DNA of 64,000 nucleotides, taken from Candidatus Kuenenia stuttgartensis (GTDB taxonomy: Bacteria > Planctomycetota > Phycisphaerae > Phycisphaerales > SM1A02). The notes beneath the pieces were generated by a model. The model was not told the DNA's origin and ran no database searches. It worked only from the letters and a program-made list of their open reading frames with translations. A program made the position numbers and the translations under genes. The DNA lies in the NCBI GenBank assembly GCA_945902075.1, contig CAMDMA010000019.1:1-64000 (forward strand). Reading direction: 5' to 3'. This document shows positions 1 to 64,000 of the stretch, one piece after another; the stretch's first letter is position 1; each line of letters opens with the position of its first letter.

Positions 1-913
1 CGAGAAACCTCCACTGCTTGATCTGCGCCACGCTCTCGACCGCTGCGGGCCGTGAGAGATCCGAGCCGCACTCGGTGCAGTGCACTGGGCGCAGGCGCGC
101 AAGCAGTTGCCTGCACGCGCGGCAGCGCTCCTGCCACGCGGGACGCGCAGCGCCCGACATGGCGAAGAACGGCGCGGCGACCGCGATTCCAAGCGCAAGG
201 ATGACATCCTTCACCGGCATGTAGGATCCGCCCATCAGTGTTGGCATCAGGGTGGGCATCGAGGCGAAGACGAACATCATCGGAATGAAGACGATGGATG
301 CGCGCAGTCCGGCGAGATAGCGCTCGCGGAACGGTCGTTCCGAGTCGGCGGCGACCGCACTTCCGCGCAGAACGAAGCGCTGAAGCCGTGCACGTACACC
401 GCGTGGCGCATCGGAGGCCGGCAGACTGGCGTTGAGGCGGCCGACCGCGAGCAGCATGTCACGACGAGCGATCGCTTGCCAGCACTCGACGAGCGCTCCT
501 TGCACGTCGCGCGAGATTCCGTGACGGCAGCGTGGCGCGAAGCCATCGGTGTTGCGTGGCGCGCACGCATCGCCGCACGTCGGACAGACACAGCCGCACT
601 CCACGCGCACGCGCGCGACCGCACGGGCGAAGCGTCGGAGCGAGCGCACGTTTCTGATCGCGAGCACCGTGTTGATCGGCACGATGGCAACCCAGAACAG
701 TCGGCCCAATGGACCGATCCATCCCGAGCCGCCGGTCGAGCGGTTCCATGCATCAAGACTGAGGAACGCCACGGCGCAGACGAGCACCGGAACGATCATG
801 AGCAGGGGGATCAGGTACAAACTCCGACGCGCCTGACGCTCACAGCGTTCGACGAAGCCGTTCCATTCGGAATCGGAGATGGTCCAGCCGCTTCGCGGTT
901 CTTCCGTGGACAT
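1..913 (-). CDS. Membrane protein with paired-cysteine zinc-ribbon motifs (3' end beyond window)
   Basis: The frame is open from an ATG at 913 to the window edge, giving about 304 residues with no stop, so the gene is partial. An SD-like GGAGG lies about 12 bases upstream of the start. Hydrophobic segments are visible near residues 33-53, 65-85 and 210-260. A cysteine cluster (CGCVCPTCGDAC) sits near residue 110, and a second set (CRAC, later CTEC) lies near the visible C-terminus, so it resembles zinc ribbons joined to a membrane anchor. I do not recognise a family. It lies downstream of the RNase Y gene on the same strand but behind that gene's terminator, so it probably has its own promoter. 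Function unknown. Confidence 0.75.
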   Translation of the reverse strand, partial: MSTEEPRSGWTISDSEWNGFVERCERQARRSLYLIPLLMIVPVLVCAVAFLSLDAWNRSTGGSGWIGPLGRLFWVAIVPINTVLAIRNVRSLRRFARAVARVRVECGCVCPTCGDACAPRNTDGFAPRCRHGISRDVQGALVECWQAIARRDMLLAVGRLNASLPASDAPRGVRARLQRFVLRGSAVAADSERPFRERYLAGLRASIVFIPMMFVFASMPTLMPTLMGGSYMPVKDVILALGIAVAAPFFAMSGAARPAWQERCRACRQLLARLRPVHCTECGSDLSRPAAVESVAQIKQWRFL

Positions 914-945
914 TGGGTCACGATACCTCCGCGGAGAAAGGGAGG

Positions 946-989
946 AAAAAGGAATCGAGCCTCGCGCGTGGTGAACGCACGAGGCTCGA
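946..989 (-). terminator. Rho-independent terminator of the RNase Y gene
   Basis: A perfect 10-bp stem (955-964 with 980-989) is followed on the minus strand by TTCC and then five T (946-950). It lies just past the RNase Y stop and upstream of the next gene's start, which separates the two transcription units. Confidence 0.8.
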
Positions 990-1016
990 GACTGCATCAG
1001 AACAGTTCCGTCACGC

Positions 1017-2663
1017 TTACCGCGCGATCGCTTCCGCGCGAGTCTCTCGCAGCACCGTCACCTTGATCTCGCCAGGGAAGGTCATCTCAGCCTCGACACG
1101 CTTCGCGATCGCCTCTGCGATCTGGAACGCGGTCGCGTCATCCGCCTTCTTCGCGTTGAGGATCACGCGAATCTCGCGACCCGCTTGGATTGCGTGCGCC
1201 TCATCGACGAACGGCTGCTCGCGGGCGATCGCTTCGAGCTGCTCAAGTCGCTTGATGTACATCTCCATCGACTCGCGCCGCGCACCGGGGCGCGCACCAG
1301 AAATCGCATCGGCGGCCATGATGATGGGCGTGTAGGCAGTCGTCGCAGGAATGTCGCCGTGGTGGCCACCGCAGGCGTTGAGCACAGCCTCGCTCTTTTC
1401 GCCGAACTTCTTGAGGAACTCCATTCCGATCGCCGGGTGGCCGCCCTCCATTTCATGATCCATAGCCTTGCCGATGTCGTGCAGGAGTCCGGCGCGTCGC
1501 GCGATCGAGCCGTTGAGCCCGAGTTGGTCGGCAATCATCTGCGAGAGGAACGCAACCTCAATCGAGTGGCGCAGCACATTTTGGCCGTAACTCGTACGGA
1601 AGTGCATCTTGCCGAGTGCCTCGATGATCTTTGGATGAAGCCCCCGAACGTCGGCTTCGACGACGGCGTCGTTACCGACCTTCACGATCTTCTCTTCGAT
1701 ATCGCGCTTGGTCTGCTCGACGAGTTCCTCGATACGCGTCGGGTGAATGCGTCCGTCGGCAACAAGTCGTTGCAGTGCTTCGGCTGCGATCGCTTGGCGC
1801 ACGCGGTCAAAGCATGAGACGCTGATCACGCCCGGGGTATCGTCGACGAGAATGTCGGCACCGGTCGCCTTCTCAATCGCACGAATGTTGCGGCCTTCGC
1901 GGCCGATGATGCGGCCCTTCATATCTTCGCTGGTGATCTTGATGGATCGCACCGTTGACTCGCCGACATTCTCCGCGGCGTAGCGTTGGATCGACATCAG
2001 CGTGATTTCGCGTGCCTTGCCCTTTGCATCGCGCGTTGCCTCGTCAAGGATGCGCTGCCGCAGCGATGCGCCATCATGCTCGCTCTGCTCGCGGACTTCG
2101 GTCATGTAGAGTTCGCGGGCCTCGTCCAAAGTGAGTCCGGAGAGTTTGGACAATGCACCGCGGAGCTCGGTCCGGGTTCGCTCGTTCTCGTCGGTGACCC
2201 GCTTCAGTTCGTCTTCTTGCTTTCGAAGGTCGGCCTCGCGGTTGTCGATGCGCTTCTCGCGGGCGTCGATCGACTCAAGCTTTCGATCGAGGGTTTCCTC
2301 ACGTTTTGCTGCACGCGCAAGGCTTTCATCGAGTTTCGCCTGCGTCGCCTTCGACTCGCGGTCGATCGACGCGCGCTTTTCCGAAGACTGCTTCTCGGCG
2401 GCGAGCTCGACTTCACGGGCCTTCTTTTCGGACTCGCTGCGGATTGCGCCCGCGGTGAGATCAGCTTGCGCCTTGGCGTCGGCGAGCATTCGATCAGCTT
2501 CCGCGCGCGCGGCCTTGATGCCGCGTCCGGAGGCAAATGTGAGGATCACAATGCCAACGACGGCTCCGACAATAAGCGCGATGCCTGCAGCCACAAGCAA
2601 AGTTGCGATTCCGAATTCATCGGAGTTACTCGGGAGTGGATTGGTCTGAAGAAGGATGGGCAC
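1017..2663 (-). CDS. rny: Ribonuclease Y
   Basis: RNase Y is a membrane-anchored endoribonuclease that starts mRNA decay. The protein shows the full family order: one N-terminal membrane helix (about residues 17-43), a long charged coiled coil (about 45-190), a KH RNA-binding domain with GRIIGREGRN (250-259), and an HD phosphohydrolase domain with the metal-binding pair in LLHDIGKAMDHE (His395-Asp396). Length, about 548 residues, is slightly above the usual 510-520. I chose the GTG at 2663 because a GGAGG lies five bases before it. An in-frame TTG at 2675 would place that GGAGG inside the coding region. The gene ends at a strong terminator. Confidence 0.95.
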   Translation of the reverse strand: MPILLQTNPLPSNSDEFGIATLLVAAGIALIVGAVVGIVILTFASGRGIKAARAEADRMLADAKAQADLTAGAIRSESEKKAREVELAAEKQSSEKRASIDRESKATQAKLDESLARAAKREETLDRKLESIDAREKRIDNREADLRKQEDELKRVTDENERTRTELRGALSKLSGLTLDEARELYMTEVREQSEHDGASLRQRILDEATRDAKGKAREITLMSIQRYAAENVGESTVRSIKITSEDMKGRIIGREGRNIRAIEKATGADILVDDTPGVISVSCFDRVRQAIAAEALQRLVADGRIHPTRIEELVEQTKRDIEEKIVKVGNDAVVEADVRGLHPKIIEALGKMHFRTSYGQNVLRHSIEVAFLSQMIADQLGLNGSIARRAGLLHDIGKAMDHEMEGGHPAIGMEFLKKFGEKSEAVLNACGGHHGDIPATTAYTPIIMAADAISGARPGARRESMEMYIKRLEQLEAIAREQPFVDEAHAIQAGREIRVILNAKKADDATAFQIAEAIAKRVEAEMTFPGEIKVTVLRETRAEAIAR

Positions 2664-2826
2664 GCTTGCCTCCAAGCAAAAAGGACTACTCGCCGGGTGC
2701 CTCCTGCACCGGCCCTGCGTGCGCCGAATGTGATCGTCCAGAGAATTCTGCGGTGCTTCAGCTCGTCAGGATCCGGCCGTGATGCCATTGGCAACGGCGT
2801 TCAAATGTCGCCCACATCGCGCATTC

Positions 2827-3013
2827 GCAGGATGTGGGAAGACCCAAGAGGAATCCGACATGCGTCGCATGCCGCCGGTTCCGGGGGTTGTGAAGAGTTT
2901 CGCGCACGGTTCTCACACTGCTGCCCAAACGGGCTTTGTGCTGGATCGATCTATCCCACGCGCGCTCAGGGAGCTTGCGTGAGGGACGGGATTCTTTTGG
3001 GAACCCATCCTGC
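2827..3013 (+). ncRNA. Candidate structured RNA, about 187 nt, class unknown
   Basis: This sits in the gene-free stretch 2664-3166 between divergent rny and the ABC permease. The ends pair: 2827-2834 with 3006-3013 (8 bp), two more pairs after a bulged T2835, then 2843-2856 with 2988-3001 (13 of 14 pairs, three of them G-U). The G-U pairs work only for a plus-strand RNA. Inside the closing helix are hairpins at 2859-2871, 2914-2940 (GCCC/GGGC core) and 2957-2981. No long protein frame with family features is present. It may be a free small RNA or a leader of the permease gene, whose ATG is 154 bases downstream. I see no RNase P, tmRNA or SRP signature. No clear T-tract follows. Confidence 0.45.
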
Positions 3014-3166
3014 AAACGGTCGCGAACGGCGTTGGGCCTATTCGACGAGCCGGGAATGTTTCGGTCGGCTTAGTACCCACGAGGGGTGGCCGCCCGGTCC
3101 GCGTCCGCGGACTTGTGAAGTATCGGTGTCCTGCACGAACTGTCAAGGTAGGATGCGGATCCGCGC

Positions 3167-4999
3167 ATGCCTGCTCTCCTCCACTGGCTTTCAAACCTCC
3201 TCCCAACGAACCCCATTGCGGTCCGCATTGTCTCGGGTGGGTCGAAGCGGTCGCGACATCTTCTACTCCGGGCGGGTTACCTCGCGATCATGATCGCCAT
3301 CCTGCTCATCGGCCTCCTTGGCGGAGAAAGCACGATGAAGCAACTTGCAACCCGTGGGGCAAGCGCGTTCTCGGTCGTCTCATTTGGGCAGGTGGCGTTG
3401 ATCTGCGTGCTCACCCCGATCTTCATGGCGGGAGCGATTGTCCAAGAGGCAAGCCCAAGGACCTGGGACATTCTGCTGACAACGCCGTTGGGAAACCTTC
3501 AAATTGTTCTAGGAAATCTTTTTGGGCGGCTTTTCTTCATCCTCGCACTCCTTTTGTCCACACTTCCGTTGTTCGTGTTGACCCAGTTCTTTGGCGGGGT
3601 CCCCGGAAACTCGATCCTGATGAGCTACTCGATCGCGGCGTCGAGTGCCCTGATCGTGGCAACAACCGCGGTCACGCTCTCGGTGACCCGAAGCGGGGGC
3701 AAGCGCGCGGTACTCGTCTTTTACGCAGCGGTCGTGATGTACCTGTTTGCGACCTACGCCGCCGACGCGTACGCGCGGACCCAGGCCGCGATTGGCGTCG
3801 GCTCGGGGACGACACGCACAACCGTGTTCACTGCTTTGAATCCGTTCCTCGCACTCGAGAGCGCGTTGCGTTCGACCAGTTACGTTCCATACGCCGCGAG
3901 CGACGTGCCTTTTCCTCCGTTGACGCCGATCTACACCAGTCCAGCGACCTCATTTTGCATCATGTGCATCGCTCTGAGCTTTGCGATGGTGCTGTGGTCG
4001 ACGCTCAGACTCCGAGTCATTGGAACACGTGGGCCGCAGGTCATTTGGTGGCGGGCGCTTGTCGGGTCGGGGCCAGGATCAAGCGGCACGCGAGAGTCGA
4101 GGCGCGTCGGGAGCAATCCGATCGCATGGCGCGAGCGCATGCTGCGTACCCAATCGATCGGTGGCCTCTTCGGCCGTTGGGCCTTTCTCGCAATTGGCGC
4201 GTGCGTGGGTTTCGTGCTTTGCGGGCTTCATCGCCAAGGAGTGTTAAACGGGAGCGAAATGCGTTTGGCGCTTCTCGGCGTGGTCGGTGCGGAGATCGTC
4301 GTGGTGCTGCTCACGGCGATCAGCCTGAGCGCAACCGCCGTCAGTCGTGAGCGCGAGGATGGCACGCTCGACATCCTGCTCACGACGCCGATTCAACCGG
4401 GCCCGTATCTCGCGGGCAAACTCACCGGGATCGTGCAATTCCTCATCCCCATGCTTGCGGTGCCGTTCGTCACCCTTGGGTCGGTTGCGATCTATGTAAT
4501 GGCCAACGGGTTTGGCGCGGCACAGGGCGTCATGGTGTCGAGTTCGATTGGCATCGCGACGGTCAACCTTCCACTGATTCTTCCGGAAGGCGCGGTCCTT
4601 GTGCTCGTCGATCTTATCGCGGCCGTCAGTTTCGCGATCATGATCGGTCTGCAGTGGTCGCTCCGCACCAAGGGAACGATCGGCTCTGTGATGGCCGCGA
4701 TCGGCGTGATCGGTGCCATTGGGCTTGTGCTCGGAGCGTGCGCGACAGCATTCGGAGCAAATGTTCCGTATGTCGGCGCTGCGCTTGCGGCAATGAGCCC
4801 GCTCAATCTGCTGTTCGCCACCGTCGATCCAGCAGCTGCGATCCGCGGAAGCCTCGAAAATCCGCAGGCTGCTCGCACAAGCCTTGTCATCGGGACGATC
4901 GGAGCCTCGCTCGCTTTTGGAGCGGCGTGCTTCGCCATGCACTCGACAATGAAGAAGAACTTCATGATGACGGTGCGCCGACTTGCGGGTACCAGTTAG
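3167..4999 (+). CDS. Double-length ABC-2 type transporter permease
   Basis: A 610-residue integral membrane protein. It carries the same permease pattern twice. A first half has TWDILLTTPL followed by a membrane-helix block (about residues 100-150). A second half has EREDGTLDILLTTPI followed by a similar block (about residues 395-440). The motif preceded by an acidic stretch is typical of ABC-2/NatB-like exporters. The two halves therefore look like a tandem duplication that joins both membrane domains in one chain. No ATP-binding subunit is encoded next to it: the upstream neighbour is divergent rny and the downstream gene is a secreted protein. The ATPase would have to come from elsewhere. 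Substrate unknown. Confidence 0.85.
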   Translation: MPALLHWLSNLLPTNPIAVRIVSGGSKRSRHLLLRAGYLAIMIAILLIGLLGGESTMKQLATRGASAFSVVSFGQVALICVLTPIFMAGAIVQEASPRTWDILLTTPLGNLQIVLGNLFGRLFFILALLLSTLPLFVLTQFFGGVPGNSILMSYSIAASSALIVATTAVTLSVTRSGGKRAVLVFYAAVVMYLFATYAADAYARTQAAIGVGSGTTRTTVFTALNPFLALESALRSTSYVPYAASDVPFPPLTPIYTSPATSFCIMCIALSFAMVLWSTLRLRVIGTRGPQVIWWRALVGSGPGSSGTRESRRVGSNPIAWRERMLRTQSIGGLFGRWAFLAIGACVGFVLCGLHRQGVLNGSEMRLALLGVVGAEIVVVLLTAISLSATAVSREREDGTLDILLTTPIQPGPYLAGKLTGIVQFLIPMLAVPFVTLGSVAIYVMANGFGAAQGVMVSSSIGIATVNLPLILPEGAVLVLVDLIAAVSFAIMIGLQWSLRTKGTIGSVMAAIGVIGAIGLVLGACATAFGANVPYVGAALAAMSPLNLLFATVDPAAAIRGSLENPQAARTSLVIGTIGASLAFGAACFAMHSTMKKNFMMTVRRLAGTS

Positions 5000-5072
5000 C
5001 TCATTCGTGAGATCGATTTACTGAGGTCGCCATCGACGACGTCATTTGGCAACGCACCACTCCGGAGGCACC

Positions 5073-6590
5073 ATGTTCACACTCACGCTCACCCTCGCAC
5101 TTTCTGTCATCGCCCCCGCACCCGTCGCTTTGGAGAAGCCGGAGCCAGGGACATCACTGACCGTGTACTCCTCGGCGGATCCCGCCGGATTCAATCCGCA
5201 ACAATTCGTGCAGCAACAGCGCAACAGCGGAGCCGACAACGTGTGGGGAGTTCCGGGTTACGGCGTGGTGAAGGTCGTTCGCAAGGTGGCGATTCCAAAG
5301 GGTATCGGCGAGCTCGCGTTCACTGATGTCGCAGCTTGGATTGATCCGACCACCGTTTCGTTTGTCGATCTCGACGACGACTCGACCACAGTGCTTGAGC
5401 AGAACTTCCAGTTCGACCTCGTGAGCCCATCCAAACTGATGGAACGGTACATCGGCCGCAGCGTCACGCTCGCGGTTCCGATGGGTGAGGGCGTGTCGAA
5501 TGTCACAGGGGAACTGCTCAGCGCGAATCAGGGACAACTCGTGCTGAAGACTGCCGATGGAATCAAGATCATTCCGATGGGTGGCGCGCAGGTCACGCTC
5601 GGCGAACTTCCTGGTGGCCTTCTCACCAAACCAACGCTCGTGTGGAAACTCGCGGGTGGTACCGGTGGCGAGCATCTTATTCGTACGACCTATCAAACGG
5701 CCGGTATGACGTGGCGGTCAGATTACAACATCGTGCTCAACGGCTCAGACACTTCTGGATCGCTCAACGGATGGGTCACGCTCATGAACCTCTCCGGCGC
5801 GTCCTACGAAAACACAGAGCTCAAACTCGTCGCGGGCGACGTCCACAAGGTCGAGCCGCGCCCAGTCTACGCGGCAAGGGGCGGCGTGATGAAGATGGAG
5901 GCGATGGCGATGGCGGATGCCTCCGGATTCGCGGAGAAAGAGTTTGCCGACTTCCACCTGTACACGTTGCCGCGCCGCACCGATGTGCTTCAGAATTCGA
6001 CGCAGCAGATCGCGTTGTTTCCGCCGGTCGATGGGTTTAAGGTCAAGAAGGAACTGGTCTTCGATTTCGCTTCCGGAATGGGCACGCCGGGCGTGCCGAT
6101 TCTTGATCGCGACTTCAATATCGCAGGCAAAGCCAAGCCCGCGATCCTCGTGAGTTTCGAGAACAAGAAGGACAATGAACTTGGCATGCCGCTTCCTGCG
6201 GGCAAGATTCGGGTCTACAAAGAAGACCCCGCGGACGGAACACTCGAGTTCATCGGCGAAGATCTCATCGCCCACACGCCGCGGAATGAGACAGTGAAGA
6301 TTCGACTCGGCGAGGCGTTCGATGTCGTTGGCGAACGTACGCGCACCGACTTCACCATCGACAACGCGGGCAAGCGGATGACTGAGACATTTCGAATTGA
6401 GGTACGTAACCAGAAGTCTGCGCAGCAGAAGGTGCGTGTGATCGAGCGGCTTTACCGGTGGACGAACTGGCAGATCGATCAGAAAAACATCAATTTCGAA
6501 AAGCTCGACTCGAGCACCATCGCCTTTGATCTCGACGTTCCGCCTGAAGGATCGAAGACGATTACCTATCGAGTTGTGTACACGTGGTGA
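5073..6590 (+). CDS. Secreted DUF4139-type protein
   Basis: About 505 residues, with an N-terminal signal peptide (MFTLTLTLALSVIAPAPVA). The body matches what I know of DUF4139-containing proteins: an early VPGYGVVKVVRKVAIPKG strand region, mostly beta content, and a C-terminal half with the paired-strand pattern ending in EGSKTITYRVVYTW. Members are secreted proteins of unsettled function, sometimes annotated as mucoidy-inhibitor-like. I chose the ATG at 5073 because CCGGAGG lies five bases upstream and the signal peptide starts there. An upstream TTG at 5046 lacks such support. It follows the permease by 73 bases on the same strand and may share its transcript. Confidence 0.8.
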   Translation: MFTLTLTLALSVIAPAPVALEKPEPGTSLTVYSSADPAGFNPQQFVQQQRNSGADNVWGVPGYGVVKVVRKVAIPKGIGELAFTDVAAWIDPTTVSFVDLDDDSTTVLEQNFQFDLVSPSKLMERYIGRSVTLAVPMGEGVSNVTGELLSANQGQLVLKTADGIKIIPMGGAQVTLGELPGGLLTKPTLVWKLAGGTGGEHLIRTTYQTAGMTWRSDYNIVLNGSDTSGSLNGWVTLMNLSGASYENTELKLVAGDVHKVEPRPVYAARGGVMKMEAMAMADASGFAEKEFADFHLYTLPRRTDVLQNSTQQIALFPPVDGFKVKKELVFDFASGMGTPGVPILDRDFNIAGKAKPAILVSFENKKDNELGMPLPAGKIRVYKEDPADGTLEFIGEDLIAHTPRNETVKIRLGEAFDVVGERTRTDFTIDNAGKRMTETFRIEVRNQKSAQQKVRVIERLYRWTNWQIDQKNINFEKLDSSTIAFDLDVPPEGSKTITYRVVYTW

Positions 6591-6675
6591 GTCGGCAGCG
6601 GCTTTACCGCGGCTCAATGAGATTTTCGCACAGTCTTGATCCCCCGAAAGCCGCGCACACATTCAACATCACGAA

Positions 6676-6704
6676 CCTCCGGGCTCCAAACCCGGAGGGT
6701 TTTT
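6676..6704 (+). terminator. Terminator-like hairpin whose 3' arm contains the next gene's Shine-Dalgarno
   Basis: A perfect 8-bp stem CCTCCGGG/CCCGGAGG (6676-6683 with 6691-6698) has a 7-base loop and is followed by G and five T, immediately before the ATG at 6705. It looks like the terminator of the DUF4139 gene. The GGAGG of its 3' arm is also the ribosome-binding site of the next gene. Confidence 0.65.
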
Positions 6705-9662
6705 ATGAGAAATATGTTCCTTGTCGGTGCAGTCACTGCCGCTGCTTCCACCCTCGCGTTCGCGGGTGGGCCGTCGATCACGCTCAACAAACTTGCGAGT
6801 ACTTCCCGCGCGGGTTACGACGTCGCGGGCGCGGAAATCGTTGCGTTTGACGCAATCACCAATCGCGCGTTCGTGGTCAACGGCCTGACAAACACCATCG
6901 ATATCTTCGACCTCACACTCCCCGGTTCTCCTCTCCCGGCGGGAACGATCTCACTCCTTCCGTACGGTGGCGGTGTTCAGAGCGTCGCAGTGAAGAATGG
7001 CAAGGTCGCGTGCGCAGTTCAAGGCGCGACGAAGACGGATCCGGGTTTCGCCGTGTTTTTCGACACAGCAGGAAGCTTTCTCGCGTCCGTTCAAGTTGGC
7101 GCGCTTCCTGATGCCATCACATTCACGCCGAGTGGTTTGAAAGCGATTGTTGCCAATGAGGGTGAGCCCGATGCGACGTACACCATCGATCCTGAGGGTT
7201 CGATCAGCGTCATTGACCTGAGCGGTGCGAGCATCACGCAAGCGAACGTCACAACACTCGGCTTCAATGGACTTCCGGCCGGCACGATCGATGCATCGAT
7301 CCGCGCATTCGGCCCGGGCTCGCCGACCATCGGACAGGATCTTGAGCCTGAATATCCCGCCGTCTCTTCTGACGGTGCGATCGCGTGGGTCACGCTGCAA
7401 GAGCATGCGGCATACGCAGTCGTCGACTTGGCGGTACCTGCGATTACCGCAGTGCGGCCTTTCGGAACGAAGAACTACGGCGCCGGCACGCCGAGCCTCA
7501 CGACCGCGACCTTCACAAATCCGCCGGTACTCGGCACGACTACAGCGGGACAGGACATTTTGCTTGGCGGTTTCAGCGGTCTGTGGATCGACGCGGTGAA
7601 CGCAGCGACCGGCGAACTCACGCTTTGGGCAAACACCGATCGTGGACCAAATCTCGAGCCGGTGAACGTCGATGGCGACGCAGCACTCGAGCGGCCGTTT
7701 GCGCTCCCCGGTTTTCAGCCGCGCATTGTGACATTCACCTACAACCCAACCACGAATGCACTCGCACGGACCGGAGAAATTCTGTTGCGGAAGCCCAACG
7801 GTTCTCCACTCACGGGGTTGCCGAACATTCAGGGCGTCGGAACGGGGCTGCGCTATACCGATGAGCAGCCAGTTGATCTGTTCGGAAACACGATCGCCAA
7901 CGATCCACTCGGTGGCGATCTCGAAGGTGTCGTTCGCACGACAAACGGCAATATCTGGATGTGCGATGAGTATCGCCCTGCGCTGTACAAGTTCGATGCG
8001 TCGGGACTCATGCTCGATCGCTTCGTGCCGGCTGGCTCGAACGCGTTCGGCGTCAATGTCGGTACCGAAGCGTTCCCGGCGGTGTACGCCCAGCGCCGCG
8101 ACAACCGTGGCTTTGAGGCGATCGCGGTGTGGGACAACTTCGTCTACTGTTTTGTGCAGAGCCCGCTCGACAACCCTGATGTTGCGAACGATGCGAATTC
8201 GAAGGCTTCGCGCAACACGCGTATCGCGAAGTTCGACACCAATACCAATACAGTTGTTGCTGAGTACATCTATGTGCTTGAAGGCGGCGCAAGCGACAAG
8301 ATCGGCGATGCCTGTTCGTTCGCGCCGGGAAAGTTCCTCGTCGTCGAGCGCGACAGTGCGACGGGAAGTGCTTCGCTCAAGAAGATTTTCCAAATCGATC
8401 TTGCGGGAGCGACGGATGTTTCGACGCTCTCACCAGCAATTGCAGGGCCCGGCGGCACCCTTGACAAGATGACGCCTGCGCAACTCGCAACGGCGGGCAT
8501 CGTGCCTGCCGCGAAGACGCTTCATGTCGATCTCGCAGCGGTGGGTTACGCGAGCTATGGCGACAAGGTCGAGGGGCTCGCGATGCGCGATCCGTCCACG
8601 CTTTTCGTGATCAACGACAATGATTTCCGCATGCCACTCTCGTTTGACCTCGCGACGGGGACGTTCCCAGCGAACCCAACCGCGGTTCCGACCACGCTCG
8701 GCATGATCACCTTCTCAGGCAACGGCCTCGACCCGAGTGATCAAGATGGCGCCAACATCATCAAGGGCTGGCCCGTCGAAGGCGCGTATCAGGCAGACGG
8801 TATCGTCGGGTTCGCGAACGGCGGACAGCAGTACTACGCCACCGCGAACGAGGGCGACTCGCGCGAGTGGGGGAGTTTCGTGGACCTCACGACGATCGCA
8901 GCCGCAACGGTCACGCTTGATAAGCAGGTGTTTCCCGGCCGCGATTGGCTCAAGGTCAACACGCGTCTCGGTCGGCTGCAGGTTCGCAAGGATCTCGGCG
9001 ACCTCGACGGCGACGGCGACTGGGATCGCATTGTTGCGATCGGTTCGCGTGGCATCACGATTTGGAATGCAAGCGGCGCGCGCGTCTGGGACTCGGGTGA
9101 TTTCTTCGAGCAGCACACCGCGGCGCAGTTCCCACTGAACTTCAACGCAAGTAACACCAACAACACGCGTGACAACCGTAGCCGTGCGAAGGGCCCTGAG
9201 CCTGAGGGCGTCGCGTACGGCATGATCGGCGGTCGCCCGTATCTCTTTGCAATCTGCGAGCGCGTTGGTGGAATCTTCGCCTACTCGATCGATGACCCTT
9301 CAGCTCCCGTCTTCGAGGGCTACATCAACTCGCGCAATTTCACGTTTGCGACCAACCTCCCGTCTTCGGGGGACCTCGGTCCTGAAGGAATCGTGTTCGT
9401 GTCGGAGTCCGACAGCCCGACGGGCAAGGCGTTGCTCCTCGTTGCCCACGAGATCAGCGGCACGCTTGCGATCTACGAGGTCGCGCGCGTGTGTGATACG
9501 CCTGGGGACATCAACGCAGATTGCGCCGTCGACGCGGCGGACCTCGGCGAACTCCTCTCCCAGTGGGGGCCATGCGGGAAGGGCGGTTGTAGCGCTGACC
9601 TCGACCTGAACGGCGACGTCGGCGCTTCGGATCTCGCGACCCTGCTCTCAAACTGGGGCTAA
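6705..9662 (+). CDS. Secreted two-propeller protein (choice-of-anchor I / phytase-like esterase) with dockerin-like C-terminus
   Basis: About 985 residues. A signal peptide (MRNMFLVGAVTAAASTLAFA) is followed by a seven-bladed-propeller-like region of the choice-of-anchor I type (about 25-275, with VANEGEPDATYTIDPEGSIS). Next is a region resembling the phytase-family esterase-like domain (about 295-640, with GGFSGLWIDAV and NTDRGPNLEP), then more propeller sequence containing ATANEGDSRE. The C-terminal 55 residues are two dockerin-like calcium loops (PGDINADCAVDAADL and ADLDLNGDVGASDL) ending in NWG. The role is likely extracellular phosphate ester or surface binding chemistry, but this is inference. 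The start is set by GGAGG six bases upstream, inside the hairpin before it. It ends at a strong terminator and converges with rsmA. Confidence 0.85.
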   Translation: MRNMFLVGAVTAAASTLAFAGGPSITLNKLASTSRAGYDVAGAEIVAFDAITNRAFVVNGLTNTIDIFDLTLPGSPLPAGTISLLPYGGGVQSVAVKNGKVACAVQGATKTDPGFAVFFDTAGSFLASVQVGALPDAITFTPSGLKAIVANEGEPDATYTIDPEGSISVIDLSGASITQANVTTLGFNGLPAGTIDASIRAFGPGSPTIGQDLEPEYPAVSSDGAIAWVTLQEHAAYAVVDLAVPAITAVRPFGTKNYGAGTPSLTTATFTNPPVLGTTTAGQDILLGGFSGLWIDAVNAATGELTLWANTDRGPNLEPVNVDGDAALERPFALPGFQPRIVTFTYNPTTNALARTGEILLRKPNGSPLTGLPNIQGVGTGLRYTDEQPVDLFGNTIANDPLGGDLEGVVRTTNGNIWMCDEYRPALYKFDASGLMLDRFVPAGSNAFGVNVGTEAFPAVYAQRRDNRGFEAIAVWDNFVYCFVQSPLDNPDVANDANSKASRNTRIAKFDTNTNTVVAEYIYVLEGGASDKIGDACSFAPGKFLVVERDSATGSASLKKIFQIDLAGATDVSTLSPAIAGPGGTLDKMTPAQLATAGIVPAAKTLHVDLAAVGYASYGDKVEGLAMRDPSTLFVINDNDFRMPLSFDLATGTFPANPTAVPTTLGMITFSGNGLDPSDQDGANIIKGWPVEGAYQADGIVGFANGGQQYYATANEGDSREWGSFVDLTTIAAATVTLDKQVFPGRDWLKVNTRLGRLQVRKDLGDLDGDGDWDRIVAIGSRGITIWNASGARVWDSGDFFEQHTAAQFPLNFNASNTNNTRDNRSRAKGPEPEGVAYGMIGGRPYLFAICERVGGIFAYSIDDPSAPVFEGYINSRNFTFATNLPSSGDLGPEGIVFVSESDSPTGKALLLVAHEISGTLAIYEVARVCDTPGDINADCAVDAADLGELLSQWGPCGKGGCSADLDLNGDVGASDLATLLSNWG

Positions 9663-9688
9663 CCGCTTCTCCGACGAATAAAGAATCG

Positions 9689-9728
9689 CGCGGCGGGCAG
9701 CTCTTCATGCTGCCCGCCGCGTGTTTTT
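9689..9728. terminator. Strong terminator between convergent genes
   Basis: A 12-13 bp perfect stem (9689-9701 with 9709-9721) has a 7-base loop and is followed by TGTTTTTG on the plus strand. On the minus strand the tail CGATTCTTTATT is also T-rich, so it may serve rsmA as well. Confidence 0.85.
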
Positions 9729-9771
9729 GTGCGTGATAAACCATCCAGCGACCCCGCACCGCCCCCTCTCC

Positions 9772-10584
9772 TCACCCTGTGCGCCACAGCCGGACGAGAT
9801 TCGAGACGGACAGTGTTTCGGGTCGTTGCGATGGGTCGATCTCAGTCGGCCAAACGCGCGCGCGGCCAAGGATGGCGCCGAGTTGCTTGCGCCGCTTTGA
9901 GAAGAGCGTGTGGACGAATGCGCCGAAGGCGTCGGCCTCGTCGTGTGCGAGTACGGGTTCGGCGCGGGGACGAATCGCGAGCATCGCGCTGGTCACTTCG
10001 GGCGATGGCCAGAAGCAGCCTGGTGCGAGCACTGCGAGTTGTTCGACCTCTGCGAAGGCTTGCACGATGATCGTGAGCGGTCCGTACTCGCCAGTACCGA
10101 CCGCAGCACGAAGTCGGTCGCCAACCTCGCGTTGCACGGTCACGAATTGGCCGAGGCACTGGGGCATTCCGGCACAGATCGCCATGACCGGGCTTGCCGC
10201 TTGATAGGGAAGGTTTGCGACGAGCGTGAAAGGCCGACCTGCAAAGTGCGTGAGCACATCTGCATTGAGTGCGCGCTTTCCGTCGAGGCAGTCGCCCTCG
10301 AAGAGCGTGAAGCGCGGGTCGCCACTGAGCCGTTCGCGCAAAATGGCCGCCATATCGCGGTCGAGTTCAACGGCGACGAGTTCGGCACCGCGCGCGAGTA
10401 GCTCCTCACTCATTGTGCCGGTGCCGGGTCCGATCTCGAGGACGAGCGAGCCGACACCAATCTCGCTCGCGTCAACGAGCCTACGGAGCAAGTTGTGATC
10501 GACGAGAAAATTCTGACCGAACCGATGTTTCGGTGAGATGCCATGGGCGGCGAGGATGGCGCGGATTTCCGACTGCGTCTGCAC
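9772..10584 (-). CDS. rsmA: 16S rRNA dimethyladenosine transferase RsmA (KsgA)
   Basis: The enzyme dimethylates two adjacent adenosines near the 3' end of 16S rRNA, using S-adenosylmethionine, late in 30S assembly. At 270 residues the length is normal. Signature regions are in place: the N-terminal PKHRFGQNFL (about 18-27), SAM-binding motif I EIGPGTGTMS (50-59), the acidic VELDRDM (72-78), and the catalytic NLPYQAASPV (124-133). The start is GTG at 10584, preceded by TAGGA at suitable spacing. It converges with the propeller-protein gene and follows the multihaem cytochrome gene on the same strand, from which it is separated by a hairpin. Confidence 0.95.
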   Translation of the reverse strand: MQTQSEIRAILAAHGISPKHRFGQNFLVDHNLLRRLVDASEIGVGSLVLEIGPGTGTMSEELLARGAELVAVELDRDMAAILRERLSGDPRFTLFEGDCLDGKRALNADVLTHFAGRPFTLVANLPYQAASPVMAICAGMPQCLGQFVTVQREVGDRLRAAVGTGEYGPLTIIVQAFAEVEQLAVLAPGCFWPSPEVTSAMLAIRPRAEPVLAHDEADAFGAFVHTLFSKRRKQLGAILGRARVWPTEIDPSQRPETLSVSNLVRLWRTG

Positions 10585-10611
10585 CGATGCATCCTACGGC
10601 GGAAACGAAAT

Positions 10612-10644
10612 GTGCCCGGCACGCGGTAAGCACGGACCGGGCAC
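10612..10644 (-). terminator. Probable terminator of the multihaem cytochrome gene
   Basis: An 8-bp perfect stem GTGCCCGG/CCGGGCAC (10612-10619 with 10637-10644) with a 17-base loop is followed on the minus strand by ATTTCGTTT. The T-tract is weak. Confidence 0.5.
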
Positions 10645-10688
10645 ACGGAATTTGCGGTGACCGAAGAGGCTCGCTCAAAACGCGAGAA

Positions 10689-12692
10689 TCAACCCCAAGC
10701 CGCAAGCAGCGCGGACAGGTCGCCTGCATTGACAACACCATTGCCATCGATATCGCCGACGCCCGATGCGCCCCAGTTCCCGAGGAGGATCGAGAGGTCA
10801 GACGCACTCACGACGCCATCGCCATCAAGATCGGCGGGATTGACGGGTGCGAGCTTGAGGGCAGCAGCGTCCATCGCCACGGGCGCACTCTTTCCGGTCT
10901 GCTCCCACGCGTCATAGGCGGTTTGCCCAGTCGTGTCGGTGTAGTTCGCGTCACGGAGAAACTCCATGTACTCCTTCGAACTCGTCTGATAGAAGAGCGT
11001 CACCGTGGCACCAGTCGCGCCGGCCGGGATCGCGAAGGTGGTGTCATCCCAGTGCTGGCCGTCCGCATAGGCGTAGCCGATCGGACCTGAGCCGATCGCG
11101 GTGTACGCAGCGTTCGTGAAACCGCGCGCCGGAATGCGGTTGTCAGAATAGACCTTGTTCGCAAGCGCAAGGTGGAACCCTGGACCAGCCGCGAGGCCGG
11201 TGAGCGCCGCAACCGCAGGAGTGATGCCCTGCTTCGCTTGGTAGACCTTGGTGTCGGTCGTGGTCAGAGCGGCCGTGGCGCTGTTGTAAGCACCGCGCTC
11301 CGCGATAACGGCACCAGTCGCGTCGGTGAACTTCACATTGACCCACATGCGCCGACCCTCGGGGTAGCCCGAAGGAAGCTTATGACCCGACTCGTTGGTG
11401 ATGCGCACATTGATGTTGCTGCCAACCTGCGTGAGCGTCATGTCAGACGCATTTTGCAGCATCTGGATGGTGCGCGCGGCGGCTTGATCAATCTGATCTT
11501 GGGTCAGCCCCATCGCGTCCGCATCGTCCGGTCCGAGGATGTTGCGCACTGCCTGTACGACCCAGGTGTTCGCACCAGCAAACGAGTGCTGCGGCATATC
11601 GGTGCGCTCGAACCACGGCTCACCAAACTCATAGAAGCGGCAGCCGCCCGCGATGACCTTGGGCATGTGGCAGTCTTGGCAACTTGAGACGACGCCATCG
11701 GCATCGTTGCCGCCATAGCGGTGATCGGCGTACCCAACCCCACTCACGTACGAACTGTTGAGCCACTCGCTGTACGTGCGCTGCTCAGGGAACATGTTCA
11801 TCGGGTTCTGCGTCGGGTGCGCGGTTCCTAGCGCGTTGAGGACATATTCACCCTTCTTGTTCTTCGAGTACAGCGGATTGCTCACGTCGTGACAGGTGCC
11901 ACAGAATTCGCTTGAGCGGTGATAGGGTGAAGTAATCAGGCGCACGTCGCCGCCGCCGGGCGTCTGCCCATGGAGGTTTTGCGGAACATCGCTGAAGGGT
12001 CCGCGGCGGTTGTCGATGGGGTCGACCACATATCGCGCGTTGCCGTCGCCGTTCGGAATCAGGCCCTCGGCGACGAGTGCGCTGATGATCGGCACGTCGG
12101 GATTCGCAGGATCGCCCGGATAGCCGACCGCGCTGCCCGCGCCGAGCTCGGGATTCACCACACGATGGCAGAAGTTGCAATTGATGCCGTCGTAATCTTC
12201 CGGAATGAACTCCGCGGTGGTCCCCGTTGAAGACCGTCCACCGAGCCATGCGCCAGGCGCGTGGCAACGGATGCAGGTCTCGCCACCTACGTTTGCATCT
12301 TGGTTTGCGATCGTGAGTGCCGCGTGCCAAACCGGATCGCGCGCGCTCTGGCCCATCAGACTTGTGACCCATGTGTCGTAGGGGGCGACGGCTGAGCCGT
12401 ACCCAGAGTGGCAGTACGTACAGTTGACCGCGCCGATGATGGGGTCGAATCCGGCCGGATTCGATTCAGGCTGCGTGCCGGGTTGGAAGAAGTCAGCGGC
12501 TGTGGTTGCGACCTGCGTCTGACCGGTGCCGCGCGCGACGACGCTTCCCACGAGTCCGCCCACAGCAGCGAGACCAAGTCCGATGAGCACGCCCCGTGTG
12601 ATCGCACCCTGGCGGGTGATCTCGCGGGAGCGGAGCGTGAACGCACCCGCGACTCGGCTTGGGGGACGATGCGATGGAGTCAGATTCTTCAT
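10689..12692 (-). CDS. Five-haem cytochrome c with dockerin-like C-terminus
   Basis: 667 residues. Five CXXCH haem c sites are visible at residues 91-95, 140-144, 172-176, 264-268 and 338-342, so this is an exported, haem-carrying protein. The N-terminus has a basic stretch and one hydrophobic segment (about 32-52), acting as an uncleaved anchor or a late signal peptide. After the haem part comes a beta-rich region (about 400-600). The C-terminus has two calcium loops (ADLDGDGVVSASDL, GDIDGNGVVNAGDL) and ends in LLAAWG, the same ending style as the secreted proteins at 6.7 and 13.6 kb. Probably an extracytoplasmic electron carrier or decahaem-like oxidoreductase relative. Partner unknown. Confidence 0.85.
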   Translation of the reverse strand: MKNLTPSHRPPSRVAGAFTLRSREITRQGAITRGVLIGLGLAAVGGLVGSVVARGTGQTQVATTAADFFQPGTQPESNPAGFDPIIGAVNCTYCHSGYGSAVAPYDTWVTSLMGQSARDPVWHAALTIANQDANVGGETCIRCHAPGAWLGGRSSTGTTAEFIPEDYDGINCNFCHRVVNPELGAGSAVGYPGDPANPDVPIISALVAEGLIPNGDGNARYVVDPIDNRRGPFSDVPQNLHGQTPGGGDVRLITSPYHRSSEFCGTCHDVSNPLYSKNKKGEYVLNALGTAHPTQNPMNMFPEQRTYSEWLNSSYVSGVGYADHRYGGNDADGVVSSCQDCHMPKVIAGGCRFYEFGEPWFERTDMPQHSFAGANTWVVQAVRNILGPDDADAMGLTQDQIDQAAARTIQMLQNASDMTLTQVGSNINVRITNESGHKLPSGYPEGRRMWVNVKFTDATGAVIAERGAYNSATAALTTTDTKVYQAKQGITPAVAALTGLAAGPGFHLALANKVYSDNRIPARGFTNAAYTAIGSGPIGYAYADGQHWDDTTFAIPAGATGATVTLFYQTSSKEYMEFLRDANYTDTTGQTAYDAWEQTGKSAPVAMDAAALKLAPVNPADLDGDGVVSASDLSILLGNWGASGVGDIDGNGVVNAGDLSALLAAWG

Positions 12693-12926
12693 GATGAGAT
12701 GTCAGCGTGAGAGGTGCGCCAGTCGGGGTCGCAGCGAGTGGAGATTGGTTCGCACGGCGTGGCGCAACGTTTCCTAAAACTGAGGTTCTCGCCACACTTC
12801 GCGGAGTAGGATCGGCTCGCTCCGGGTCAAGCATTTGCGCCAATGGTGGTTGAGGTTCGAATTCTTCTCCAATCGCGGTGGTTCGAACGCGGCGGTATCG
12901 GACGCGACCCTCGTTACACTTCGCCA

Positions 12927-13589
12927 ATGCCGCGATTCGCCCGAGCCATGACCGTCTTCGCCGCTGTGAGTGCATGCGCTGCCGTGGTCGGCTGCGCGAG
13001 CGAGCCCGTAGGGCCGAGCTTTATGGAGGTCGATCGAGCGCGGTATGACGTCGCTTTCGACGCGGCGTGTGCCGTCGCGCGCGAAGAGGGACTTGTGCCC
13101 GAAATCACCGATCGGCGCGCGGGTTCCATCGAGACCCAGGCGTTGACCGCGGGTTCGCTCCTCGAACCATGGGCTTGGACCGACTTAACTGCCACGGAGG
13201 TCGTCGAAGGCACCTTCGGTTTCGAACGGCGCCGAGCGCGGTTCGAGTTCGTGGCGTCCGGTTTCCGTCCTCAGCCGCCCGAAGGCACCACGCCACTCGC
13301 CGGTCCAGTGTTGCCGGGGTCTGAGCGTGGTTCGGGCGCAAATGTGCCCGCAATCGAGGGGCCGCTTGAGCTGCGGGTTTCCGTCAGCGTCGAGCGGCAG
13401 TTTCGTCCTGGTTATCAAGGGCCTGCATACACGCGCGGACTTGGCAGTTTTTCGACGGACGTCACCGTGAAGGACGACGGCCGCGCGCCGCGTGATCGGT
13501 CAACCTGGACGCCCATTTCGCGCGACGAGCGCCTTGAGCGCATGCTCATCACCCGAATCGCCGAGCGACTCGCACCACCTATGAAATAA
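12927..13589 (+). CDS. Predicted lipoprotein
   Basis: 220 residues from the ATG at 12927. The N-terminus is a short basic region, a hydrophobic stretch and a lipobox (AVVGC) with the cysteine at residue 23, followed by ASEP, so it should be lipid-anchored. The rest alternates short beta-like stretches (RRARFEFVASGF, LELRVSVSVERQF) and ends near a conserved-looking ERLEMLITR-type helix. I do not recognise a family. It is divergent from the multihaem cytochrome gene (234-base gap, likely promoters for both) and convergent with the giant di-haem protein gene. The frame stays open upstream to 12843, but the signal peptide sets the start. Confidence 0.75.
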   Translation: MPRFARAMTVFAAVSACAAVVGCASEPVGPSFMEVDRARYDVAFDAACAVAREEGLVPEITDRRAGSIETQALTAGSLLEPWAWTDLTATEVVEGTFGFERRRARFEFVASGFRPQPPEGTTPLAGPVLPGSERGSGANVPAIEGPLELRVSVSVERQFRPGYQGPAYTRGLGSFSTDVTVKDDGRAPRDRSTWTPISRDERLERMLITRIAERLAPPMK

Positions 13590-13617
13590 CGAAGGCCGCG
13601 TTTCGGCGGCCTTCGTT
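13588..13617. terminator. Bidirectional terminator between convergent genes
   Basis: A perfect 12-bp stem AACGAAGGCCGC/GCGGCCTTCGTT (13588-13599 with 13606-13617) has a 6-base loop. It overlaps the stop of the lipoprotein gene and lies 27 bases past the stop of the giant gene. Tails are GTTG on plus and ATTTCAT on minus. Confidence 0.8.
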
Positions 13618-13644
13618 GTTGAACACGGATGTTGCGTGGTTGCG

Positions 13645-16600
13645 TTACGAGCTCCACGCTGCGAGTAGCAGCGAGAGATCTGCGGCACTCACAACGCCGT
13701 CGCCGTCGATGTCCGCCGACGCATCGCTCGTCGCCCACTTGTCGAGGAGCAGCGAAAGGTCTGCGGCATTGATCACTCCGTCGAGGTTGATGTCACCCGG
13801 TCGTGCCTCGCAAGAATCGGGAATGAGGTTGCCGTTGACGTCGATCTCCTCGCCGTTCAGGATTTCCTCTGCGTCGCAGGCACCATCATTGTCACAGTCC
13901 TGCGTGAAGCGAACATCACCGAGATCCTCGAAGCAGCCGTAGAAGTTCGCTGGCTGGTTGTCGCAGAGAATCACGTTGTCGAGCTGGAAGCAGAGCGGGC
14001 CATTCGTGTGGAAGGCGGCACTGGAGGTACCGAGGTTCGCCTGGACCAACGTGTTCGCGGTGCGGAGCGAGAGGCCGATCGCGTCGTCGAAATCCGCCGT
14101 TGGCGTACACCGGTTGTTCGAGGGGTCGCCCCAGCACCGGACGACTTGTGTACCGGTCACGAGACGCACGATGGTGTGCCGCCCGCCCGCGGCAATCTGC
14201 GCGACCGCACCTAGTCCGCTCGGGACCGTGCACTGGCCGTGGCTGTTGCTGCCCCAGCACACGACGGTGTCGTCCGCAAGACGGGCAACGCAGTGGGCAC
14301 CACCAGCCGCAACCTCGACGACATTCGCGAGCCCGCTCGGTTGCGAACACTGACCGTCGGCGTTGTCGCCCCAGCAGCGCACGGTGCCATTCTCGAGAAG
14401 GGCGACGGTGTGACGGTCGCCGGCCGCGATCTGCGTGACATTGGCGAGGCCTGCCGGTGGCGTCGATTGACCGAACGCGTTCGAGCCCCAGCACTTGACC
14501 GTTCCATCGCTGAGGAGCGTTACCGTGTGCTTGTCGCCGAGCGCAACCTGCGCATAGAGCATGGGTGATGCCGGTGGGAGCACGTTGCACTGGCCCGACT
14601 CGTTGTCGCCCCAGCACACCACCTGTCCGTCCTCGCGGAGCACCCCGAGGTGGCCCCGTCCGGCCGCGATCTGCGCGATCGCACTTCCGACCGTTGCCGG
14701 TGCCGGCCACCGCGGCGTGTTCGGTGCCGATGCCGCTGCGTTCTCGTCGCCCCAGAAGCTGAGCGTGCTCGGCAGTCCAGAGTCGGCCTTCCGACGCGCG
14801 AAGCTGAAGGTTGCACCTGCCGCGACTTCGACGAGCGTGTTCAGCGAGCTGGGAAGCGTGCCTTCCGAGACCTGACTCGACGTATTCAAGCCGAAGCCGA
14901 TCGCCTTGCCTGCGTCGAGAACGAAGCTATGGTCGCGGCCCGCCGTCACGCGGATCGCTTCCCGTTGGGCCCACGAGACGCCGCTGCCGATGGGAGAGCT
15001 GTTTCTCGCGATGATGCACGATTCGAAGACGCATGCACCGAGCGGCCCGACGATATGAAGTGCTCCGCCAGCGTTCGTCGATGCATTATCGACGATCACG
15101 TTATTGGAGAAGGTCCATGCGCCCTGAAAGAGCTGCACTGCGCCGCCGTCGCCGCCCGGCTGTCCTGCGACATCCGGTGCGACAGAGTTGCCGACGAAGT
15201 CGCATCCGGTGACCGAACCCGTGAAGTTGCGCGCGTAAATCGCGCCGCCGAACTCGGCGGAGTTCGATTCGAAGCGGCAGTTTCGGATCGTCGCCGAGAT
15301 GGGAGTCGTGACTACACCGGTCGTCGTTCCGGTCACGTAGATCGCACCACCCTTGCGATTGTTTGCGATGCTGGTTCCGTTCGAACCGAACTTGTTGCCG
15401 GTGTTTCCATTGCGGAACGTGAAGCCCTCGATCACCGAACCGCTCGATGCCGCAGTCTGCCCCGCAACACCCGGATTCGGATTGATCTCAATGATCGAGT
15501 TGTCGAGCCCCGTGCCGTCGAGGATGGTCTGGCTCGGCCCTGCGAGCGAGCGCAGCACGATCTTCTTACCGGTGAGGTTGATGCCCGCAGTGCTTCCGGC
15601 AGACGAAGCGACCACGTAGGTACCCGGCGCGACGACGACCGTTGAGTTCGCGGGTGCGGCGGCGATCGCGGCCTGCACGGTCGCGAATCCGCCGGGTCCG
15701 ACGAGGAACACGTTCTCGCAGACATCGAGGGTGCCGTTGCCGTTCGCGTCGAGCGACGGCGTCGTGGCGATCTCGCACGAGTCGATCTTGCCGTTGGCAT
15801 CGCAGTCGAGCGAGGTCTCGGCCGCGATGTCGCACGAGTCGACGAGTCCGTTCAGGTTGCAGTCAAGCGTGGTGTTCGCCGCGATCTCGGTGGCATCGCA
15901 GACACCATCGCCGTCGCAGTCTTGGCTAAGCGTATTGCCGCCAAGATCCGCGATCGAACCCGCCACGTTCGCCGGCGTGTTGCGACACATGAATGTGTTG
16001 CGCAGCCAGAAGTCGAGGGTACCGTCGATGCGGGCGAGCGCGCCGGAACTGGTCGCGGCGACGTTCGCGTCGATGACGCAACCATCAAGGAGAAGTGCCG
16101 AGGAGCCCGGGTTGTACCAGCTCAACGCGCCGCCGACGCCGGTGGCCGTGTTGAGCGAGATCGTCGAGCCGATGATTGCGCCGGATGCGCTCCAGACATG
16201 CAATCCCGCTCCGTTGCCCGCGGTGGTGTTGCCGGTGAACGCGCAGTTCTGCACCGTCCAGCCCGAACTTGCGCCGATTTCGAGTCCGCCGCCGTCGGTG
16301 TGCGCGGCGTTTGCGCTGAAGACGCAGTTCTCGTATCGCCCGGTGAAGTTGAAGTTGTACGCGCCACCGCCGCTACCGAGCACTGCGGGATTTGCGCCCG
16401 AGGCAGGGGCTCCGACCGCGCAGGATTCGAACCGAGAGTTGCGCACCGTCACACCGCTGTCGAGGGTGAAGATGCCGCCGCCGCAGCGGGAGCTGCCGAA
16501 GAGCCGACCCTTCGTGCCTTGACGGAATGTGAAGCCATCGATGACCGTCGCCGACGTCGCCGTGCCGGTCACGGCGAGGATCGAGTCGGTCGTGTTGCCG

Positions 16601-19587
16601 ACACCTGAGAGGATCGTTGTCGCTGCACCCGCCGCGGAGCGCAGGACGATCGATCGTCCCACGATGGAGATTGGACCCGAATAGGTTCCGGGGCCGACCA
16701 AAACGGTGGTTCCGTTTGGCGCTCCCGCAATCGCCGACTGGATGGTTGGGAACTGAGTCGAAGGAACGAAGCGAACGCCCTCACACGCGTCGACGACGCC
16801 GTTGGCGTTTCCGTCAAGCGTGGGATTCGCCGCGATTTCACAGGAATCCGGAACGCCCGTGCCGTTGCAGTCTGCCGCGCCAGCTGCGATTTCTGCTGCA
16901 TCCGGCGTTCCATCGTTATCGCAGTCGGGGTCATTCGATTCGCATGCGTCTCCCGTGCCATCGCCGTCCGCGTCAGCCTGGGTTGGATTTGCCGTATTGA
17001 CGCAGTTGTCGACGCAGTTCTTCACACCATCACCGTCGGTGTCGTTGTCCGCGACACCACATCCGCAAACGCCTGCCGCAATCTTGAGCGGATCGTTGGG
17101 ACATCCGTCGGAACAGTTGGCTACGCCGTCTCCATCTGAGTCAGCGTCTGAGATGCCGCAACCGCAGCTTCCCGGCGAAGTCTTCAGAGGATCGTTTGGG
17201 CAGAGATCGTTGCAGTTTGGTGTGCCGTCGCCGTCCGAGTCGACGACCGGCGCACAACCGCACGCCGTCGCCACGATGAGGCCTGGATTGTTCGGGCAGG
17301 CGTCGCAGGCGTCGATGACGCCGTCGTTGTCGGCGTCGGGATCGCAGATGTCGGGACGACCGTTGCTATCGCAGTCTTGCGCAGTGCCGTCAGCAATTTG
17401 CGCGCTATCGAGTCGGGTGTTGCCATCGCAATCGAGCGCAGCATTTTGAGCGATTTGGCATGAGTCAGGGATGCCGTTTGTATCCTCGTCTGCTTCGCCG
17501 CTGTTGATTGCGCAGCGATCGCTCTCGCCTTCACCATCGCAGTTTGCTGTGACATTCGGCGTATACACGATGTCAAGGATCCAGCGACGGAGTACACCGG
17601 TGTCATTACTCCGCTTGTCTTTGATGTTGAGTTTCCACGCACTCTGGATCGAGACAGCGCTGATGAAGTTTGACAAGGACGTCCGGAAAAATCCTGGCAG
17701 CATGTCCGTGTTGGTCTCGCAGTTCGTATTCGCAACATCAGTCACGAAAGCAGCATTCGGCGCGGTACATGGAACGGTGAGCAAAGCTTGCGTCACTGGG
17801 TCCGCACCCACCGTGAACCAGTAGAGCCCATCAAGGTCTGCCGCAAAGCGATTGCAGGTTCCACACACCGCTCCATTGAGCACAGTCTTTGCGGTATCGC
17901 TCCCCCGCTGGATCGTCACCTGTAGGTCACTGAGCCACGTGTGTTGGACATCAAGACCGACAGCGACTCTCTGCACGATTCCCGCTTCGGGTATCGCAGC
18001 GGCCGAGATTGTCGACGAAACACCGTCGAGATTGTTATCGGGGATGGCCCCGCCAATTCCGGTGATGCGCACGATCCGCTGTGTGCAAAGCAGTGCGTCA
18101 CACTCGTCGGGAACGCCGTTTGAATTTGCGTCGCGGCTGAGACCTTCGGCGATCTCGAGATGGTCGAGGACACTGTTTTGATTGCAGTCTGTATTGACAC
18201 CAGTTTGCGCGGCGAGGAAATCGAATTCATCGGAGTCGATACGCCGATTTCCGTTGATATCAGCGGCCGCACAAGGATCATCGGGCGAGATATCAGCGTC
18301 ACTCGCACACGCAACGAGCAGACCAAAGTCATCGGCATCAACGGTACCACTGCCGTCGATGTCAAACTCATTTCGTCCGAGCGAGTCTAAGAATCGCATG
18401 AGTTCGGTACGCGCAGCGGGAGTAAGCGCGTTGAACGCTGCGCGTGAGGCACCAGCCTCGCCACCGTGGCGAGAGATCGCGTGCTCAACCTTTTCCGTGA
18501 AGAGGAACTGATCTGCTGATGCGTCATGAAGCATCACAGGCCGCTCGCGCAGATTCCAAAGCGGCGGGGTTTTCATCTCGAAGCGGCCAGCGTCGCCATC
18601 AGGGATTCCGTCGCCGATTCCATCGGCGAGCATGTCACCCATGTCATGGAGGAGAAAGTCCGAGTAGGGCCGAAATGTTTGATCGCGCAATGCTCCTTCG
18701 AGTGCGGGGTCGTTCGGAGTGGTGAAGCTTGAGGTATGGCACTTCACACAGCCGATGGCATTGAAGACCACTTCGCCCGCCATTCCCAACTTTGGTGTCT
18801 GCGGCGGCGGAGCGAGATAGCGCTGGAAACTCGTGATGGAATCGATGAACTCAAGGCCGTTCGTGTTGGAGACATCCTCAGGCTCGGCGAGGTTATCGCA
18901 GAGATCAAGGGTGGCTTCGTTTCCACCGGGAGCAGTCTCGTCACCGACGACTCGGTTTGTGATTCCCATCTCCGTTCGCCCTGCATCCGCGGAGAAGGAG
19001 AGCACGGTCGCGATTTGCGCTTTCCAACCGAAGCGTCCCGCGCGCAGCGGAGACCCTGGGGTCTCGATTGGCTGAACCATGTGTACTCGGCCTGAGATGC
19101 CATCGCCATTGGTGTCATTCGGGTCCGCGTTTGCGGCGAGTTGTGCATCGGAGAGCGCTTCGACGAGGCCGAAGGCCAAAACACTCGGCGTGACACGTTC
19201 ACGCACATGGTTCGCGCTTGCGGGAAGTGCTTCGCTACAGCCGCCGGGAAGAGCAAGGCGTTGTCGCACCGGTCCGCCGAACTCCTCGAGGAAGTTGAAG
19301 GTTCCATTCGGTTCGAGGCGCCCGAAGTGCTGGACGGTCGTTCCGCCCCATCCGCCGATCGGCGACTCGTGGCAACTCGCGCAATTGGTGGCGTTGAACG
19401 CAGGCCCTAACCCCTCGCTTGCAGAAAACGGAGTGGAGTACTCCACCTTCCCAATCTCAAACAGCGCGCGCTCGTTTGGCGTCAATCCTGCGATGGCTTC
19501 GCCAGCACGCTGTTGGAGCGGGGGTAGCGCACTGCTGCTCGTGGTGACGATCAGGGACGAAAACACAGCCAACGCAATGCGTGCCAT
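13645..19587 (-). CDS. Giant secreted mosaic protein: di-haem oxidoreductase, P-domain, calcium repeats, two beta-helices, RCC1 propeller, dockerin
   Basis: 1980 residues, set by GAGGA before the ATG and a signal peptide (1-20). Domains in order. A di-haem oxidoreductase of the DUF1111 type has haem sites CASCH (69-73) and CVKCH (280-284) and the family stretches DPNDTNGDGISGRVHM and RAGRFGWKA. A dockerin-like pair follows (about 408-455). Next is a proprotein-convertase P-like domain (about 502-676). Thrombospondin-3-like calcium repeats with CGCG spacers run about 680-935. A first right-handed beta-helix of pectate-lyase style (about 938-1195) is followed by more calcium repeats and a second beta-helix (about 1275-1530). 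RCC1 repeats (CWGDN..GQC) then run about 1560-1830. The protein closes with a dockerin pair ending in LLAAWSS. Likely a surface redox or adhesion protein. The joint role of these parts is unknown. Confidence 0.85.
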   Translation of the reverse strand: MARIALAVFSSLIVTTSSSALPPLQQRAGEAIAGLTPNERALFEIGKVEYSTPFSASEGLGPAFNATNCASCHESPIGGWGGTTVQHFGRLEPNGTFNFLEEFGGPVRQRLALPGGCSEALPASANHVRERVTPSVLAFGLVEALSDAQLAANADPNDTNGDGISGRVHMVQPIETPGSPLRAGRFGWKAQIATVLSFSADAGRTEMGITNRVVGDETAPGGNEATLDLCDNLAEPEDVSNTNGLEFIDSITSFQRYLAPPPQTPKLGMAGEVVFNAIGCVKCHTSSFTTPNDPALEGALRDQTFRPYSDFLLHDMGDMLADGIGDGIPDGDAGRFEMKTPPLWNLRERPVMLHDASADQFLFTEKVEHAISRHGGEAGASRAAFNALTPAARTELMRFLDSLGRNEFDIDGSGTVDADDFGLLVACASDADISPDDPCAAADINGNRRIDSDEFDFLAAQTGVNTDCNQNSVLDHLEIAEGLSRDANSNGVPDECDALLCTQRIVRITGIGGAIPDNNLDGVSSTISAAAIPEAGIVQRVAVGLDVQHTWLSDLQVTIQRGSDTAKTVLNGAVCGTCNRFAADLDGLYWFTVGADPVTQALLTVPCTAPNAAFVTDVANTNCETNTDMLPGFFRTSLSNFISAVSIQSAWKLNIKDKRSNDTGVLRRWILDIVYTPNVTANCDGEGESDRCAINSGEADEDTNGIPDSCQIAQNAALDCDGNTRLDSAQIADGTAQDCDSNGRPDICDPDADNDGVIDACDACPNNPGLIVATACGCAPVVDSDGDGTPNCNDLCPNDPLKTSPGSCGCGISDADSDGDGVANCSDGCPNDPLKIAAGVCGCGVADNDTDGDGVKNCVDNCVNTANPTQADADGDGTGDACESNDPDCDNDGTPDAAEIAAGAADCNGTGVPDSCEIAANPTLDGNANGVVDACEGVRFVPSTQFPTIQSAIAGAPNGTTVLVGPGTYSGPISIVGRSIVLRSAAGAATTILSGVGNTTDSILAVTGTATSATVIDGFTFRQGTKGRLFGSSRCGGGIFTLDSGVTVRNSRFESCAVGAPASGANPAVLGSGGGAYNFNFTGRYENCVFSANAAHTDGGGLEIGASSGWTVQNCAFTGNTTAGNGAGLHVWSASGAIIGSTISLNTATGVGGALSWYNPGSSALLLDGCVIDANVAATSSGALARIDGTLDFWLRNTFMCRNTPANVAGSIADLGGNTLSQDCDGDGVCDATEIAANTTLDCNLNGLVDSCDIAAETSLDCDANGKIDSCEIATTPSLDANGNGTLDVCENVFLVGPGGFATVQAAIAAAPANSTVVVAPGTYVVASSAGSTAGINLTGKKIVLRSLAGPSQTILDGTGLDNSIIEINPNPGVAGQTAASSGSVIEGFTFRNGNTGNKFGSNGTSIANNRKGGAIYVTGTTTGVVTTPISATIRNCRFESNSAEFGGAIYARNFTGSVTGCDFVGNSVAPDVAGQPGGDGGAVQLFQGAWTFSNNVIVDNASTNAGGALHIVGPLGACVFESCIIARNSSPIGSGVSWAQREAIRVTAGRDHSFVLDAGKAIGFGLNTSSQVSEGTLPSSLNTLVEVAAGATFSFARRKADSGLPSTLSFWGDENAAASAPNTPRWPAPATVGSAIAQIAAGRGHLGVLREDGQVVCWGDNESGQCNVLPPASPMLYAQVALGDKHTVTLLSDGTVKCWGSNAFGQSTPPAGLANVTQIAAGDRHTVALLENGTVRCWGDNADGQCSQPSGLANVVEVAAGGAHCVARLADDTVVCWGSNSHGQCTVPSGLGAVAQIAAGGRHTIVRLVTGTQVVRCWGDPSNNRCTPTADFDDAIGLSLRTANTLVQANLGTSSAAFHTNGPLCFQLDNVILCDNQPANFYGCFEDLGDVRFTQDCDNDGACDAEEILNGEEIDVNGNLIPDSCEARPGDINLDGVINAADLSLLLDKWATSDASADIDGDGVVSAADLSLLLAAWSS

Positions 19588-19751
19588 CTTGCTTCCTCAA
19601 CTTGGGCTGACAAACTTGGGCTCACGGGTTTCGCGAGGTTCGGAGTAAACCGAGCAACCTCACGCGCGGCGGATCACGCCGCCCCGTGTCATGCGACAAC
19701 GCCGCCGACTCGCGCGGAAGGTAGCGTTGTTTTTTGTTGATCCGTTGAAAA

Positions 19752-19766
19752 TGACGTCAATTGACG
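19752..19766. promoter_or_regulatory. Palindromic site upstream of the giant di-haem gene
   Basis: CGTCAATTGACG (19755-19766) is a perfect 12-bp palindrome and overlaps a second palindrome, TGACGTCA (19752-19759). Both sit in a locally AT-rich patch in the 251-base gap between the permease and the giant gene. The gap also has stem-loops at 19635-19661, 19666-19682 and 19771-19797. It may be an operator, but no regulator is identified. Confidence 0.35.
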
Positions 19767-19838
19767 GAAGAAATGCTCATTCTAAAGCAAAGCATTTACT
19801 TGTTTCGCTTATCGGCGCGCTTCATCGCGATCGCAACA

Positions 19839-20807
19839 TTAACCAAGTCGCGGGTCGACGAAGCGATAGAGAACATCGACCGCGAGATTGAGCACCACCA
19901 TCAGCGTGGAGTACACCAGGACCACGCCCATCACGAGAGTGATGTCCTTACCGAGTACGCCGTCGACGAAGTGCTGGCCGACGCCCGGCACCGCAAAGAC
20001 TTTTTCGACAACAAATGAGCCAGTGAGCGCCACAGCTGTCGCAGGCCCAAGATACGAGAGCACCGGAAGAAAGGCGTTCTTCAACGCGTGTTTCAGCGCG
20101 ACCTTCCATCGCGGCAGTCCCTTGGCGCGCGCGGTGCGGATGTGGTCTGCACTCATTTCCTCGATCATGCCGAAGCGGACGAGGCGTGAGATGTAGGCAG
20201 CAAAGGGGAGCGAAAGCGTCAACGCCGGTAGTGCGATGTAGGAAATTCCGCCCCATCCACCAACCGGAAATGCGCCAAGTTTGACAGCAAAAAGCATGAG
20301 TAGCGCGCTTCCGATGACAAAACTAGGCAGACTGATTCCCGCGATCGCAAGCAACTGCGTTGCAAAATCGGCGGGGGTCCCGGGGCGCAAGCCGCCGATT
20401 GTCCCAGCAGTCACGCCGATCACAAGCGCGATGAGCATGGCAGACAGCCCAAGTGTGATGGAGACGGGGAGACCCGTACCGAGAATTTCGTTGACGCTCC
20501 AGTCTGGCTGCTTGAGCGATGGGCCGAGGTCGAACGCGCGGTCGTGGACGCCAAGGACATAGGACGCGCCGGACGCTTTGCCGAGGTAGTCAAAGTAGAA
20601 GGCGACCGGATCATCGAGCTTGTACTGACGCTTCATCGCCTCGACGATTTCTGCTGGTGGTCGACGACCCTCAGGGTTTTCGAGCGGGTTCCCCGGCACG
20701 CTCCACGCGAGGATGAAGGTCACCGTGTAGACCGCGAGCACGATGAACGGCAGTTGCATGAGGCGCACGGCGATCAGCGCAGCCACCGAGTTTGGTTGCG
20801 CGCTCAT
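19839..20807 (-). CDS. Peptide-type ABC transporter permease (OppB/DppB family)
   Basis: 322 residues with about six membrane helices. The family pattern is clear: an N-terminal helix with TVTFILAWSVPGNP, and the EAA-like cytoplasmic loop HIRTARAKGLPRWKVALKHALKNAFLPV (about 210-237) that contacts the ATPase. The C-terminal FVVEKVFAVPGVG is also typical. It would form half of an inner-membrane channel for oligopeptides or related solutes. The start overlaps the stop of the binding-protein gene by four bases (ATGA), so the two are translationally coupled. The usual OppC, OppD and OppF genes do not follow: the next gene is the unrelated giant di-haem protein. Confidence 0.9.
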   Translation of the reverse strand: MSAQPNSVAALIAVRLMQLPFIVLAVYTVTFILAWSVPGNPLENPEGRRPPAEIVEAMKRQYKLDDPVAFYFDYLGKASGASYVLGVHDRAFDLGPSLKQPDWSVNEILGTGLPVSITLGLSAMLIALVIGVTAGTIGGLRPGTPADFATQLLAIAGISLPSFVIGSALLMLFAVKLGAFPVGGWGGISYIALPALTLSLPFAAYISRLVRFGMIEEMSADHIRTARAKGLPRWKVALKHALKNAFLPVLSYLGPATAVALTGSFVVEKVFAVPGVGQHFVDGVLGKDITLVMGVVLVYSTLMVVLNLAVDVLYRFVDPRLG

Positions 20808-22687
20808 TGCGGGGACTCACGTCGCCCGAGGACGGAGAGGTCTTGCTCGAGACGCGGGTGTCCAGTCATGCCGCTGATTCGTGACGGGTCGTACATGTAG
20901 ACCGTGACGTAGGTGCAAAGCGGCATCATGGGCATCTCTTCGTTAAACAGCCATCGCTCGCAGGCGGCGAGCAGTTCAAGCCGTTTCGCGGGATCCGTTT
21001 CTGCGGCCGCCTCTGTCAGCATCGCGTCGAGGCGAGGATTCGAATAGCCGCGATCGTTGTTGCCGTTGCCGGTTGCCTGCAGATCAAGCCATGTGGTTGG
21101 GTCGCCGTAGTCGCCGTACCAGCCACCACGGGCAATCATGAAGTTTCCCTTTTTGAGATCCTCTTTGTAGAGCTTCGCGTCTTTGCCTCGACACTCGGCA
21201 GCAACGCGTAGTTCACGCTTCCACATGTCGCGCATGGCGAGTGCGAGATTCTGATAGCGCGGACTCGCGGTCGAGTAGAGGATGTCCACCGTTGGGAAGC
21301 GTTCTCCGGATGCGTTTTCGATCACGCCGTCACCGTCGCGGTCTTCGTAGCCCGCGGCTTTGAGTTCGTCCCGCGCGCGCGCAGGATCAAAGCCGAGCCC
21401 CTCAACAAGTGGATAGCCCTCGATTGAGCCAGGCGGCACGAGCGTCGTCGCGACACGTTCGTTGAGCCGGGTGACACGGTCAATCAGCTGTTGCTTGTCA
21501 ACCGCGAGCGCGAAGGCGCGCCGAACCCGAGCGTCGTGGAACGGATTTGCTCCGCTGCTCGCGAGCTTGGTTCGACAGTTGAAGCTGAAGAAGTCGGTAC
21601 CAAACGCGCTGAATCCACGCACATCGCGCCGTTCGTCGGCACCCGGCGCGGGCAGTGCGCCCACGATGTCGTCGAGGTCAGCACCTCGGGCGAGCCCGGC
21701 ATCCACATCATTTGCGAAGCGTTCGAGGTAGGCCCTTCGTTGCGCCAACATTTCCGTCTTGTATTCGGGACCGAGGTCGGTGAGCCAATCCGCACCGCCA
21801 GATTGGAAGCTCAGCACGCCTGTGTTCGGGTTCTCAATCGTCCGACACTCGATGGTGTTTGCGACGACGGCGTCGCGGTTCCAATAGTGCGGGTTGCGTT
21901 CGAGGCGCATGTCCCGCTTGTAGCGCCAAACCGTCGGCATGTACGCGCCGTTTGTCACGATACGGCCCGGCTTAGTCCAGTCGTGTCGTTGCAGAACCCG
22001 ACCGGTTGCAGACTCGATCGAGGTGTATTGGTCGACCGTCGCGCGATGGACAGGTGCGAAGCAGGGGAAGGCGCAAAGGTCGAGGAAGTATGCGAGCGGC
22101 TTTTCGAGCGTCACGATGAAGGTCTTCGCGTCAGGTGTCGCGATACCCACAGTTTCTTCAAACGCGCGCGTCGTCTGCTGCCAGAGCAACTCGGCGTCAG
22201 AGGCTGTCGGTGGGACTTCGCTTTCCTTTGCGCGCGCGGCGTACTCTGCGAGAAGCCTGGTGCGCGTTCGAAAAAACTCAGCGGCACCCTGGATCGAGAA
22301 AAACATCTGCGAGTAGTCAGCCGCGGTATCAGGCAGAATCGCCCGGCGCCACGCGTAGGCAAAGTCGTTGCTCGTGACCGGATCTCCATTCGACCATTTC
22401 GCGTCGGGTCGCAAATGAAATGTCCAGACGCGACCATCGGGAGAAACTTCCCAACGCTCCGCAACGCCCGGGACAACTGCGCAGTCCGCTGCGCGTAAAT
22501 TGACAAGCGTCTCGTAGATCACGCGTGCGCGGCGCAGCTCGTGTTGGTAGCTCATGCGCTGCGGGTCGAGCGTGTAGCAGTCGGAACGCTCGATGACGAT
22601 GAAGTCGGCAGGCGGCAAAGGCCGATCGAGCGACACGGAGGCAGCGAGTGCGAGGACGAGCAGGAGGATGGGCGCGATGAGCCTCAC
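20804..22687 (-). CDS. Peptide-type ABC transporter substrate-binding protein (OppA family)
   Basis: 627 residues with a hydrophobic N-terminal export signal (LIAPILLLVLALAASVSL). Family 5 solute-binding features are visible: YTLDPQRMSYQHE near the start, VYETLV (as VIYETLV), then GVAERWEVSPDGRVWTFHLR and WSNGDPVTSNDFAYAWRR (about 85-115). A C-terminal region has ARGGWYGDYGDPTTWLD. It should capture oligopeptides or similar ligands outside the inner membrane and deliver them to the coupled permease. The start is GTG at 22687, with no strong SD seen. A second permease and the ATPases are missing from the window. Confidence 0.9.
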   Translation of the reverse strand: MRLIAPILLLVLALAASVSLDRPLPPADFIVIERSDCYTLDPQRMSYQHELRRARVIYETLVNLRAADCAVVPGVAERWEVSPDGRVWTFHLRPDAKWSNGDPVTSNDFAYAWRRAILPDTAADYSQMFFSIQGAAEFFRTRTRLLAEYAARAKESEVPPTASDAELLWQQTTRAFEETVGIATPDAKTFIVTLEKPLAYFLDLCAFPCFAPVHRATVDQYTSIESATGRVLQRHDWTKPGRIVTNGAYMPTVWRYKRDMRLERNPHYWNRDAVVANTIECRTIENPNTGVLSFQSGGADWLTDLGPEYKTEMLAQRRAYLERFANDVDAGLARGADLDDIVGALPAPGADERRDVRGFSAFGTDFFSFNCRTKLASSGANPFHDARVRRAFALAVDKQQLIDRVTRLNERVATTLVPPGSIEGYPLVEGLGFDPARARDELKAAGYEDRDGDGVIENASGERFPTVDILYSTASPRYQNLALAMRDMWKRELRVAAECRGKDAKLYKEDLKKGNFMIARGGWYGDYGDPTTWLDLQATGNGNNDRGYSNPRLDAMLTEAAAETDPAKRLELLAACERWLFNEEMPMMPLCTYVTVYMYDPSRISGMTGHPRLEQDLSVLGRRESPQ

Positions 22688-22802
22688 CGTCGCAGGATAC
22701 GTGCGTCGAGAGCGTCAGGGCCCAGTGAAGCCGATTCGATTGCAGGGAAGTTCGTTCGTTCGCGCGCTCTTGCGCGCGACATTTCGCTTTCGCGTGCAAC
22801 GA

Positions 22803-23888
22803 TCAATTTTTGTAAGGCGCCGCGGAAACCACAGCCGACCAGCGCTTGAGTTCGGCGTCGAACTTCGCTTTATCGCCAGATTCCCAACTGGCAGCGAGGA
22901 CGCGGGAATCCGCGTCCGGCTTCGAACCGGTGTACGCCTGCGGGCGCTCGCCGCGATCGATGAGCCGAAGGATGACCTCGCTGGTGCCAACGACCGATGC
23001 GTAGCTCGCGTTCATATTCGCGTCTGCGTGCGCCGCTTGCCACTGACTGCTGGTCGCCGCGACAAGGTCGGTGAGTGCCGGGGCGAGCGACTTCGCGACG
23101 AACGAGCGATCTGCCTGTGGCATCACGAGGAGGTCGTTTCGGAGGCCGACAAGAATGCGCTGCATGGCAAGCATCCGGTTGTCGGCTTCGGTCGAGGCTT
23201 TCGCGCTCTTCGCAACAAGGCCGATGGCCTCGGCCTGAGCGCGGCGGACATTTCGCGCGTTTTCAGCGGGCAAATCCTTCCGGCGCGCGGCAGCGGCGAT
23301 GGCATTCAACTTCTGCTGCAGTGCCATCCAATCACTCTCGGCCGCAGATGCATCCCGGAGGCGGCGCGAGGAACTCTCGTAAAAGGTGTTGCTCGCATCG
23401 AGGTCTTCAAATGCATCGGCCAACAGGCTCGCAGCAGCGATGCGCTTGCCGGCATCGGCCTCCGCTCCGGGTGCAGTGCGCTCGATGATGACATCGATGG
23501 CATCCGGCGACCGCGTGAATCGGAGGATCTGCATCGCGTTGAGCGCGCGGCGGAGATCTGGTCCCTTGACGACTGGAACAAGCTCGACAATCAGAAGGCC
23601 GGCATACGCCTTGCGGAATGCTGGGGTGGCGGCGGGATCGCGGGCGGGGGTGACGAGCGCCCAACGGGCGTCCTCAAGGCTTTTCCCGGTGGCGGAACTC
23701 GTGCCATCCTTGATCGCGGCAAGATGCTTCGCCGCAAACGAAGACACAGCATTCTTCTGCGCCTCCGTCAGCTGTGTGTTTGCACCGATGATCGCTCGGT
23801 CGAGTCCGGACTGCCCTGACGTCTGGCCAAGGGCGGCGCTTGTGAGGCAGGCAGCAAGCAGGGAGGTGAGCAGCAGTCGCGGGGTCAT
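22803..23888 (-). CDS. Secreted all-helical protein of unknown function
   Basis: 361 residues. A signal peptide (MTPRLLLTSLLAACLTSAALGQ) is followed by a sequence that is almost all amphipathic helix and rich in Ala, Arg and Asp. It has no cysteine cluster or catalytic motif that I recognise. Repeated helix pairs of about 35-40 residues suggest an alpha-solenoid, but I cannot assign TPR or HEAT. It stands alone: the next gene on its strand, the OppA-like protein, is 115 bases away, and the upstream neighbour is a divergent TPR-like protein across a 448-base gap. The two divergent secreted helical proteins may be regulated together. Confidence 0.75.
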   Translation of the reverse strand: MTPRLLLTSLLAACLTSAALGQTSGQSGLDRAIIGANTQLTEAQKNAVSSFAAKHLAAIKDGTSSATGKSLEDARWALVTPARDPAATPAFRKAYAGLLIVELVPVVKGPDLRRALNAMQILRFTRSPDAIDVIIERTAPGAEADAGKRIAAASLLADAFEDLDASNTFYESSSRRLRDASAAESDWMALQQKLNAIAAAARRKDLPAENARNVRRAQAEAIGLVAKSAKASTEADNRMLAMQRILVGLRNDLLVMPQADRSFVAKSLAPALTDLVAATSSQWQAAHADANMNASYASVVGTSEVILRLIDRGERPQAYTGSKPDADSRVLAASWESGDKAKFDAELKRWSAVVSAAPYKN

Positions 23889-23962
23889 CGGGCGGTTCTC
23901 ATCGGTTGGGTGCTTGGACTCGACGAGGATCGGCGTGTCCTGCGTGAAATGATCTCTGGATC

Positions 23963-24154
23963 AGACGCATCCATTGAAGGCGTCTCTCTCTTCGCAGCCT
24001 GAGGGGCGTGTAAACAGCCTCTCCCGCTGCAGAGATGGGGGACGCCGTCGCAGACCCGTCACGGTCCCGTCGAACTCCCGTGGCCTAGGCTTGGAGCTCG
24101 ACTCCGGGAACGGGACGCTAATCCAACCGGGGCGGACTGTCAATAAACAGCCGC
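23963..24154 (+). promoter_or_regulatory. Strongly structured RNA element with mutually exclusive pairings
   Basis: The gene-free stretch 23889-24336 contains a long stem-loop at 23979-24046. Its paired segments are 23979-23984/24041-24046, 23987-23991/24031-24035, 23994-23998/24026-24030 and 24001-24007/24017-24023 (one G-U, favouring the plus strand). Two more helices follow: 24064-24070/24110-24116 (7 bp) and 24132-24154 (8 bp with one bulge). The bases 23980-23985 can instead pair with 23963-23968, which excludes the outer stem. This looks like a leader switch or a small RNA. The secreted TPR-like gene starts 182 bases downstream. I see no T-tract terminator and no known RNA class signature. 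Confidence 0.4.
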
Positions 24155-24336
24155 TGAACCGCCGTGGGTTCCCGTCTTCAGTTTGCGCCTGTCGTTTCCG
24201 CCTGCACTTTTCTCAAGGGCTCGCCATTTGCCGCGGTATTGCCAGAGAGTTGGTCACCGATTTCCGCGACCGACCGATGATCGCGGGGACTTCATGTTCG
24301 ATCGCTACCGCCCTAACCTGCCGATGTAGGAATTCC

Positions 24337-27003
24337 ATGCGCCCGACGAAAGTTCTCGATCCCGTTCCCCTCGCGACGCTTCTCCTCCTGAGCCAACTCC
24401 ATTGGAGCGAGCTTGCGCAGGGGCAGGAGGCGCCCACGGTCCCGGCGGCACCCACCCTCGCCCCCGCAGCGGTCGTGCCGGTTGCCTCTATCCCGCCGAG
24501 CGCAGAGGTTGCGAAGATCTATCGCGATAGATTGGCCCGGGCGTTCGCGCAGCGCACACGAAGCATGCTGCAGCGCGAGTTGATTTTTCTCGGCATGCTC
24601 GAAAGCGGGAAGACCATGCTCGACATGGCGCTCGAGTTGTCGCCGGACAATGAACACCTCTGGCGCCTCGCGCTTGACTACAGCATTACGATGGAGGATG
24701 GCAGCGAGGACGCGGCGAAACTGGTGAACACCGCGCTTGCGAAACTTGGGCAACTCGATCCAAATGATCAGATCATCCGCCTCCGCCGGGTTCTTGCAAG
24801 CGTGGAGCGCAAACAAACCGCGGAAGCGCGCGCTGCGGCCTACGAGAAGTTGCTCACGCCAGCATCGATCGAACGGCTCGGCACAGAGGTCGCGGCGCGT
24901 GTGGCCTTTGACTTCGCGGTGTTGCTTCGCCGTGTAGGCGACCAGGAGGGTTTCGAGCGTGAATTGCTGCGGGCGCTCGACCTCGATCCGTTCTTTCCGG
25001 AGGCAACAGAGGTCGCGGCTGGTTACTTCCGCGCGCGCGCTCCCGACGCGGCGACGGAAGCCTCCGTGCTCCGGGCCGCGCTCCTTGCGAATCCCACCCG
25101 CGATACCGCCGCGCTAGGCCTCGCCGACCTCTGTCTTCGCTCCGGCGCCTATCGCGCCGCGGCCGACATTTTGAACGTCGAAGCAGAGCTGCTGCAAACC
25201 GACTTTCCTGATCTCGATTTCGACGGCATCCTCTCTGACCTCTGTATCGCTTGTTGGGGTTCGGACAGCGTGGAGACTGCGCTTGCGGTCGGCCGTAAGC
25301 GTCAGGAGTCGCTGAATCGCGTTTTTCGCACGCAGGTTGAACGGCAAGGTTCAACGCTCTCAGTCGAGGACATGCGCAAACTCGCCTATCCGATGTCGAT
25401 GTCGCTTTCTTCGACATTCGCGGCGTTGGTGCAGAGCGTGGCCCCTGATGCGGCAGCTGGCGTTTTAGCGGCGGCAGCGAGTTCTGCTGAAACGACGCTG
25501 AAAGCGATGGAGGACGGAGGCGCGGATCCAGAGGCGATTGCACGGACAGCGCTTGAGGGCGCCTTCATACAACTTTGGCTTGGTGGAGACATTGCGCTCG
25601 CGAAGCGTTTGATCGATCGCGCGGTCATATTCATGCCGCTATCGGAAGCTGCGCGGGCGCGGTTTGATGGCTGGATCGCGCTGCGAGCCGGTGATGCAGC
25701 AAAAGCCAAGGAAATGTTTTCATCAGTCGCGGAGTCGGATGTTCCGGCGAAGCTTGGACTCGCGGTTGCGGACGAGATGCTCGGCGATCGAAAGGCCGCC
25801 GCGCGCGAGTTTCTCGCCATCGCGAAGGCGCAGTCGGCGACCGCGATTGGCCTGTGGTCGCGAGATCGACTTCGAACGATTCTCGGATCGCCGATCGTGG
25901 TTGTGGATATTGCGACAGATGTTGAGCGCGCCGCAGCTCTGCCCAAAGATTTTCTCGACATGATGCGCACCGGCAAAGGCCAGTTGTTGATGCGGATTCA
26001 ACCGCGCATCGCGGATGCCGCGCCGTGGGATCCGATGATTTTCGACATCGAGATTTCAAATCGGAGTGCGTGGCCAATATCCATCACAGCTGACGGTCCG
26101 CTTATGGATACGGCAACCGTGACCGCGAACATCAATATTCCCGGCGAGCCCACGGTTGCGCCGCCTTTTGCACTCGTGGCACTCAATCGGCAGTTCGCCA
26201 TTGCGCCGGGAACCTCGCTCTTTGTGTCGGTTGACATCTCTCTCACCGACGCGAGTATGGCAATGCGCGACGATGCATTGAGCGGCGCATTCGTCTCGAT
26301 TCACCCGATTCTCAATTGGCGCACGACCGAACGCGGGCTTGAGCCTGGCCCGCTCGGCATCGAAGCCGAGTCGGCACTGGTCCATGTTCGGGGTGAGAAG
26401 GTGACAAAAAATTGGATCGACAAGGTTGTTGCCGATCTGCGCGACACCACGCGCGTTCCCGACCCTGAGAAGATCGCGGCACTCGCCTCGGTGGTCACGC
26501 GCGATTCGAAGGACAAACTTTTGTATCCGCCCGAAGTTCGCGCCGCGCTCGCCGATATGCCGGCGTTACTCGCCGATGCGGCGAAACGGCTGTGGCCGGA
26601 GGCGCGGGCGTGGCTCATATTCGCCTCACCGAAGGGTGGATTGCGTGAATTGAGCGTGCGCGCATCAGATGTTGCGGCCGCGGCTTCGGTCGACGGAGCG
26701 GGGGATGCATCGAGTAACGCACCGGGAGCGGAGGGCGAGGCTGAACGGGACGCTATGAGGGGATTCGAGCAGATTTCTGCAGTTCCCGAGCTCGAGCCGC
26801 TCGATCTCGTGCTGATGTCTGATGAACATCCGTTGGTTCGCACGGCATGGATCGCGGTCCGCTGCAAGCGACCGGAAGATCCGATCCTCGCCAGGTCTGC
26901 AGAGTTGGGCGATGCTCGACTCGTGCAGTTTTCTAAGGATTTCCTTTCATGGATGTCCGATGTCGTGGACGAGCGTCGACGGCGACTCAATCTGAGTCAA
27001 TGA
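24337..27003 (+). CDS. Secreted TPR-like repeat protein
   Basis: About 888 residues from the ATG at 24337, preceded by GTAGGA. The N-terminus reads as an export signal (VPLATLLLLSQLHWSELAQGQ). Residues about 60-480 are helical pairs with TPR-like spacing, for example DMALELSPDNEHLWRLALDY and LLRALDLDPFFPEATEVAAGY. The middle part (about 510-640) is beta-rich, and the C-terminus is again helical with an acidic, low-complexity stretch near residue 790. No enzyme motif is seen, so it is probably a scaffold in the periplasm or on the surface. The frame is open far upstream to 23974, but that part overlaps the structured element and lacks signal-peptide logic. Confidence 0.8.
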   Translation: MRPTKVLDPVPLATLLLLSQLHWSELAQGQEAPTVPAAPTLAPAAVVPVASIPPSAEVAKIYRDRLARAFAQRTRSMLQRELIFLGMLESGKTMLDMALELSPDNEHLWRLALDYSITMEDGSEDAAKLVNTALAKLGQLDPNDQIIRLRRVLASVERKQTAEARAAAYEKLLTPASIERLGTEVAARVAFDFAVLLRRVGDQEGFERELLRALDLDPFFPEATEVAAGYFRARAPDAATEASVLRAALLANPTRDTAALGLADLCLRSGAYRAAADILNVEAELLQTDFPDLDFDGILSDLCIACWGSDSVETALAVGRKRQESLNRVFRTQVERQGSTLSVEDMRKLAYPMSMSLSSTFAALVQSVAPDAAAGVLAAAASSAETTLKAMEDGGADPEAIARTALEGAFIQLWLGGDIALAKRLIDRAVIFMPLSEAARARFDGWIALRAGDAAKAKEMFSSVAESDVPAKLGLAVADEMLGDRKAAAREFLAIAKAQSATAIGLWSRDRLRTILGSPIVVVDIATDVERAAALPKDFLDMMRTGKGQLLMRIQPRIADAAPWDPMIFDIEISNRSAWPISITADGPLMDTATVTANINIPGEPTVAPPFALVALNRQFAIAPGTSLFVSVDISLTDASMAMRDDALSGAFVSIHPILNWRTTERGLEPGPLGIEAESALVHVRGEKVTKNWIDKVVADLRDTTRVPDPEKIAALASVVTRDSKDKLLYPPEVRAALADMPALLADAAKRLWPEARAWLIFASPKGGLRELSVRASDVAAAASVDGAGDASSNAPGAEGEAERDAMRGFEQISAVPELEPLDLVLMSDEHPLVRTAWIAVRCKRPEDPILARSAELGDARLVQFSKDFLSWMSDVVDERRRRLNLSQ

Positions 27004-27080
27004 ATGCACACGTAGAAAGCATACGTACACGCACGCGTCGCACATGATTGCTCCGAGTCGCGCACAAACGTCCACGTCGC

Positions 27081-27965
27081 ATGATCGAAACCCTCGCAGT
27101 TGAGCAGACCTCGCGCAGGTACTGGCTTCGCCTTGCGGGGCTCGCTTTCGGTGCGCTCTGTCTCGTCGCTGCGGTCATGATTGCTGCGCGCGAGGGTGAC
27201 CAACTCGAAGCGACATTCGTCGCGCTACGCAATCCGCCACCGACCCTTGCAATACTCGTCATTGGTTCAGTCGCGATCGGCGTGCTGTTGACTGCGACGC
27301 TGTTTCAAATTTTGACGCGACGATTCGCGGTGATTCCGTTTTCAGAGATGTTCGCGTTGATCGCAGCGTCGGCGCTCGCAAACTATCTGCCGCTGAAGCC
27401 CGGGCTGTTGGGACGCGTGGCGTACCACCGCGTGCGCCACGGCATTCGCGCGACGGATACCGTTCGCACAATCTTCGAGGCGATTGCGCTCAGCGGGCTC
27501 GTCGCGTCAGTCTTTTTGCTTGCGGTATTCGCGCTCCGTCGACTGGCACTGCCCCCCGAATGGGCACTGCTCGCGCCAGGACTTCTTGGATGCCTTGGAA
27601 TCTCGCCGCGCCTTCGAGTCTTCGTATTGGTGCTCGTCGTACGTCAAGCCGAGTTTGCACTCATCGCGTTTCGGTACTGGGCGGTCTTCCAACTCATCGG
27701 AGCACCGGTTGAAGTGGAGGCCGCGATTGTTCTCGCGAGCGTCAATGCAATCGCAACGCTGCTTCCGTTCGTCTCAAACGGACTTGGGATCCGCGAGTGG
27801 TTGACTGGCGTGATGACGCCGCTTCTCTCTGCGGATACTTTCAGCCAGGGTGTGGTTGCAGAACTCGTCCACCGCGTAGTCGAACTGATTGTGCTCGCGC
27901 CACTCGGGCTCGCGTCCATTGCAGTGCTCGTGCGAAAAACAAGGCAAACGCCGGCGAAAAAATAG
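27081..27965 (+). CDS. Integral membrane protein, lysylphosphatidylglycerol synthase membrane-domain family
   Basis: About 294 residues with seven or eight hydrophobic helices. The C-terminal signature FVSNGLGIREWLTG (about 230-243) is the conserved gGxGxRE region of the UPF0104/AglD family, which is also the membrane part of MprF. There is no aminoacyltransferase domain, so lipid flipping or an accessory role in glycan lipid handling is more likely than lysyl transfer. It borders the surface-glycan locus, which fits such a role, but this is inference. I chose ATG 27081. A TTG at 27048 is also in frame, and neither has a clear SD. It converges with the GH57 gene. Confidence 0.75.
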   Translation: MIETLAVEQTSRRYWLRLAGLAFGALCLVAAVMIAAREGDQLEATFVALRNPPPTLAILVIGSVAIGVLLTATLFQILTRRFAVIPFSEMFALIAASALANYLPLKPGLLGRVAYHRVRHGIRATDTVRTIFEAIALSGLVASVFLLAVFALRRLALPPEWALLAPGLLGCLGISPRLRVFVLVLVVRQAEFALIAFRYWAVFQLIGAPVEVEAAIVLASVNAIATLLPFVSNGLGIREWLTGVMTPLLSADTFSQGVVAELVHRVVELIVLAPLGLASIAVLVRKTRQTPAKK

Positions 27966-27988
27966 CACCTTTGTTCAGATGCGACCGA

Positions 27989-28012
27989 CGAGATTCAGTG
28001 AGGTCAATCTCG
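27989..28012. terminator. Hairpin between convergent genes
   Basis: A perfect 7-bp stem CGAGATT/AATCTCG (27989-27995 with 28006-28012) has a 10-base loop and lies between the two convergent stops. No T-tract follows on either strand, so its role as terminator is uncertain. Confidence 0.3.
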
Positions 28013-28022
28013 AAAGTGCCAG

Positions 28023-29264
28023 TTACGTGATCGGTGCCTTCACGCGAGCCGGCGCATCAACACCCGCCCGAGTCTTGAGGTGATCAAGGACATTCATGAA
28101 GTTGATGTACGCGTCGTAAGGAGAGTCGTACGGCGAGAAATACTTGTGGACGTCGCCGTCTGACCAATACTTCGTGCACATGTAGTAGAGGTGGTCACTC
28201 GTCGTGAGCTTGCGCCAATCTTCAAGAATGTACGGATCGCCCGCGCGGTGACGATCTTTGACGGCAGCCTCAAGGTTGTACAGCTCGGCCGCCGCGCCAT
28301 CCTGAATGGGGTTTCCAAGCCACGCGGAAAGATCGCGTTCGCTGTCTGCCCACGAGATGTACTTGTCGACGTCGTATTCGCCAACGGGCTCGTGACAATC
28401 AAGGATCTGCGATGGCGTCAAGAAGTCGTTGTGGCCGTGATTCGTGTCATAGACGGCACCAGGGAGCGCGTCGAGAAACTCAAAGATTCCTGTGTCGGCC
28501 CACTGATGCTCGCCGAAGGTCTCGTAGTCCATGAAGAGGTTGCACATGTAACCATCGCCATTGATCTGGTTCACCCACCCAGCGAATTTCTCAGCGGAAA
28601 GTGGCCATTCCTTCCAGCCCCGATTGGAAAAGCGGAAGGCGATGTCGTCCGAAAGCCTGTAGTTCTTCAGAAGAAGTTTCACAGGACGCTCGGCAAGATC
28701 TCCCGTACCCGGCGGAACATAGAGATAGTTTGGCGAACGGAATCCCAGCAGTCGATCGACACCTTCGCAGAGGATGGCTTTGTGCTGTCCACGGCGGGCA
28801 ATGTGGGCCGCGAGCTCATTTGAATAAATGAGCTCGGTGTTGCGGAAGACCTTCGGAGTCACACCAAAAATTTCCTGCATTCGCTTTTGGTGAAGATCAA
28901 CTTGCTCGTCGAACTCCGCGCGCGAAAACAGGAAGGAAAGCGAGTGATGGCTCGTCTCGCCGATGAGTTCGCACGCACCGGTATCGACAAGCTGCTTGAG
29001 GGTGTCGATGACATCAGGCGCCCAACGCATCATCTGATCGAGCGCGGTACCAGTGATCGAGTAGGAGCAGCGAAAGCGCTTGTCGTGACGCTTGACGAGG
29101 TCAAGCATCTTCTGTGTCGCCGGGCGATAGCACTTGTCCGCCACCTTGCGCATGATCCGTTCGTTTGCCTCGTTGTCGAAGTAAAACGGGTCCGTCGAAA
29201 AGACGGAATAGCGCCGGAGTCGCCAGGGTTGGTGAAGTTCGAAGTAGAAGCAGACGCTTGCCAT
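28023..29264 (-). CDS. Glycoside hydrolase family 57 enzyme
   Basis: About 413 residues. The GH57 motifs are visible: HQP in FELHQPWR (11-13), a GETSHHS stretch (102-108), the nucleophile region FRNTELIY (Glu144), and LFMDYETFGEHQ, whose Asp246 fits the acid/base. GH57 enzymes act on alpha-glucans as amylases, branching or transfer enzymes, mostly in the cytoplasm, and no signal peptide is seen here. I chose the ATG at 29264, where homology to the family begins. An open extension to 29345 would overlap the epimerase gene. It is the last gene of a leftward run with epimerase, aminotransferase and amidotransferase, so it may trim or build a glucan connected to the surface glycan. Confidence 0.85.
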   Translation of the reverse strand: MASVCFYFELHQPWRLRRYSVFSTDPFYFDNEANERIMRKVADKCYRPATQKMLDLVKRHDKRFRCSYSITGTALDQMMRWAPDVIDTLKQLVDTGACELIGETSHHSLSFLFSRAEFDEQVDLHQKRMQEIFGVTPKVFRNTELIYSNELAAHIARRGQHKAILCEGVDRLLGFRSPNYLYVPPGTGDLAERPVKLLLKNYRLSDDIAFRFSNRGWKEWPLSAEKFAGWVNQINGDGYMCNLFMDYETFGEHQWADTGIFEFLDALPGAVYDTNHGHNDFLTPSQILDCHEPVGEYDVDKYISWADSERDLSAWLGNPIQDGAAAELYNLEAAVKDRHRAGDPYILEDWRKLTTSDHLYYMCTKYWSDGDVHKYFSPYDSPYDAYINFMNVLDHLKTRAGVDAPARVKAPIT

Positions 29265-29289
29265 GGGCGCAGCGTAGCGCACTGTGCGA

Positions 29290-30312
29290 TCAAATGCCGT
29301 AGTACCCACGGTACCACTCGACGAACCGTACGACGCCGGTTTCAATCGGTGTCGTTGGTCGGTAGCCCGTGTCGTGCGTCAGTGCCTCGACATCGGCATA
29401 GGTGTCCGGAACATCCCCTTGTTGCATCGGGAGCAGATTCATCATCGCCTTGCGGCCAGTGCAGCGTTCAATCGCAGCGATGTAGTCGAGCAACTCGACC
29501 GGGCGAGAATTGCCGATGTTGTAAACCCGCCATGGGGCGCTTGAGGTTCCTGGATCAGGATTTTGAGCATCAAAAGCCGGATGCGGCGCCGCTGGTCGAT
29601 CAAGCGTGCGGAGAATTCCCTCCACGATGTCGTCGACGAAGGTGAAGTCACGGCGATGATGGCCGTGATTGAATACATCGATCGGTGTACCTTCAAGAAT
29701 GCGCTTCGTGAAGAGAAACAGCGCCATGTCCGGTCGGCCCCATGGACCGTAGACCGTGAAAAATCGCAGCCCTGTTGTCGGAAGCCTGAACAGATGGGAG
29801 TAGGTGTGTGCGAAAAGCTCGTTCGCTTTTTTACTCGCGGCGTAGAGCGAGAGCGGGTGGTCCACATTGTCGTGCACAGAAAACGGAAGTTTCGAATTGC
29901 CGCCATAGACGGAGCTTGAACTTGCGTAGACGAGGTGCGTGCAGCCGCCGCACTTCTCGTGGACATGACGGCAGCCCTCGAGAATGTTCTGGAATCCAAC
30001 GATGTTTGCGTGGATGTACGCGTGTGGGTTGGTGATGGAGTAGCGCACACCAGCCTGCGCAGCAAGGTGAACGACCCGATCAAACTTGTGGTGCGCAAAC
30101 AACGACTCGATCCGTCCGCGGTCAGCGATGTCGCACTTCTCGAAACGGAAGCCGGATCGTGCGGTGAGCCGCGCAAGGCGAGCATCCTTCAGCGTCGGGT
30201 CGTAGTAATCGTTGAGGTCATCGACGCCAAAAACATCCTCTCCGCGATCGAGGAGTCGGTGTGTGACATGCGAGCCGATGAAGCCCGCGCAACCGGTGAC
30301 GAGAATCGCCAT
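29290..30312 (-). CDS. NAD-dependent sugar epimerase, UDP-glucuronate 4-epimerase type
   Basis: 340 residues of the short-chain dehydrogenase fold. The NAD-binding loop VTGCAGFIG (5-13), the SSSSVYG region (131-137) and the catalytic Tyr157-x3-Lys161 pair (LYAASKKAN) are all intact. The stretch [19 protein letters not shown] (31-49) is typical of UDP-glucuronate/galacturonate 4-epimerases, so the expected reaction is UDP-GlcA to UDP-GalA. Substrate is inferred from sequence style. It lies 25 bases downstream of the PglE-like aminotransferase gene and 25 bases upstream of the GH57 gene. An amidotransferase in the same run suggests that the uronic acid may be amidated. Confidence 0.88.
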
Positions 30313-30337
30313 GCCGTCGAGTCTACTTTGGTCGAGA

Positions 30338-31531
30338 TCAGGCGACGGCGGCGCGCATCGGCGCGAATGCCGCGTCCATACAAGCAATCACGCGTACACG
30401 GTCGGTTTCGCTCATCGAACTACCCGATGGAAGGCAGATTCCCTGTTCGAAGAGCCGCTCGCACACAGGCGCGCGCGAGAGGTCGTGCCCGAACATGCGG
30501 CATCCGGCGAAGAGTGGCTGTAGGTGCATCGGTTTCCAAGTTGGTCGTGCCTCGATGCGCTCCGCAGCAAGTTTTGCGAGCATGAGATCTCGCGTGCAAG
30601 AGGCGCGCGCGGGATCGATCGTCATCGTGGTCAGCCAGTGGGTGGACCGACTCCACACGGGCTCTGGCATCAGTCGAACGCCCGCGCGGTTGCCGAACGC
30701 TGCGTCATAGCCAGCGAAAATCGCACGACGTCGCGCGACGCGATCGGCGAGTGCGAGAAGCTGCCCACGACCAACGCCCGCGCAGATATTCGACATGCGA
30801 TAGTTGAATCCGGCAACGGTGTGTTCGTAGTGCGCCGCAGTCTCGCGCGCCTGTGTCGCAAGAAATCGTGCGCGCTCCACGATGGCCGGGTCGCTTGAGA
30901 CCAACATGCCGCCACCGGATGTCGTGATGATTTTGTTGCCATTGAAACTGAAGGCGGCCACGCGACCGAAGGTTCCACAGCGGCGTCCATGAACGGAGGC
31001 CCCGAGGCTTTCTGCGGCGTCCTCGAGAATCGGGATATCCCATTCGTCGCAAATCGCCTCGATGGACGCGTAGTCGCAGCCCTGGCCGTAGAGATCGACC
31101 GCGACAAGCGCGCGCGGCCGTCGGCCTTCGGCGGCAAGGGTTTCGATGGCGCGGCGTAGTGCTGCCGGAGACATGTTCCAGCTGGTTTCATCGCTATCAA
31201 TGAAGACGGGCTCGGCACCGAGTTGTCGGATCGGATTCGCGCTCGCTACGAAGGTGAAACTTGAGCACAAAACGGTGTCGCCCGGGACGACACCAAGCAG
31301 CATGAGGCCGAGGTGGATCGCAGCGGTTCCCGAACTGGTCGCACAGCAGTGAAGGCGCTCGTCATGCGCCCCGACGCCGAGGTATTCCGACATCTCGCGC
31401 TCGAAAGCATCGACATTCGGCCCAAGCGGGGCGATCCAGTTGGTCCGGAATGCCTCGTCGACGAAGCGCTGCTCCTCTCCAGACATGTGGGGCGGAGAAA
31501 GCAGAATCGGCTTTGCGCGTGGGTCGAGCAT
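30338..31531 (-). CDS. DegT/DnrJ/EryC1-family PLP aminotransferase (PglE/LegC-like)
   Basis: 397 residues. The N-terminal [19 protein letters not shown] and [14 protein letters not shown] are characteristic of the aminotransferases that convert UDP-4-keto-6-deoxy-HexNAc to the 4-amino sugar (bacillosamine or legionaminic acid routes). The PLP-binding Lys200 lies in [15 protein letters not shown] and the cofactor aspartate is in LEDAAES (Asp171). It would supply an amino-deoxy sugar for the surface glycan. GGGAGG lies eight bases upstream of the start. The dehydratase (PglF type), acetyltransferase and initiating sugar transferase that often accompany it are not in the window. Confidence 0.9.
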
Positions 31532-31621
31532 AATGAGACCTCCCGGCGGACAACACGTCAGACGCGATTCTCTATCGGCATTCGACCCCGGGTCCTTCGA
31601 CCAGTTCCTGTAACGGCGTTA

Positions 31622-33652
31622 TCAACCGCTTTGACGCTCCAGCCAAGCCTGAAACATCAGCACGCTCCAGATCGGCGCGACGGATGTACTCGCGGATGCG
31701 TGATCGAGTGCGTCCCAGCGCATGCGCACCGCCGCGGGGTCGAGAAAGCCCTCGCGACGGATGCGGTCCTCGGCGAGCAGAGACTCGGCCCACGGTCGCA
31801 GCGGCCCCCGGAGCCAGCCCACGAGAGGAATGCTAAAGCCTTGCTTTGGGCGGGCAAGAAGTTGCGCGGGAACCCGGCGCTCAGCGACGCGGCGGAGAAC
31901 CCATTTTCGCTCGCCATCACGGATTTTCATGCTGATTGGAAGCCGAAACGCGAGCACGGCGAGTGATCGGTCGAGGAGCGGCTCGCGAACTTCGAGGCCG
32001 TGCGCCATACTTGTCCGATCAACCTTGACCAGGATGTCATCCACGAGGTAACCGGCGATATCAGCCTGCATAAGGTGAGTTTCGAGCGGAACACTGGGGT
32101 TCCAGAACGCTGGGTCGGCTGCGTCCGGGGCCGACAGGCGATGGTTCGACCCGCATATCGGTGTTGATCCCAGCACGAGGCTGTTGGCATCGGGGTCAAC
32201 GGAGAGAAGAGCTTGATAGATCTGCCATGGGTCGTCGTGGCGGAGGAGCGGCGCGAGTTTGTGCGCTCGCTCGCCGAGGCGGTCGAAAGGCATCACGCGG
32301 GACGAGATGCGGGCGAGCGCGCGACCAAGCGTGTTGAGTGATTCCGCGGGCAGCGCGCCCAACGCTGACGCGAGCGGACCGCGCAGGAACACCGGGATTC
32401 CCCTGGAAAGACGCATGATGCGGCCGACCCATTCGTGTCGGTAGTAGCCGCCGAAGAGTTCGTCGCCGCCGTCGCCAGACAGCGCGACCTTGACCTGCGT
32501 GCGCGCCAGTTTGCTGACGAACCACGCGGGAATCTGCGAGGAATCGGCAAATGGCTCATCAAACAGCTCTGCGAGCGAAGGAATGATTGCGCGTGCGTCG
32601 TCGCCGCTGACACGGAGCTCCGTGTGTTCCGTACCAAGGTGGGCCGCGATCGCACGCGCATGCGCCGATTCATCAAGCGCCGCCGAGCCCAAATCTTCAC
32701 GCGTGGGCGCGATGGTAAACGTCCGCACGCGTTGCGTCGAAAGTTCTTGCATCGCAGCGACAACAGCAGTCGAGTCAACGCCACCAGAGAGAAATGCGCC
32801 AACAGGAACGTCCGCCACGAGTCTCGTGCGGACACTCTCAAGAAGCGTGTGATCGACGGCGTCAATCGCAGCGGCATCGGTCGACGGCGTGTGCGACTCG
32901 GAACATTGCTGGTTGAGCTCCGTCGCGCGCCACCAGACGCGTTCTTCCACGATGCCTTCTGTCAGATCCACGCGAAGAAGATGTCCAGGGAGCAGTTTGC
33001 GCGCCTCCGTGTGCATCGTCTGTGGGCCTGGGACATAGCCAAAGCGCATGAAGTCTCGCAACGCCTCGCGATCGACTGAGAGTTGCATCGACGGCATGAC
33101 ACGCAGCGCGCGGAGCTCGCTCGCAAAGACAAGCGTCGTGCCGGGCGAAATACGGAAACTTCCAGGCGCAACAACTCGCCCATGAGTGCAGCCGTAGTGG
33201 AGCGGCTTTACGCCGAATCGATCACGCACCAACCAGAGCGCTCGTTCACTGTGATCAAGCACGGCGAAGGCGAACATCCCAGAAAAACTCTCAATTGCCC
33301 GCGAAACACCCCATTCCTCAAACGCCGCGAGCATCGTCTCTGTGTCAGAACGGCTGCGAAAGGCGTGTCCGCGCGCGATGAGCTTCGCACGAAGGTTGAT
33401 GTGGTTATAGATTTCGCCGTTAAAAACGATCTCAAAGCGGCCACCACTCGAGCGCATCGGCTGTCGCCCCATCGGCGAGAGATCGAGGATCGCGAGTCGA
33501 CGAAAAGCGAGTCCGGTCCGCGTAGTTTCGTCGAAGCTCACGCCCTCGTCATCGGGGCCGCGGTGCACCAGACAGCGGGCCATTGCGCGCAGGGTTTCGG
33601 CTGGATCGCGCACGATTCCAGCAAAGTCGACGAAGCCCGCGAGTCCGCACAT
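31622..33652 (-). CDS. asnB: AsnB-type glutamine-dependent amidotransferase
   Basis: 676 residues. Met1 is followed by the catalytic Cys2 of a class II glutamine amidotransferase (MCGLAGFVDF), with HRGPDDEG at about 30-37 and FNGEIYNH at about 77-84. The synthetase domain has the ATP pyrophosphatase loop SGGVDS (289-294). The sequence is complete, so it is probably active. In polysaccharide loci such enzymes often amidate uronic acids instead of making free asparagine. With a UDP-glucuronate-type epimerase in the same run this is the more likely role here, but it remains inference. It follows the GT4 gene by 42 bases and precedes the aminotransferase by 90. Confidence 0.88.
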   Translation of the reverse strand: MCGLAGFVDFAGIVRDPAETLRAMARCLVHRGPDDEGVSFDETTRTGLAFRRLAILDLSPMGRQPMRSSGGRFEIVFNGEIYNHINLRAKLIARGHAFRSRSDTETMLAAFEEWGVSRAIESFSGMFAFAVLDHSERALWLVRDRFGVKPLHYGCTHGRVVAPGSFRISPGTTLVFASELRALRVMPSMQLSVDREALRDFMRFGYVPGPQTMHTEARKLLPGHLLRVDLTEGIVEERVWWRATELNQQCSESHTPSTDAAAIDAVDHTLLESVRTRLVADVPVGAFLSGGVDSTAVVAAMQELSTQRVRTFTIAPTREDLGSAALDESAHARAIAAHLGTEHTELRVSGDDARAIIPSLAELFDEPFADSSQIPAWFVSKLARTQVKVALSGDGGDELFGGYYRHEWVGRIMRLSRGIPVFLRGPLASALGALPAESLNTLGRALARISSRVMPFDRLGERAHKLAPLLRHDDPWQIYQALLSVDPDANSLVLGSTPICGSNHRLSAPDAADPAFWNPSVPLETHLMQADIAGYLVDDILVKVDRTSMAHGLEVREPLLDRSLAVLAFRLPISMKIRDGERKWVLRRVAERRVPAQLLARPKQGFSIPLVGWLRGPLRPWAESLLAEDRIRREGFLDPAAVRMRWDALDHASASTSVAPIWSVLMFQAWLERQSG

Positions 33653-33694
33653 GGTGTGAGCGTATCACACGTTGCGGGTTTTCCGTATCGAGCG

Positions 33695-34933
33695 TCACGC
33701 GCCAAGTGCTTCAACGATCGCACGATCAACCTCTCGGGAGTCGAAGCGTGTCTCCGCGAGGATTCGCGAAGCGCGGCCCATGCTCGCGCGACGCGGGGCA
33801 TCGGTCGCAAGCGTGAGACAGGCGGCGGCGAGCGATTCCGCATCGCGTATGGGAACGAGTAATCCGTTCTCCGCGACTGCTGTGGTCGCGTGTTCCGCCG
33901 TGATCACCGTTTCGCGGCAACCAGGGGCATCGGTCGTGATGATTGGGCGTCCGGTTGCGAGCGCTTCGAGGGTACTCTTCGGCATTCCTTCGCGATGGGA
34001 TGGCAGCACAAACACGCTCGATCCAGCAAGTTCCGCGCGCACATCATCGACCCGTCCAGCGAATTCGATCGTGCCGTTTCGAACCCAACCATCGAGCTCA
34101 CGCGAGTCGATCGCCGCAGGATTCGAATCAATCCAACCGACGAGCCGAAAGCGACACATGGGAAGTCGTAACTTGACGATGCGCGCCGCTTCGGCGAACT
34201 CGCGCACGCCCTTGTCGGTGAGAAGGCGCGCCACCATGAGAAACACGGGAGGTCCTTCGGGAGGGGAAACTGTGGGAAACCGAGCGAGGTCTACCCCAGA
34301 TCCACCGACGATGCGGACATCAAGTGTCGATGGGAGCAGCGCGCGACGGCGAAAGAGCGCGAGATCGTCGTGGTTCTGAAAGAAGACGCTTGTGGCTGAT
34401 CGCATTGCACGGAAATAGAGTGCATAGGCAACTGCGCGCAGTAGCAGTGCGCGTGGTGAGCGCGCGATGAATGCGTGGCCAAGTCCGGTGATCATTGCGA
34501 CACGCCGTGGAGTGCCGCATGCGCGCGCAGCTCCGAGCGCGTGGAACACCGGCTTCGGATTACTCACGAAGACTCCGTCTGGCACAAGCCTCGAGAAGAG
34601 CTCGCGATAGTGTCGCCGAGCCGCGAGCTCGCCAAATGGATTCACGCTTGTTCGCGCGAAAGGCGCGAAAACCACCTCGCCACCGAGCGCGCGAACGCTT
34701 GATTCGATGCTCTCACGGGACACTTGTTCGGGAAGCGGCGTCGACAGTACGACGCGATGTCCGCGTGCGATGAGTTCGCGCAGCAACGTCCCGCGGAATG
34801 CGAGACAAGTGTCGCCGATACTGTTGACGATGACGAAGGTACCCACGGTGTGCCTGAGGGAATCGCTGATATTCAGGGGTTCATACGGATTGTCATGCGA
34901 CGCCGACGCAGTCGGATCACATCGAGTTGCCAC
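33695..34933 (-). CDS. Family 4 glycosyltransferase
   Basis: 412 residues of the GT-B fold. The C-terminal donor-binding part has the diagnostic HREGMPKSTLEALATGRPIITTD stretch, shown here as EGMPKSTLEALATG, near residues 310-330, and the middle RLLTDKGVREFAEAA. It adds a sugar from a nucleotide donor to the growing glycan. Acceptor and sugar cannot be told. The start is GTG at 34933, preceded by CCGGAG four bases away. The typical first strand (VGTFVIVNSIG) begins about residue 30, so an internal GTG at 34846 is an alternative. It leads the leftward amidotransferase run and is divergent from the GT2 gene only 25 bases away. Confidence 0.88.
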   Translation of the reverse strand: MATRCDPTASASHDNPYEPLNISDSLRHTVGTFVIVNSIGDTCLAFRGTLLRELIARGHRVVLSTPLPEQVSRESIESSVRALGGEVVFAPFARTSVNPFGELAARRHYRELFSRLVPDGVFVSNPKPVFHALGAARACGTPRRVAMITGLGHAFIARSPRALLLRAVAYALYFRAMRSATSVFFQNHDDLALFRRRALLPSTLDVRIVGGSGVDLARFPTVSPPEGPPVFLMVARLLTDKGVREFAEAARIVKLRLPMCRFRLVGWIDSNPAAIDSRELDGWVRNGTIEFAGRVDDVRAELAGSSVFVLPSHREGMPKSTLEALATGRPIITTDAPGCRETVITAEHATTAVAENGLLVPIRDAESLAAACLTLATDAPRRASMGRASRILAETRFDSREVDRAIVEALGA

Positions 34934-34939
34934 TATACT
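34934..34939 (+). promoter_or_regulatory. Candidate -10 box in the divergent glycan-locus promoter
   Basis: TATACT lies 20 bases before the ATG of the rightward GT2 gene and directly beside the GTG of the leftward GT4 gene. No good -35 hexamer is visible at 17 bases. Its position in the only divergent gap of the locus makes it the best candidate for driving the eight-gene rightward run. Confidence 0.35.
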
Positions 34940-34958
34940 CCGGGTCCGGGCCTCAACT

Positions 34959-35762
34959 ATGCATCTGACCTATGGCGTTGTGACAGCCACTCTGAACGCG
35001 CGCGAGACTGTCCTCACGTCGGTGCGTTCCGTACTCGCTCAATCGCTGCTGCCGATTGAGTTGGTGGTAATCGATGGTGGTTCTGACGATGGAACGGTCC
35101 AACTCGTCGAATCAGCGTTCGCCGAGGCCCGTGCTACCGGAAACACCTGCGAACTTCGGCTGATGCGCCAGTCGTCCACTGGAATTGCCAACGCGTGGAA
35201 TGAGGCAATCGCCACGTTGCGATCAGATGTCGTACTGCTTGTGAACGCGGATGACTGGCTCGAAGCCGGTGCGGCCGAGCGATTTCTCGCGGTGTTTGCC
35301 GATGAAGCTGATACGGGGATCGTGCACGGGAACGCAAGGTTTCGCTCGCCTGAAGGGCGAGACCTTGGCGTCGTTGGGCCTGGCTTCATCTCGCGTCTTG
35401 GTATCCGCTGTCGAACGATGCACTGTTCGACTGCGGTTCGCCGCACCGTCTACGAGCGTCGTGGGGGCTTTAACCCTGCCTATCGCACGGCACTTGACTT
35501 CGACTTCATCGAACGCTGCTGGCGTGCGGGTGAGCGCTTTGTTCACATCGATGAGGTGGTTTCAAACTTCACCCTCGGCGGTGTGTCCAACACGCAGATG
35601 GCCCGTTGCGATGTCGAGAGCCTTCGGATTGGGCTAGTTCACTCGCGGACAAAAATCCTTCCCCTTGCTGCGTTTCTTGTTCGCCGAGCCTTCATGCGCC
35701 CACTCCGCCTTGCCGGATTCCACTTGTGGGCGCGCGACGCTGAAACGGAGGCGGTGCGTTGA
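34959..35762 (+). CDS. Family 2 glycosyltransferase
   Basis: 267 residues from the ATG at 34959. It has the GT-A start MHLTYGVVTATLNARETV and the nucleotide-sugar acidic motif VIDGGSDDGTVQ (about 37-48). The metal-binding NADDW follows at about 95-99, and an aspartate-rich acceptor site region lies near FDFIERCWRAGERF. It should transfer one sugar at the cytoplasmic face. It opens the rightward run of eight genes whose neighbours mostly overlap, and the next gene starts inside its stop codon. Confidence 0.9.
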   Translation: MHLTYGVVTATLNARETVLTSVRSVLAQSLLPIELVVIDGGSDDGTVQLVESAFAEARATGNTCELRLMRQSSTGIANAWNEAIATLRSDVVLLVNADDWLEAGAAERFLAVFADEADTGIVHGNARFRSPEGRDLGVVGPGFISRLGIRCRTMHCSTAVRRTVYERRGGFNPAYRTALDFDFIERCWRAGERFVHIDEVVSNFTLGGVSNTQMARCDVESLRIGLVHSRTKILPLAAFLVRRAFMRPLRLAGFHLWARDAETEAVR

Positions 35763-36595
35763 GCGTCCCACTCATCAGTGTGATTGTTCCGTCCTACAAC
35801 CAAGGGCATTGGATCGACTCATGTCTGCGTAGCCTTTTCGCGCAGCAGGACTCCAATCTCGAAGTGATCGTGGTCGATGGGGGTTCGACTGATACAACAC
35901 TTGAGGTCTTGGATTTGTGGAGGCCTCAACTCGCAGCATGCATCGTCGAGCGCGATGACGGTCAAGCTGACGCGATTGCAAAGGGTTTTTCCATGGCGCG
36001 CGGCGAGATTCTTGCGTGGTTGAACTCAGACGACATGCATCTTCCATGGACAATTGGTGCCTGGCGGAAAGCATTCGCGAGCGACGAATCACTCGAGATG
36101 GTGCACGGCGATCGGGTCATCGTTGACGCCGAGGGACGCGTGACTGGATATCGCCGACTTCCTGGTCATTCTGGCTATTGGCTCAATCGATTTCCCTGGA
36201 CGCATCAGGAGACCGCGGCATGGCGCCGCGGCTTGTACGAGCGTGCCGGTGGTGTGGATCGATCGATGCATTTCGCGATGGACTACGACCTTTTCGCACG
36301 CTTCTTTGAAGCGGCGCATTGCGCACATCTTCCGCAGTATCTTGGGGTGTTTCGTTGGCACGAACTTTCAAAGAGTGCGAAGATCCAAGCAACGGTCGGT
36401 GCAGACGAGATGGCGTTGGTGCGGAGGCGTCGAGGTATCCCTTCGTATTCGCGGCTGCATCCCGCGCGTATGACGATGAGTGCTGCGGTGCGTGGCTTTT
36501 CGTGGTTACACGGCCTGCGTTCTCATGATCCGCCTCACCGCTTGACATGCACTGGCCACAATATCTCTGACCTATGGTGCGAAAAGTTGTGGTAG
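35759..36595 (+). CDS. Family 2 glycosyltransferase
   Basis: 278 residues. Typical GT2 elements: VIVPSYNQGHWIDSCL (about 9-24), VVDGGSTDTTLEVL (about 39-52), and LNSDDMHLPW (about 88-97). The start is TTG at 35759, overlapping the upstream TGA by four bases (TTGA), so translation is probably coupled. The C-terminal tail from about residue 225 is basic and less conserved. It is one of three genes in this run with the same STDTT donor motif, suggesting related enzymes that add successive sugars. Confidence 0.88.
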   Translation: MSVPLISVIVPSYNQGHWIDSCLRSLFAQQDSNLEVIVVDGGSTDTTLEVLDLWRPQLAACIVERDDGQADAIAKGFSMARGEILAWLNSDDMHLPWTIGAWRKAFASDESLEMVHGDRVIVDAEGRVTGYRRLPGHSGYWLNRFPWTHQETAAWRRGLYERAGGVDRSMHFAMDYDLFARFFEAAHCAHLPQYLGVFRWHELSKSAKIQATVGADEMALVRRRRGIPSYSRLHPARMTMSAAVRGFSWLHGLRSHDPPHRLTCTGHNISDLWCEKLW

Positions 36596-36606
36596 AACGT
36601 CGTTCG

Positions 36607-37848
36607 ATGCGCGTCGTGCACCTCAGTACCTTCGAGTCAAGCGGCGGCGCTGCGCGTGCGGCCCATGGGTTGCATGTCGGGCTTGTTGCGGCCGGAGTCG
36701 ACAGTCGAATGTTGGTCGCGCACCGCCAGAGTGCTGACCCGCGCGTGGAGGTTGCAAATCCCAATCCGATTGATGCTCGAATCTGGCGCGAACTGGCATC
36801 GCACTGGATCGATGCGAATCGTACGGAGTTGTCTAATACTTTCTTCTCGACCGGATTTGCCGGTGCGAATGTCGCGCGCCATCCGCTTGTTACGAGCGCG
36901 GACATTCTCAATCTGCATTGGGTTCCAGGCCTGGTCGACCCTCGGGAGCTTGGTGCGCTGTTTGCGCTTGGAAAGCCCGTTGTTTGGACGCTCCACGACG
37001 AGTGGGCCTACACCGGCGGCTGCCATTACACATCAGGATGTATGCAGTGGCGAAGCGCGTGTCAGTCGTGTCCGCAACTCGTACACGATCCACATGGACT
37101 GGTCGCTGCGCTCTTTGCCGAGAAAAGAATGCACGTCGTGCGTGGCAGACCCACGATCGTTGCGCCGAGCCGCTGGCTTGCGAGCCGCGCGGAAGAGAGT
37201 GCGATCTTTCGAGGCGCACGTATCGCGACCATTCCATATGGCGTGGATCTTGAGACTTTTCATCCCGTTTGTCGCGATGCCGGTCGCGCACGACTCGGCC
37301 TTTCTGCACAAGACTTTGTCGTGCTGTTTAGTGCCGATGCCGCCGCTGAGCGACGCAAGGGTTTCGCTGAACTTTCTGCGGCACTTGCGATCGTGCAGCA
37401 GCGGGTCTTGGAGCGCGAGATGCAGGATTTTCCCCTGAAGTTCGCGGTGCTCGGCGATACGGCTGGCGTCGACCTCCCAGCAGAAGCGATACCGACGGGT
37501 CGGCTCTTTGATCGTGCAGAACTTGCTTCGGTCGTCGCAGCGAGCGATCTCTACGTACTACCGTCGCTGGAGGACAATCTGCCCAACGGCGTATTGGAAG
37601 CGCTCGCCTGCGGAACTCCAACGGTGGCGTTTGATGTCGGTGGAGCACCGGACATGTTGAGTTCAGCACCCGGTTCGCGGCTTGTGGCGGCTGGCGATGT
37701 TGCGGCACTCGCGGATGCGATTGTGTGCAAAATGTTTGATCGATCAGCGAGCAGCTCGATTCGAACGGCACTCCGCAAGTACGCTGCAACTCACTACTCG
37801 ATTGATCGGCAAGCGGGCGATTACCGCGCGCTTTACCAAGAGTTGTAA
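36607..37848 (+). CDS. Family 4 glycosyltransferase
   Basis: 413 residues from the ATG at 36607. The N-terminus MRVVHLSTFESSGGAARAA and the cysteine-containing acceptor region WAYTGGCHYTSGC are typical of a GT4 subgroup found in polysaccharide loci. The donor-binding segment EDNLPNGVLEALACGTPTV lies near residues 320-338. An in-frame ATG at 36574 would overlap the previous gene by 22 bases, but the conserved start favours 36607. No good SD is seen before either. Same strand, 11 bases after the preceding GT2 gene. Confidence 0.88.
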   Translation: MRVVHLSTFESSGGAARAAHGLHVGLVAAGVDSRMLVAHRQSADPRVEVANPNPIDARIWRELASHWIDANRTELSNTFFSTGFAGANVARHPLVTSADILNLHWVPGLVDPRELGALFALGKPVVWTLHDEWAYTGGCHYTSGCMQWRSACQSCPQLVHDPHGLVAALFAEKRMHVVRGRPTIVAPSRWLASRAEESAIFRGARIATIPYGVDLETFHPVCRDAGRARLGLSAQDFVVLFSADAAAERRKGFAELSAALAIVQQRVLEREMQDFPLKFAVLGDTAGVDLPAEAIPTGRLFDRAELASVVAASDLYVLPSLEDNLPNGVLEALACGTPTVAFDVGGAPDMLSSAPGSRLVAAGDVAALADAIVCKMFDRSASSSIRTALRKYAATHYSIDRQAGDYRALYQEL

Positions 37849-37890
37849 TGGACAGGCAATGAACCCACGATTCACAGGCGAGGATTCGCA

Positions 37891-38832
37891 ATGACAGCGG
37901 CGGATGATTCGGGTCTTGAGATGACAGCACTTCGAGCGTTCGGCGAACCGATGATCGCAAGAATCGACGCTTTGACCGCGAAAAACGTACAACTCAGCGC
38001 GCGTATCGCTTCTACGGAATGGGAGCGTGCCAAACTCGTTCGGGAGCGTGACCAACTCCGAGCCACGCAGTCGTCAGGTCGAGAGTTGCTTCGACTACTC
38101 ATAGGCCGCGTGCGTGCACGGATTGGTCTCGGTGGTTCCGAGGATGTACGCGGAGCCGTGTATGGCGCAAGCGTTTTGCCTCTCCCCATGAGCGAAGCAC
38201 TCATACGTGCATCTGCACGCGGGATTGAGATTGGTTCTATCGTCGATGTTGGTGCTTCGGATGGTCAATGGACGGCGATGTGCAGGCATGTCTTTCCTGA
38301 CGCGCATGCGGTGTTGCTCGATGTGAACATGACACATCGCCCTGCCCTGGAGCGTTTCTGCGCAGCGAACGTGAACACTTCGTTTTCGATCGCAGCGGTT
38401 GGACCGGAGCGGCGTGAGTTGTGGTTTGAGCGTGCGGCCGATCCGTTCGGCGGACGCGTTCACACGGAGCGCGGATCGCCTGACTGGCTTCCGCTGCCCG
38501 GCACGACCATTGACTACGAGATCGCCACGCGAGCGCTCCCTGGACCATATCTGATCAAGCTCGATACCCATGGCTACGAGGTTCCAATCCTGCTCGGTGC
38601 GACAAAAGCGCTAGAGCAGGCGGCAGTGGTGGTAATCGAGTGTTACGCGTTTCGGATCGCCGATGACAGCCTCCTCTTCCATGAGATGTGCGCCTGGATG
38701 TGGGAACGCGGATTCATGGCAGTCGATCTCTGCGAGCCGCTCAATCGGCCGCGCGATGGATGCCTCTGGCAAGTCGACGTGGTTTTCACGCCGCGAACGC
38801 GCCCTGAGTGTGCGACGAGGTCGTTCGCATGA
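37891..38832 (+). CDS. FkbM-family methyltransferase
   Basis: 313 residues. A predicted coiled-coil-like N-terminal part (about 20-65, with a repeated E/R/L pattern) precedes the SAM-dependent domain. The FkbM signature IVDVGASDGQW (about 117-127) and the later LIKLDTHGYE (about 227-236) are present. FkbM enzymes O-methylate sugars or macrolides, so here the likely target is a glycan hydroxyl. The coiled coil could tether it to partner glycosyltransferases, as in chain-terminating methyltransferase systems. This is inference. It overlaps the next gene by ATGA. Confidence 0.88.
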   Translation: MTAADDSGLEMTALRAFGEPMIARIDALTAKNVQLSARIASTEWERAKLVRERDQLRATQSSGRELLRLLIGRVRARIGLGGSEDVRGAVYGASVLPLPMSEALIRASARGIEIGSIVDVGASDGQWTAMCRHVFPDAHAVLLDVNMTHRPALERFCAANVNTSFSIAAVGPERRELWFERAADPFGGRVHTERGSPDWLPLPGTTIDYEIATRALPGPYLIKLDTHGYEVPILLGATKALEQAAVVVIECYAFRIADDSLLFHEMCAWMWERGFMAVDLCEPLNRPRDGCLWQVDVVFTPRTRPECATRSFA

Positions 38833-39716
38833 GCGATGTTGGAACGCTACCAACGGTCTCGATCGTGACTCCGAGCTTTAACTCGGAAGAGTTTATCGAA
38901 CGCACGATTCTCGCAGTCAAATCCCAAGAGTATCCGCGCATCGAGCACGTCCTGATGGATGGTGGATCCACAGACACGACGATGCGAATTGTCGATCGAC
39001 ACCGTGCGCATTTCGCGCACGTGGAAAGCGCGAAAGACAAGGGGATGTACGACGCAATTGATCGCGGTTTTGCGCACACCACGGGCGAGATCATGACGTG
39101 GCTCAACTCTGATGATGAGTGGTTTCCTGGAACATTGCGCACGGTGACGCGATTGTTCCGTGAGTTTCCTGAGGTTGAGTGGTTGACGAGTGGGTATCCG
39201 AGCGCGATCGATGCCACTGGTGCCATGATCGCAACAGCACGGCTCTCCGGTTTCAGCAGGAAGGGTCATCTTCGCGGTGAGTTCCTACCCGCGTGTGGAT
39301 GGCCGGCTGACGGTTTCATTCAACAGGAGTCGACGTTTTGGCGCCGTTCGCTCTGGGAGCGTGCGGGTTCGCGTATGGATGATTCCTTGCAATTTGCTGG
39401 GGATTTCGAGCTTTGGTCGCGCTTTCTCCAGCATGCTCAGCTGTGGTGCGTGGAGATTCCACTTGGATGCTTCCGACGACGCGAGGGACAGAAGACCGCG
39501 GTCGCGTTCCAGAGTTATCTCGACGAAGCGCGCACAGTTTTCGCGCGTGATGGAGGCCATGTTCCCTCACGGCTCGGTGCATCTTTGCGCGTTGGATTCC
39601 GTCGCCATGCGCCTCCGGAACTGAAGCGTTTCATCGGTCGGCTCGGCGTCTACGAGCGGCGTCCGTACCTGTTGTATGACTGGTCGAATGCACGCTGGGT
39701 GGAATCATGGCAGTAG
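38829..39716 (+). CDS. Family 2 glycosyltransferase
   Basis: 295 residues, starting at the ATG inside the ATGA overlap with the FkbM gene. Motifs are SIVTPSFNSEEFIERT (about 11-26), LMDGGSTDTTMRIVD (about 44-58), and LNSDDEWFPGTL (about 97-108). An open extension to 38808 exists but would only add seven residues inside the upstream gene. Its closest relatives in the window are the GT2 enzymes at 35759 and 41014. Confidence 0.9.
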   Translation: MSDVGTLPTVSIVTPSFNSEEFIERTILAVKSQEYPRIEHVLMDGGSTDTTMRIVDRHRAHFAHVESAKDKGMYDAIDRGFAHTTGEIMTWLNSDDEWFPGTLRTVTRLFREFPEVEWLTSGYPSAIDATGAMIATARLSGFSRKGHLRGEFLPACGWPADGFIQQESTFWRRSLWERAGSRMDDSLQFAGDFELWSRFLQHAQLWCVEIPLGCFRRREGQKTAVAFQSYLDEARTVFARDGGHVPSRLGASLRVGFRRHAPPELKRFIGRLGVYERRPYLLYDWSNARWVESWQ

Positions 39717-41017
39717 GAACGGCGCGGTCGTTGCTCGCAGAAACCGCCCGTCGGCTTGCTGTGCGCGGCGCAGTCCGAATCGTGATGTTGAGCGATCTCG
39801 GCTTTGAATACGGCGCGGGCGGTGCCATGCGCAGGCAGATCCAAAGTTTGTTGCTCGACGGACATGATGTTGGCGTTGTGTGTGCGGGCATGATGCGCGA
39901 AGCACGCGTTGTCCCGGCAGAGAGTCCCGATGTATCCGCGCTTGTGCCACGCGGCCGTATGCTGCGTGGCCGCTGGCTTGGCGTACAGTCGGTACCTTCA
40001 AGCGCGTGCATGGATCCCTCACGGCCGAGATCGTGCGATGTTTCAGTGGTACAGGCGGTGGCGGCGCTTGAGCCAGATCTTGTCATCGCGGGCAACATGC
40101 ACTGGTCTGGTTGGTCGATATCGCTTCTCGACGTGTTGGTCCGCCGTGGTCTCGCCTGCGTGGCGTATATGCATGATTTGCACTTTCTCACAGGCCGATG
40201 CTGTCAGCCGTACACATGCAACTCATACCGACTTGGCTGCGATTCCCATTGTCCGACGGCCACGTCGTACCCGGCACTCGCGCCGTCGCTGATTCATGAG
40301 GAGTGGATGTTGCGGCGGCGTGTGTTTCTCGAGACGGGTGTGCCGCTGATCGCGAATAGCGCATGGACCAAGGCGTGTGCGGACGAAGCGTTTGGTGGAC
40401 GTGCGCAGACATCGGTGATTCGACTCGGCATCGATACGGCACTCTTCTCGCCGATCGATCGCGGGCTCGCCCGCGAACTGCTCGGGCTTGGTACTGGGCC
40501 GATGGTGCTCTTCGGAGCCGTCGATACGGCACAGCCTGAGAAGGGTGGCCCAGTGGTCCGGCGAGTCGTTGAGATGCTCTCGCGTGAGGGAATCTCGTTC
40601 GCCGCGTTCGGATTTGGATCGGGCGCATTCGCTGGCGTACGGGGGCTCGGATACATCCGTGACGAGCGGCAGATGCCGCTCGTCTATGCAGCAAGCGATT
40701 GTTATTTCACCGCTTCCGCCGTCGAGAGTTTCGGGCAAACTGTGCTTGAGGCCGCAGCGTGCGGACGAGCGTCGGTAACACTTCGCCGTGGTGGAATTGT
40801 GGACATTGCCCGTGATGGCATCAACGCGCGAACATTTCACGATGCGGTTCCTGAGGAACTCGCGGCGGCGCTGCGGTCCATTGTGATGGAACCGACGCGA
40901 GGCCATGGGCTCGGTAGTGCTGGTCGAAAAATCGCAGCTGAGGAATACTCGCTCGACATGCAGGCAGCTGCCTGGCGCCATTGGATCGCAAGCCATGGTG
41001 AGAGAGCGAAATCATGA
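39707..41017 (+). CDS. Family 4 glycosyltransferase
   Basis: 436 residues. It overlaps the previous gene by ten bases and the next by four, so it belongs to the same coupled run. The N-terminal Rossmann half starts at about residue 24 (IVMLSDLGFEYGAGGAMRRQ). A cysteine-rich acceptor region (TGRCCQPYTCNSYRLGC, about 162-178) parallels the one in the GT4 gene at 36607. The donor site ESFGQTVLEAAACGRASV lies near residues 343-360. The extra 23 residues at the N-terminus are rich in Ala and Arg. ATG 39707 is the plausible start, given the coupling. Confidence 0.88.
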   Translation: MAVGTARSLLAETARRLAVRGAVRIVMLSDLGFEYGAGGAMRRQIQSLLLDGHDVGVVCAGMMREARVVPAESPDVSALVPRGRMLRGRWLGVQSVPSSACMDPSRPRSCDVSVVQAVAALEPDLVIAGNMHWSGWSISLLDVLVRRGLACVAYMHDLHFLTGRCCQPYTCNSYRLGCDSHCPTATSYPALAPSLIHEEWMLRRRVFLETGVPLIANSAWTKACADEAFGGRAQTSVIRLGIDTALFSPIDRGLARELLGLGTGPMVLFGAVDTAQPEKGGPVVRRVVEMLSREGISFAAFGFGSGAFAGVRGLGYIRDERQMPLVYAASDCYFTASAVESFGQTVLEAAACGRASVTLRRGGIVDIARDGINARTFHDAVPEELAAALRSIVMEPTRGHGLGSAGRKIAAEEYSLDMQAAAWRHWIASHGERAKS

Positions 41018-42144
41018 ACTTTTTCAACGACGTATCGCGTGTGTGGCGCGCGTGGCGTGCGCCAATGACTCCGTCGAATATTGCTCTGATTCCGCGTGAT
41101 CCGCGTGATTACGACGATCAGCCGCTCGTGAGCGTGGTCACTGTTTGTCTCAATCGGGCAGATTCGCTTGGCCGCACAATCGCATCGGTTCGCGCGCAGC
41201 ACTACCGAAACATCGAGTACATCGTGCTCGATGGAGGTTCGACCGACCGAACGGTCGACATCATTCGCGCAAATCAGGACATCATTACCGACTGGAAGAG
41301 TTCGCCGGATGCCGGGCTCTACGCCGCACTCAATGAGGGTGTCCGTCGCGCACAGGGAAGATTCGTACAGTTTGTTCACGCAGACGATTGGCTCGCACCG
41401 GATCAGATCGCACGGGCTGTTGCAGCGGCGACCTTTGTCTATGCGGATATCGTGCATGGCGATCTCGAGATGCATCGTGCCGACGGAAGCACCTGGCTTC
41501 GACACGGACGCGCCGATTGGTTTCCGCTTCGGCCCACTGAGATTCCGCAGATTTCTCATCCGACCGTTCTTGCTCGCCGATCGGTCTACGAGCGCATCGG
41601 TCTTTTTCGTACCGATCTACGCATTGCTGCGGATGTTGACTGGTTGCTGCGAGCGTCGCACGCGGGGCTTGTGATTCGTCACGATCCCGCGATTCGGTCT
41701 CACATGACTGAGGGTGGAATCAGCACGCGGAGGCAACGACTTGCGCTCGCAGAGTACGTGGCGATTTTGGCACGCGAGCCGATCGGTCGGATTCGACTCA
41801 CGCTCGGTGCCTTGTGGTTGTTCGGGACGTGCGTCGCGATACTCGCACCGATCCTGAACGGCGCGCGTCGATTCCACGCAGCGGTCATTCGCGTGCTTTC
41901 TCGTCCTCGCGCTTTCGTTCGACGCGCGACATTAGCGCTGCTGCGACGAACGTGGCTCGTTGGTCCGGTGCGCGTACTCTTCCGCGAAACTTTGCCGGTC
42001 AGCGACCGGAACCCAATGGCCGCAGCGTTTGCGAAATTGCGATTCGAGCATGCAGATCTCGACGACGCGACGATAGCCGCGATGGCCGCAAGCGAGGTCG
42101 GCAGGCGTATCGACTCGGACCACGCTATCCTCACGCCCCGATGA
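41014..42144 (+). CDS. Family 2 glycosyltransferase with C-terminal hydrophobic segment
   Basis: 376 residues, ATGA overlap with the upstream gene. The catalytic domain has VVTVCLNRADSLGRTI (about 38-53), VLDGGSTDRTVDII (about 72-85) and VHADDWLAPD (about 122-131). After the GT-A domain comes a hydrophobic stretch near residues 260-285 (LTLGALWLFGTCVAILAPIL), then a basic amphipathic region. This looks like a membrane-associated tail that could hold the enzyme near the exporter. It is followed by the TylF-like methyltransferase gene with another ATGA overlap. Confidence 0.88.
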   Translation: MNFFNDVSRVWRAWRAPMTPSNIALIPRDPRDYDDQPLVSVVTVCLNRADSLGRTIASVRAQHYRNIEYIVLDGGSTDRTVDIIRANQDIITDWKSSPDAGLYAALNEGVRRAQGRFVQFVHADDWLAPDQIARAVAAATFVYADIVHGDLEMHRADGSTWLRHGRADWFPLRPTEIPQISHPTVLARRSVYERIGLFRTDLRIAADVDWLLRASHAGLVIRHDPAIRSHMTEGGISTRRQRLALAEYVAILAREPIGRIRLTLGALWLFGTCVAILAPILNGARRFHAAVIRVLSRPRAFVRRATLALLRRTWLVGPVRVLFRETLPVSDRNPMAAAFAKLRFEHADLDDATIAAMAASEVGRRIDSDHAILTPR

Positions 42145-42956
42145 ATCTCCTGCAAAAACTTGGCCTTCGTTCGCGTGCGGATGCGTTTCGCCAGGAAGCG
42201 ATTTCCGATGGGATCGGTGCACCCGAACTCGTCGCGCTCCGCGAGGGAGACGCACGCGAGATCGAGGCGCTGTATCGCGAGTCGGTACTCGCCGGACTTC
42301 GTGAACGCCCAGGGCGATCGCGCGATCTTGCGCAGCTCATCGGTACGAGCGTGGGCGAAGGGCTTCATATCTGTCACGAACTCCAGCATGCGCTCGAAAT
42401 CCACGGGGATCTCTGCGAGTTCGGTGTCGCGCAGGGGGCAACTTCGCGTCTGCTCGCCAATGAGCTCATGGCCGATCCCCGCGGTCAAGGTCGTACTCTC
42501 TGGCTCTTCGATAGCTTCGAGGGACTTCCAAAGCCAACCGCGAAGGATCGGCTGATCGACGACATCTTCAACCTCGGCAGTATGGACGCATACGCAGGCA
42601 CCATGCGCTGCGCGCGAACGCTCGTCGAGGCGAAGCTCCACGACGCTGGATTCCCGCGAGATCGAATGCACATTAAGCAGGGCTGGGTTGAGGAGACGAT
42701 CCGTGCACAGCCGCTACCAATGAAAGTCGCGTTCGCCTACGTCGACTTTGATTTCTATCAACCCATTGTTGACGCGCTCGCGTGGCTCGATGGAGTCACG
42801 AGTCGCGGTGCTCGCGTGGTCGTCGACGACTACGGTTTCTTCTCCGAAGGTGCGCAGGCGGCAACCGACGAGTTCGTGGCCGCGTGTCAGGGTCGTTGGT
42901 CCCTATCACTACCGCCAGCGAGTGCAGGGAAATTTGCGATGCTCACGCGCGCCTGA
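42141..42956 (+). CDS. TylF/MycF-family macrocin O-methyltransferase-like protein
   Basis: 271 residues from the ATG at 42141, which overlaps the preceding stop by four bases. The SAM-binding stretch LCEFGVAQGATSRLL (about 93-107), the family mark LWLFDSFEGLPKP (about 120-132) and the metal-binding AYVDFDFYQPI (about 200-210) are in place. TylF-type enzymes need a metal ion and methylate sugar hydroxyls. It probably methylates a residue of the exported glycan. It closes the rightward run and its last 14 bases overlap the 3' end of the convergent sulfotransferase gene. Confidence 0.88.
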   Translation: MNLLQKLGLRSRADAFRQEAISDGIGAPELVALREGDAREIEALYRESVLAGLRERPGRSRDLAQLIGTSVGEGLHICHELQHALEIHGDLCEFGVAQGATSRLLANELMADPRGQGRTLWLFDSFEGLPKPTAKDRLIDDIFNLGSMDAYAGTMRCARTLVEAKLHDAGFPRDRMHIKQGWVEETIRAQPLPMKVAFAYVDFDFYQPIVDALAWLDGVTSRGARVVVDDYGFFSEGAQAATDEFVAACQGRWSLSLPPASAGKFAMLTRA

Positions 42957-43815
42957 ATGATCTCTGCGCGTTGCGTTGCGTGTCGTTCGAATTGAGAACA
43001 ACCACAGCCGCTTCATCAAACGCCTCAAGATCGGGCTCCAGGCCCCATCGCGCCGCGTCCATGGCCGCGTTGCGAATCTTGAGCACAGATTCGCTTTCGC
43101 ATTCGGCGACGACGGTATGGTGGCGGAGCGAAGGCCGCAGAAATGCAGCGATATCTGCCGCGCCGCGACCTTCGTCGATCGCTCCGTGAGGAAGGATCTT
43201 CATTGCGCGCGCCACTACTGTCTGCCAATCAGCCATCAGCATGTCGTATGAGACAAACGCGCGGGGAAGATCGCGTGTCGCGCGCTCAGCAAGTACGACG
43301 TGCTCAAGCCATGCGCGCTCCGCCGCCTCGCGAGCAAAACCATCACGGCGCGCAAGACTCGCCGCGACCTCTGCGGGCTCTCGAATCGCATGCAGTACAG
43401 CGATCTGCCGCCCCGTACCCGCAAGCACGCGCCGCCAGAGCGGCATCAATCTACAGATGCGCGGCTCCTTGATGATCCAACAACGACTTGGTGCGAGCCA
43501 TCCACCGCCCCATTCTGCCCGAACGATGCGCACAAGATCGCGCTCCGCGACGCGAGCATCCTCCGAATCAAACCACGCTGGATCGATCGGCTCACCTGCG
43601 AGCATCGTCGTTCCAATACGAGAAAACAGGGCCTCGTGGTACTCAATGATCGGACGCGACTCCCAGTAGCCGAGATCATTATCGCCTTCGACCGCATCGA
43701 ATAGCGTTCGCGGTAACGAGGCACCGCAGAGCGAAAGTACGCGCGTCAACGCTGAAGTTCCACTGCGGTGCATACCGAGCACGAGTAGCACCGACTTGCG
43801 CGCGAACAGGTTCAT
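42943..43815 (-). CDS. Sulfotransferase family protein
   Basis: 290 residues. The PAPS-binding loop LGMHRSGTSALTRVL (13-27) is intact, followed by DNDLGYWES (about 45-53), a pattern common in bacterial sulfotransferases. A later RDGFAREAAERAW helix and FVSYDMLMADWQ fit the PAPS 3'-phosphate binding region. It would move a sulfo group from PAPS to a carbohydrate hydroxyl in the cytoplasm before export. The start overlaps the stop of the upstream methyltransferase gene (ATGA). The 3' end overlaps the convergent TylF-like gene by 14 bases. Confidence 0.85.
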   Translation of the reverse strand: MNLFARKSVLLVLGMHRSGTSALTRVLSLCGASLPRTLFDAVEGDNDLGYWESRPIIEYHEALFSRIGTTMLAGEPIDPAWFDSEDARVAERDLVRIVRAEWGGGWLAPSRCWIIKEPRICRLMPLWRRVLAGTGRQIAVLHAIREPAEVAASLARRDGFAREAAERAWLEHVVLAERATRDLPRAFVSYDMLMADWQTVVARAMKILPHGAIDEGRGAADIAAFLRPSLRHHTVVAECESESVLKIRNAAMDAARWGLEPDLEAFDEAAVVVLNSNDTQRNAQRSFRRA

Positions 43816-44450
43816 GCCCTGAAGTACCTGCCCATCATTTGTCCACGCGGATGATCCCAGGCGCCGATGTCCTCAAACTTCCATCCGCTCGCTTCACCAA
43901 AGCTCCGCATTTCTTCAGCGGAGTAATAGAAGCAGAGTCGCGAGTGCGATTCTGTTGGATTTTCGTGTTCGAAGTTGCGGCGGAAAAACGTGGCGAAGAG
44001 TTGGGTGTGGGGGGCTGCAATTGCTGCGATCGCTGCGAGGGATCGTCGGATGTCGGCAGGTGTGAGGTGGGTAAATATAGACTGAGCAATGGCGAAATCG
44101 GGATTTCGGTCAAACTCAGAAAGATCGAATCGGCCGTTCAGTACGAACTGCGGTCGTTGCTCGATGAACCGATCGTGTCCAAGTTCATGGACGACGCCCA
44201 TGATCACGAGGTCGACGGACTTGTCGAATCCGAGATAGTTTCCAGCATCGAGATACGGAATGAAGTGGACGCCTGCACGAAGCGAGCCGCATGCGAAGTC
44301 GAGTAGCACATGTCGCGGTTCAAGTCCACGTGCGCGAAGAAATTCGAACTGCAGCATTCCGATACGTTGCCACAGGTCACCGTCACCGCCGACAAAGTTT
44401 CGGTGTCCAAGCTTGCGAATGCCAAGGGCATCATCTGTTGCATCCGTCAT
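43812..44450 (-). CDS. Class I SAM-dependent methyltransferase
   Basis: 212 residues. The glycine motif VLLDFACGSLRAGVHF (about 47-62) and the acidic LGFDKSVDLV (about 72-81) form the SAM pocket. IAQSIFTHLTPADIRR (about 120-135) matches the usual motif IV/V region of class I methyltransferases. The substrate is unknown. Its place between two sulfotransferase genes in the exporter run points to glycan decoration or chain capping. Translation of the downstream sulfotransferase is coupled to it. The 114-base gap upstream holds tandem repeats. Confidence 0.82.
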   Translation of the reverse strand: MTDATDDALGIRKLGHRNFVGGDGDLWQRIGMLQFEFLRARGLEPRHVLLDFACGSLRAGVHFIPYLDAGNYLGFDKSVDLVIMGVVHELGHDRFIEQRPQFVLNGRFDLSEFDRNPDFAIAQSIFTHLTPADIRRSLAAIAAIAAPHTQLFATFFRRNFEHENPTESHSRLCFYYSAEEMRSFGEASGWKFEDIGAWDHPRGQMMGRYFRA

Positions 44451-44521
44451 CGTTCGATTCCTTCACTCGGGTGGTTCGCGCTTGCATCTGCGCGGTTTTT
44501 CCAACATCTAGACTCGTCGCT

Positions 44522-44569
44522 CATGCCTGTCGCATGCCTGTCGCATGCCAACATCATGCCAACATCATG
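44522..44569. repeat. Imperfect 11-bp tandem repeat
   Basis: Two copies of CATGCCTGTCG (44522-44543) are followed by two copies of CATGCCAACAT (44544-44565) and a final CATG. All share the CATGCC start. It lies between the methyltransferase start and the Stf0-like sulfotransferase stop, overlapping that stop by a few bases. Confidence 0.9.
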
Positions 44570-45458
44570 TGATCAAGCCTCGGTCAGTGCTCAACACAGT
44601 ATCAGTCCCACACTTAGTTCCAGTGTTCATCCCAGTTTGAAGGTCCGCAACAAATCGCGCTCGCACCTCCGCCGTCGCATCGTCGCGCTGCATGCGGAGC
44701 GGCGTTTCAAAGCGATGCGTTTCGGGAATCTTGATGCCCGCCATCGTCGCGAGTTGTCGCACGGTCGGGACCGGATCCGCGAGCATGTCCTCGTAAACCG
44801 CCTCCATCATCCGTACGCCAGGAACAGCCGAAAACGCCGCAATGGCGCGCTCAAGTTCGATCGCATGGGCATCTACCGCAGCGAGCGCGTCGTGGAGCGC
44901 GGTGAAGTCATACACAGGCATTTCATGAGGTCGCGTGTCATCCACGAGCATGGCGAAACGGTTGGTCGCAGTCGCGCGCCAAAACGAGATTGCCTGACCA
45001 ATGCGATCACGCCTTCGAAGGACAAGCACGGCAGGCCTTGGAAAAACGCGTGAAACCCACAGGTCTTTATCAACTCCCACGTCACTCGAGTCAGAGGATG
45101 CTGCGCGTGCGCGTTCTTCCACACATCCAATTCCCCACGGCGCTAGTTTCGAGGGTAACTCGGGCCAGATAGACGAGATGATTTTGACCGCGAACACACC
45201 GTTCGGCGTGCTCGAGGCTGCACGAAGACTCGCAAGAAACGCCTCGCCATTTGCTGTGCCGTGCGGCGGCAGTTCGAAGCGGCTCTGCGCATTGGGATGG
45301 ACGAGCCAGGTCATCCACTCTCGGCAGACACCCATCAAGCCGGTACTACGCATGAGTGATGCAGTCCACGAACTTCCCGATCTTGGTGTCGTTAACACGA
45401 CGATCGAAGCAGATGGATCACCATCGAAGCGCATGGCGGCGAGCGTAGGAGTTCTCAT
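44565..45458 (-). CDS. Sulfotransferase, Stf0-like
   Basis: About 297 residues from the ATG at 45458. The PAPS loop VVLTTPRSGSSWTASLM (about 20-36) and the MGVCREWMTW stretch after it resemble the Stf0 trehalose sulfotransferase group. The RRDRIGQAISFWRA element (about 152-165) is the usual second phosphate contact of this group. A TTG at 45470, overlapping the Wzt stop as TTGA, is an alternative start. The AGAAGG upstream is better spaced for the ATG. With the second sulfotransferase downstream it makes a sulfated product likely. Confidence 0.83.
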   Translation of the reverse strand: MRTPTLAAMRFDGDPSASIVVLTTPRSGSSWTASLMRSTGLMGVCREWMTWLVHPNAQSRFELPPHGTANGEAFLASLRAASSTPNGVFAVKIISSIWPELPSKLAPWGIGCVEERARAASSDSSDVGVDKDLWVSRVFPRPAVLVLRRRDRIGQAISFWRATATNRFAMLVDDTRPHEMPVYDFTALHDALAAVDAHAIELERAIAAFSAVPGVRMMEAVYEDMLADPVPTVRQLATMAGIKIPETHRFETPLRMQRDDATAEVRARFVADLQTGMNTGTKCGTDTVLSTDRGLIT

Positions 45459-45466
45459 CGGAAGCG

Positions 45467-46810
45467 TCAACCTTCTGCATCCGGACGCGGCTCAAGCAAC
45501 TCGATGCGCGGCACCCCAACACTGATCGCGGCGTATCCGCGTTGTTCGTGCGTTGCGTCGGACTCAACAACGAACGCAGCGACATCGCCAAGTCGCTGGA
45601 GAAATCCATCCTCGTGACGCGTCGCAACAGAAATGGTGAGGAAGTAGTCACCCGGCGTTAGGTGCATCTCAATTGGAAATCTCACAGTAAGGCGTTGCCC
45701 CGCCTCGATCGATAGGTGCTCTCCGCGCGCGGGCCATGTTTCGCCAGCGGCGATGATTCCAGTGATCGTGCGCAGGTTGTAGGAAAAGCAAGCGTCTTCG
45801 ATCGGTCGATCACTCTCGATATCGAAGCAGAGCTCACCGCGTCCGCCTCGTCGAATGCGGTTTCGGATGGCACCGTCGGGACCTTCGAATCGCGGCCAGA
45901 GCAGGCGAACGTCGTCGCCTTCACCGATTGTCGGGTCAATCGTCTCAAGCGCCGGATCAAACCATCCGATCATGTCGTCCGAATTCGTGGCGTGATTCGT
46001 CGCAGCGGTGCACGGGACACGATGCTCAACCGACTGAGGGACCGCAGCACCTGGATGGAGCAGTCGGTTGTAGTGCCGCAAGACTTCGCGCGGCGTACCG
46101 TCATCGACAAGCTTTCCTCCTTCGAGCAGGATGGCGCGATCGCAGAGCTCGCGTACCGCTGTCGCACTGTGCGATACGAAGAGAATCGTGGCGCCCTGTG
46201 CCTTGATGGCCTCCATTCGCGCGAAACACTTGCGTGCAAACGCGCTGTCGCCAACAGACAAAATCTCATCGACCACGAGAATGTCAGGGCTCACGCACAC
46301 AGCCACCGAGAACGCAAGCCGCGCGAACATACCGCTTGAATACGTCGAAACAGGTGCCTCAAGAGCATCGCCGATGCCAGCGAAGGCTGCGATCTCTGCG
46401 AAGCGTTCGGCAATCTCTTCGTCGGTGAGTCCGAGGATTGCGGCATTGAGCAGCACGTTCTCGCGTCCCGTGAAATCAGGATTGAAACCTGCACCGAGTG
46501 CGAGAAGCGGCGCAATTCGACCGCGCGCAGACACAGTGCCACGCGTCGGAAGCAACACGCCACAAAGGATGCGGAGCAGCGTCGATTTACCGCTGCCATT
46601 TCTTCCAACGATTCCGACGGTCTGCCCGCGGGGTACATCAAGATCAATGCCCACAAGCGCAGCGTGTTCAACGTAGTACCTCCGTCGCCCGCCGAAGAAC
46701 AGTTGTTTGAGCCGATCACTCGGACGACGAAACGACCGATAGACCTTGCCGATGTCACGGAGCCGCAGCGCGGGCTGAGCATCCAGAATCTGAGGCGCAG
46801 GGTTTTCCAT
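45467..46810 (-). CDS. wzt: Polysaccharide ABC exporter ATP-binding protein with C-terminal recognition domain (Wzt-like)
   Basis: 447 residues. The nucleotide-binding domain is complete: Walker A GRNGSGKST (69-77), signature YSSGM (157-161), Walker B ILVVDE (177-182) and switch His214. The N-terminal part has YRSFRRPSDRLKQLFFGGRR, typical of the Wzt/KpsT/TagH group. After about residue 245 an extension of 200 residues with beta-like sequence matches the place of the Wzt C-terminal domain, which binds the capped end of the glycan. The cap may be sulfate or methyl, given the neighbours. The start lies three bases after the stop of the permease gene. Confidence 0.9.
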   Translation of the reverse strand: MENPAPQILDAQPALRLRDIGKVYRSFRRPSDRLKQLFFGGRRRYYVEHAALVGIDLDVPRGQTVGIVGRNGSGKSTLLRILCGVLLPTRGTVSARGRIAPLLALGAGFNPDFTGRENVLLNAAILGLTDEEIAERFAEIAAFAGIGDALEAPVSTYSSGMFARLAFSVAVCVSPDILVVDEILSVGDSAFARKCFARMEAIKAQGATILFVSHSATAVRELCDRAILLEGGKLVDDGTPREVLRHYNRLLHPGAAVPQSVEHRVPCTAATNHATNSDDMIGWFDPALETIDPTIGEGDDVRLLWPRFEGPDGAIRNRIRRGGRGELCFDIESDRPIEDACFSYNLRTITGIIAAGETWPARGEHLSIEAGQRLTVRFPIEMHLTPGDYFLTISVATRHEDGFLQRLGDVAAFVVESDATHEQRGYAAISVGVPRIELLEPRPDAEG

Positions 46811-46813
46811 CGT

Positions 46814-47617
46814 TCAGACCAGATCCGCAAAGTGGGGACGAAGACGTTGGAAGACAGCGAAGCCCGCAAAATACACAACGAGTGAGCCGAGTAGGCATAG
46901 CGCGAGTGCCATGAAATCTGGTGGCTCCGAGCGAAAGAGCACGCTACGCGCCTGTTCGACAACCGTTGCAATTGGGTTCAGCCCAATGACCGTGCGTAGC
47001 GACGCCGGTACCGCCTCAAGCGGATAGAAAATCGGCGTAAGAAAGAGCGTTGCAGTGCAGACGAGACCCGCTACCTGCGTGAGATCTCGGAAGTATGCGC
47101 CGATGGATGAGAGAAGCCACCCAGCGCCGATCGCAAGAAAAATGAGCGGTAGCGCAATGACCCCGATCCAGAGTGCGCTGATCGGCGGGGCCTCAATAAG
47201 AACCGCGTAAAACACAAGAAGCATCGCAAATGAAACCGCCGCATTGAAGAGTGCAACAACGACGGCGACAACCGGGAGGATCTCGAGTGGGAAGATGATC
47301 TGTTTGATGTAGGTCGCGTTATTGCGGATGAGCGACGGGCTCGATTGCACGATGTCGCCGAAAATTTGAAACAGCAGTAGCCCGGCGAAGAGCACGAGCG
47401 CAAATGGCGCGTCGCCGGTCGCGGACTCGCCGAATCGTCCGCCGAAGATACGTCCGAACGCAAAGTTGTAGATTCCGAGCATCGCGAGCGGAAGTGCCAA
47501 CGCCCAGAGCGGTCCGAAAATTGAGCCGCGATATCGTGCGGCGATATCCCGCCGTGCGAGTCGCGCGACGAGCCTCCGGTGTCGCCAAGGGATTGCGAGG
47601 GCGTCGGGAACCACCAT
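46814..47617 (-). CDS. wzm: Polysaccharide ABC exporter permease (Wzm-like)
   Basis: 267 residues with six predicted membrane helices in the ABC-2 arrangement. The N-terminal cytoplasmic part LVARLARRDIAARYRGSIFGPLW and the late FLTPIFYPLEAVPASLRTVIGLNP are characteristic of Wzm/KpsM/TagG permeases. Two copies should form the channel that moves the lipid-linked polysaccharide across the inner membrane. It is the first gene of the leftward export and sulfation run. The stop is followed after three bases by the ATG of the ATPase gene. Confidence 0.9.
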   Translation of the reverse strand: MVVPDALAIPWRHRRLVARLARRDIAARYRGSIFGPLWALALPLAMLGIYNFAFGRIFGGRFGESATGDAPFALVLFAGLLLFQIFGDIVQSSPSLIRNNATYIKQIIFPLEILPVVAVVVALFNAAVSFAMLLVFYAVLIEAPPISALWIGVIALPLIFLAIGAGWLLSSIGAYFRDLTQVAGLVCTATLFLTPIFYPLEAVPASLRTVIGLNPIATVVEQARSVLFRSEPPDFMALALCLLGSLVVYFAGFAVFQRLRPHFADLV

Positions 47618-47651
47618 TCGGCGAGTGTAACACCCTCGCGTTGGGTCACCT

Positions 47652-49193
47652 TTATGGATCGACGAGCGCCCACTGCGTGGGGGCGTTGCGGATGAAGCCG
47701 GTCGACTGTCGGGCGAACCCGTTCATCAGCCAGCCGTTGAGATCGCCGCTCAATTGGTTGCGCCAAATGAGATCGTACTTACCGTCGCCATTGAGATCTC
47801 GAAGCGACTCAATACGCCATTGAAGCCCAACACCCGCATGCATCGCCGCTGCACTGCTCCTACTGCGCGCATCCATCAGCCAACCATGAACGGCACCAGA
47901 CGAATGTCGCCATACGATGTCCGCACGCGTGTCGCCGTTGATGTCACCGATCGCGGCGACCGTCCATGCAGGCGAGATCACCGGGTTGCAGTTTTCGAGC
48001 GCACCCTCGGACTTCAGCGCGAGACCCTGCAAGATCCACGCACTCATCGCACCGTACGGCGTGCGCCAGAGGATGTCATACATACCGTCTCCATCGAAGT
48101 CACCCATGCCTTGCGATGTGACACCAACCGCGGTTCCAACCGTTGCAGTCGCGATGGTGACCAGGCCGTCCATCAGCCACGCCTCAACCGTTCCATTGAT
48201 GCTGTCGCGCAGCACGATGTCACCGCGACCGTCACCCGAAATGTCGCCGATACCAACAACCGACCAGTTCGAGCCGATCGGATCAGAGATCGGGGCCGAC
48301 TCAGCAAGTGTCATGCCGTTGAGCATCCAGGCGTGAAATCGCCCCGTATTGATGTCACGCCAGATGACGTCGAGGCAGCCATCGCCGTTTAGATCGCCGG
48401 TTCCCTCGCAGCGAAATCCAGAAGGAATCATGTCGGGAAACACAGTGGCCTGCTTTCGTCCCAAACCCTGCATGAGCCATGTAGAAATCCGGCGCGTCTG
48501 TGGATTTACAAAGACAACATCCGAGATCGCGTCGTCATCGATGCGATCAGCGATGTACGGCACGCTTGTTCCTGATGGAAAGTAGAAGTTCTTCGCATGC
48601 GCGGCGAATTCGAGCACCCCGCTATTGGCAAAGCCAATTGTCGCGCTGAATTCAAGCCGCACACCCGGAACAAAGTGCTCGCGAGTGAGGACAAACTGTC
48701 CGAGAAACACCTTCCGGCTGCTTCCAGCGAGCCCGAATGGATTCGTTGGTGGAATGTTGTACCAACCAGCATCGAGAATCATGGAGTTCTCGATGAACGT
48801 GCTGTCGACGAAGTCCGGATCGGCAATCGTTCCGTTGAGATGGTTGCCCTGCTCGGCACCGATGGTCACGTAGCTGTCAAACAGCCATTGTTCACCCGGC
48901 GGAAGAAAGGGCATCGGCAGAAAACTCGCGGGGTAGTCTTCACCGTCTGCGGCCTGAAAGAAGACAGTCTTGGTACTCGGAATCCCAACGTTCCCGATTG
49001 CAGCTCGAACCTCGAAGATATTGAGCAATCTGTCTGTTGGATCGTCGAAGAGCGCGTGAACCTCAACGATGTGATAGGTGTCAAGTTCGCCTTCAACTAC
49101 ATAGCTTGTGCTTCCAAAGCCGAGAAAATCGGCGCGAGCACTCGGCAAGAGTGCGGCGCATGCGATGGATGCAAAAATGGTCGTTGCGCGCAT
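47652..49193 (-). CDS. Secreted WLMxG-repeat (FG-GAP/VCBS-like) protein
   Basis: 513 residues from the ATG at 49193, where a signal peptide begins (MRATTIFASIACAALLPSARA). Residues about 20-180 are a beta-rich unknown domain. From about 185 to the end there are about six repeats of roughly 50 residues, each with a calcium loop (GDLNGDGCLDVIW) and a core like FHAWMLNG or VEAWLMDG. This suggests a beta-propeller of the VCBS type. The last repeat, GDLNGWLMNG followed by GFIRNAPTQW, is nearly the same as that in the two proteins upstream. The role is unknown. The open frame reaches 49484 but overlaps the neighbour's end. Confidence 0.82.
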   Translation of the reverse strand: MRATTIFASIACAALLPSARADFLGFGSTSYVVEGELDTYHIVEVHALFDDPTDRLLNIFEVRAAIGNVGIPSTKTVFFQAADGEDYPASFLPMPFLPPGEQWLFDSYVTIGAEQGNHLNGTIADPDFVDSTFIENSMILDAGWYNIPPTNPFGLAGSSRKVFLGQFVLTREHFVPGVRLEFSATIGFANSGVLEFAAHAKNFYFPSGTSVPYIADRIDDDAISDVVFVNPQTRRISTWLMQGLGRKQATVFPDMIPSGFRCEGTGDLNGDGCLDVIWRDINTGRFHAWMLNGMTLAESAPISDPIGSNWSVVGIGDISGDGRGDIVLRDSINGTVEAWLMDGLVTIATATVGTAVGVTSQGMGDFDGDGMYDILWRTPYGAMSAWILQGLALKSEGALENCNPVISPAWTVAAIGDINGDTRADIVWRHSSGAVHGWLMDARSRSSAAAMHAGVGLQWRIESLRDLNGDGKYDLIWRNQLSGDLNGWLMNGFARQSTGFIRNAPTQWALVDP

Positions 49194-49359
49194 GGTGTGT
49201 TCCGAGACAGAAAGCTGGTCGCGGGACTGCGACTCTCGTCTTGCATCGACGGCTCCGATGGGGTGGTTGACCCGAGTTGCCGCCGTCGCATCTGCTTTCA
49301 CGCAGCGATGCGTTCTGTTTCGGTGATACGTGTTGTTAGGGCGAGGTCGATATCTCCCT

Positions 49360-49392
49360 AAAAAGCCGCAAAGGCGCCGAAATCGGCGCCTT
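49360..49392 (-). terminator. Terminator of the large FG-GAP protein gene
   Basis: A 10-bp perfect stem AAGGCGCCGA/TCGGCGCCTT (49371-49380 with 49383-49392) is followed on the minus strand by TGCGGCTTTTT. It lies 29 bases past the stop. The two-base apex means that the outer pairs carry the stem. Confidence 0.7.
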
Positions 49393-49420
49393 CGCGAGCG
49401 TGGTGAGGTGTACTGCTTCG

Positions 49421-52114
49421 TCAGTCGGCGGAGACCTGAATCTCGCTGATGACTCCCGTCGGTGAGACGATTTCGACCGACCATCGTGGACCTGAATCCT
49501 CGGCCTCAAGCTCCACCGAGTGGGGGAGTGAGCCGGCGCGAGTTGCGAGCACCTGTGCAATCGCGCTCGATGCCGAAACGGTCACACTGGTGAGTACGGC
49601 AATCTCGTCCGCATGATCGTCATACTGCGATGCCGAGGGAGTCCAGGTGAAGTTGCTCGCGATCGCGAGCGTCGATGCATGCACAAGAGTGCGCACGAAC
49701 TGACCGGTTCCTTGATTCCACTGCAACACTTCCACGTACGTCGCTGAGCCCTCGAACTCAGCCTCCGCCTCGATCAGCGGAAGTCCATTCGCAGCAAATG
49801 CAGCGCTGAGGGCCGCGGAGAAACTCTCTACAGAAACCGTCTCACTGCCGCTGCCGCCCGAAGAGTTGTCATCGTCATCGTCACTTCCACCGCGATCATC
49901 GTTCCAGTCATCGCCGTTCGAATCGTCATTGTTGTCGTCATCGCCGTGGCCATCGTGCCCATGATCGTCGTTGTAATCATCGTCGCTGAGGACGGACCAA
50001 CCAAGCGGAGCGTTGCGAACGAAGGAGCTCGAGGAGCGAGTCAGCCCATTCATCAGCCAACCGTTGACATCACCCGTCGACTTGTTTCGCCACACGAGGT
50101 CGTCGTCGCCGTCGCCATCGAGGTCGCACATCGATTCAACCCGCCACTGGAGTCCGATCGCGGCAGCAATCGTGCCGGTTACCTGAACCGCGGCATTGGC
50201 CATGGTCCAGCCCTGCACTGCGCCAGTGGTGATGTTGCGCCAGACGAGATCTTGGTCACCGTCCGCATCCAAGTCGCCGGCGCCAACGAGAGCCCACGCC
50301 GGAGCCATCGCAGGTGCCCCGGCAATGGCGGCATTTGAAACAACAGAAAGACCGTTCATCGCCCAAACGCGAACCACGCCGCCGCCGTCGCGCCACAAGA
50401 GGTCGGCGCGCGAGTCGCCATCCACGTCGTAGGCACCAAGAAACTCGAGTCCGAGTGCAGAGCCAATCGTGCCCGAAGCCAACTTCGTAGAACCACTCAT
50501 CATCCAGCCGTTGACCTGACCAGTCGATGCGCGGCGGAAGAGGATGTCCGCGCGTCCGTCACCGGAAAGGTCCGCCGTCGCGAGATAGCGCCAGTCCCAC
50601 GCGACCGGTCCTGAAATCGTCTGGTCATCCGCGAGCACCGCGCCGTTGAGGCGCCAAAGGCGGAACGAGCCGTCGGACTTCTTCCGGAAGAGCACTGAGG
50701 TGCGGCCATCCCCGTAGAAATCTCCGCAACCGTCAAACTCGAAATTGGTGCCGATGCTCTGTGTCACGCCCGCAGAGGACTCGCGTGCGAGACCGTTCAT
50801 CGTCCAGGTGGAAACGCGCCCGGCGAGTGGGTTGAACCAGACCACGTCACCGCGTCCGTTGTCATCGACCGAGGAGCGCGCGTAATCAAGTTTGAAGTGG
50901 TAGCCAGCACCACGGCCTGAGGCGCCGTTGGATGTGTCAGGCGCTCCCACCATCACGCGCTCACCAGCGATCGCCACCGCGTCCGCGAAATGCCCCCCAG
51001 CGGATCCCGTTGCAGCCGCAAGCTTCGATCCGAGTTGCCACGAACCGGTGGCAATCCGTCTGAAGGTCGTCGCACTGCCGGCTCCGGCGATTGCGTTCAC
51101 GGTGTCGCTCGGGGCGCCGACAATGACGCGGTCGTCATGCGCCGCGAGAGCTGCTCCGAAGGCATCCCCTGTGGCTGGGTCACCGGCGACGATTCGCGCG
51201 GCCAACGGCCAAGCCGTATCGGTTGTCCGTTGGTAGATGAACGCAGCACCGGCTGCGATCCCATTTGTGACGGCCTGCGGAGCACCAATCGTTGCCCAGT
51301 CGCCCGCAAGCGTGCCCGCGAGGGCGACCGCGGAACCAAATCCTGCAGCGCTCGCCTCGCCAGAAGTGAAGTCGACCGCCGAGATCCATGATCCGCCACT
51401 GTTCCGGAAGAGATGCGCTGAGCCCGCGCCGCCGGGGGCGCCAACAAGTGCACGCGATGACCGTGTCGCGACAGCTGTTCCAAACCGATCACCTGCGATG
51501 CCGCTGGAGTTCGTGAGTTCTGCGGTTTGCGTCCAACTGTTTCCGCTGGTGTTTCGAAACACGTAGGCCGCTCCACGATCCGCTGCGCCACCGACATCTG
51601 CGCCGGGCGCACCCACGACAAGCGTGTCGCCCTTGATCGCAACACTCGTCCCAAAGCCGTCCGAGTTTGCCCCGTCTGACGCGACAACCTTCGCCACCTG
51701 CGTCCATGCGGCTCCAACTTTCCGGAAGATGTAGACCGCGCCTTGGTCCACAAATGAACCCGGGCCTGCCGGTGCGCCGACGGCGAGGATTGATCCGTCC
51801 AATGCCACCCCGGCACCAAAGCCGTCACCGGCAGCAGCGTCGGACGCCACTACAGTCGCGATAAGGCTCCAAGAGTTGCTCGAGCCCCGCTCAAAGACCG
51901 ACACACTTCCTGCACCCGCAAGCGCGCCCGGCGCACCGAAAGCGGCGGTCCCGCTGTCTGCAGCGACGGCAGAGCCGAAACTCTGCGCGGCGGAAAGGGA
52001 GGTCGGCGAAAGCACGAGCCGAGGAGTTCTCGTCCGCACTTCCTGCGCCATCGCCGAACTCGCAAGCAAAAGGGCGGTCAATGTGGTCAAGGTGAATTTC
52101 AATGGAGTTCGCAT
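49421..52114 (-). CDS. Secreted double-propeller protein with Asp-rich linker and PepSY-like C-terminus
   Basis: 897 residues. A signal peptide (LTTLTALLLASSAMAQ) is followed by integrin-type FG-GAP blades (about 40-415), for example FGAGVALDGSILAVGAP and GAVYIFRKVG. WLMxG-type repeats follow (about 420-710). The strongly acidic, His-containing segment at about 712-755 is a likely metal-binding linker. The last 140 residues resemble PepSY-type domains, ending in WSVEIVSPTGVISEIQVSAD. AAGGGA lies six bases before the start. It is probably on the cell surface, and calcium or other cations should be important. Same strand as the two related repeat proteins, with a terminator on each side. Confidence 0.83.
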   Translation of the reverse strand: MRTPLKFTLTTLTALLLASSAMAQEVRTRTPRLVLSPTSLSAAQSFGSAVAADSGTAAFGAPGALAGAGSVSVFERGSSNSWSLIATVVASDAAAGDGFGAGVALDGSILAVGAPAGPGSFVDQGAVYIFRKVGAAWTQVAKVVASDGANSDGFGTSVAIKGDTLVVGAPGADVGGAADRGAAYVFRNTSGNSWTQTAELTNSSGIAGDRFGTAVATRSSRALVGAPGGAGSAHLFRNSGGSWISAVDFTSGEASAAGFGSAVALAGTLAGDWATIGAPQAVTNGIAAGAAFIYQRTTDTAWPLAARIVAGDPATGDAFGAALAAHDDRVIVGAPSDTVNAIAGAGSATTFRRIATGSWQLGSKLAAATGSAGGHFADAVAIAGERVMVGAPDTSNGASGRGAGYHFKLDYARSSVDDNGRGDVVWFNPLAGRVSTWTMNGLARESSAGVTQSIGTNFEFDGCGDFYGDGRTSVLFRKKSDGSFRLWRLNGAVLADDQTISGPVAWDWRYLATADLSGDGRADILFRRASTGQVNGWMMSGSTKLASGTIGSALGLEFLGAYDVDGDSRADLLWRDGGGVVRVWAMNGLSVVSNAAIAGAPAMAPAWALVGAGDLDADGDQDLVWRNITTGAVQGWTMANAAVQVTGTIAAAIGLQWRVESMCDLDGDGDDDLVWRNKSTGDVNGWLMNGLTRSSSSFVRNAPLGWSVLSDDDYNDDHGHDGHGDDDNNDDSNGDDWNDDRGGSDDDDDNSSGGSGSETVSVESFSAALSAAFAANGLPLIEAEAEFEGSATYVEVLQWNQGTGQFVRTLVHASTLAIASNFTWTPSASQYDDHADEIAVLTSVTVSASSAIAQVLATRAGSLPHSVELEAEDSGPRWSVEIVSPTGVISEIQVSAD

Positions 52115-52244
52115 TCAGGATCCCTTGAGAAAGTGGGCTGGCACAAGGGAGTCGTGCCGCGCCCTCCGAGATACCGCAATCTCTCATATTTTAAGCACTT
52201 CTGTCGACAAGTTCCGGTCGATTCGACCTGACCGCCATCAATTG

Positions 52245-52283
52245 AAAAACAACCACCCCCCGCCCAGTGTGGCGAGGGGTGGT
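52245..52283 (-). terminator. Terminator of the 52.4-54.0 kb WLMxG-repeat gene
   Basis: The stem is ACCACCCC/GGGGTGGT (52252-52259 with 52276-52283) plus CGCC/GGCG inside, with one mismatch. It is followed on the minus strand by TG and five T (52245-52249). It lies in the 303-base gene-free stretch 52115-52417, which otherwise holds only a short tandem repeat and likely promoter sequence for the gene downstream. Confidence 0.75.
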
Positions 52284-52387
52284 GGGTTGCATGGGTCGAC
52301 CGGAATCGTCGTCTAGCCGCGGTCCGGATGCGGAGTCCGGACCTTCAATCTGTGTGCGCTGCAATCCTTCAGCCGATCGTTCATTCC

Positions 52388-52431
52388 TTGATCGGCGTCC
52401 TTACTTGACCGGCGTCCTTACTTGATCGGCG
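52388..52431. repeat. 17-bp direct repeat spanning a stop codon
   Basis: TTGATCGGCGTCCTTAC (52388-52404) is repeated with one change (52405-52421) and then partly again (52422-52431). On the minus strand each full unit carries AAGTAA, so the stop codon and the sequence after it have been duplicated. Confidence 0.9.
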
Positions 52432-53968
52432 ACCACGAGAGCAGTGCGTTGCGGATGAAACCGCCGCCGTCCTTCGTGAGGCCGTTCATGAACCAGCCAT
52501 GCACGTCGCCGCTGGTGGAGTTGCGCCAGAGGAGATCATCCTTGCCATCGCCGTCGAGGTCAGGAGTGCCAACGATTGACCAATCGGTACCAACATTGTT
52601 GCTGATTCGACCGTCCGCGACGCGGGTGAGACCGTTGAGCAGCCAGCCGTGGACCGCGCCTGACGCCTCGTTGCGCCAAACGATATCTGAAGTTCCGTTT
52701 CCATCGAGGTCGGCGAGGCCAGACACAGCCCATTCCGGGTTGATGGTGTTTGAATTCGCGATTTGGCCTTGGCTCGCGATTGTGAGTCCGTCGATCTTCC
52801 ATCCCTCGATGCGGTTCAGGTTGTTGCGCCACAAGAGATCGGACTTGCCGTCGCCATCAATGTCGCCCATGCCGAGGAATGAAAGCCCCGAGGCGTCCCC
52901 GATGGTTCCGGCGCTGCTTCGGACGAGACCATCCATGATCCACGCATGAACCATTCCGGAAGTCTCGTGACGGAACACGCAGTCCGCGGTGCCGTTGCCG
53001 TCGATGTCGCCTGCGCCGAGGAACTTCCAGGCCGCATTGATCGCGCCTGAAATTGCACCCTGCTCAAGAACTGTCGCGCCATCCATGAGCCAAGCGCTGT
53101 AGACGCCCGTTGCAGGATTGAGCCATACGAGGTCAGCGCGTTGGTCTGCGTTGAGGTCGCCCGAGCCAACAACCATCGCCCCGGCGACGGGAGTTGCGGA
53201 GGTGGGACCGTTCGCGGTGCGAGTCAAACCGTCCATCGTCCAGAGTGCCGCGCGGCTCGAATCGCCATTGATCCAGCAGATGTCACTCTTGCCGTCGCCG
53301 TTAAAGTCGTTGCGCACCGAGGGCGGGACAAGCTGCGCTGGAAGCGCGTATTGCACGTGGTCAACGCCAATCGGAATTTCTGCCTGCACGCTCATGCTGA
53401 GCACGTCTAGCGCAGAAGCAAATCCGATGAATGTATCGTCGGTTGCGTTTCCATCTTGGCTCAGCACGGGAAACGACGAACTTGCCATGCTTCCGTCGGC
53501 AAACGAAACGGTCACAGTGATCGTCACCGGAATGATGTTTCCGTTGATGTCTTCAAGACCGTTTGCGTTTGTGATCACCACGCCAACCTCGGTTGGCGAG
53601 CCGCCGAGTACCTTCGGAGAAAAGGCAAAGGTCGCCGAGCCGGGAGCAAACGGCGGGAGCCACGAGCCGAGGCTGAGGCTCTTGCCGAGCGAGCCGCTTC
53701 CGTCGAGGGACTGGTCGTCGCCATCGACGGAGTTTCCCGCACCAACAATCGCCGGACCTGTGATCGACAAGCCTTCGCTTTCGGCGCCAAGTTCGAAATT
53801 GTTGAGGATGAGCGTGTTCGAGACGAACGGACTCTCGAGTCCGTCGCGGTATCCGTCCACTCGAATAAAGCCCGAGGTCGTACCTCCGGCGAGTGCGATC
53901 GACGAGACGAGGCCCGTTGACAGAATTCCAAGACGGACAGCGTTCGCAGTCTGGATTCGATTCTTCAT
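52418..53968 (-). CDS. Secreted WLMxG-repeat (FG-GAP/VCBS-like) protein
   Basis: 516 residues. A signal peptide (LGILSTGLVSSIALAGG) is followed by a beta-rich domain up to about residue 215. After that come about six repeats of roughly 50 residues, for example RNDFNGDGKSDICW and AALWTMDGLTRTANG, down to the final GDVHGWFMNGLTK and GFIRNALLSW. The fold is probably a propeller with calcium in each DxDGDG loop. It is one of three adjacent genes with the same terminal repeat, likely products of gene duplication. Its stop codon lies within the 17-bp direct repeat. An SD-like AAAGGGAG precedes the start. Confidence 0.83.
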   Translation of the reverse strand: MKNRIQTANAVRLGILSTGLVSSIALAGGTTSGFIRVDGYRDGLESPFVSNTLILNNFELGAESEGLSITGPAIVGAGNSVDGDDQSLDGSGSLGKSLSLGSWLPPFAPGSATFAFSPKVLGGSPTEVGVVITNANGLEDINGNIIPVTITVTVSFADGSMASSSFPVLSQDGNATDDTFIGFASALDVLSMSVQAEIPIGVDHVQYALPAQLVPPSVRNDFNGDGKSDICWINGDSSRAALWTMDGLTRTANGPTSATPVAGAMVVGSGDLNADQRADLVWLNPATGVYSAWLMDGATVLEQGAISGAINAAWKFLGAGDIDGNGTADCVFRHETSGMVHAWIMDGLVRSSAGTIGDASGLSFLGMGDIDGDGKSDLLWRNNLNRIEGWKIDGLTIASQGQIANSNTINPEWAVSGLADLDGNGTSDIVWRNEASGAVHGWLLNGLTRVADGRISNNVGTDWSIVGTPDLDGDGKDDLLWRNSTSGDVHGWFMNGLTKDGGGFIRNALLSWSPIK

Positions 53969-54283
53969 TTGTGCATGCTCCCTTTTCGTTCCCTATTTCG
54001 CGTCATTCTTTCGCGTCGTGGCCCTCCGCGGACACGACACGACAATTCCGCGCACACCTCGCGGACCTGATCCGCAGTGCGTGCGTGAGATCTTCCCTGA
54101 CCTCAACGAAGACGATCCCTCGAGAGGCAGAGTACACGATCCGCTTGGGTAAATCCCTCGCGACACCATGGTTCTTCAATGTGTCACCGATTTACGCCTC
54201 GTCGAGGAAAGCAGGCGTCTCGACGAAATTTTGCGTTCAGCCTCGAAGGAGATATCCCTTCCAACCGCTCCAGATCAAACTCG
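53969..54283. other. Gene-free stretch between a repeat-protein gene and the sigma-54 regulator gene
   Basis: No gene is seen in these 315 bases. Two hairpins stand out: 54015-54038 (GTCGTG/CACGAC) and 54050-54082 (GCGCAC/GTGCGT outside GCGGA/TCCGC). They may shape the leader of the leftward repeat-protein mRNA. I see no sigma-54 element here. Confidence 0.5.
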
Positions 54284-55762
54284 TCAGCCGACGTCGCCAT
54301 ACGCGCGAAGTCCGAGATCACGCATCTTCCGATAAAGCGTCGTTCGATTGATCCCAAGTGCCTGCGCTGCCTTCGATCGGTTCCAGTTGCTCGCCTCAAG
54401 TGCGAGAAGAATCGCAGCTCGTTCGGGGTCGCGCAACATGTTCGAGAGTGAACGCATCGACTCGGAGGTCTCAAGATTTGCGGACCTTATGGGAATCGAA
54501 CACTGGTCGACTTCGTGCGATTCGAAGTCGTTCGCCCGTGATGGCCGCGCGTCGGCGAGGCGCTCGGGGAGATGGTTCGAGTCAATTCGTGCGCCGTCGC
54601 ACACGATGGTCGCGCGCTCAATCGCGTTCTCAAGCTCGCGAACATTGCCGGGCCACGAGTACGAATTGAGAACCGCAATCGCTGCTGGTGTAAAGCCGAG
54701 GATTGTTCGATTGATCTCAGCAGATTTCGCAGCAAGAAAGTGTGTCGCGAGCGCGATGACATCGTCGGGTCGATCGCGCAGCGGGGGCAGATTGATCGGA
54801 AGCACGTGTACGCGATAAAAGAGATCCTGACGAAAAATTCCCTGCTCCACGAGTCGCTCGAGCGGTTGGTTCGACGCAACGATCACGCGCACATCAACAG
54901 CAATGGTCTCATCGCTTCCGACTGGCTCGAATCGCTTTTCTTGTAGGACTCGCAACAGTTTCAACTGCATCACAGGTGATGCGGAGTTAATCTCGTCAAG
55001 GAAGATAGTGCCGCCATTTGCAGCAAGAAATCGTCCCTTTTTGTCGGCGTGCGCTCCGGTGAATGCACCTTTCACGTGGCCGAACAACTCGCTTTCGAGC
55101 AGAGATTCTGGAATCGATCCACACGCAAGTTCGACAAACGGCATCGCGCTGCGGGGCGACGATGCGTGAATAGCTCGGGCAAGCGTGCTCTTTCCAGTTC
55201 CAGTTTCGCCCTGAATGAGAACAGTCGACCGCACACTGCTTGCCGAGCGCGCGAGTTCAAGCGCGAGGCGCAACTTTTCGCTCGATCCAATCACAACGGA
55301 AAGCGCGTCGCTGGTTGGCCGCGCGGATGTGCGGCTTCGCAGTGCGAGAGCTGAGCGGGACGCAGCCTGAAAAATCACATCAAGAAGTTCGTGCTCTAAG
55401 AACGGCTTGAGCACGATGTCGGCCGCTCCTGCACGCAGCCAGCGCAGCGCGTTGGCTGCGGTGACATCCGCTCCGACCAGTACGATCGCTGCGTTTGGCG
55501 CTGCGGTTCGGATCTCGGCGAGAAACTCAACCACCCCACGATGGAGTGACCCGACATCAGTGATGACGACGCTTGCAAGCACGGAGCGGGCTCGTGCACA
55601 AGCTTCAGCGGGATTGCGCTCGCAGTGGCATGTGTAACCCGCGTGATCGAGCATCCGCGCAACAGCGAGGGAGGTGTGGACATCCGCATCAAGCACCACG
55701 ACCTGCATCGCGGCCGTCGCGCCCGCCGATGTCTCGGGGGAATCACTTCGAGATGAAGACAT
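54284..55762 (-). CDS. Sigma-54-dependent response regulator, NtrC family
   Basis: About 492 residues from the ATG at 55762. The order is receiver (about 19-135), AAA+ sigma-54 interaction domain (about 155-390), and Fis-type DNA-binding helix-turn-helix at the C-terminus. The receiver has the acidic pair in VVLDADVH, phosphoacceptor Asp69 in VVITDVG and Lys119 in VLKPF. The activator domain has Walker A GETGTGKS (185-192), the sigma-54 contact loop GAFTGA (232-237) and Walker B GTIFLDEI (251-258). The HTH reads NRSKAAQALGINRTTLYRKM. No histidine kinase is adjacent. It is divergent from a Met/Gly-rich EF-hand gene that has a sigma-54-like promoter. Confidence 0.93.
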   Translation of the reverse strand: MSSSRSDSPETSAGATAAMQVVVLDADVHTSLAVARMLDHAGYTCHCERNPAEACARARSVLASVVITDVGSLHRGVVEFLAEIRTAAPNAAIVLVGADVTAANALRWLRAGAADIVLKPFLEHELLDVIFQAASRSALALRSRTSARPTSDALSVVIGSSEKLRLALELARSASSVRSTVLIQGETGTGKSTLARAIHASSPRSAMPFVELACGSIPESLLESELFGHVKGAFTGAHADKKGRFLAANGGTIFLDEINSASPVMQLKLLRVLQEKRFEPVGSDETIAVDVRVIVASNQPLERLVEQGIFRQDLFYRVHVLPINLPPLRDRPDDVIALATHFLAAKSAEINRTILGFTPAAIAVLNSYSWPGNVRELENAIERATIVCDGARIDSNHLPERLADARPSRANDFESHEVDQCSIPIRSANLETSESMRSLSNMLRDPERAAILLALEASNWNRSKAAQALGINRTTLYRKMRDLGLRAYGDVG

Positions 55763-56019
55763 CGCCTTGTTCGGACCTCCGACGTGTCCATCGGCACGGC
55801 GAGGGGCGAAGCCGAGTTCGAGCACCGAATTCGATTGAGGAGGAATTATCTGGAACCACCCGGCAACGAGCCCGACGAAGGAACTTCTCAAAAATGATTC
55901 GGCGATTGCCATATCTGCCGTCCGCCGACGTTCACCGACAAGTGGCTTCGCCACGCCAGCGGGATTCCCCGTATCTTTGAGCCCGACGCTCTGCGCATGC
56001 ATATGGCCTTGTTTGGAAG

Positions 56020-56038
56020 GGCCTCAGGTAGAGAGGCC
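56020..56038. promoter_or_regulatory. Candidate activator site (inverted repeat)
   Basis: GGCCTC-N7-GAGGCC is a perfect inverted repeat. Its centre is about 90 bases before the start site expected from the sigma-54 element, a usual place for an enhancer. The regulator gene is next to it. Confidence 0.4.
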
Positions 56039-56094
56039 GCGGAGTATGTGTCAGTTACCAGATTGCTTTCTTGTTCGATTGAGCCGGTCTCCGA

Positions 56095-56110
56095 TGGCAG
56101 GCTCATCGCT
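56095..56110 (+). promoter_or_regulatory. Candidate sigma-54 (-24/-12) promoter
   Basis: TGGCAGGCTCATCGCT has GG and GC exactly ten bases apart. It differs from the consensus TGGCACGN4TTGCW at two of the twelve defined positions. The start site would fall near 56121, about 20 bases before the EF-hand protein's ATG. It lies in the 379-base gap 55763-56141, which holds no gene. Confidence 0.5.
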
Positions 56111-56141
56111 TTAGACAACATCCACAGGTTTTGGAGCCAGA

Positions 56142-57935
56142 ATGTTCATGAAGTTCACCGCCGTCTCCCTCCGCTCAGCGATCCTCGCTGGCGCCACGCT
56201 CCTCGTTGGCGAGTCGCTTGTCTTCGCGCAGGCTGAACCCCCGTCAGGAAGTGGCGGACAACAGCAGGGTCAAAATCCGGGTCAAAATCCGGGTCAGGGC
56301 CGGGGCCAGGGTGGCGGCATGGGTGGAGGCATGGGTCGAGGCATGGGTCGAGGCATGGGCGGCATGGGCGGCATGGGCCGCGGAATGCAGGACGTGCGCG
56401 AGGCGCTTGAACCCGACTTTGCCCGCGGCGATGTTCGCATCTTCGTCCGTCAACTCGCGTTGACCGAAGATCAGAGCGGCGTCCTAGAGACGCTCATCGT
56501 CGATTACGAAACGCAGTACGAGCCGGAGTCCAACGCGATTCAGACCGCAATGTCAGAAATCGGCCGCACGATGATGCGCTCATTCATGACCCCTGAGCGC
56601 CAGGAGCAAATGCGCCAGACTTGGGAATCGATCCAAGCAGAAATGAAAGAGGCTGAGGCCGCGGGCGCGATGGATGAAGAGGCGCGTGGCGCGTTTATTC
56701 GCGAGCGCATGCAGAAGGCATCTGAGAAATTCGCTGCTGCAGCGGAGACCTCTGGAATTGATGCCGAGATCAAGGCGGCGATGGGCCAGTTGCTCGAAAA
56801 GATGGAGGAGTGGCAGTCGCGTAAGGCGCTTCTTCGCGACAATTTCGCATCTGGGCTGAAGGCAGTCCTCGATGACGACCAACTGTCGCAGTGGCCCGCT
56901 TTCGAACGGTTTCTGAATCGTGAAAAGACTTTGCCGCGTGGCCGGATCTCCGGCGAGAATGTGAACCTTTTCTTGGTGGTCGATGAGCTTCGGCTCCCGC
57001 CGGAAGAGTTCGCCAAGGTCGAACCGATGTTCAACGATTACGAGGGTCGGCTCGATGCTGCACTTCGCGCCCGAAACTCGTACCTCGAGGAGTCGATGCC
57101 GCGGCTCTTCAAGTCGATCAAGGATGCCGATGCAAACGATGCAGGCCGTATCTTTGAGCGTCAAGCGGAACTTCGCGGCGCCGTCCGCGATGTGAATGAG
57201 GAATTCCGCACCGCGATGGTCGGCGCACTCGGGGAGAGCACTTGGTCGAAGCAACTCGACAAGGCCGTTCTTGCCGCTGGTTGGGACCGCATCTATCGTG
57301 CAACCGCGACCGACCGCATGTTTGAAGAAGCGATGAAACTCGAGGACCTCGACCCGGCAGTTTTGCAGTCGGTCGTCGATCTTTTCGGGCAGTACCGCAT
57401 GGAACTCACTCCGATCAACGATCGGCTGAAGAACCTCGCCCGCACAGAGGAACCCGCGCAGATCGTTCGCGACGGGGAACGTTTTGTCGGAATGATTTCG
57501 CAGGGCATCGCCGGTATGGCCCGCAACATGGGTCGTGGTGGACCGGGTGGTGCCGATGGCGCGGAAGATCCATCGCGCAAAGTCTTCGATGAGCGAAACG
57601 CCCTCGGCGAGCGCTACCAAGATCGGCTGAAGGCCCTCCTTACCCCAGAGCAGTGGGAGAAGTTGCCGAAGGGCCGTGGCCAAGGTCGCGGAGGGCAGGG
57701 TGGTGATGGCGGCTTCGGCGGCCAGGGCGGAATGCAGCGCATCCTCGACCGACTTCCAGAAGAGCAGCGCAAGCAGTTTATGGATCGCGTTGACAAGAAC
57801 AAGAACGGAGAGATCGACGAGGATGAGCGTCAGGCGGTTGGGGAGTACATGCGCGAGCAAATGGGCAACATGGGCGGCGGACGCGGCGGTCGCGGTGGTG
57901 CTGGTGGCGCCGGCGGCGCTGCGGGCGAGGTGTAA
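56142..57935 (+). CDS. Secreted Met/Gly-rich protein with C-terminal EF-hand
   Basis: 597 residues. A signal peptide (to about residue 28) leads to a low-complexity region (about 31-82) of QNPG and then GGMGRGM repeats, which may bind metal or stay unfolded. Residues about 90-470 are helical with an LTxxQ-like stretch (LALTEDQSGVLETLIVDYE) and periodic charged helices, somewhat like Spy/CpxP-type helical proteins. A calcium EF-hand loop DKNKNGEIDEDE lies near residue 555, and the end is Gly-rich again. GGAG is placed five bases before the ATG at 56142. It is divergent from the sigma-54 activator. The family is not recognised with certainty. Confidence 0.82.
   Translation: MFMKFTAVSLRSAILAGATLLVGESLVFAQAEPPSGSGGQQQGQNPGQNPGQGRGQGGGMGGGMGRGMGRGMGGMGGMGRGMQDVREALEPDFARGDVRIFVRQLALTEDQSGVLETLIVDYETQYEPESNAIQTAMSEIGRTMMRSFMTPERQEQMRQTWESIQAEMKEAEAAGAMDEEARGAFIRERMQKASEKFAAAAETSGIDAEIKAAMGQLLEKMEEWQSRKALLRDNFASGLKAVLDDDQLSQWPAFERFLNREKTLPRGRISGENVNLFLVVDELRLPPEEFAKVEPMFNDYEGRLDAALRARNSYLEESMPRLFKSIKDADANDAGRIFERQAELRGAVRDVNEEFRTAMVGALGESTWSKQLDKAVLAAGWDRIYRATATDRMFEEAMKLEDLDPAVLQSVVDLFGQYRMELTPINDRLKNLARTEEPAQIVRDGERFVGMISQGIAGMARNMGRGGPGGADGAEDPSRKVFDERNALGERYQDRLKALLTPEQWEKLPKGRGQGRGGQGGDGGFGGQGGMQRILDRLPEEQRKQFMDRVDKNKNGEIDEDERQAVGEYMREQMGNMGGGRGGRGGAGGAGGAAGEV
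56268..56382. repeat. In-frame short tandem repeats coding the Gly/Met-rich segment
   Basis: A 12-bp unit around GTCAAAATCCGG is present twice (from 56268). From 56317 there are 12-bp units of the GGCATGGGTCGA type, then 9-bp units of GGCATGGGC. All unit lengths are multiples of three, so copy-number changes keep the frame. Confidence 0.85.
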
Positions 57936-57992
57936 GCCTCGGCACTCCGCGAGCACACGCCCGACACACGGGAGAATTTACGCAACACCTTG

Positions 57993-58032
57993 AGGGACGC
58001 GCGCGGATCACCGCGCGCGTCCCTTCGTTCTT
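57993..58032 (+). terminator. Terminator of the EF-hand protein gene
   Basis: A perfect 14-bp GC-rich stem (57993-58006 with 58011-58024) has the loop ATCA and is followed by TCGTTCTT. It separates the EF-hand gene from the serine acetyltransferase gene. Confidence 0.85.
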
Positions 58033-58069
58033 AGAGGTTCAATGCGACACAGTCGCTATCTTCTCGCGG

Positions 58070-58912
58070 ATGCCCCAAGATCTGCTCAGCGCCCGCGTGG
58101 CACATCTCGTGCCGCTCGCGACGAGTTCGGTACTCGTCGCGCCCCCAAGCGAGCGTTGCCTTGTGGAAACGATGCATGCGCTCCGCGCGCTTGTTTTCCC
58201 CGAACTCCGGTCGGTTGGCGAATCGGGTGACGCAGTGGCGCAGTTGGTCGCCTCCGGGTTCGCTCAGCTCATCGCTGAAGCCTTCGCCGCGGCTTCGCGC
58301 ACGGAAGATGGCACCACCACGACCGACCAGTTTCTCGCGCACGTACCTTTGCTGGCAGCAAGGCTCAAGCAAGACGTCACTGCGGCCTATCGCGGCGATC
58401 CTGCCGCCCAGAGCGAGCTTGAGGTCATCGTCTGCTATCCGGGTATCAGGGCACTCTTCGTCCATCGATTCGCCCACGCGCTTGATGCACTCGGTGTTCC
58501 ACTTCTCCCGCGCATGATGAGCGAGTACGCCCATCGCGAGACAGGAATAGATATCCATCCGTCCGCGCAGATTGGCGCGGAACTGTTCATCGACCATGGA
58601 ACGGGCGTCGTCATAGGTCAGACAGCGGTGATTGGCGAGCGCTGTCGGATCTACCAGGGCGTCACGCTCGGTGCCAAGAGTTTCGAGCGTGAGCCCGATG
58701 GATCGCTGCGGCGCGGGTACAAACGCCATCCAACTCTCGAGGATGATGTCATCGTCTACGCAGGCGCAACGATCCTCGGCGGCGACACGGTGATCGGCCG
58801 AGGTTCGGTGGTCGCGGGTGGTGTCTTTCTCACGAGAAGCGTCCCTCCCGGACATCTCGCGACCGGCCCTAGGCTCGAGCTCCGGGTGCTGTCGATGGAT
58901 GGTTCGATCTAG
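58070..58912 (+). CDS. cysE: Serine O-acetyltransferase
   Basis: 280 residues. The enzyme makes O-acetylserine from serine and acetyl-CoA, the first step of cysteine synthesis. The N-terminal helical part (about 1-160) ends in the family stretch YPGIRALFVHRFAHAL and YAHRETGIDIHP. It is followed by left-handed beta-helix hexapeptide repeats: AQIGAELFIDHGTGVVIGQ, then GERCRIYQGVTLGAKS. The catalytic His-Asp setting (DIHP, FIDHGTG) is present. The long N-terminus fits the EpsC-type subgroup. It comes after a strong terminator, so it has its own promoter. The mRNA start is not clear. Confidence 0.92.
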   Translation: MPQDLLSARVAHLVPLATSSVLVAPPSERCLVETMHALRALVFPELRSVGESGDAVAQLVASGFAQLIAEAFAAASRTEDGTTTTDQFLAHVPLLAARLKQDVTAAYRGDPAAQSELEVIVCYPGIRALFVHRFAHALDALGVPLLPRMMSEYAHRETGIDIHPSAQIGAELFIDHGTGVVIGQTAVIGERCRIYQGVTLGAKSFEREPDGSLRRGYKRHPTLEDDVIVYAGATILGGDTVIGRGSVVAGGVFLTRSVPPGHLATGPRLELRVLSMDGSI

Positions 58913-59246
58913 GCTCGTGACCCAGTTTGTGGCCATGTTCACGTCCAAGTTCGCGGCCTAGCGCATGTTCGGGAATGTGAGTCCAAGTCGCCCGATTCCG
59001 ACATTTGCGCATCGAATCTTGCGGGCTAGTGGATGTCGAAGCGGGGGCAATCTCGCGCGAAAGTGCGGGTTATCGCGCGCGTCAGGGTTGAATCGAAGCT
59101 GGCTCTATGCGTTGACCGAACCTCTTGCGTCGAACTGACGTAGCGCATCAACTCAACGGCAAGCCTACAAAATTGCCACTTCCGAGGGGAAGTGTGTCGA
59201 TACCTGACCGCGCCGCTCGGGCGGCATCCTGATCTGGAAAGCCAAC
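58913..59246. other. Gene-free stretch upstream of the RCC1/VCBS gene
   Basis: No gene is seen in these 334 bases. The part near the next gene has two clear hairpins, 59177-59194 (CACTTCC/GGAAGTG) and one near 59207-59222 (GCCGC/GCGGC). They would lie in its mRNA leader. No confident -35/-10 pair or sigma-54 element is found. Confidence 0.5.
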
Positions 59247-61910
59247 ATGCAACAAGTTGCCCGTTTCCTCACACTCGTCCCTGTGGCAGTTTCCTCCGTC
59301 GCATTCGCTGGGGCCCCAGGTGGGGGCATACCCCCGGCTCCATCCTTCGAGCAGCTGCTCTGTTGGGGTGGCTCTGTTGAGGGGCCATGCGCGGTTCCAA
59401 CGATCGAGAACACGATTTCCGTGAGTAGCGTCTCGCTGGGTTTTGCCCACGGAATCGCATTACTCTCCAACGGCACAATCCTCTCTTGGGGTAGCAATAG
59501 CGACGGGCAGAGCACGCCGCCTACTTTCGGTGCTGGACTGACGGTTGTGGAGGTCGGGGCAGGTTCGACCCACACTTTGGCGCGCCTTTCTGACGGCACG
59601 GTCGTTGCGTGGGGAAGCAACACGTTTGGTCAGTTGAATGTTCCAAACTTTGGTGGAGCGACCGCGTTCCACATCGCAGCAGGTGAAAACCACTCGCTGG
59701 CTGAGCTGTCGACCGGTGAAGTTGTCGGTTGGGGCCTCAATCTCGGCGGTCAAGCAACTGTGCCCGGTGCGGTTGTCGATCCGAACATGCTCAGCGCGGG
59801 CTTCGACCATTCCGCGGCTCTGATGGACAACGGAACAATCATCTGTTGGGGCGACAACACCCAAGGTGAATGCGACGTCCCGGCCCTCGCAGGTGGTGAG
59901 GCGTATATCAGCGTCGCGTGCGGACGGAACTTCACCATCGCTCAAAAGCTCGATGGCACCGTCGTCGCGTGGGGCGACGCTGCCTACACATCGATCCCGG
60001 CAGTTCCTGGCGGCTCGTCCGTCGTCGAGGTCGGCGGAAAGTTCGTGAACGCATACTTCGTCACCAACGATGACATCGTCACCGTCTGGGGTGACAACAA
60101 TACCGATCAGTCGATACCGCCGAATTTCCGGCCGTTTGAAATCAAGTCGGTCGCTGTTGGCTACGAGTTCCTCGTCGCCGACGTTGAGGCTGACTGCAAC
60201 GAAAATGATGTGTCCGATCGCCTCGAGGTTGCCGCTGACCCAACGCTCGATTGCGACAACAATGCAGAACTCGACAGCTGCACGCTCACGGATGATCCGA
60301 CCCTTGACTGTAATTTGAATGGCATCCTCGATGTCTGTGACATCGACGGAGATGAGCTGCTCGATTGCGATGCCAACGGACGATTCGACTCTTGTGAGAT
60401 CACGGCCGATCCAACGCTCGACTGTGATGACGACGGCATTCTCGACAGTTGCGAGATCGCTGACGATGAGACCCTTGATTGCGATCGCGACGGGGACCTC
60501 GACGCGTGCTCCGCGTCAGAGACCGGCGTGGTTTCCAACACGATTTCGCCGATTAACGGCAGTTCTGTGATCACGGCTTCTGGAGTCGGTCGCGCCGACC
60601 CGATCTTCGATGTTCGTGTCGAAGTCACGGTCAAAGCTGACCTCGGGAGCTTTGGTGAGTGGATGGTGCTTTCGCTCAACGACACCATCATTGACTACAT
60701 GTTTGTTTCTGGCGGCGCAAACTGCCCGACGGCATCTGACATGGAGACGGTGCTCATTGATAAGGAACTGTGGAAGGGTCTCGCGCCAGACGGCGACGTC
60801 ACCCTGACGCTCCGACCCACCAGTCTGGTGAGTTCTGTTGAATGTCCATCAAGCAGCGCCAAACTCACCGCGACTTGGAAGTTCACTGGCTCAGATTGCA
60901 ATGGCAACGGAACTCCCGACTTGTGTGAGGTCCAGAGCGGCGACGTTCCCGACTCGAATAAGAACGGTATTCCCGACACTTGTGAGTATGTCGCCAACGA
61001 TGATCTTGATGGCGACGGTTACGGCGACATCATCTGGTGGAACCCAACCGCGCGACTACAGTCCTTCTGGATGATGTCTGGAACCACGAGGCTTGAAGAC
61101 GGTGCACTTGCTGGAGGCCCGGCAGCAAACGCGAATCTCGTCGGCTTTGGCGACTTCGACGGCGATGCGCGCTCCGATACTCTCTACTACAACACCGCGA
61201 GCGGTAGATTCTCGATCAACATGATGGACGGTAACTCGGTCGCGGAGTCAATCGACATCGCAGCCGCCGGTGTTCCCGCTGCCTGGCAGGTCATCGGAAC
61301 TCCCGATCTCAACGGTGACGGCAACGCGGATATTGCGCTGCGTAACAGCAGCACGAAGGCCGTCAACGGTTGGATCATGAATGGTGCGATCCGCACGGCG
61401 AACGGTCTCATCAAATCATCGACAGGGCTGAAGTTCGATGCGATCGGTGACTTTGATGGCGATGGCGACGACGATTTCCTCTGGCGAGCCACGGATGGCA
61501 CGGCGCGTGTTTGGCTGATGTCTGGACTCACTGTCTCGAGCGATGCCGTCATCACGAGTTCTACGACCGTCGCGCAACTTCCGCTCGACGTGTGGACCTG
61601 CAAGGGCGCTGGTGACTTCGATGGCAACAAGGCCGCGGACATCGTGTGGCGACGAAACGCAGACGGCAAAGCTTACGTTTGGTTCATGGATGGCATCAAT
61701 CGCGAGAGCTCCGCACAAATCACTCCCGAAGTGACGACGGCTTTCGATATTGAAGCGATCATCGATACCGATGGCGACATGAAGTCCGATCTAATCTGGC
61801 GAAATCTCGCGAACGGCGACACCTTTGTGTGGTTGATGGATGGTGCAACGAAGCGCTCAAGCGAGCTCGTTCGTCGAGTTGGACTGCCATGGCAGATCCT
61901 GAATCGCTAG
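59247..61910 (+). CDS. Secreted RCC1-propeller protein with calcium repeats and WLMxG repeats
   Basis: 887 residues. A signal peptide (1-22) is followed by RCC1 blades (about 55-310), such as TVVAWGSNTFGQLNVPNF and TIICWGDNTQGECDVP. Calcium repeats of the DCDxNGxxDSCE type come next (about 315-425), then a beta domain (about 430-550) and a second short calcium segment. The last 310 residues are WLMxG repeats, for example GDADIALRNSSTKAVNGWIMNG-like blades, shown here as KAVNGWIMNG. The RCC1 and calcium modules are close in style to those of the giant di-haem protein, and the C-terminus to the three proteins at 47.6-54 kb, so it links the two groups. GGAAAG precedes the ATG. It ends at a strong terminator. 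Confidence 0.85.
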   Translation: MQQVARFLTLVPVAVSSVAFAGAPGGGIPPAPSFEQLLCWGGSVEGPCAVPTIENTISVSSVSLGFAHGIALLSNGTILSWGSNSDGQSTPPTFGAGLTVVEVGAGSTHTLARLSDGTVVAWGSNTFGQLNVPNFGGATAFHIAAGENHSLAELSTGEVVGWGLNLGGQATVPGAVVDPNMLSAGFDHSAALMDNGTIICWGDNTQGECDVPALAGGEAYISVACGRNFTIAQKLDGTVVAWGDAAYTSIPAVPGGSSVVEVGGKFVNAYFVTNDDIVTVWGDNNTDQSIPPNFRPFEIKSVAVGYEFLVADVEADCNENDVSDRLEVAADPTLDCDNNAELDSCTLTDDPTLDCNLNGILDVCDIDGDELLDCDANGRFDSCEITADPTLDCDDDGILDSCEIADDETLDCDRDGDLDACSASETGVVSNTISPINGSSVITASGVGRADPIFDVRVEVTVKADLGSFGEWMVLSLNDTIIDYMFVSGGANCPTASDMETVLIDKELWKGLAPDGDVTLTLRPTSLVSSVECPSSSAKLTATWKFTGSDCNGNGTPDLCEVQSGDVPDSNKNGIPDTCEYVANDDLDGDGYGDIIWWNPTARLQSFWMMSGTTRLEDGALAGGPAANANLVGFGDFDGDARSDTLYYNTASGRFSINMMDGNSVAESIDIAAAGVPAAWQVIGTPDLNGDGNADIALRNSSTKAVNGWIMNGAIRTANGLIKSSTGLKFDAIGDFDGDGDDDFLWRATDGTARVWLMSGLTVSSDAVITSSTTVAQLPLDVWTCKGAGDFDGNKAADIVWRRNADGKAYVWFMDGINRESSAQITPEVTTAFDIEAIIDTDGDMKSDLIWRNLANGDTFVWLMDGATKRSSELVRRVGLPWQILNR

Positions 61911-61978
61911 TCGGTTGAAGAAGATTTCCGACGCTTCTTCCCACGTATCTGCTCACGCTGTTTGATCATGCTCTCTCT

Positions 61979-62014
61979 ACGCGCGCCCGGCCCACGCCGG
62001 GCGCGCGTCATTTT
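61979..62014 (+). terminator. Terminator of the RCC1/VCBS gene
   Basis: A perfect 13-bp stem (61979-61991 with 61996-62008) has the loop CCAC and is followed by CATTTT. It lies 68 bases past the stop and 38 bases before the next ATG. Confidence 0.8.
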
Positions 62015-62052
62015 GGAGTACGGTCAAACAAGCTTCTCGTTACGCTGCAAAC

Positions 62053-63372
62053 ATGGAATTTCCTGCGAAGGCCGTCTCTCGATCCCGCGAGCGAATCATC
62101 CTGGCGATCGGCGTTTTCGGCTTCGCGAGCGGTCTTCCGAACGTTCTTCTCAATGACACGCTTTCGGCGTGGCTGTCCGATCTCGGATTCAAGCCGACCG
62201 ACATCGGGCTGTTCTCGCTCATCACCCTTCCATACGGGCTCAAGCTTCTGTGGGCGCCGCTGCTCGATCGCTATCCCGCACCGGGTTTTGCGTGGCTTGG
62301 ACTGCGGCGCGGATGGATCGCGCTCTTCTGCGCTCTCCTCGCGATCGGCTTCGGCGTGTTGGCATGGGTTGGACCGATGGATGCGAATTCATCTATTTTC
62401 CCAGCCATAATCGCCGGTCTCGCCATCGCAGTGCTCTCCGCCTCGCTTGACGCCGCCGTCGACGCCCATCGCACTGCCAGCGCAAGCGGCGGCGAAGAAG
62501 GTCCGGCCGCGAGCGCGTTTGTGCTCGGCTATCGCGTCGCTTTCGTCTCGATCGGAGCGGCGGTGCTCATGTTGCACGCCAAGATCGCGTTGCTGTTCGG
62601 GCCTGTCGGCGATCCTGTTGCGCGGGCGCTCGCGTGGCGCTTGGCAATCGCCGTCGGCGGCAGCACGATGCTTCTGGGCATCGGTGGAGCGTTGCTCGCG
62701 CCAGAGCCGTCGCAACTGCGTAGACCAGAAACCCTCGCCGCCGCCGTCTTCCAACCATTAGTCTCGTTCTGGCGCTCGCTGGGAAAGCGCGTGGCGATTG
62801 TGTTCTTCGTTGCGCTGCTGTTCCGCTTGCCCGACCTGCTCGGCAACAAAATGACCATGCCCTTCCTCAGACAGGAAATGGGCTTTGAAATAGCGGAAAT
62901 CGGAACGATCCGCCAACTGCTCGGATTCACCATGACGATCATCGGCGCAGTCGTCGGGGGCGTCTGCGTGAAGCGGTGGGGGCTCTTCTGGTCGCTTGTT
63001 GTGTTTGGAATCCTGCAGGTCGCGTCCAACGGCGGATATCTCGTCCTGGCCGCGACGGGCAAGTCAATTCCCGTTTTTGCGGGCGTGGTCGTTGTCGAGA
63101 ATCTCTGCAACGGCTTGGTGAGCGCGGCATTCGTCGCTTACTTCATGACGCTCTGCGAACCGCGCTTCGCAGCCGCGCAATACGCCATTCTCTCAGGCCT
63201 GATGTATCTCGCGGGTGCGCTCGTCGGTTCGACAAGTGGCTACCTCGTCGAGCAACTTGGCTACACCGGCTTCTTCATGCTTTCCATCGCGGTTGGCCTA
63301 CCGCCACTGTGCGCGCTTCCATGGGCAATGCCGAGAAAACAGCCCGAGAACTTGGACACTTCGACAGCCTGA
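62053..63372 (+). CDS. AmpG-like MFS transporter
   Basis: 439 residues with about twelve membrane helices. The N-terminal [19 protein letters not shown] (about 18-36) and [15 protein letters not shown] (about 58-72) are the signature of the AmpG/PAT branch of the major facilitator superfamily. AmpG imports muropeptides, while other members carry acetyl-CoA or sugars, so the substrate is uncertain. The loop GLRRGWI matches the conserved basic region after helix 2. It lies between a terminator and the aconitase gene, 77 bases away. There is no sign of an operon with peptidoglycan recycling genes in the window. Confidence 0.85.
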
Positions 63373-63449
63373 GCACCGTGCGGGATGGCTCTATACTCGA
63401 CGCTCCACGCCAAAATCAGCGTGAACGCACCTGCCCAACACCCACGACC

Positions 63450-64000
63450 ATGAACACGACCAACGACCGCTACGGCGCACGAACGACCATCGATACTCCC
63501 TACGGTACGAAGCATTACTACCGCCTCGATGCCCTCGCGAAATTCGGTGATGTCCGCAAACTTCCGATCTCAATTCGCGTGCTTCTTGAAAGTTGCCTGC
63601 GCAACTTCGACGACTTCATCGTCAACGAGGATCATCTCAAGGCGTTGATGAGCTACGACGCACGCAATGTTGGCGAGAACGAGATTCCGTTCATGCCCGG
63701 CCGTGTCGTACTGCAGGATTTTACGGGCGTTCCATGCGTGGTTGACCTTGCGGCGATGCGCGCAGCGATGAAGCGTCTCGGCGGTGATCCGAAGATGGTC
63801 AATCCACTCGTTCCTTGTGATCTGGTCATCGATCACTCCGTTCAAGTCGACGCATTCGCCTCGGGCGTGGCGCTGACCGTGAACGGCGAGAAGGAATTCG
63901 AGCGCAATATGGAGCGCTACGAGTTTCTGAAGTGGGGACAAGGAGCGTTTTCAAACTTCTCGGTGGTGCCCCCAGCGACCGGCATCGTGCATCAGGTCAA
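63450..64000 (+). CDS. acnA: Aconitate hydratase, AcnA/IRP type (5' part)
   Basis: The frame runs from the ATG at 63450 to the window edge, giving about 183 residues without a stop. The sequence is that of the N-terminal domain of AcnA-type aconitase: [34 protein letters not shown], then [23 protein letters not shown] and [14 protein letters not shown]. The enzyme interconverts citrate and isocitrate in the TCA cycle by means of a 4Fe-4S cluster, but the cluster cysteines lie beyond the window. A TATACT box at 63392-63397 may be part of its promoter. No good SD is seen. Confidence 0.95.

Follow-up and report, generated by a model that had tools for sequence, protein, structure and literature searches.

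The Rfam family rne5 is the 5' UTR element of the rne gene of enterobacteria, and this element was reportedly described by Diwa et al. in 2000. A role of the structured rne 5' leader in feedback control is also stated in PMC10989929, which also treats the rne 5' UTR of Synechocystis, where RNase E cuts its own leader in a run of six U. The rne-II motif of Pseudomonadales (RF01756), reported in PMC2864571 as a conserved candidate structured RNA, is tied to the RNase E gene by its name. As for RNase Y, the enzyme of Bacillus subtilis is described in PMC10303841 as lowering the level of its own mRNA, partly by cleaving it within the 5' UTR and early in the coding sequence. In the account given there, the rny leader is 160 nt long, its main cuts lie in an AU-rich 5' stretch, and a strong stem is possible at the ribosome-binding site and looks similar in close relatives. 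The RNase Y of Staphylococcus aureus, according to the mapping reported in PMC4608709, cuts preferentially after a G where the RNA is A/U-rich and has less structure than the sequence around it; the mapped sites include its own transcript.

At the locus analysed here, the minus strand of positions 2827-3013 of the window (the whole 64,000-nt stretch of DNA that was analysed) is very probably part of a structured 5' leader of the rny mRNA. The original prediction had placed there an unclassified 187-nt structured RNA, read on the plus strand and divergent from rny. Its absence from known families has held, since no Rfam match was obtained, while its strand, its ends and its relation to rny proved wrong; the importance given to the neighbouring gene of an RNA-decay enzyme was justified. 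Like rne5, the element would be a structured 5' leader of the gene of a main decay endonuclease, located on the same strand as that gene, which is judged here by sequence. It differs from rne5 by the enzyme family and the phylum, by the lack of any Rfam match, by a long-range helix closing near the ribosome-binding site and by a conserved AUAGAUUGAA segment. It shares with rne-II the status of a conserved candidate structured RNA, whereas the gene, the lineage and the structure are different and the motif does not match the rny leader. The resemblance to both is one of role only, and the rny leader is a member of neither family. With the B. subtilis leader it shares the gene, and that leader is a target of RNase Y (PMC10303841). 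Unlike it, the leader described here is 379-594 nt long within the genus, GC-rich and folded into a domain predicted to be closed over a long range. The likeness to Synechocystis would be that of a decay endonuclease cutting its own leader, with RNase E instead of RNase Y (PMC10989929).

A scan with 4227 Rfam families gave no hit at the gathering score in the whole 64,000-nt window, and the only match at E<=10 in the region 2600-3250 was a snoRNA at chance level. In the same way, 20 relatives scanned at E<=5 gave only two chance-level matches. The region was thus left without a match to 6S RNA, RNase P RNA, tmRNA or other Rfam families, including rne5 and rne-II. The lack of RNase P and tmRNA signatures had been noted originally and agrees with these searches: the RNase P RNA of this genome is on another contig (C9, 262.8 bits), and ARAGORN finds neither tmRNA nor tRNA in 2000-4000. 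The suggestion of a divergent 6S RNA found no support, since 6S RNA (RF00013) gives no match at E<=10 in 2600-3250. The only 6S match of the genome, a possible divergent 6S RNA, is located on contig C13 (35224-35351, minus strand) with 29 bits, below the cut-off of 46.4. For Planctomycetota, a search of the open-access literature turned up neither a description of a structured rny leader nor a study of the RNase Y of this phylum. The element is proposed as a candidate new RNA family, an apparently undescribed structured leader.

Position and strand of the rny leader

The locus includes the following features.

1017-2663, minus strand: rny, encoding RNase Y (TIGR03319 RNase_Y, 584 bits, over the cut-off; KH and HD domains)
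2661-2663, minus strand: GTG start codon of rny
2668-2675, minus strand: Shine-Dalgarno region of rny, UUGGAGGC, with GGAG near the start in 16/16 genomes of the genus
2664-3113, minus strand: putative rny 5' leader, about 450 nt, its 5' end being placed from the promoter
3119-3146, minus strand: predicted promoter, with -35 TTGACA (3141-3146), a 16-nt spacer and -10 GATACT (3119-3124)
3167-4999, plus strand: ABC-2-type permease gene (PF12679), a divergent neighbour outside the RNA

The gap between rny and the permease gene measures about 500 nt and contains the stretch 2827-3013, in agreement with its original placement. The order permease (plus), gap, rny (minus) is kept in all 16 genomes of the genus, own genome included; the gap ranges there from about 415 to 626 nt and is mostly variable in length and letters, with fixed blocks. 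The start proposed for rny in the list of open reading frames, a TTG at 2675, falls within the ribosome-binding region; the GTG at 2661-2663 is preferred, and a [GA]TG start follows GGAG at the aligned place in 16/16 genomes. A TTGACA-N16-18-GATACT-like promoter is present beside the divergent permease gene in all 16, and the sole promoter-like site in 2500-3300 is the one on the minus strand that points towards rny. After this promoter, the fixed blocks of the minus strand are, in order, a hairpin GUCCGCGGANGCGGAC, then GGCUCGUCGAACAGGCC and GCCGUUCGCGACCGUUUGCAGG separated by other sequence, GGGAUAGAUCGAUCCAGCAC, CUGGACGAUC, GGUGCnnnnnGCACCCGGCGAG, and GGAG followed by GTG or ATG. The leader is thus delimited by an upstream promoter, conserved blocks, and a ribosome-binding site and start at its 3' end, all found in the 16 same-genus genomes. 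An upstream promoter, a conserved structure, a 3' ribosome-binding site and a constant downstream gene are general features of cis-regulatory leaders, and all four are seen here.

Among the 181 family genomes searched, all 16 of the genus contain the long genus block exactly, and none of the remaining 165 does. Searched across public contigs, the exact pattern of the block gave 39 loci, among which 14 have rny, 13 the permease and 12 both, that is 15 in total; the remaining 24 were taken for chance because they lack both genes and mostly come from other phyla. Two public MAG contigs, one titled Limnohabitans (L050) and the other Candidatus Kuenenia (L079), carry the genus-specific rny leader, and these titles look wrong. 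To judge by isolate names, several of the 15 same-genus public records come from lakes or ponds.

The plus-strand helices that had been proposed for 2827-3013 are present as written: 2827-2834 pair with 3006-3013 (8/8 Watson-Crick), 2836-2837 with 3005-3004, and 2843-2856 with 2988-3001 at 13 of 14 positions, three of which are G-U. The plus strand of this stretch folds at -85.2 kcal/mol, when 200 dinucleotide shuffles give a mean of -69.6 (z -3.52; 0/200 as good). The claim that such a fold would be stable only if the plus strand were transcribed does not stand, as the minus strand also folds well over these 187 nt (-72.6 kcal/mol; z -2.72; 1/200 shuffles as good); the fold alone therefore cannot tell the strand. 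Comparison with 14 of the 15 same-genus relatives (one near-duplicate excluded) indicates that these helices are private to this genome and located mostly within variable parts of the leader. The outer 8 pairs are formed in 47/106 cells and the next 2 pairs in 7/22 cells, whereas the helix with 13 of 14 pairs has no aligned letters in 11 of the 14 relatives and 12/31 cells paired in the other three. Averaged over these helices, the probability of pairing on the plus strand is 0.00 in 14/14 relatives, against 0.55-0.71 here. This absence of covariation, which the original prediction had itself given as decisive, refutes the plus-strand fold.

Predicted minus-strand structure in the genus

Minus-strand helices were derived from base-pair probabilities averaged over 15 leaders of the genus, L013 being omitted since it is nearly identical to L012, while the fold of whole leaders was compared with 40 shuffles each in all 16 genomes. 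The mean z of the leader fold is -2.92 on the minus strand and -1.75 on the plus strand, the minus being lower in 13/16 genomes and the plus better in 3/16. The consensus of the 15 leaders consists of nested long-range helices, P1 to P7, and of a hairpin beside P3. Its predicted elements are listed below from the 5' end of the leader.

3097-3112, minus strand: P1 hairpin GUCCGC/GCGGAC, at the 5' end, 90/90 cells paired
3062-3096, minus strand: P2 helix, 3089-3096 with 3062-3069, 112/120 cells and 8 double changes
3043-3050, minus strand: 5' strand of P3, GCUCGUCG, closing the leader domain by pairing with 2688-2695
3023-3044, minus strand: local hairpin CGAAY-A-GGC/GCC-GUUCG, predicted in 15/15 leaders and in competition with P3, which it overlaps
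3013-3023, minus strand: 5' strand of P5, GCGACCGUUUG (compare ACCGUUU in the family), pairing with 2721-2730
2957-2981, minus strand: hairpin before the motif, arms 2977-2981 and 2957-2961, seen in the minimum-energy fold
2941-2957, minus strand: hallmark motif GGGAUAGAUCGAUCCAG, whose 3' part (2941-2951) is the 5' strand of P6
2923-2934, minus strand: P7 hairpin GCCC/GGGC, weak (43/60 cells, 44 on the plus strand)
2732-2741, minus strand: 3' strand of P6, CUGGACGAUC, 131/150 cells with 2941-2951
2721-2730, minus strand: 3' strand of P5, 124/134 cells
2696-2710, minus strand: hairpin GGUGC-AGGAG-GCACC beside P3, 75/75 cells
2688-2695, minus strand: 3' strand of P3, CGGCGAGU, 12 nt upstream of the Shine-Dalgarno region

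Over the 15 sequences, from which the structure itself was derived, 719 of the 779 cells of the consensus helices pair on the minus strand and 675 on the plus strand; when the partners are slid by 1-3 columns as a control, 28-47% are paired. Double changes were counted in 20 cells, whereas 500 shuffles, which ignore relatedness, averaged 7.5 and never exceeded 15. The helices differ in what they tell about the strand. P3 is paired in 118/120 cells on the minus strand and in 90/120 on the plus strand, and it favours the minus strand because 29 of its pairs are G-U, whereas P6 (131/150 on each) and P7 do not separate the strands. The local hairpin is kept in one relative (L017) by GGAC/GUCC and here by a G-U pair that exists only on the minus strand. 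Two genomes have A-U in place of G-C in the hairpin 2696-2710, both sides having changed.

Sequestration of the Shine-Dalgarno sequence as a conserved feature was considered and rejected: GCUUG-GAGG-CAAGC could form here and was not seen by eye in relatives. A terminator-like hairpin with a T-rich tail is located inside the variable part of the leader (2856-2874, minus strand), one such site being found against a chance expectation of 0.5, and none was found at the end of P3 or at the ribosome-binding site of rny. In the near-identical leaders L012 and L013, tandem TTGAGCGTTCAT-like repeats enlarge the variable domain.

Occurrence of the motif, promoter and P3 beyond the genus

Stretches of up to 1.6 kb upstream of rny were obtained from 80 further genomes. 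Within the family these represent 27 other genera; 20 genomes belong to other families of its order, 5 to other orders of its class and 28 to other classes of the phylum. The motif AUAGAUY was relaxed to this form after inspection of the first 40 regions, which for this reason are not a blind test. It is found 130-700 nt from the 3' end of the fetched stretches in 24 of the 27 genera (dinucleotide-shuffle expectation 0.68; antisense 1) and in 13 of the 20 genomes of other families (expected 0.50; antisense 0), so that it is absent upstream of rny in 3/27 and 7/20, respectively. It is found in 2/5 genomes of other orders (expected 0.30; antisense 0) and in 1/28 of other classes (expected 1.30; antisense 0). 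The genus string GATAGAT, fixed beforehand, is present in 21 of the first 40 regions, and 3 of the 7 same-order regions fetched after the relaxation have AUAGAUY. The longer form AUAGAUU(G/C)A occurs in 16/27 genera and 10/20 genomes of other families (expected 0.04 each) and in 0/33 genomes outside the order.

The motif usually comes after two predicted hairpins, which directly precede it in most of 35 folds examined by eye; the two-hairpin stretch has a median z of -1.7 over 38 motif-bearing sequences. A promoter of the form TTGAC(A/C)-N15-19-NAT(A/T)NT, chosen after viewing mostly the same regions, points towards rny in 16 of the 27 genera and away from it in none (expected 0.06). Furthermore, ten genera have a P3-type helix CGACAC.../...GUGUCG in which 15 of 122 pairs are G-U; these favour the minus strand because they would be A.C on the plus strand. 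As the P3 strands are nearly invariant in the family, it is G-U exchange rather than double change that can mostly be seen. Taken singly, the P3-type helix reaches p<=0.05 in only 7 of the 38 motif-bearing sequences and the P6-type helix in 4. One rny leader (L096) contains two GATAGATT copies 33 nt apart (1277 and 1310, 0-based, script orientation). The divergent permease/rny pair was seen in 28 of 40 upstream regions (L087-L126) and in 26 of the 27 family genera, which makes it a stable neighbourhood.

Whether the element accompanies rny or the permease was addressed by pattern searches. In 181 genomes of the family, CGACACGGG-N50-80-ATAGATT gave 13 matches from 11 genera (reversed control 1), 12 of them in sense in the permease/rny gap and 1 elsewhere. 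The P3 partner CGUGUCGU was found about 155-175 nt downstream of the motif in 4/4 further loci (L181, L183, L187 and L189), among which only L181 is a new genus, the other three being congeneric with earlier ones. In 251 genomes of the order, ACCGTT-N26-56-ATAGATTGAA gave 9 matches (reversed control 2). Five of them come from one family (f5), in which no permease was found near rny, and lie upstream of that gene in 5 of its 8 genomes; the 4 other matches have no rny in the fetched flank. The sense matches beside rny and the matches of this family without permease suggest that it is rny, and not the permease, that the element accompanies. In a genome from another family of the order (L169:1319-1387), ACCGTT, two hairpins recognized by eye and ATAGATTGAA occur without rny in the fetched flank, which could be a second site or chance.

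Possible functions of the leader

The leader probably regulates rny in cis, as far as can be judged from its conservation and position, and chances are even that RNase Y itself is the molecule sensed, by analogy with the enzyme of other bacteria. The explanation as a whole, that of a cis-acting and probably autoregulatory leader with a landing or cleavage site for RNase Y, is the one that we favour with some reserve. While the identity of the leader is well supported, we infer its mechanism as follows. Transcription would start near 3113, from the sigma-70-type promoter that adjoins the divergent permease gene. The leader RNA would then fold into a domain closed by the long-range helix P3, with a 3' strand ending 12 nt before the Shine-Dalgarno sequence, and within this domain hairpins would be followed by the segment (G)AUAGAUY. 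RNase Y in excess could bind or cut this G/A-U-rich segment beside the hairpins by means of its KH domain and HD active site, and this would destabilise the rny mRNA or close its start site. The position of GAUAGAUUGAA beside hairpins seems to fit the cleavage preference of the S. aureus enzyme. Since simple cleavage would not require such conservation, the motif points to specific binding rather than to cutting alone.

The local hairpin that uses the 5' strand of P3 is conserved too, so that the domain may alternate between two conformations. For the family, local folds show GCCC/GGGC closing over CGACAC in 8/10 sequences, and longer stretches fold into P3 in 9/10, both by eye. Two such competing predicted helices are compatible with a switch and do not prove it. 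A more elaborate proposal, which we regard as doubtful, is that of an RNase Y sensor acting throughout the order: the local hairpin would form first and the long-range form afterwards, and RNase Y at the exposed AUAGAUUGAA would decide which form persists, and hence between translation and destruction of the mRNA.

The same observations could be explained if the leader controlled rny in cis in response to another signal, be it a small molecule, temperature or a different RNA-binding protein, with the local hairpin and P3 as its two states. Mutually exclusive helices on one segment, predicted in the genus (15/15 leaders for the hairpin, 118/120 cells for P3) as well as in the folds of the family (8/10 and 9/10), would suit such a sensor, as would the letter-level conservation of AUAGAUUGAA, expected of a binding site. 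The terminator-like site at 2856-2874 would also go in this direction, but it belongs to the variable part and its rate (1 against 0.5) is that of chance. Since the element is mostly associated with rny, whose product controls itself in another phylum according to PMC10303841, and since the two patterns searched disclosed no other class of genes sharing it, we consider this sensor unlikely. The leader could also be, or give rise to, an independent trans-acting RNA, processed from the rny transcript or ending before rny. Such an RNA would be consistent with a long, compact and closed domain and with the 4 of 9 ACCGTT-N26-56-ATAGATTGAA matches that have no rny in their flank, including L169 with its two hairpins seen by eye. 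These 4 matches are nevertheless close to the reversed-pattern control (2), 12 of the 13 family matches adjoin rny in sense, and no terminator-like site was found at the ribosome-binding site, which is where P3 ends in the genus, so that a trans-acting RNA appears quite improbable.

Two other explanations have very little probability. The conserved blocks could be DNA elements, promoter and operator sites, and the folds a product of GC-rich composition; the promoter blocks are indeed conserved as DNA and GC-rich sequence folds easily, but this would not account for the strand-specific G-U pairs, for the double changes or for the results of the dinucleotide-shuffle controls. Likewise, a plus-strand RNA of 187 nt, which might be a divergent 6S RNA, has in its favour the fold of this single sequence (z -3.52) and its three G-U pairs. 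Against it are the null pairing probability in 14/14 relatives, the lack of a 6S match at E<=10 and a sole promoter-like site in 2500-3300 that faces the opposite way; furthermore, beyond the genus the promoter form occurs only, and the motif nearly only, in sense to rny. As promoter, helices and motif are conserved reading towards rny on the minus strand, they indicate a 5' leader of the rny mRNA rather than a divergent RNA.

If the leader of rny is such a cis-acting element, AUAGAUUGAA beside hairpins provides a defined site at which recognition by RNase Y can be tested, a recognition that could not be predicted in the B. subtilis work described in PMC10303841. The order-wide sensor RNA, if true, would parallel the RNase E leader as a structured element of independent origin. 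More generally, if a structured rny leader is conserved across an order of Planctomycetota, leader-based control of decay enzymes would seem to have arisen with RNase Y as well as with RNase E.
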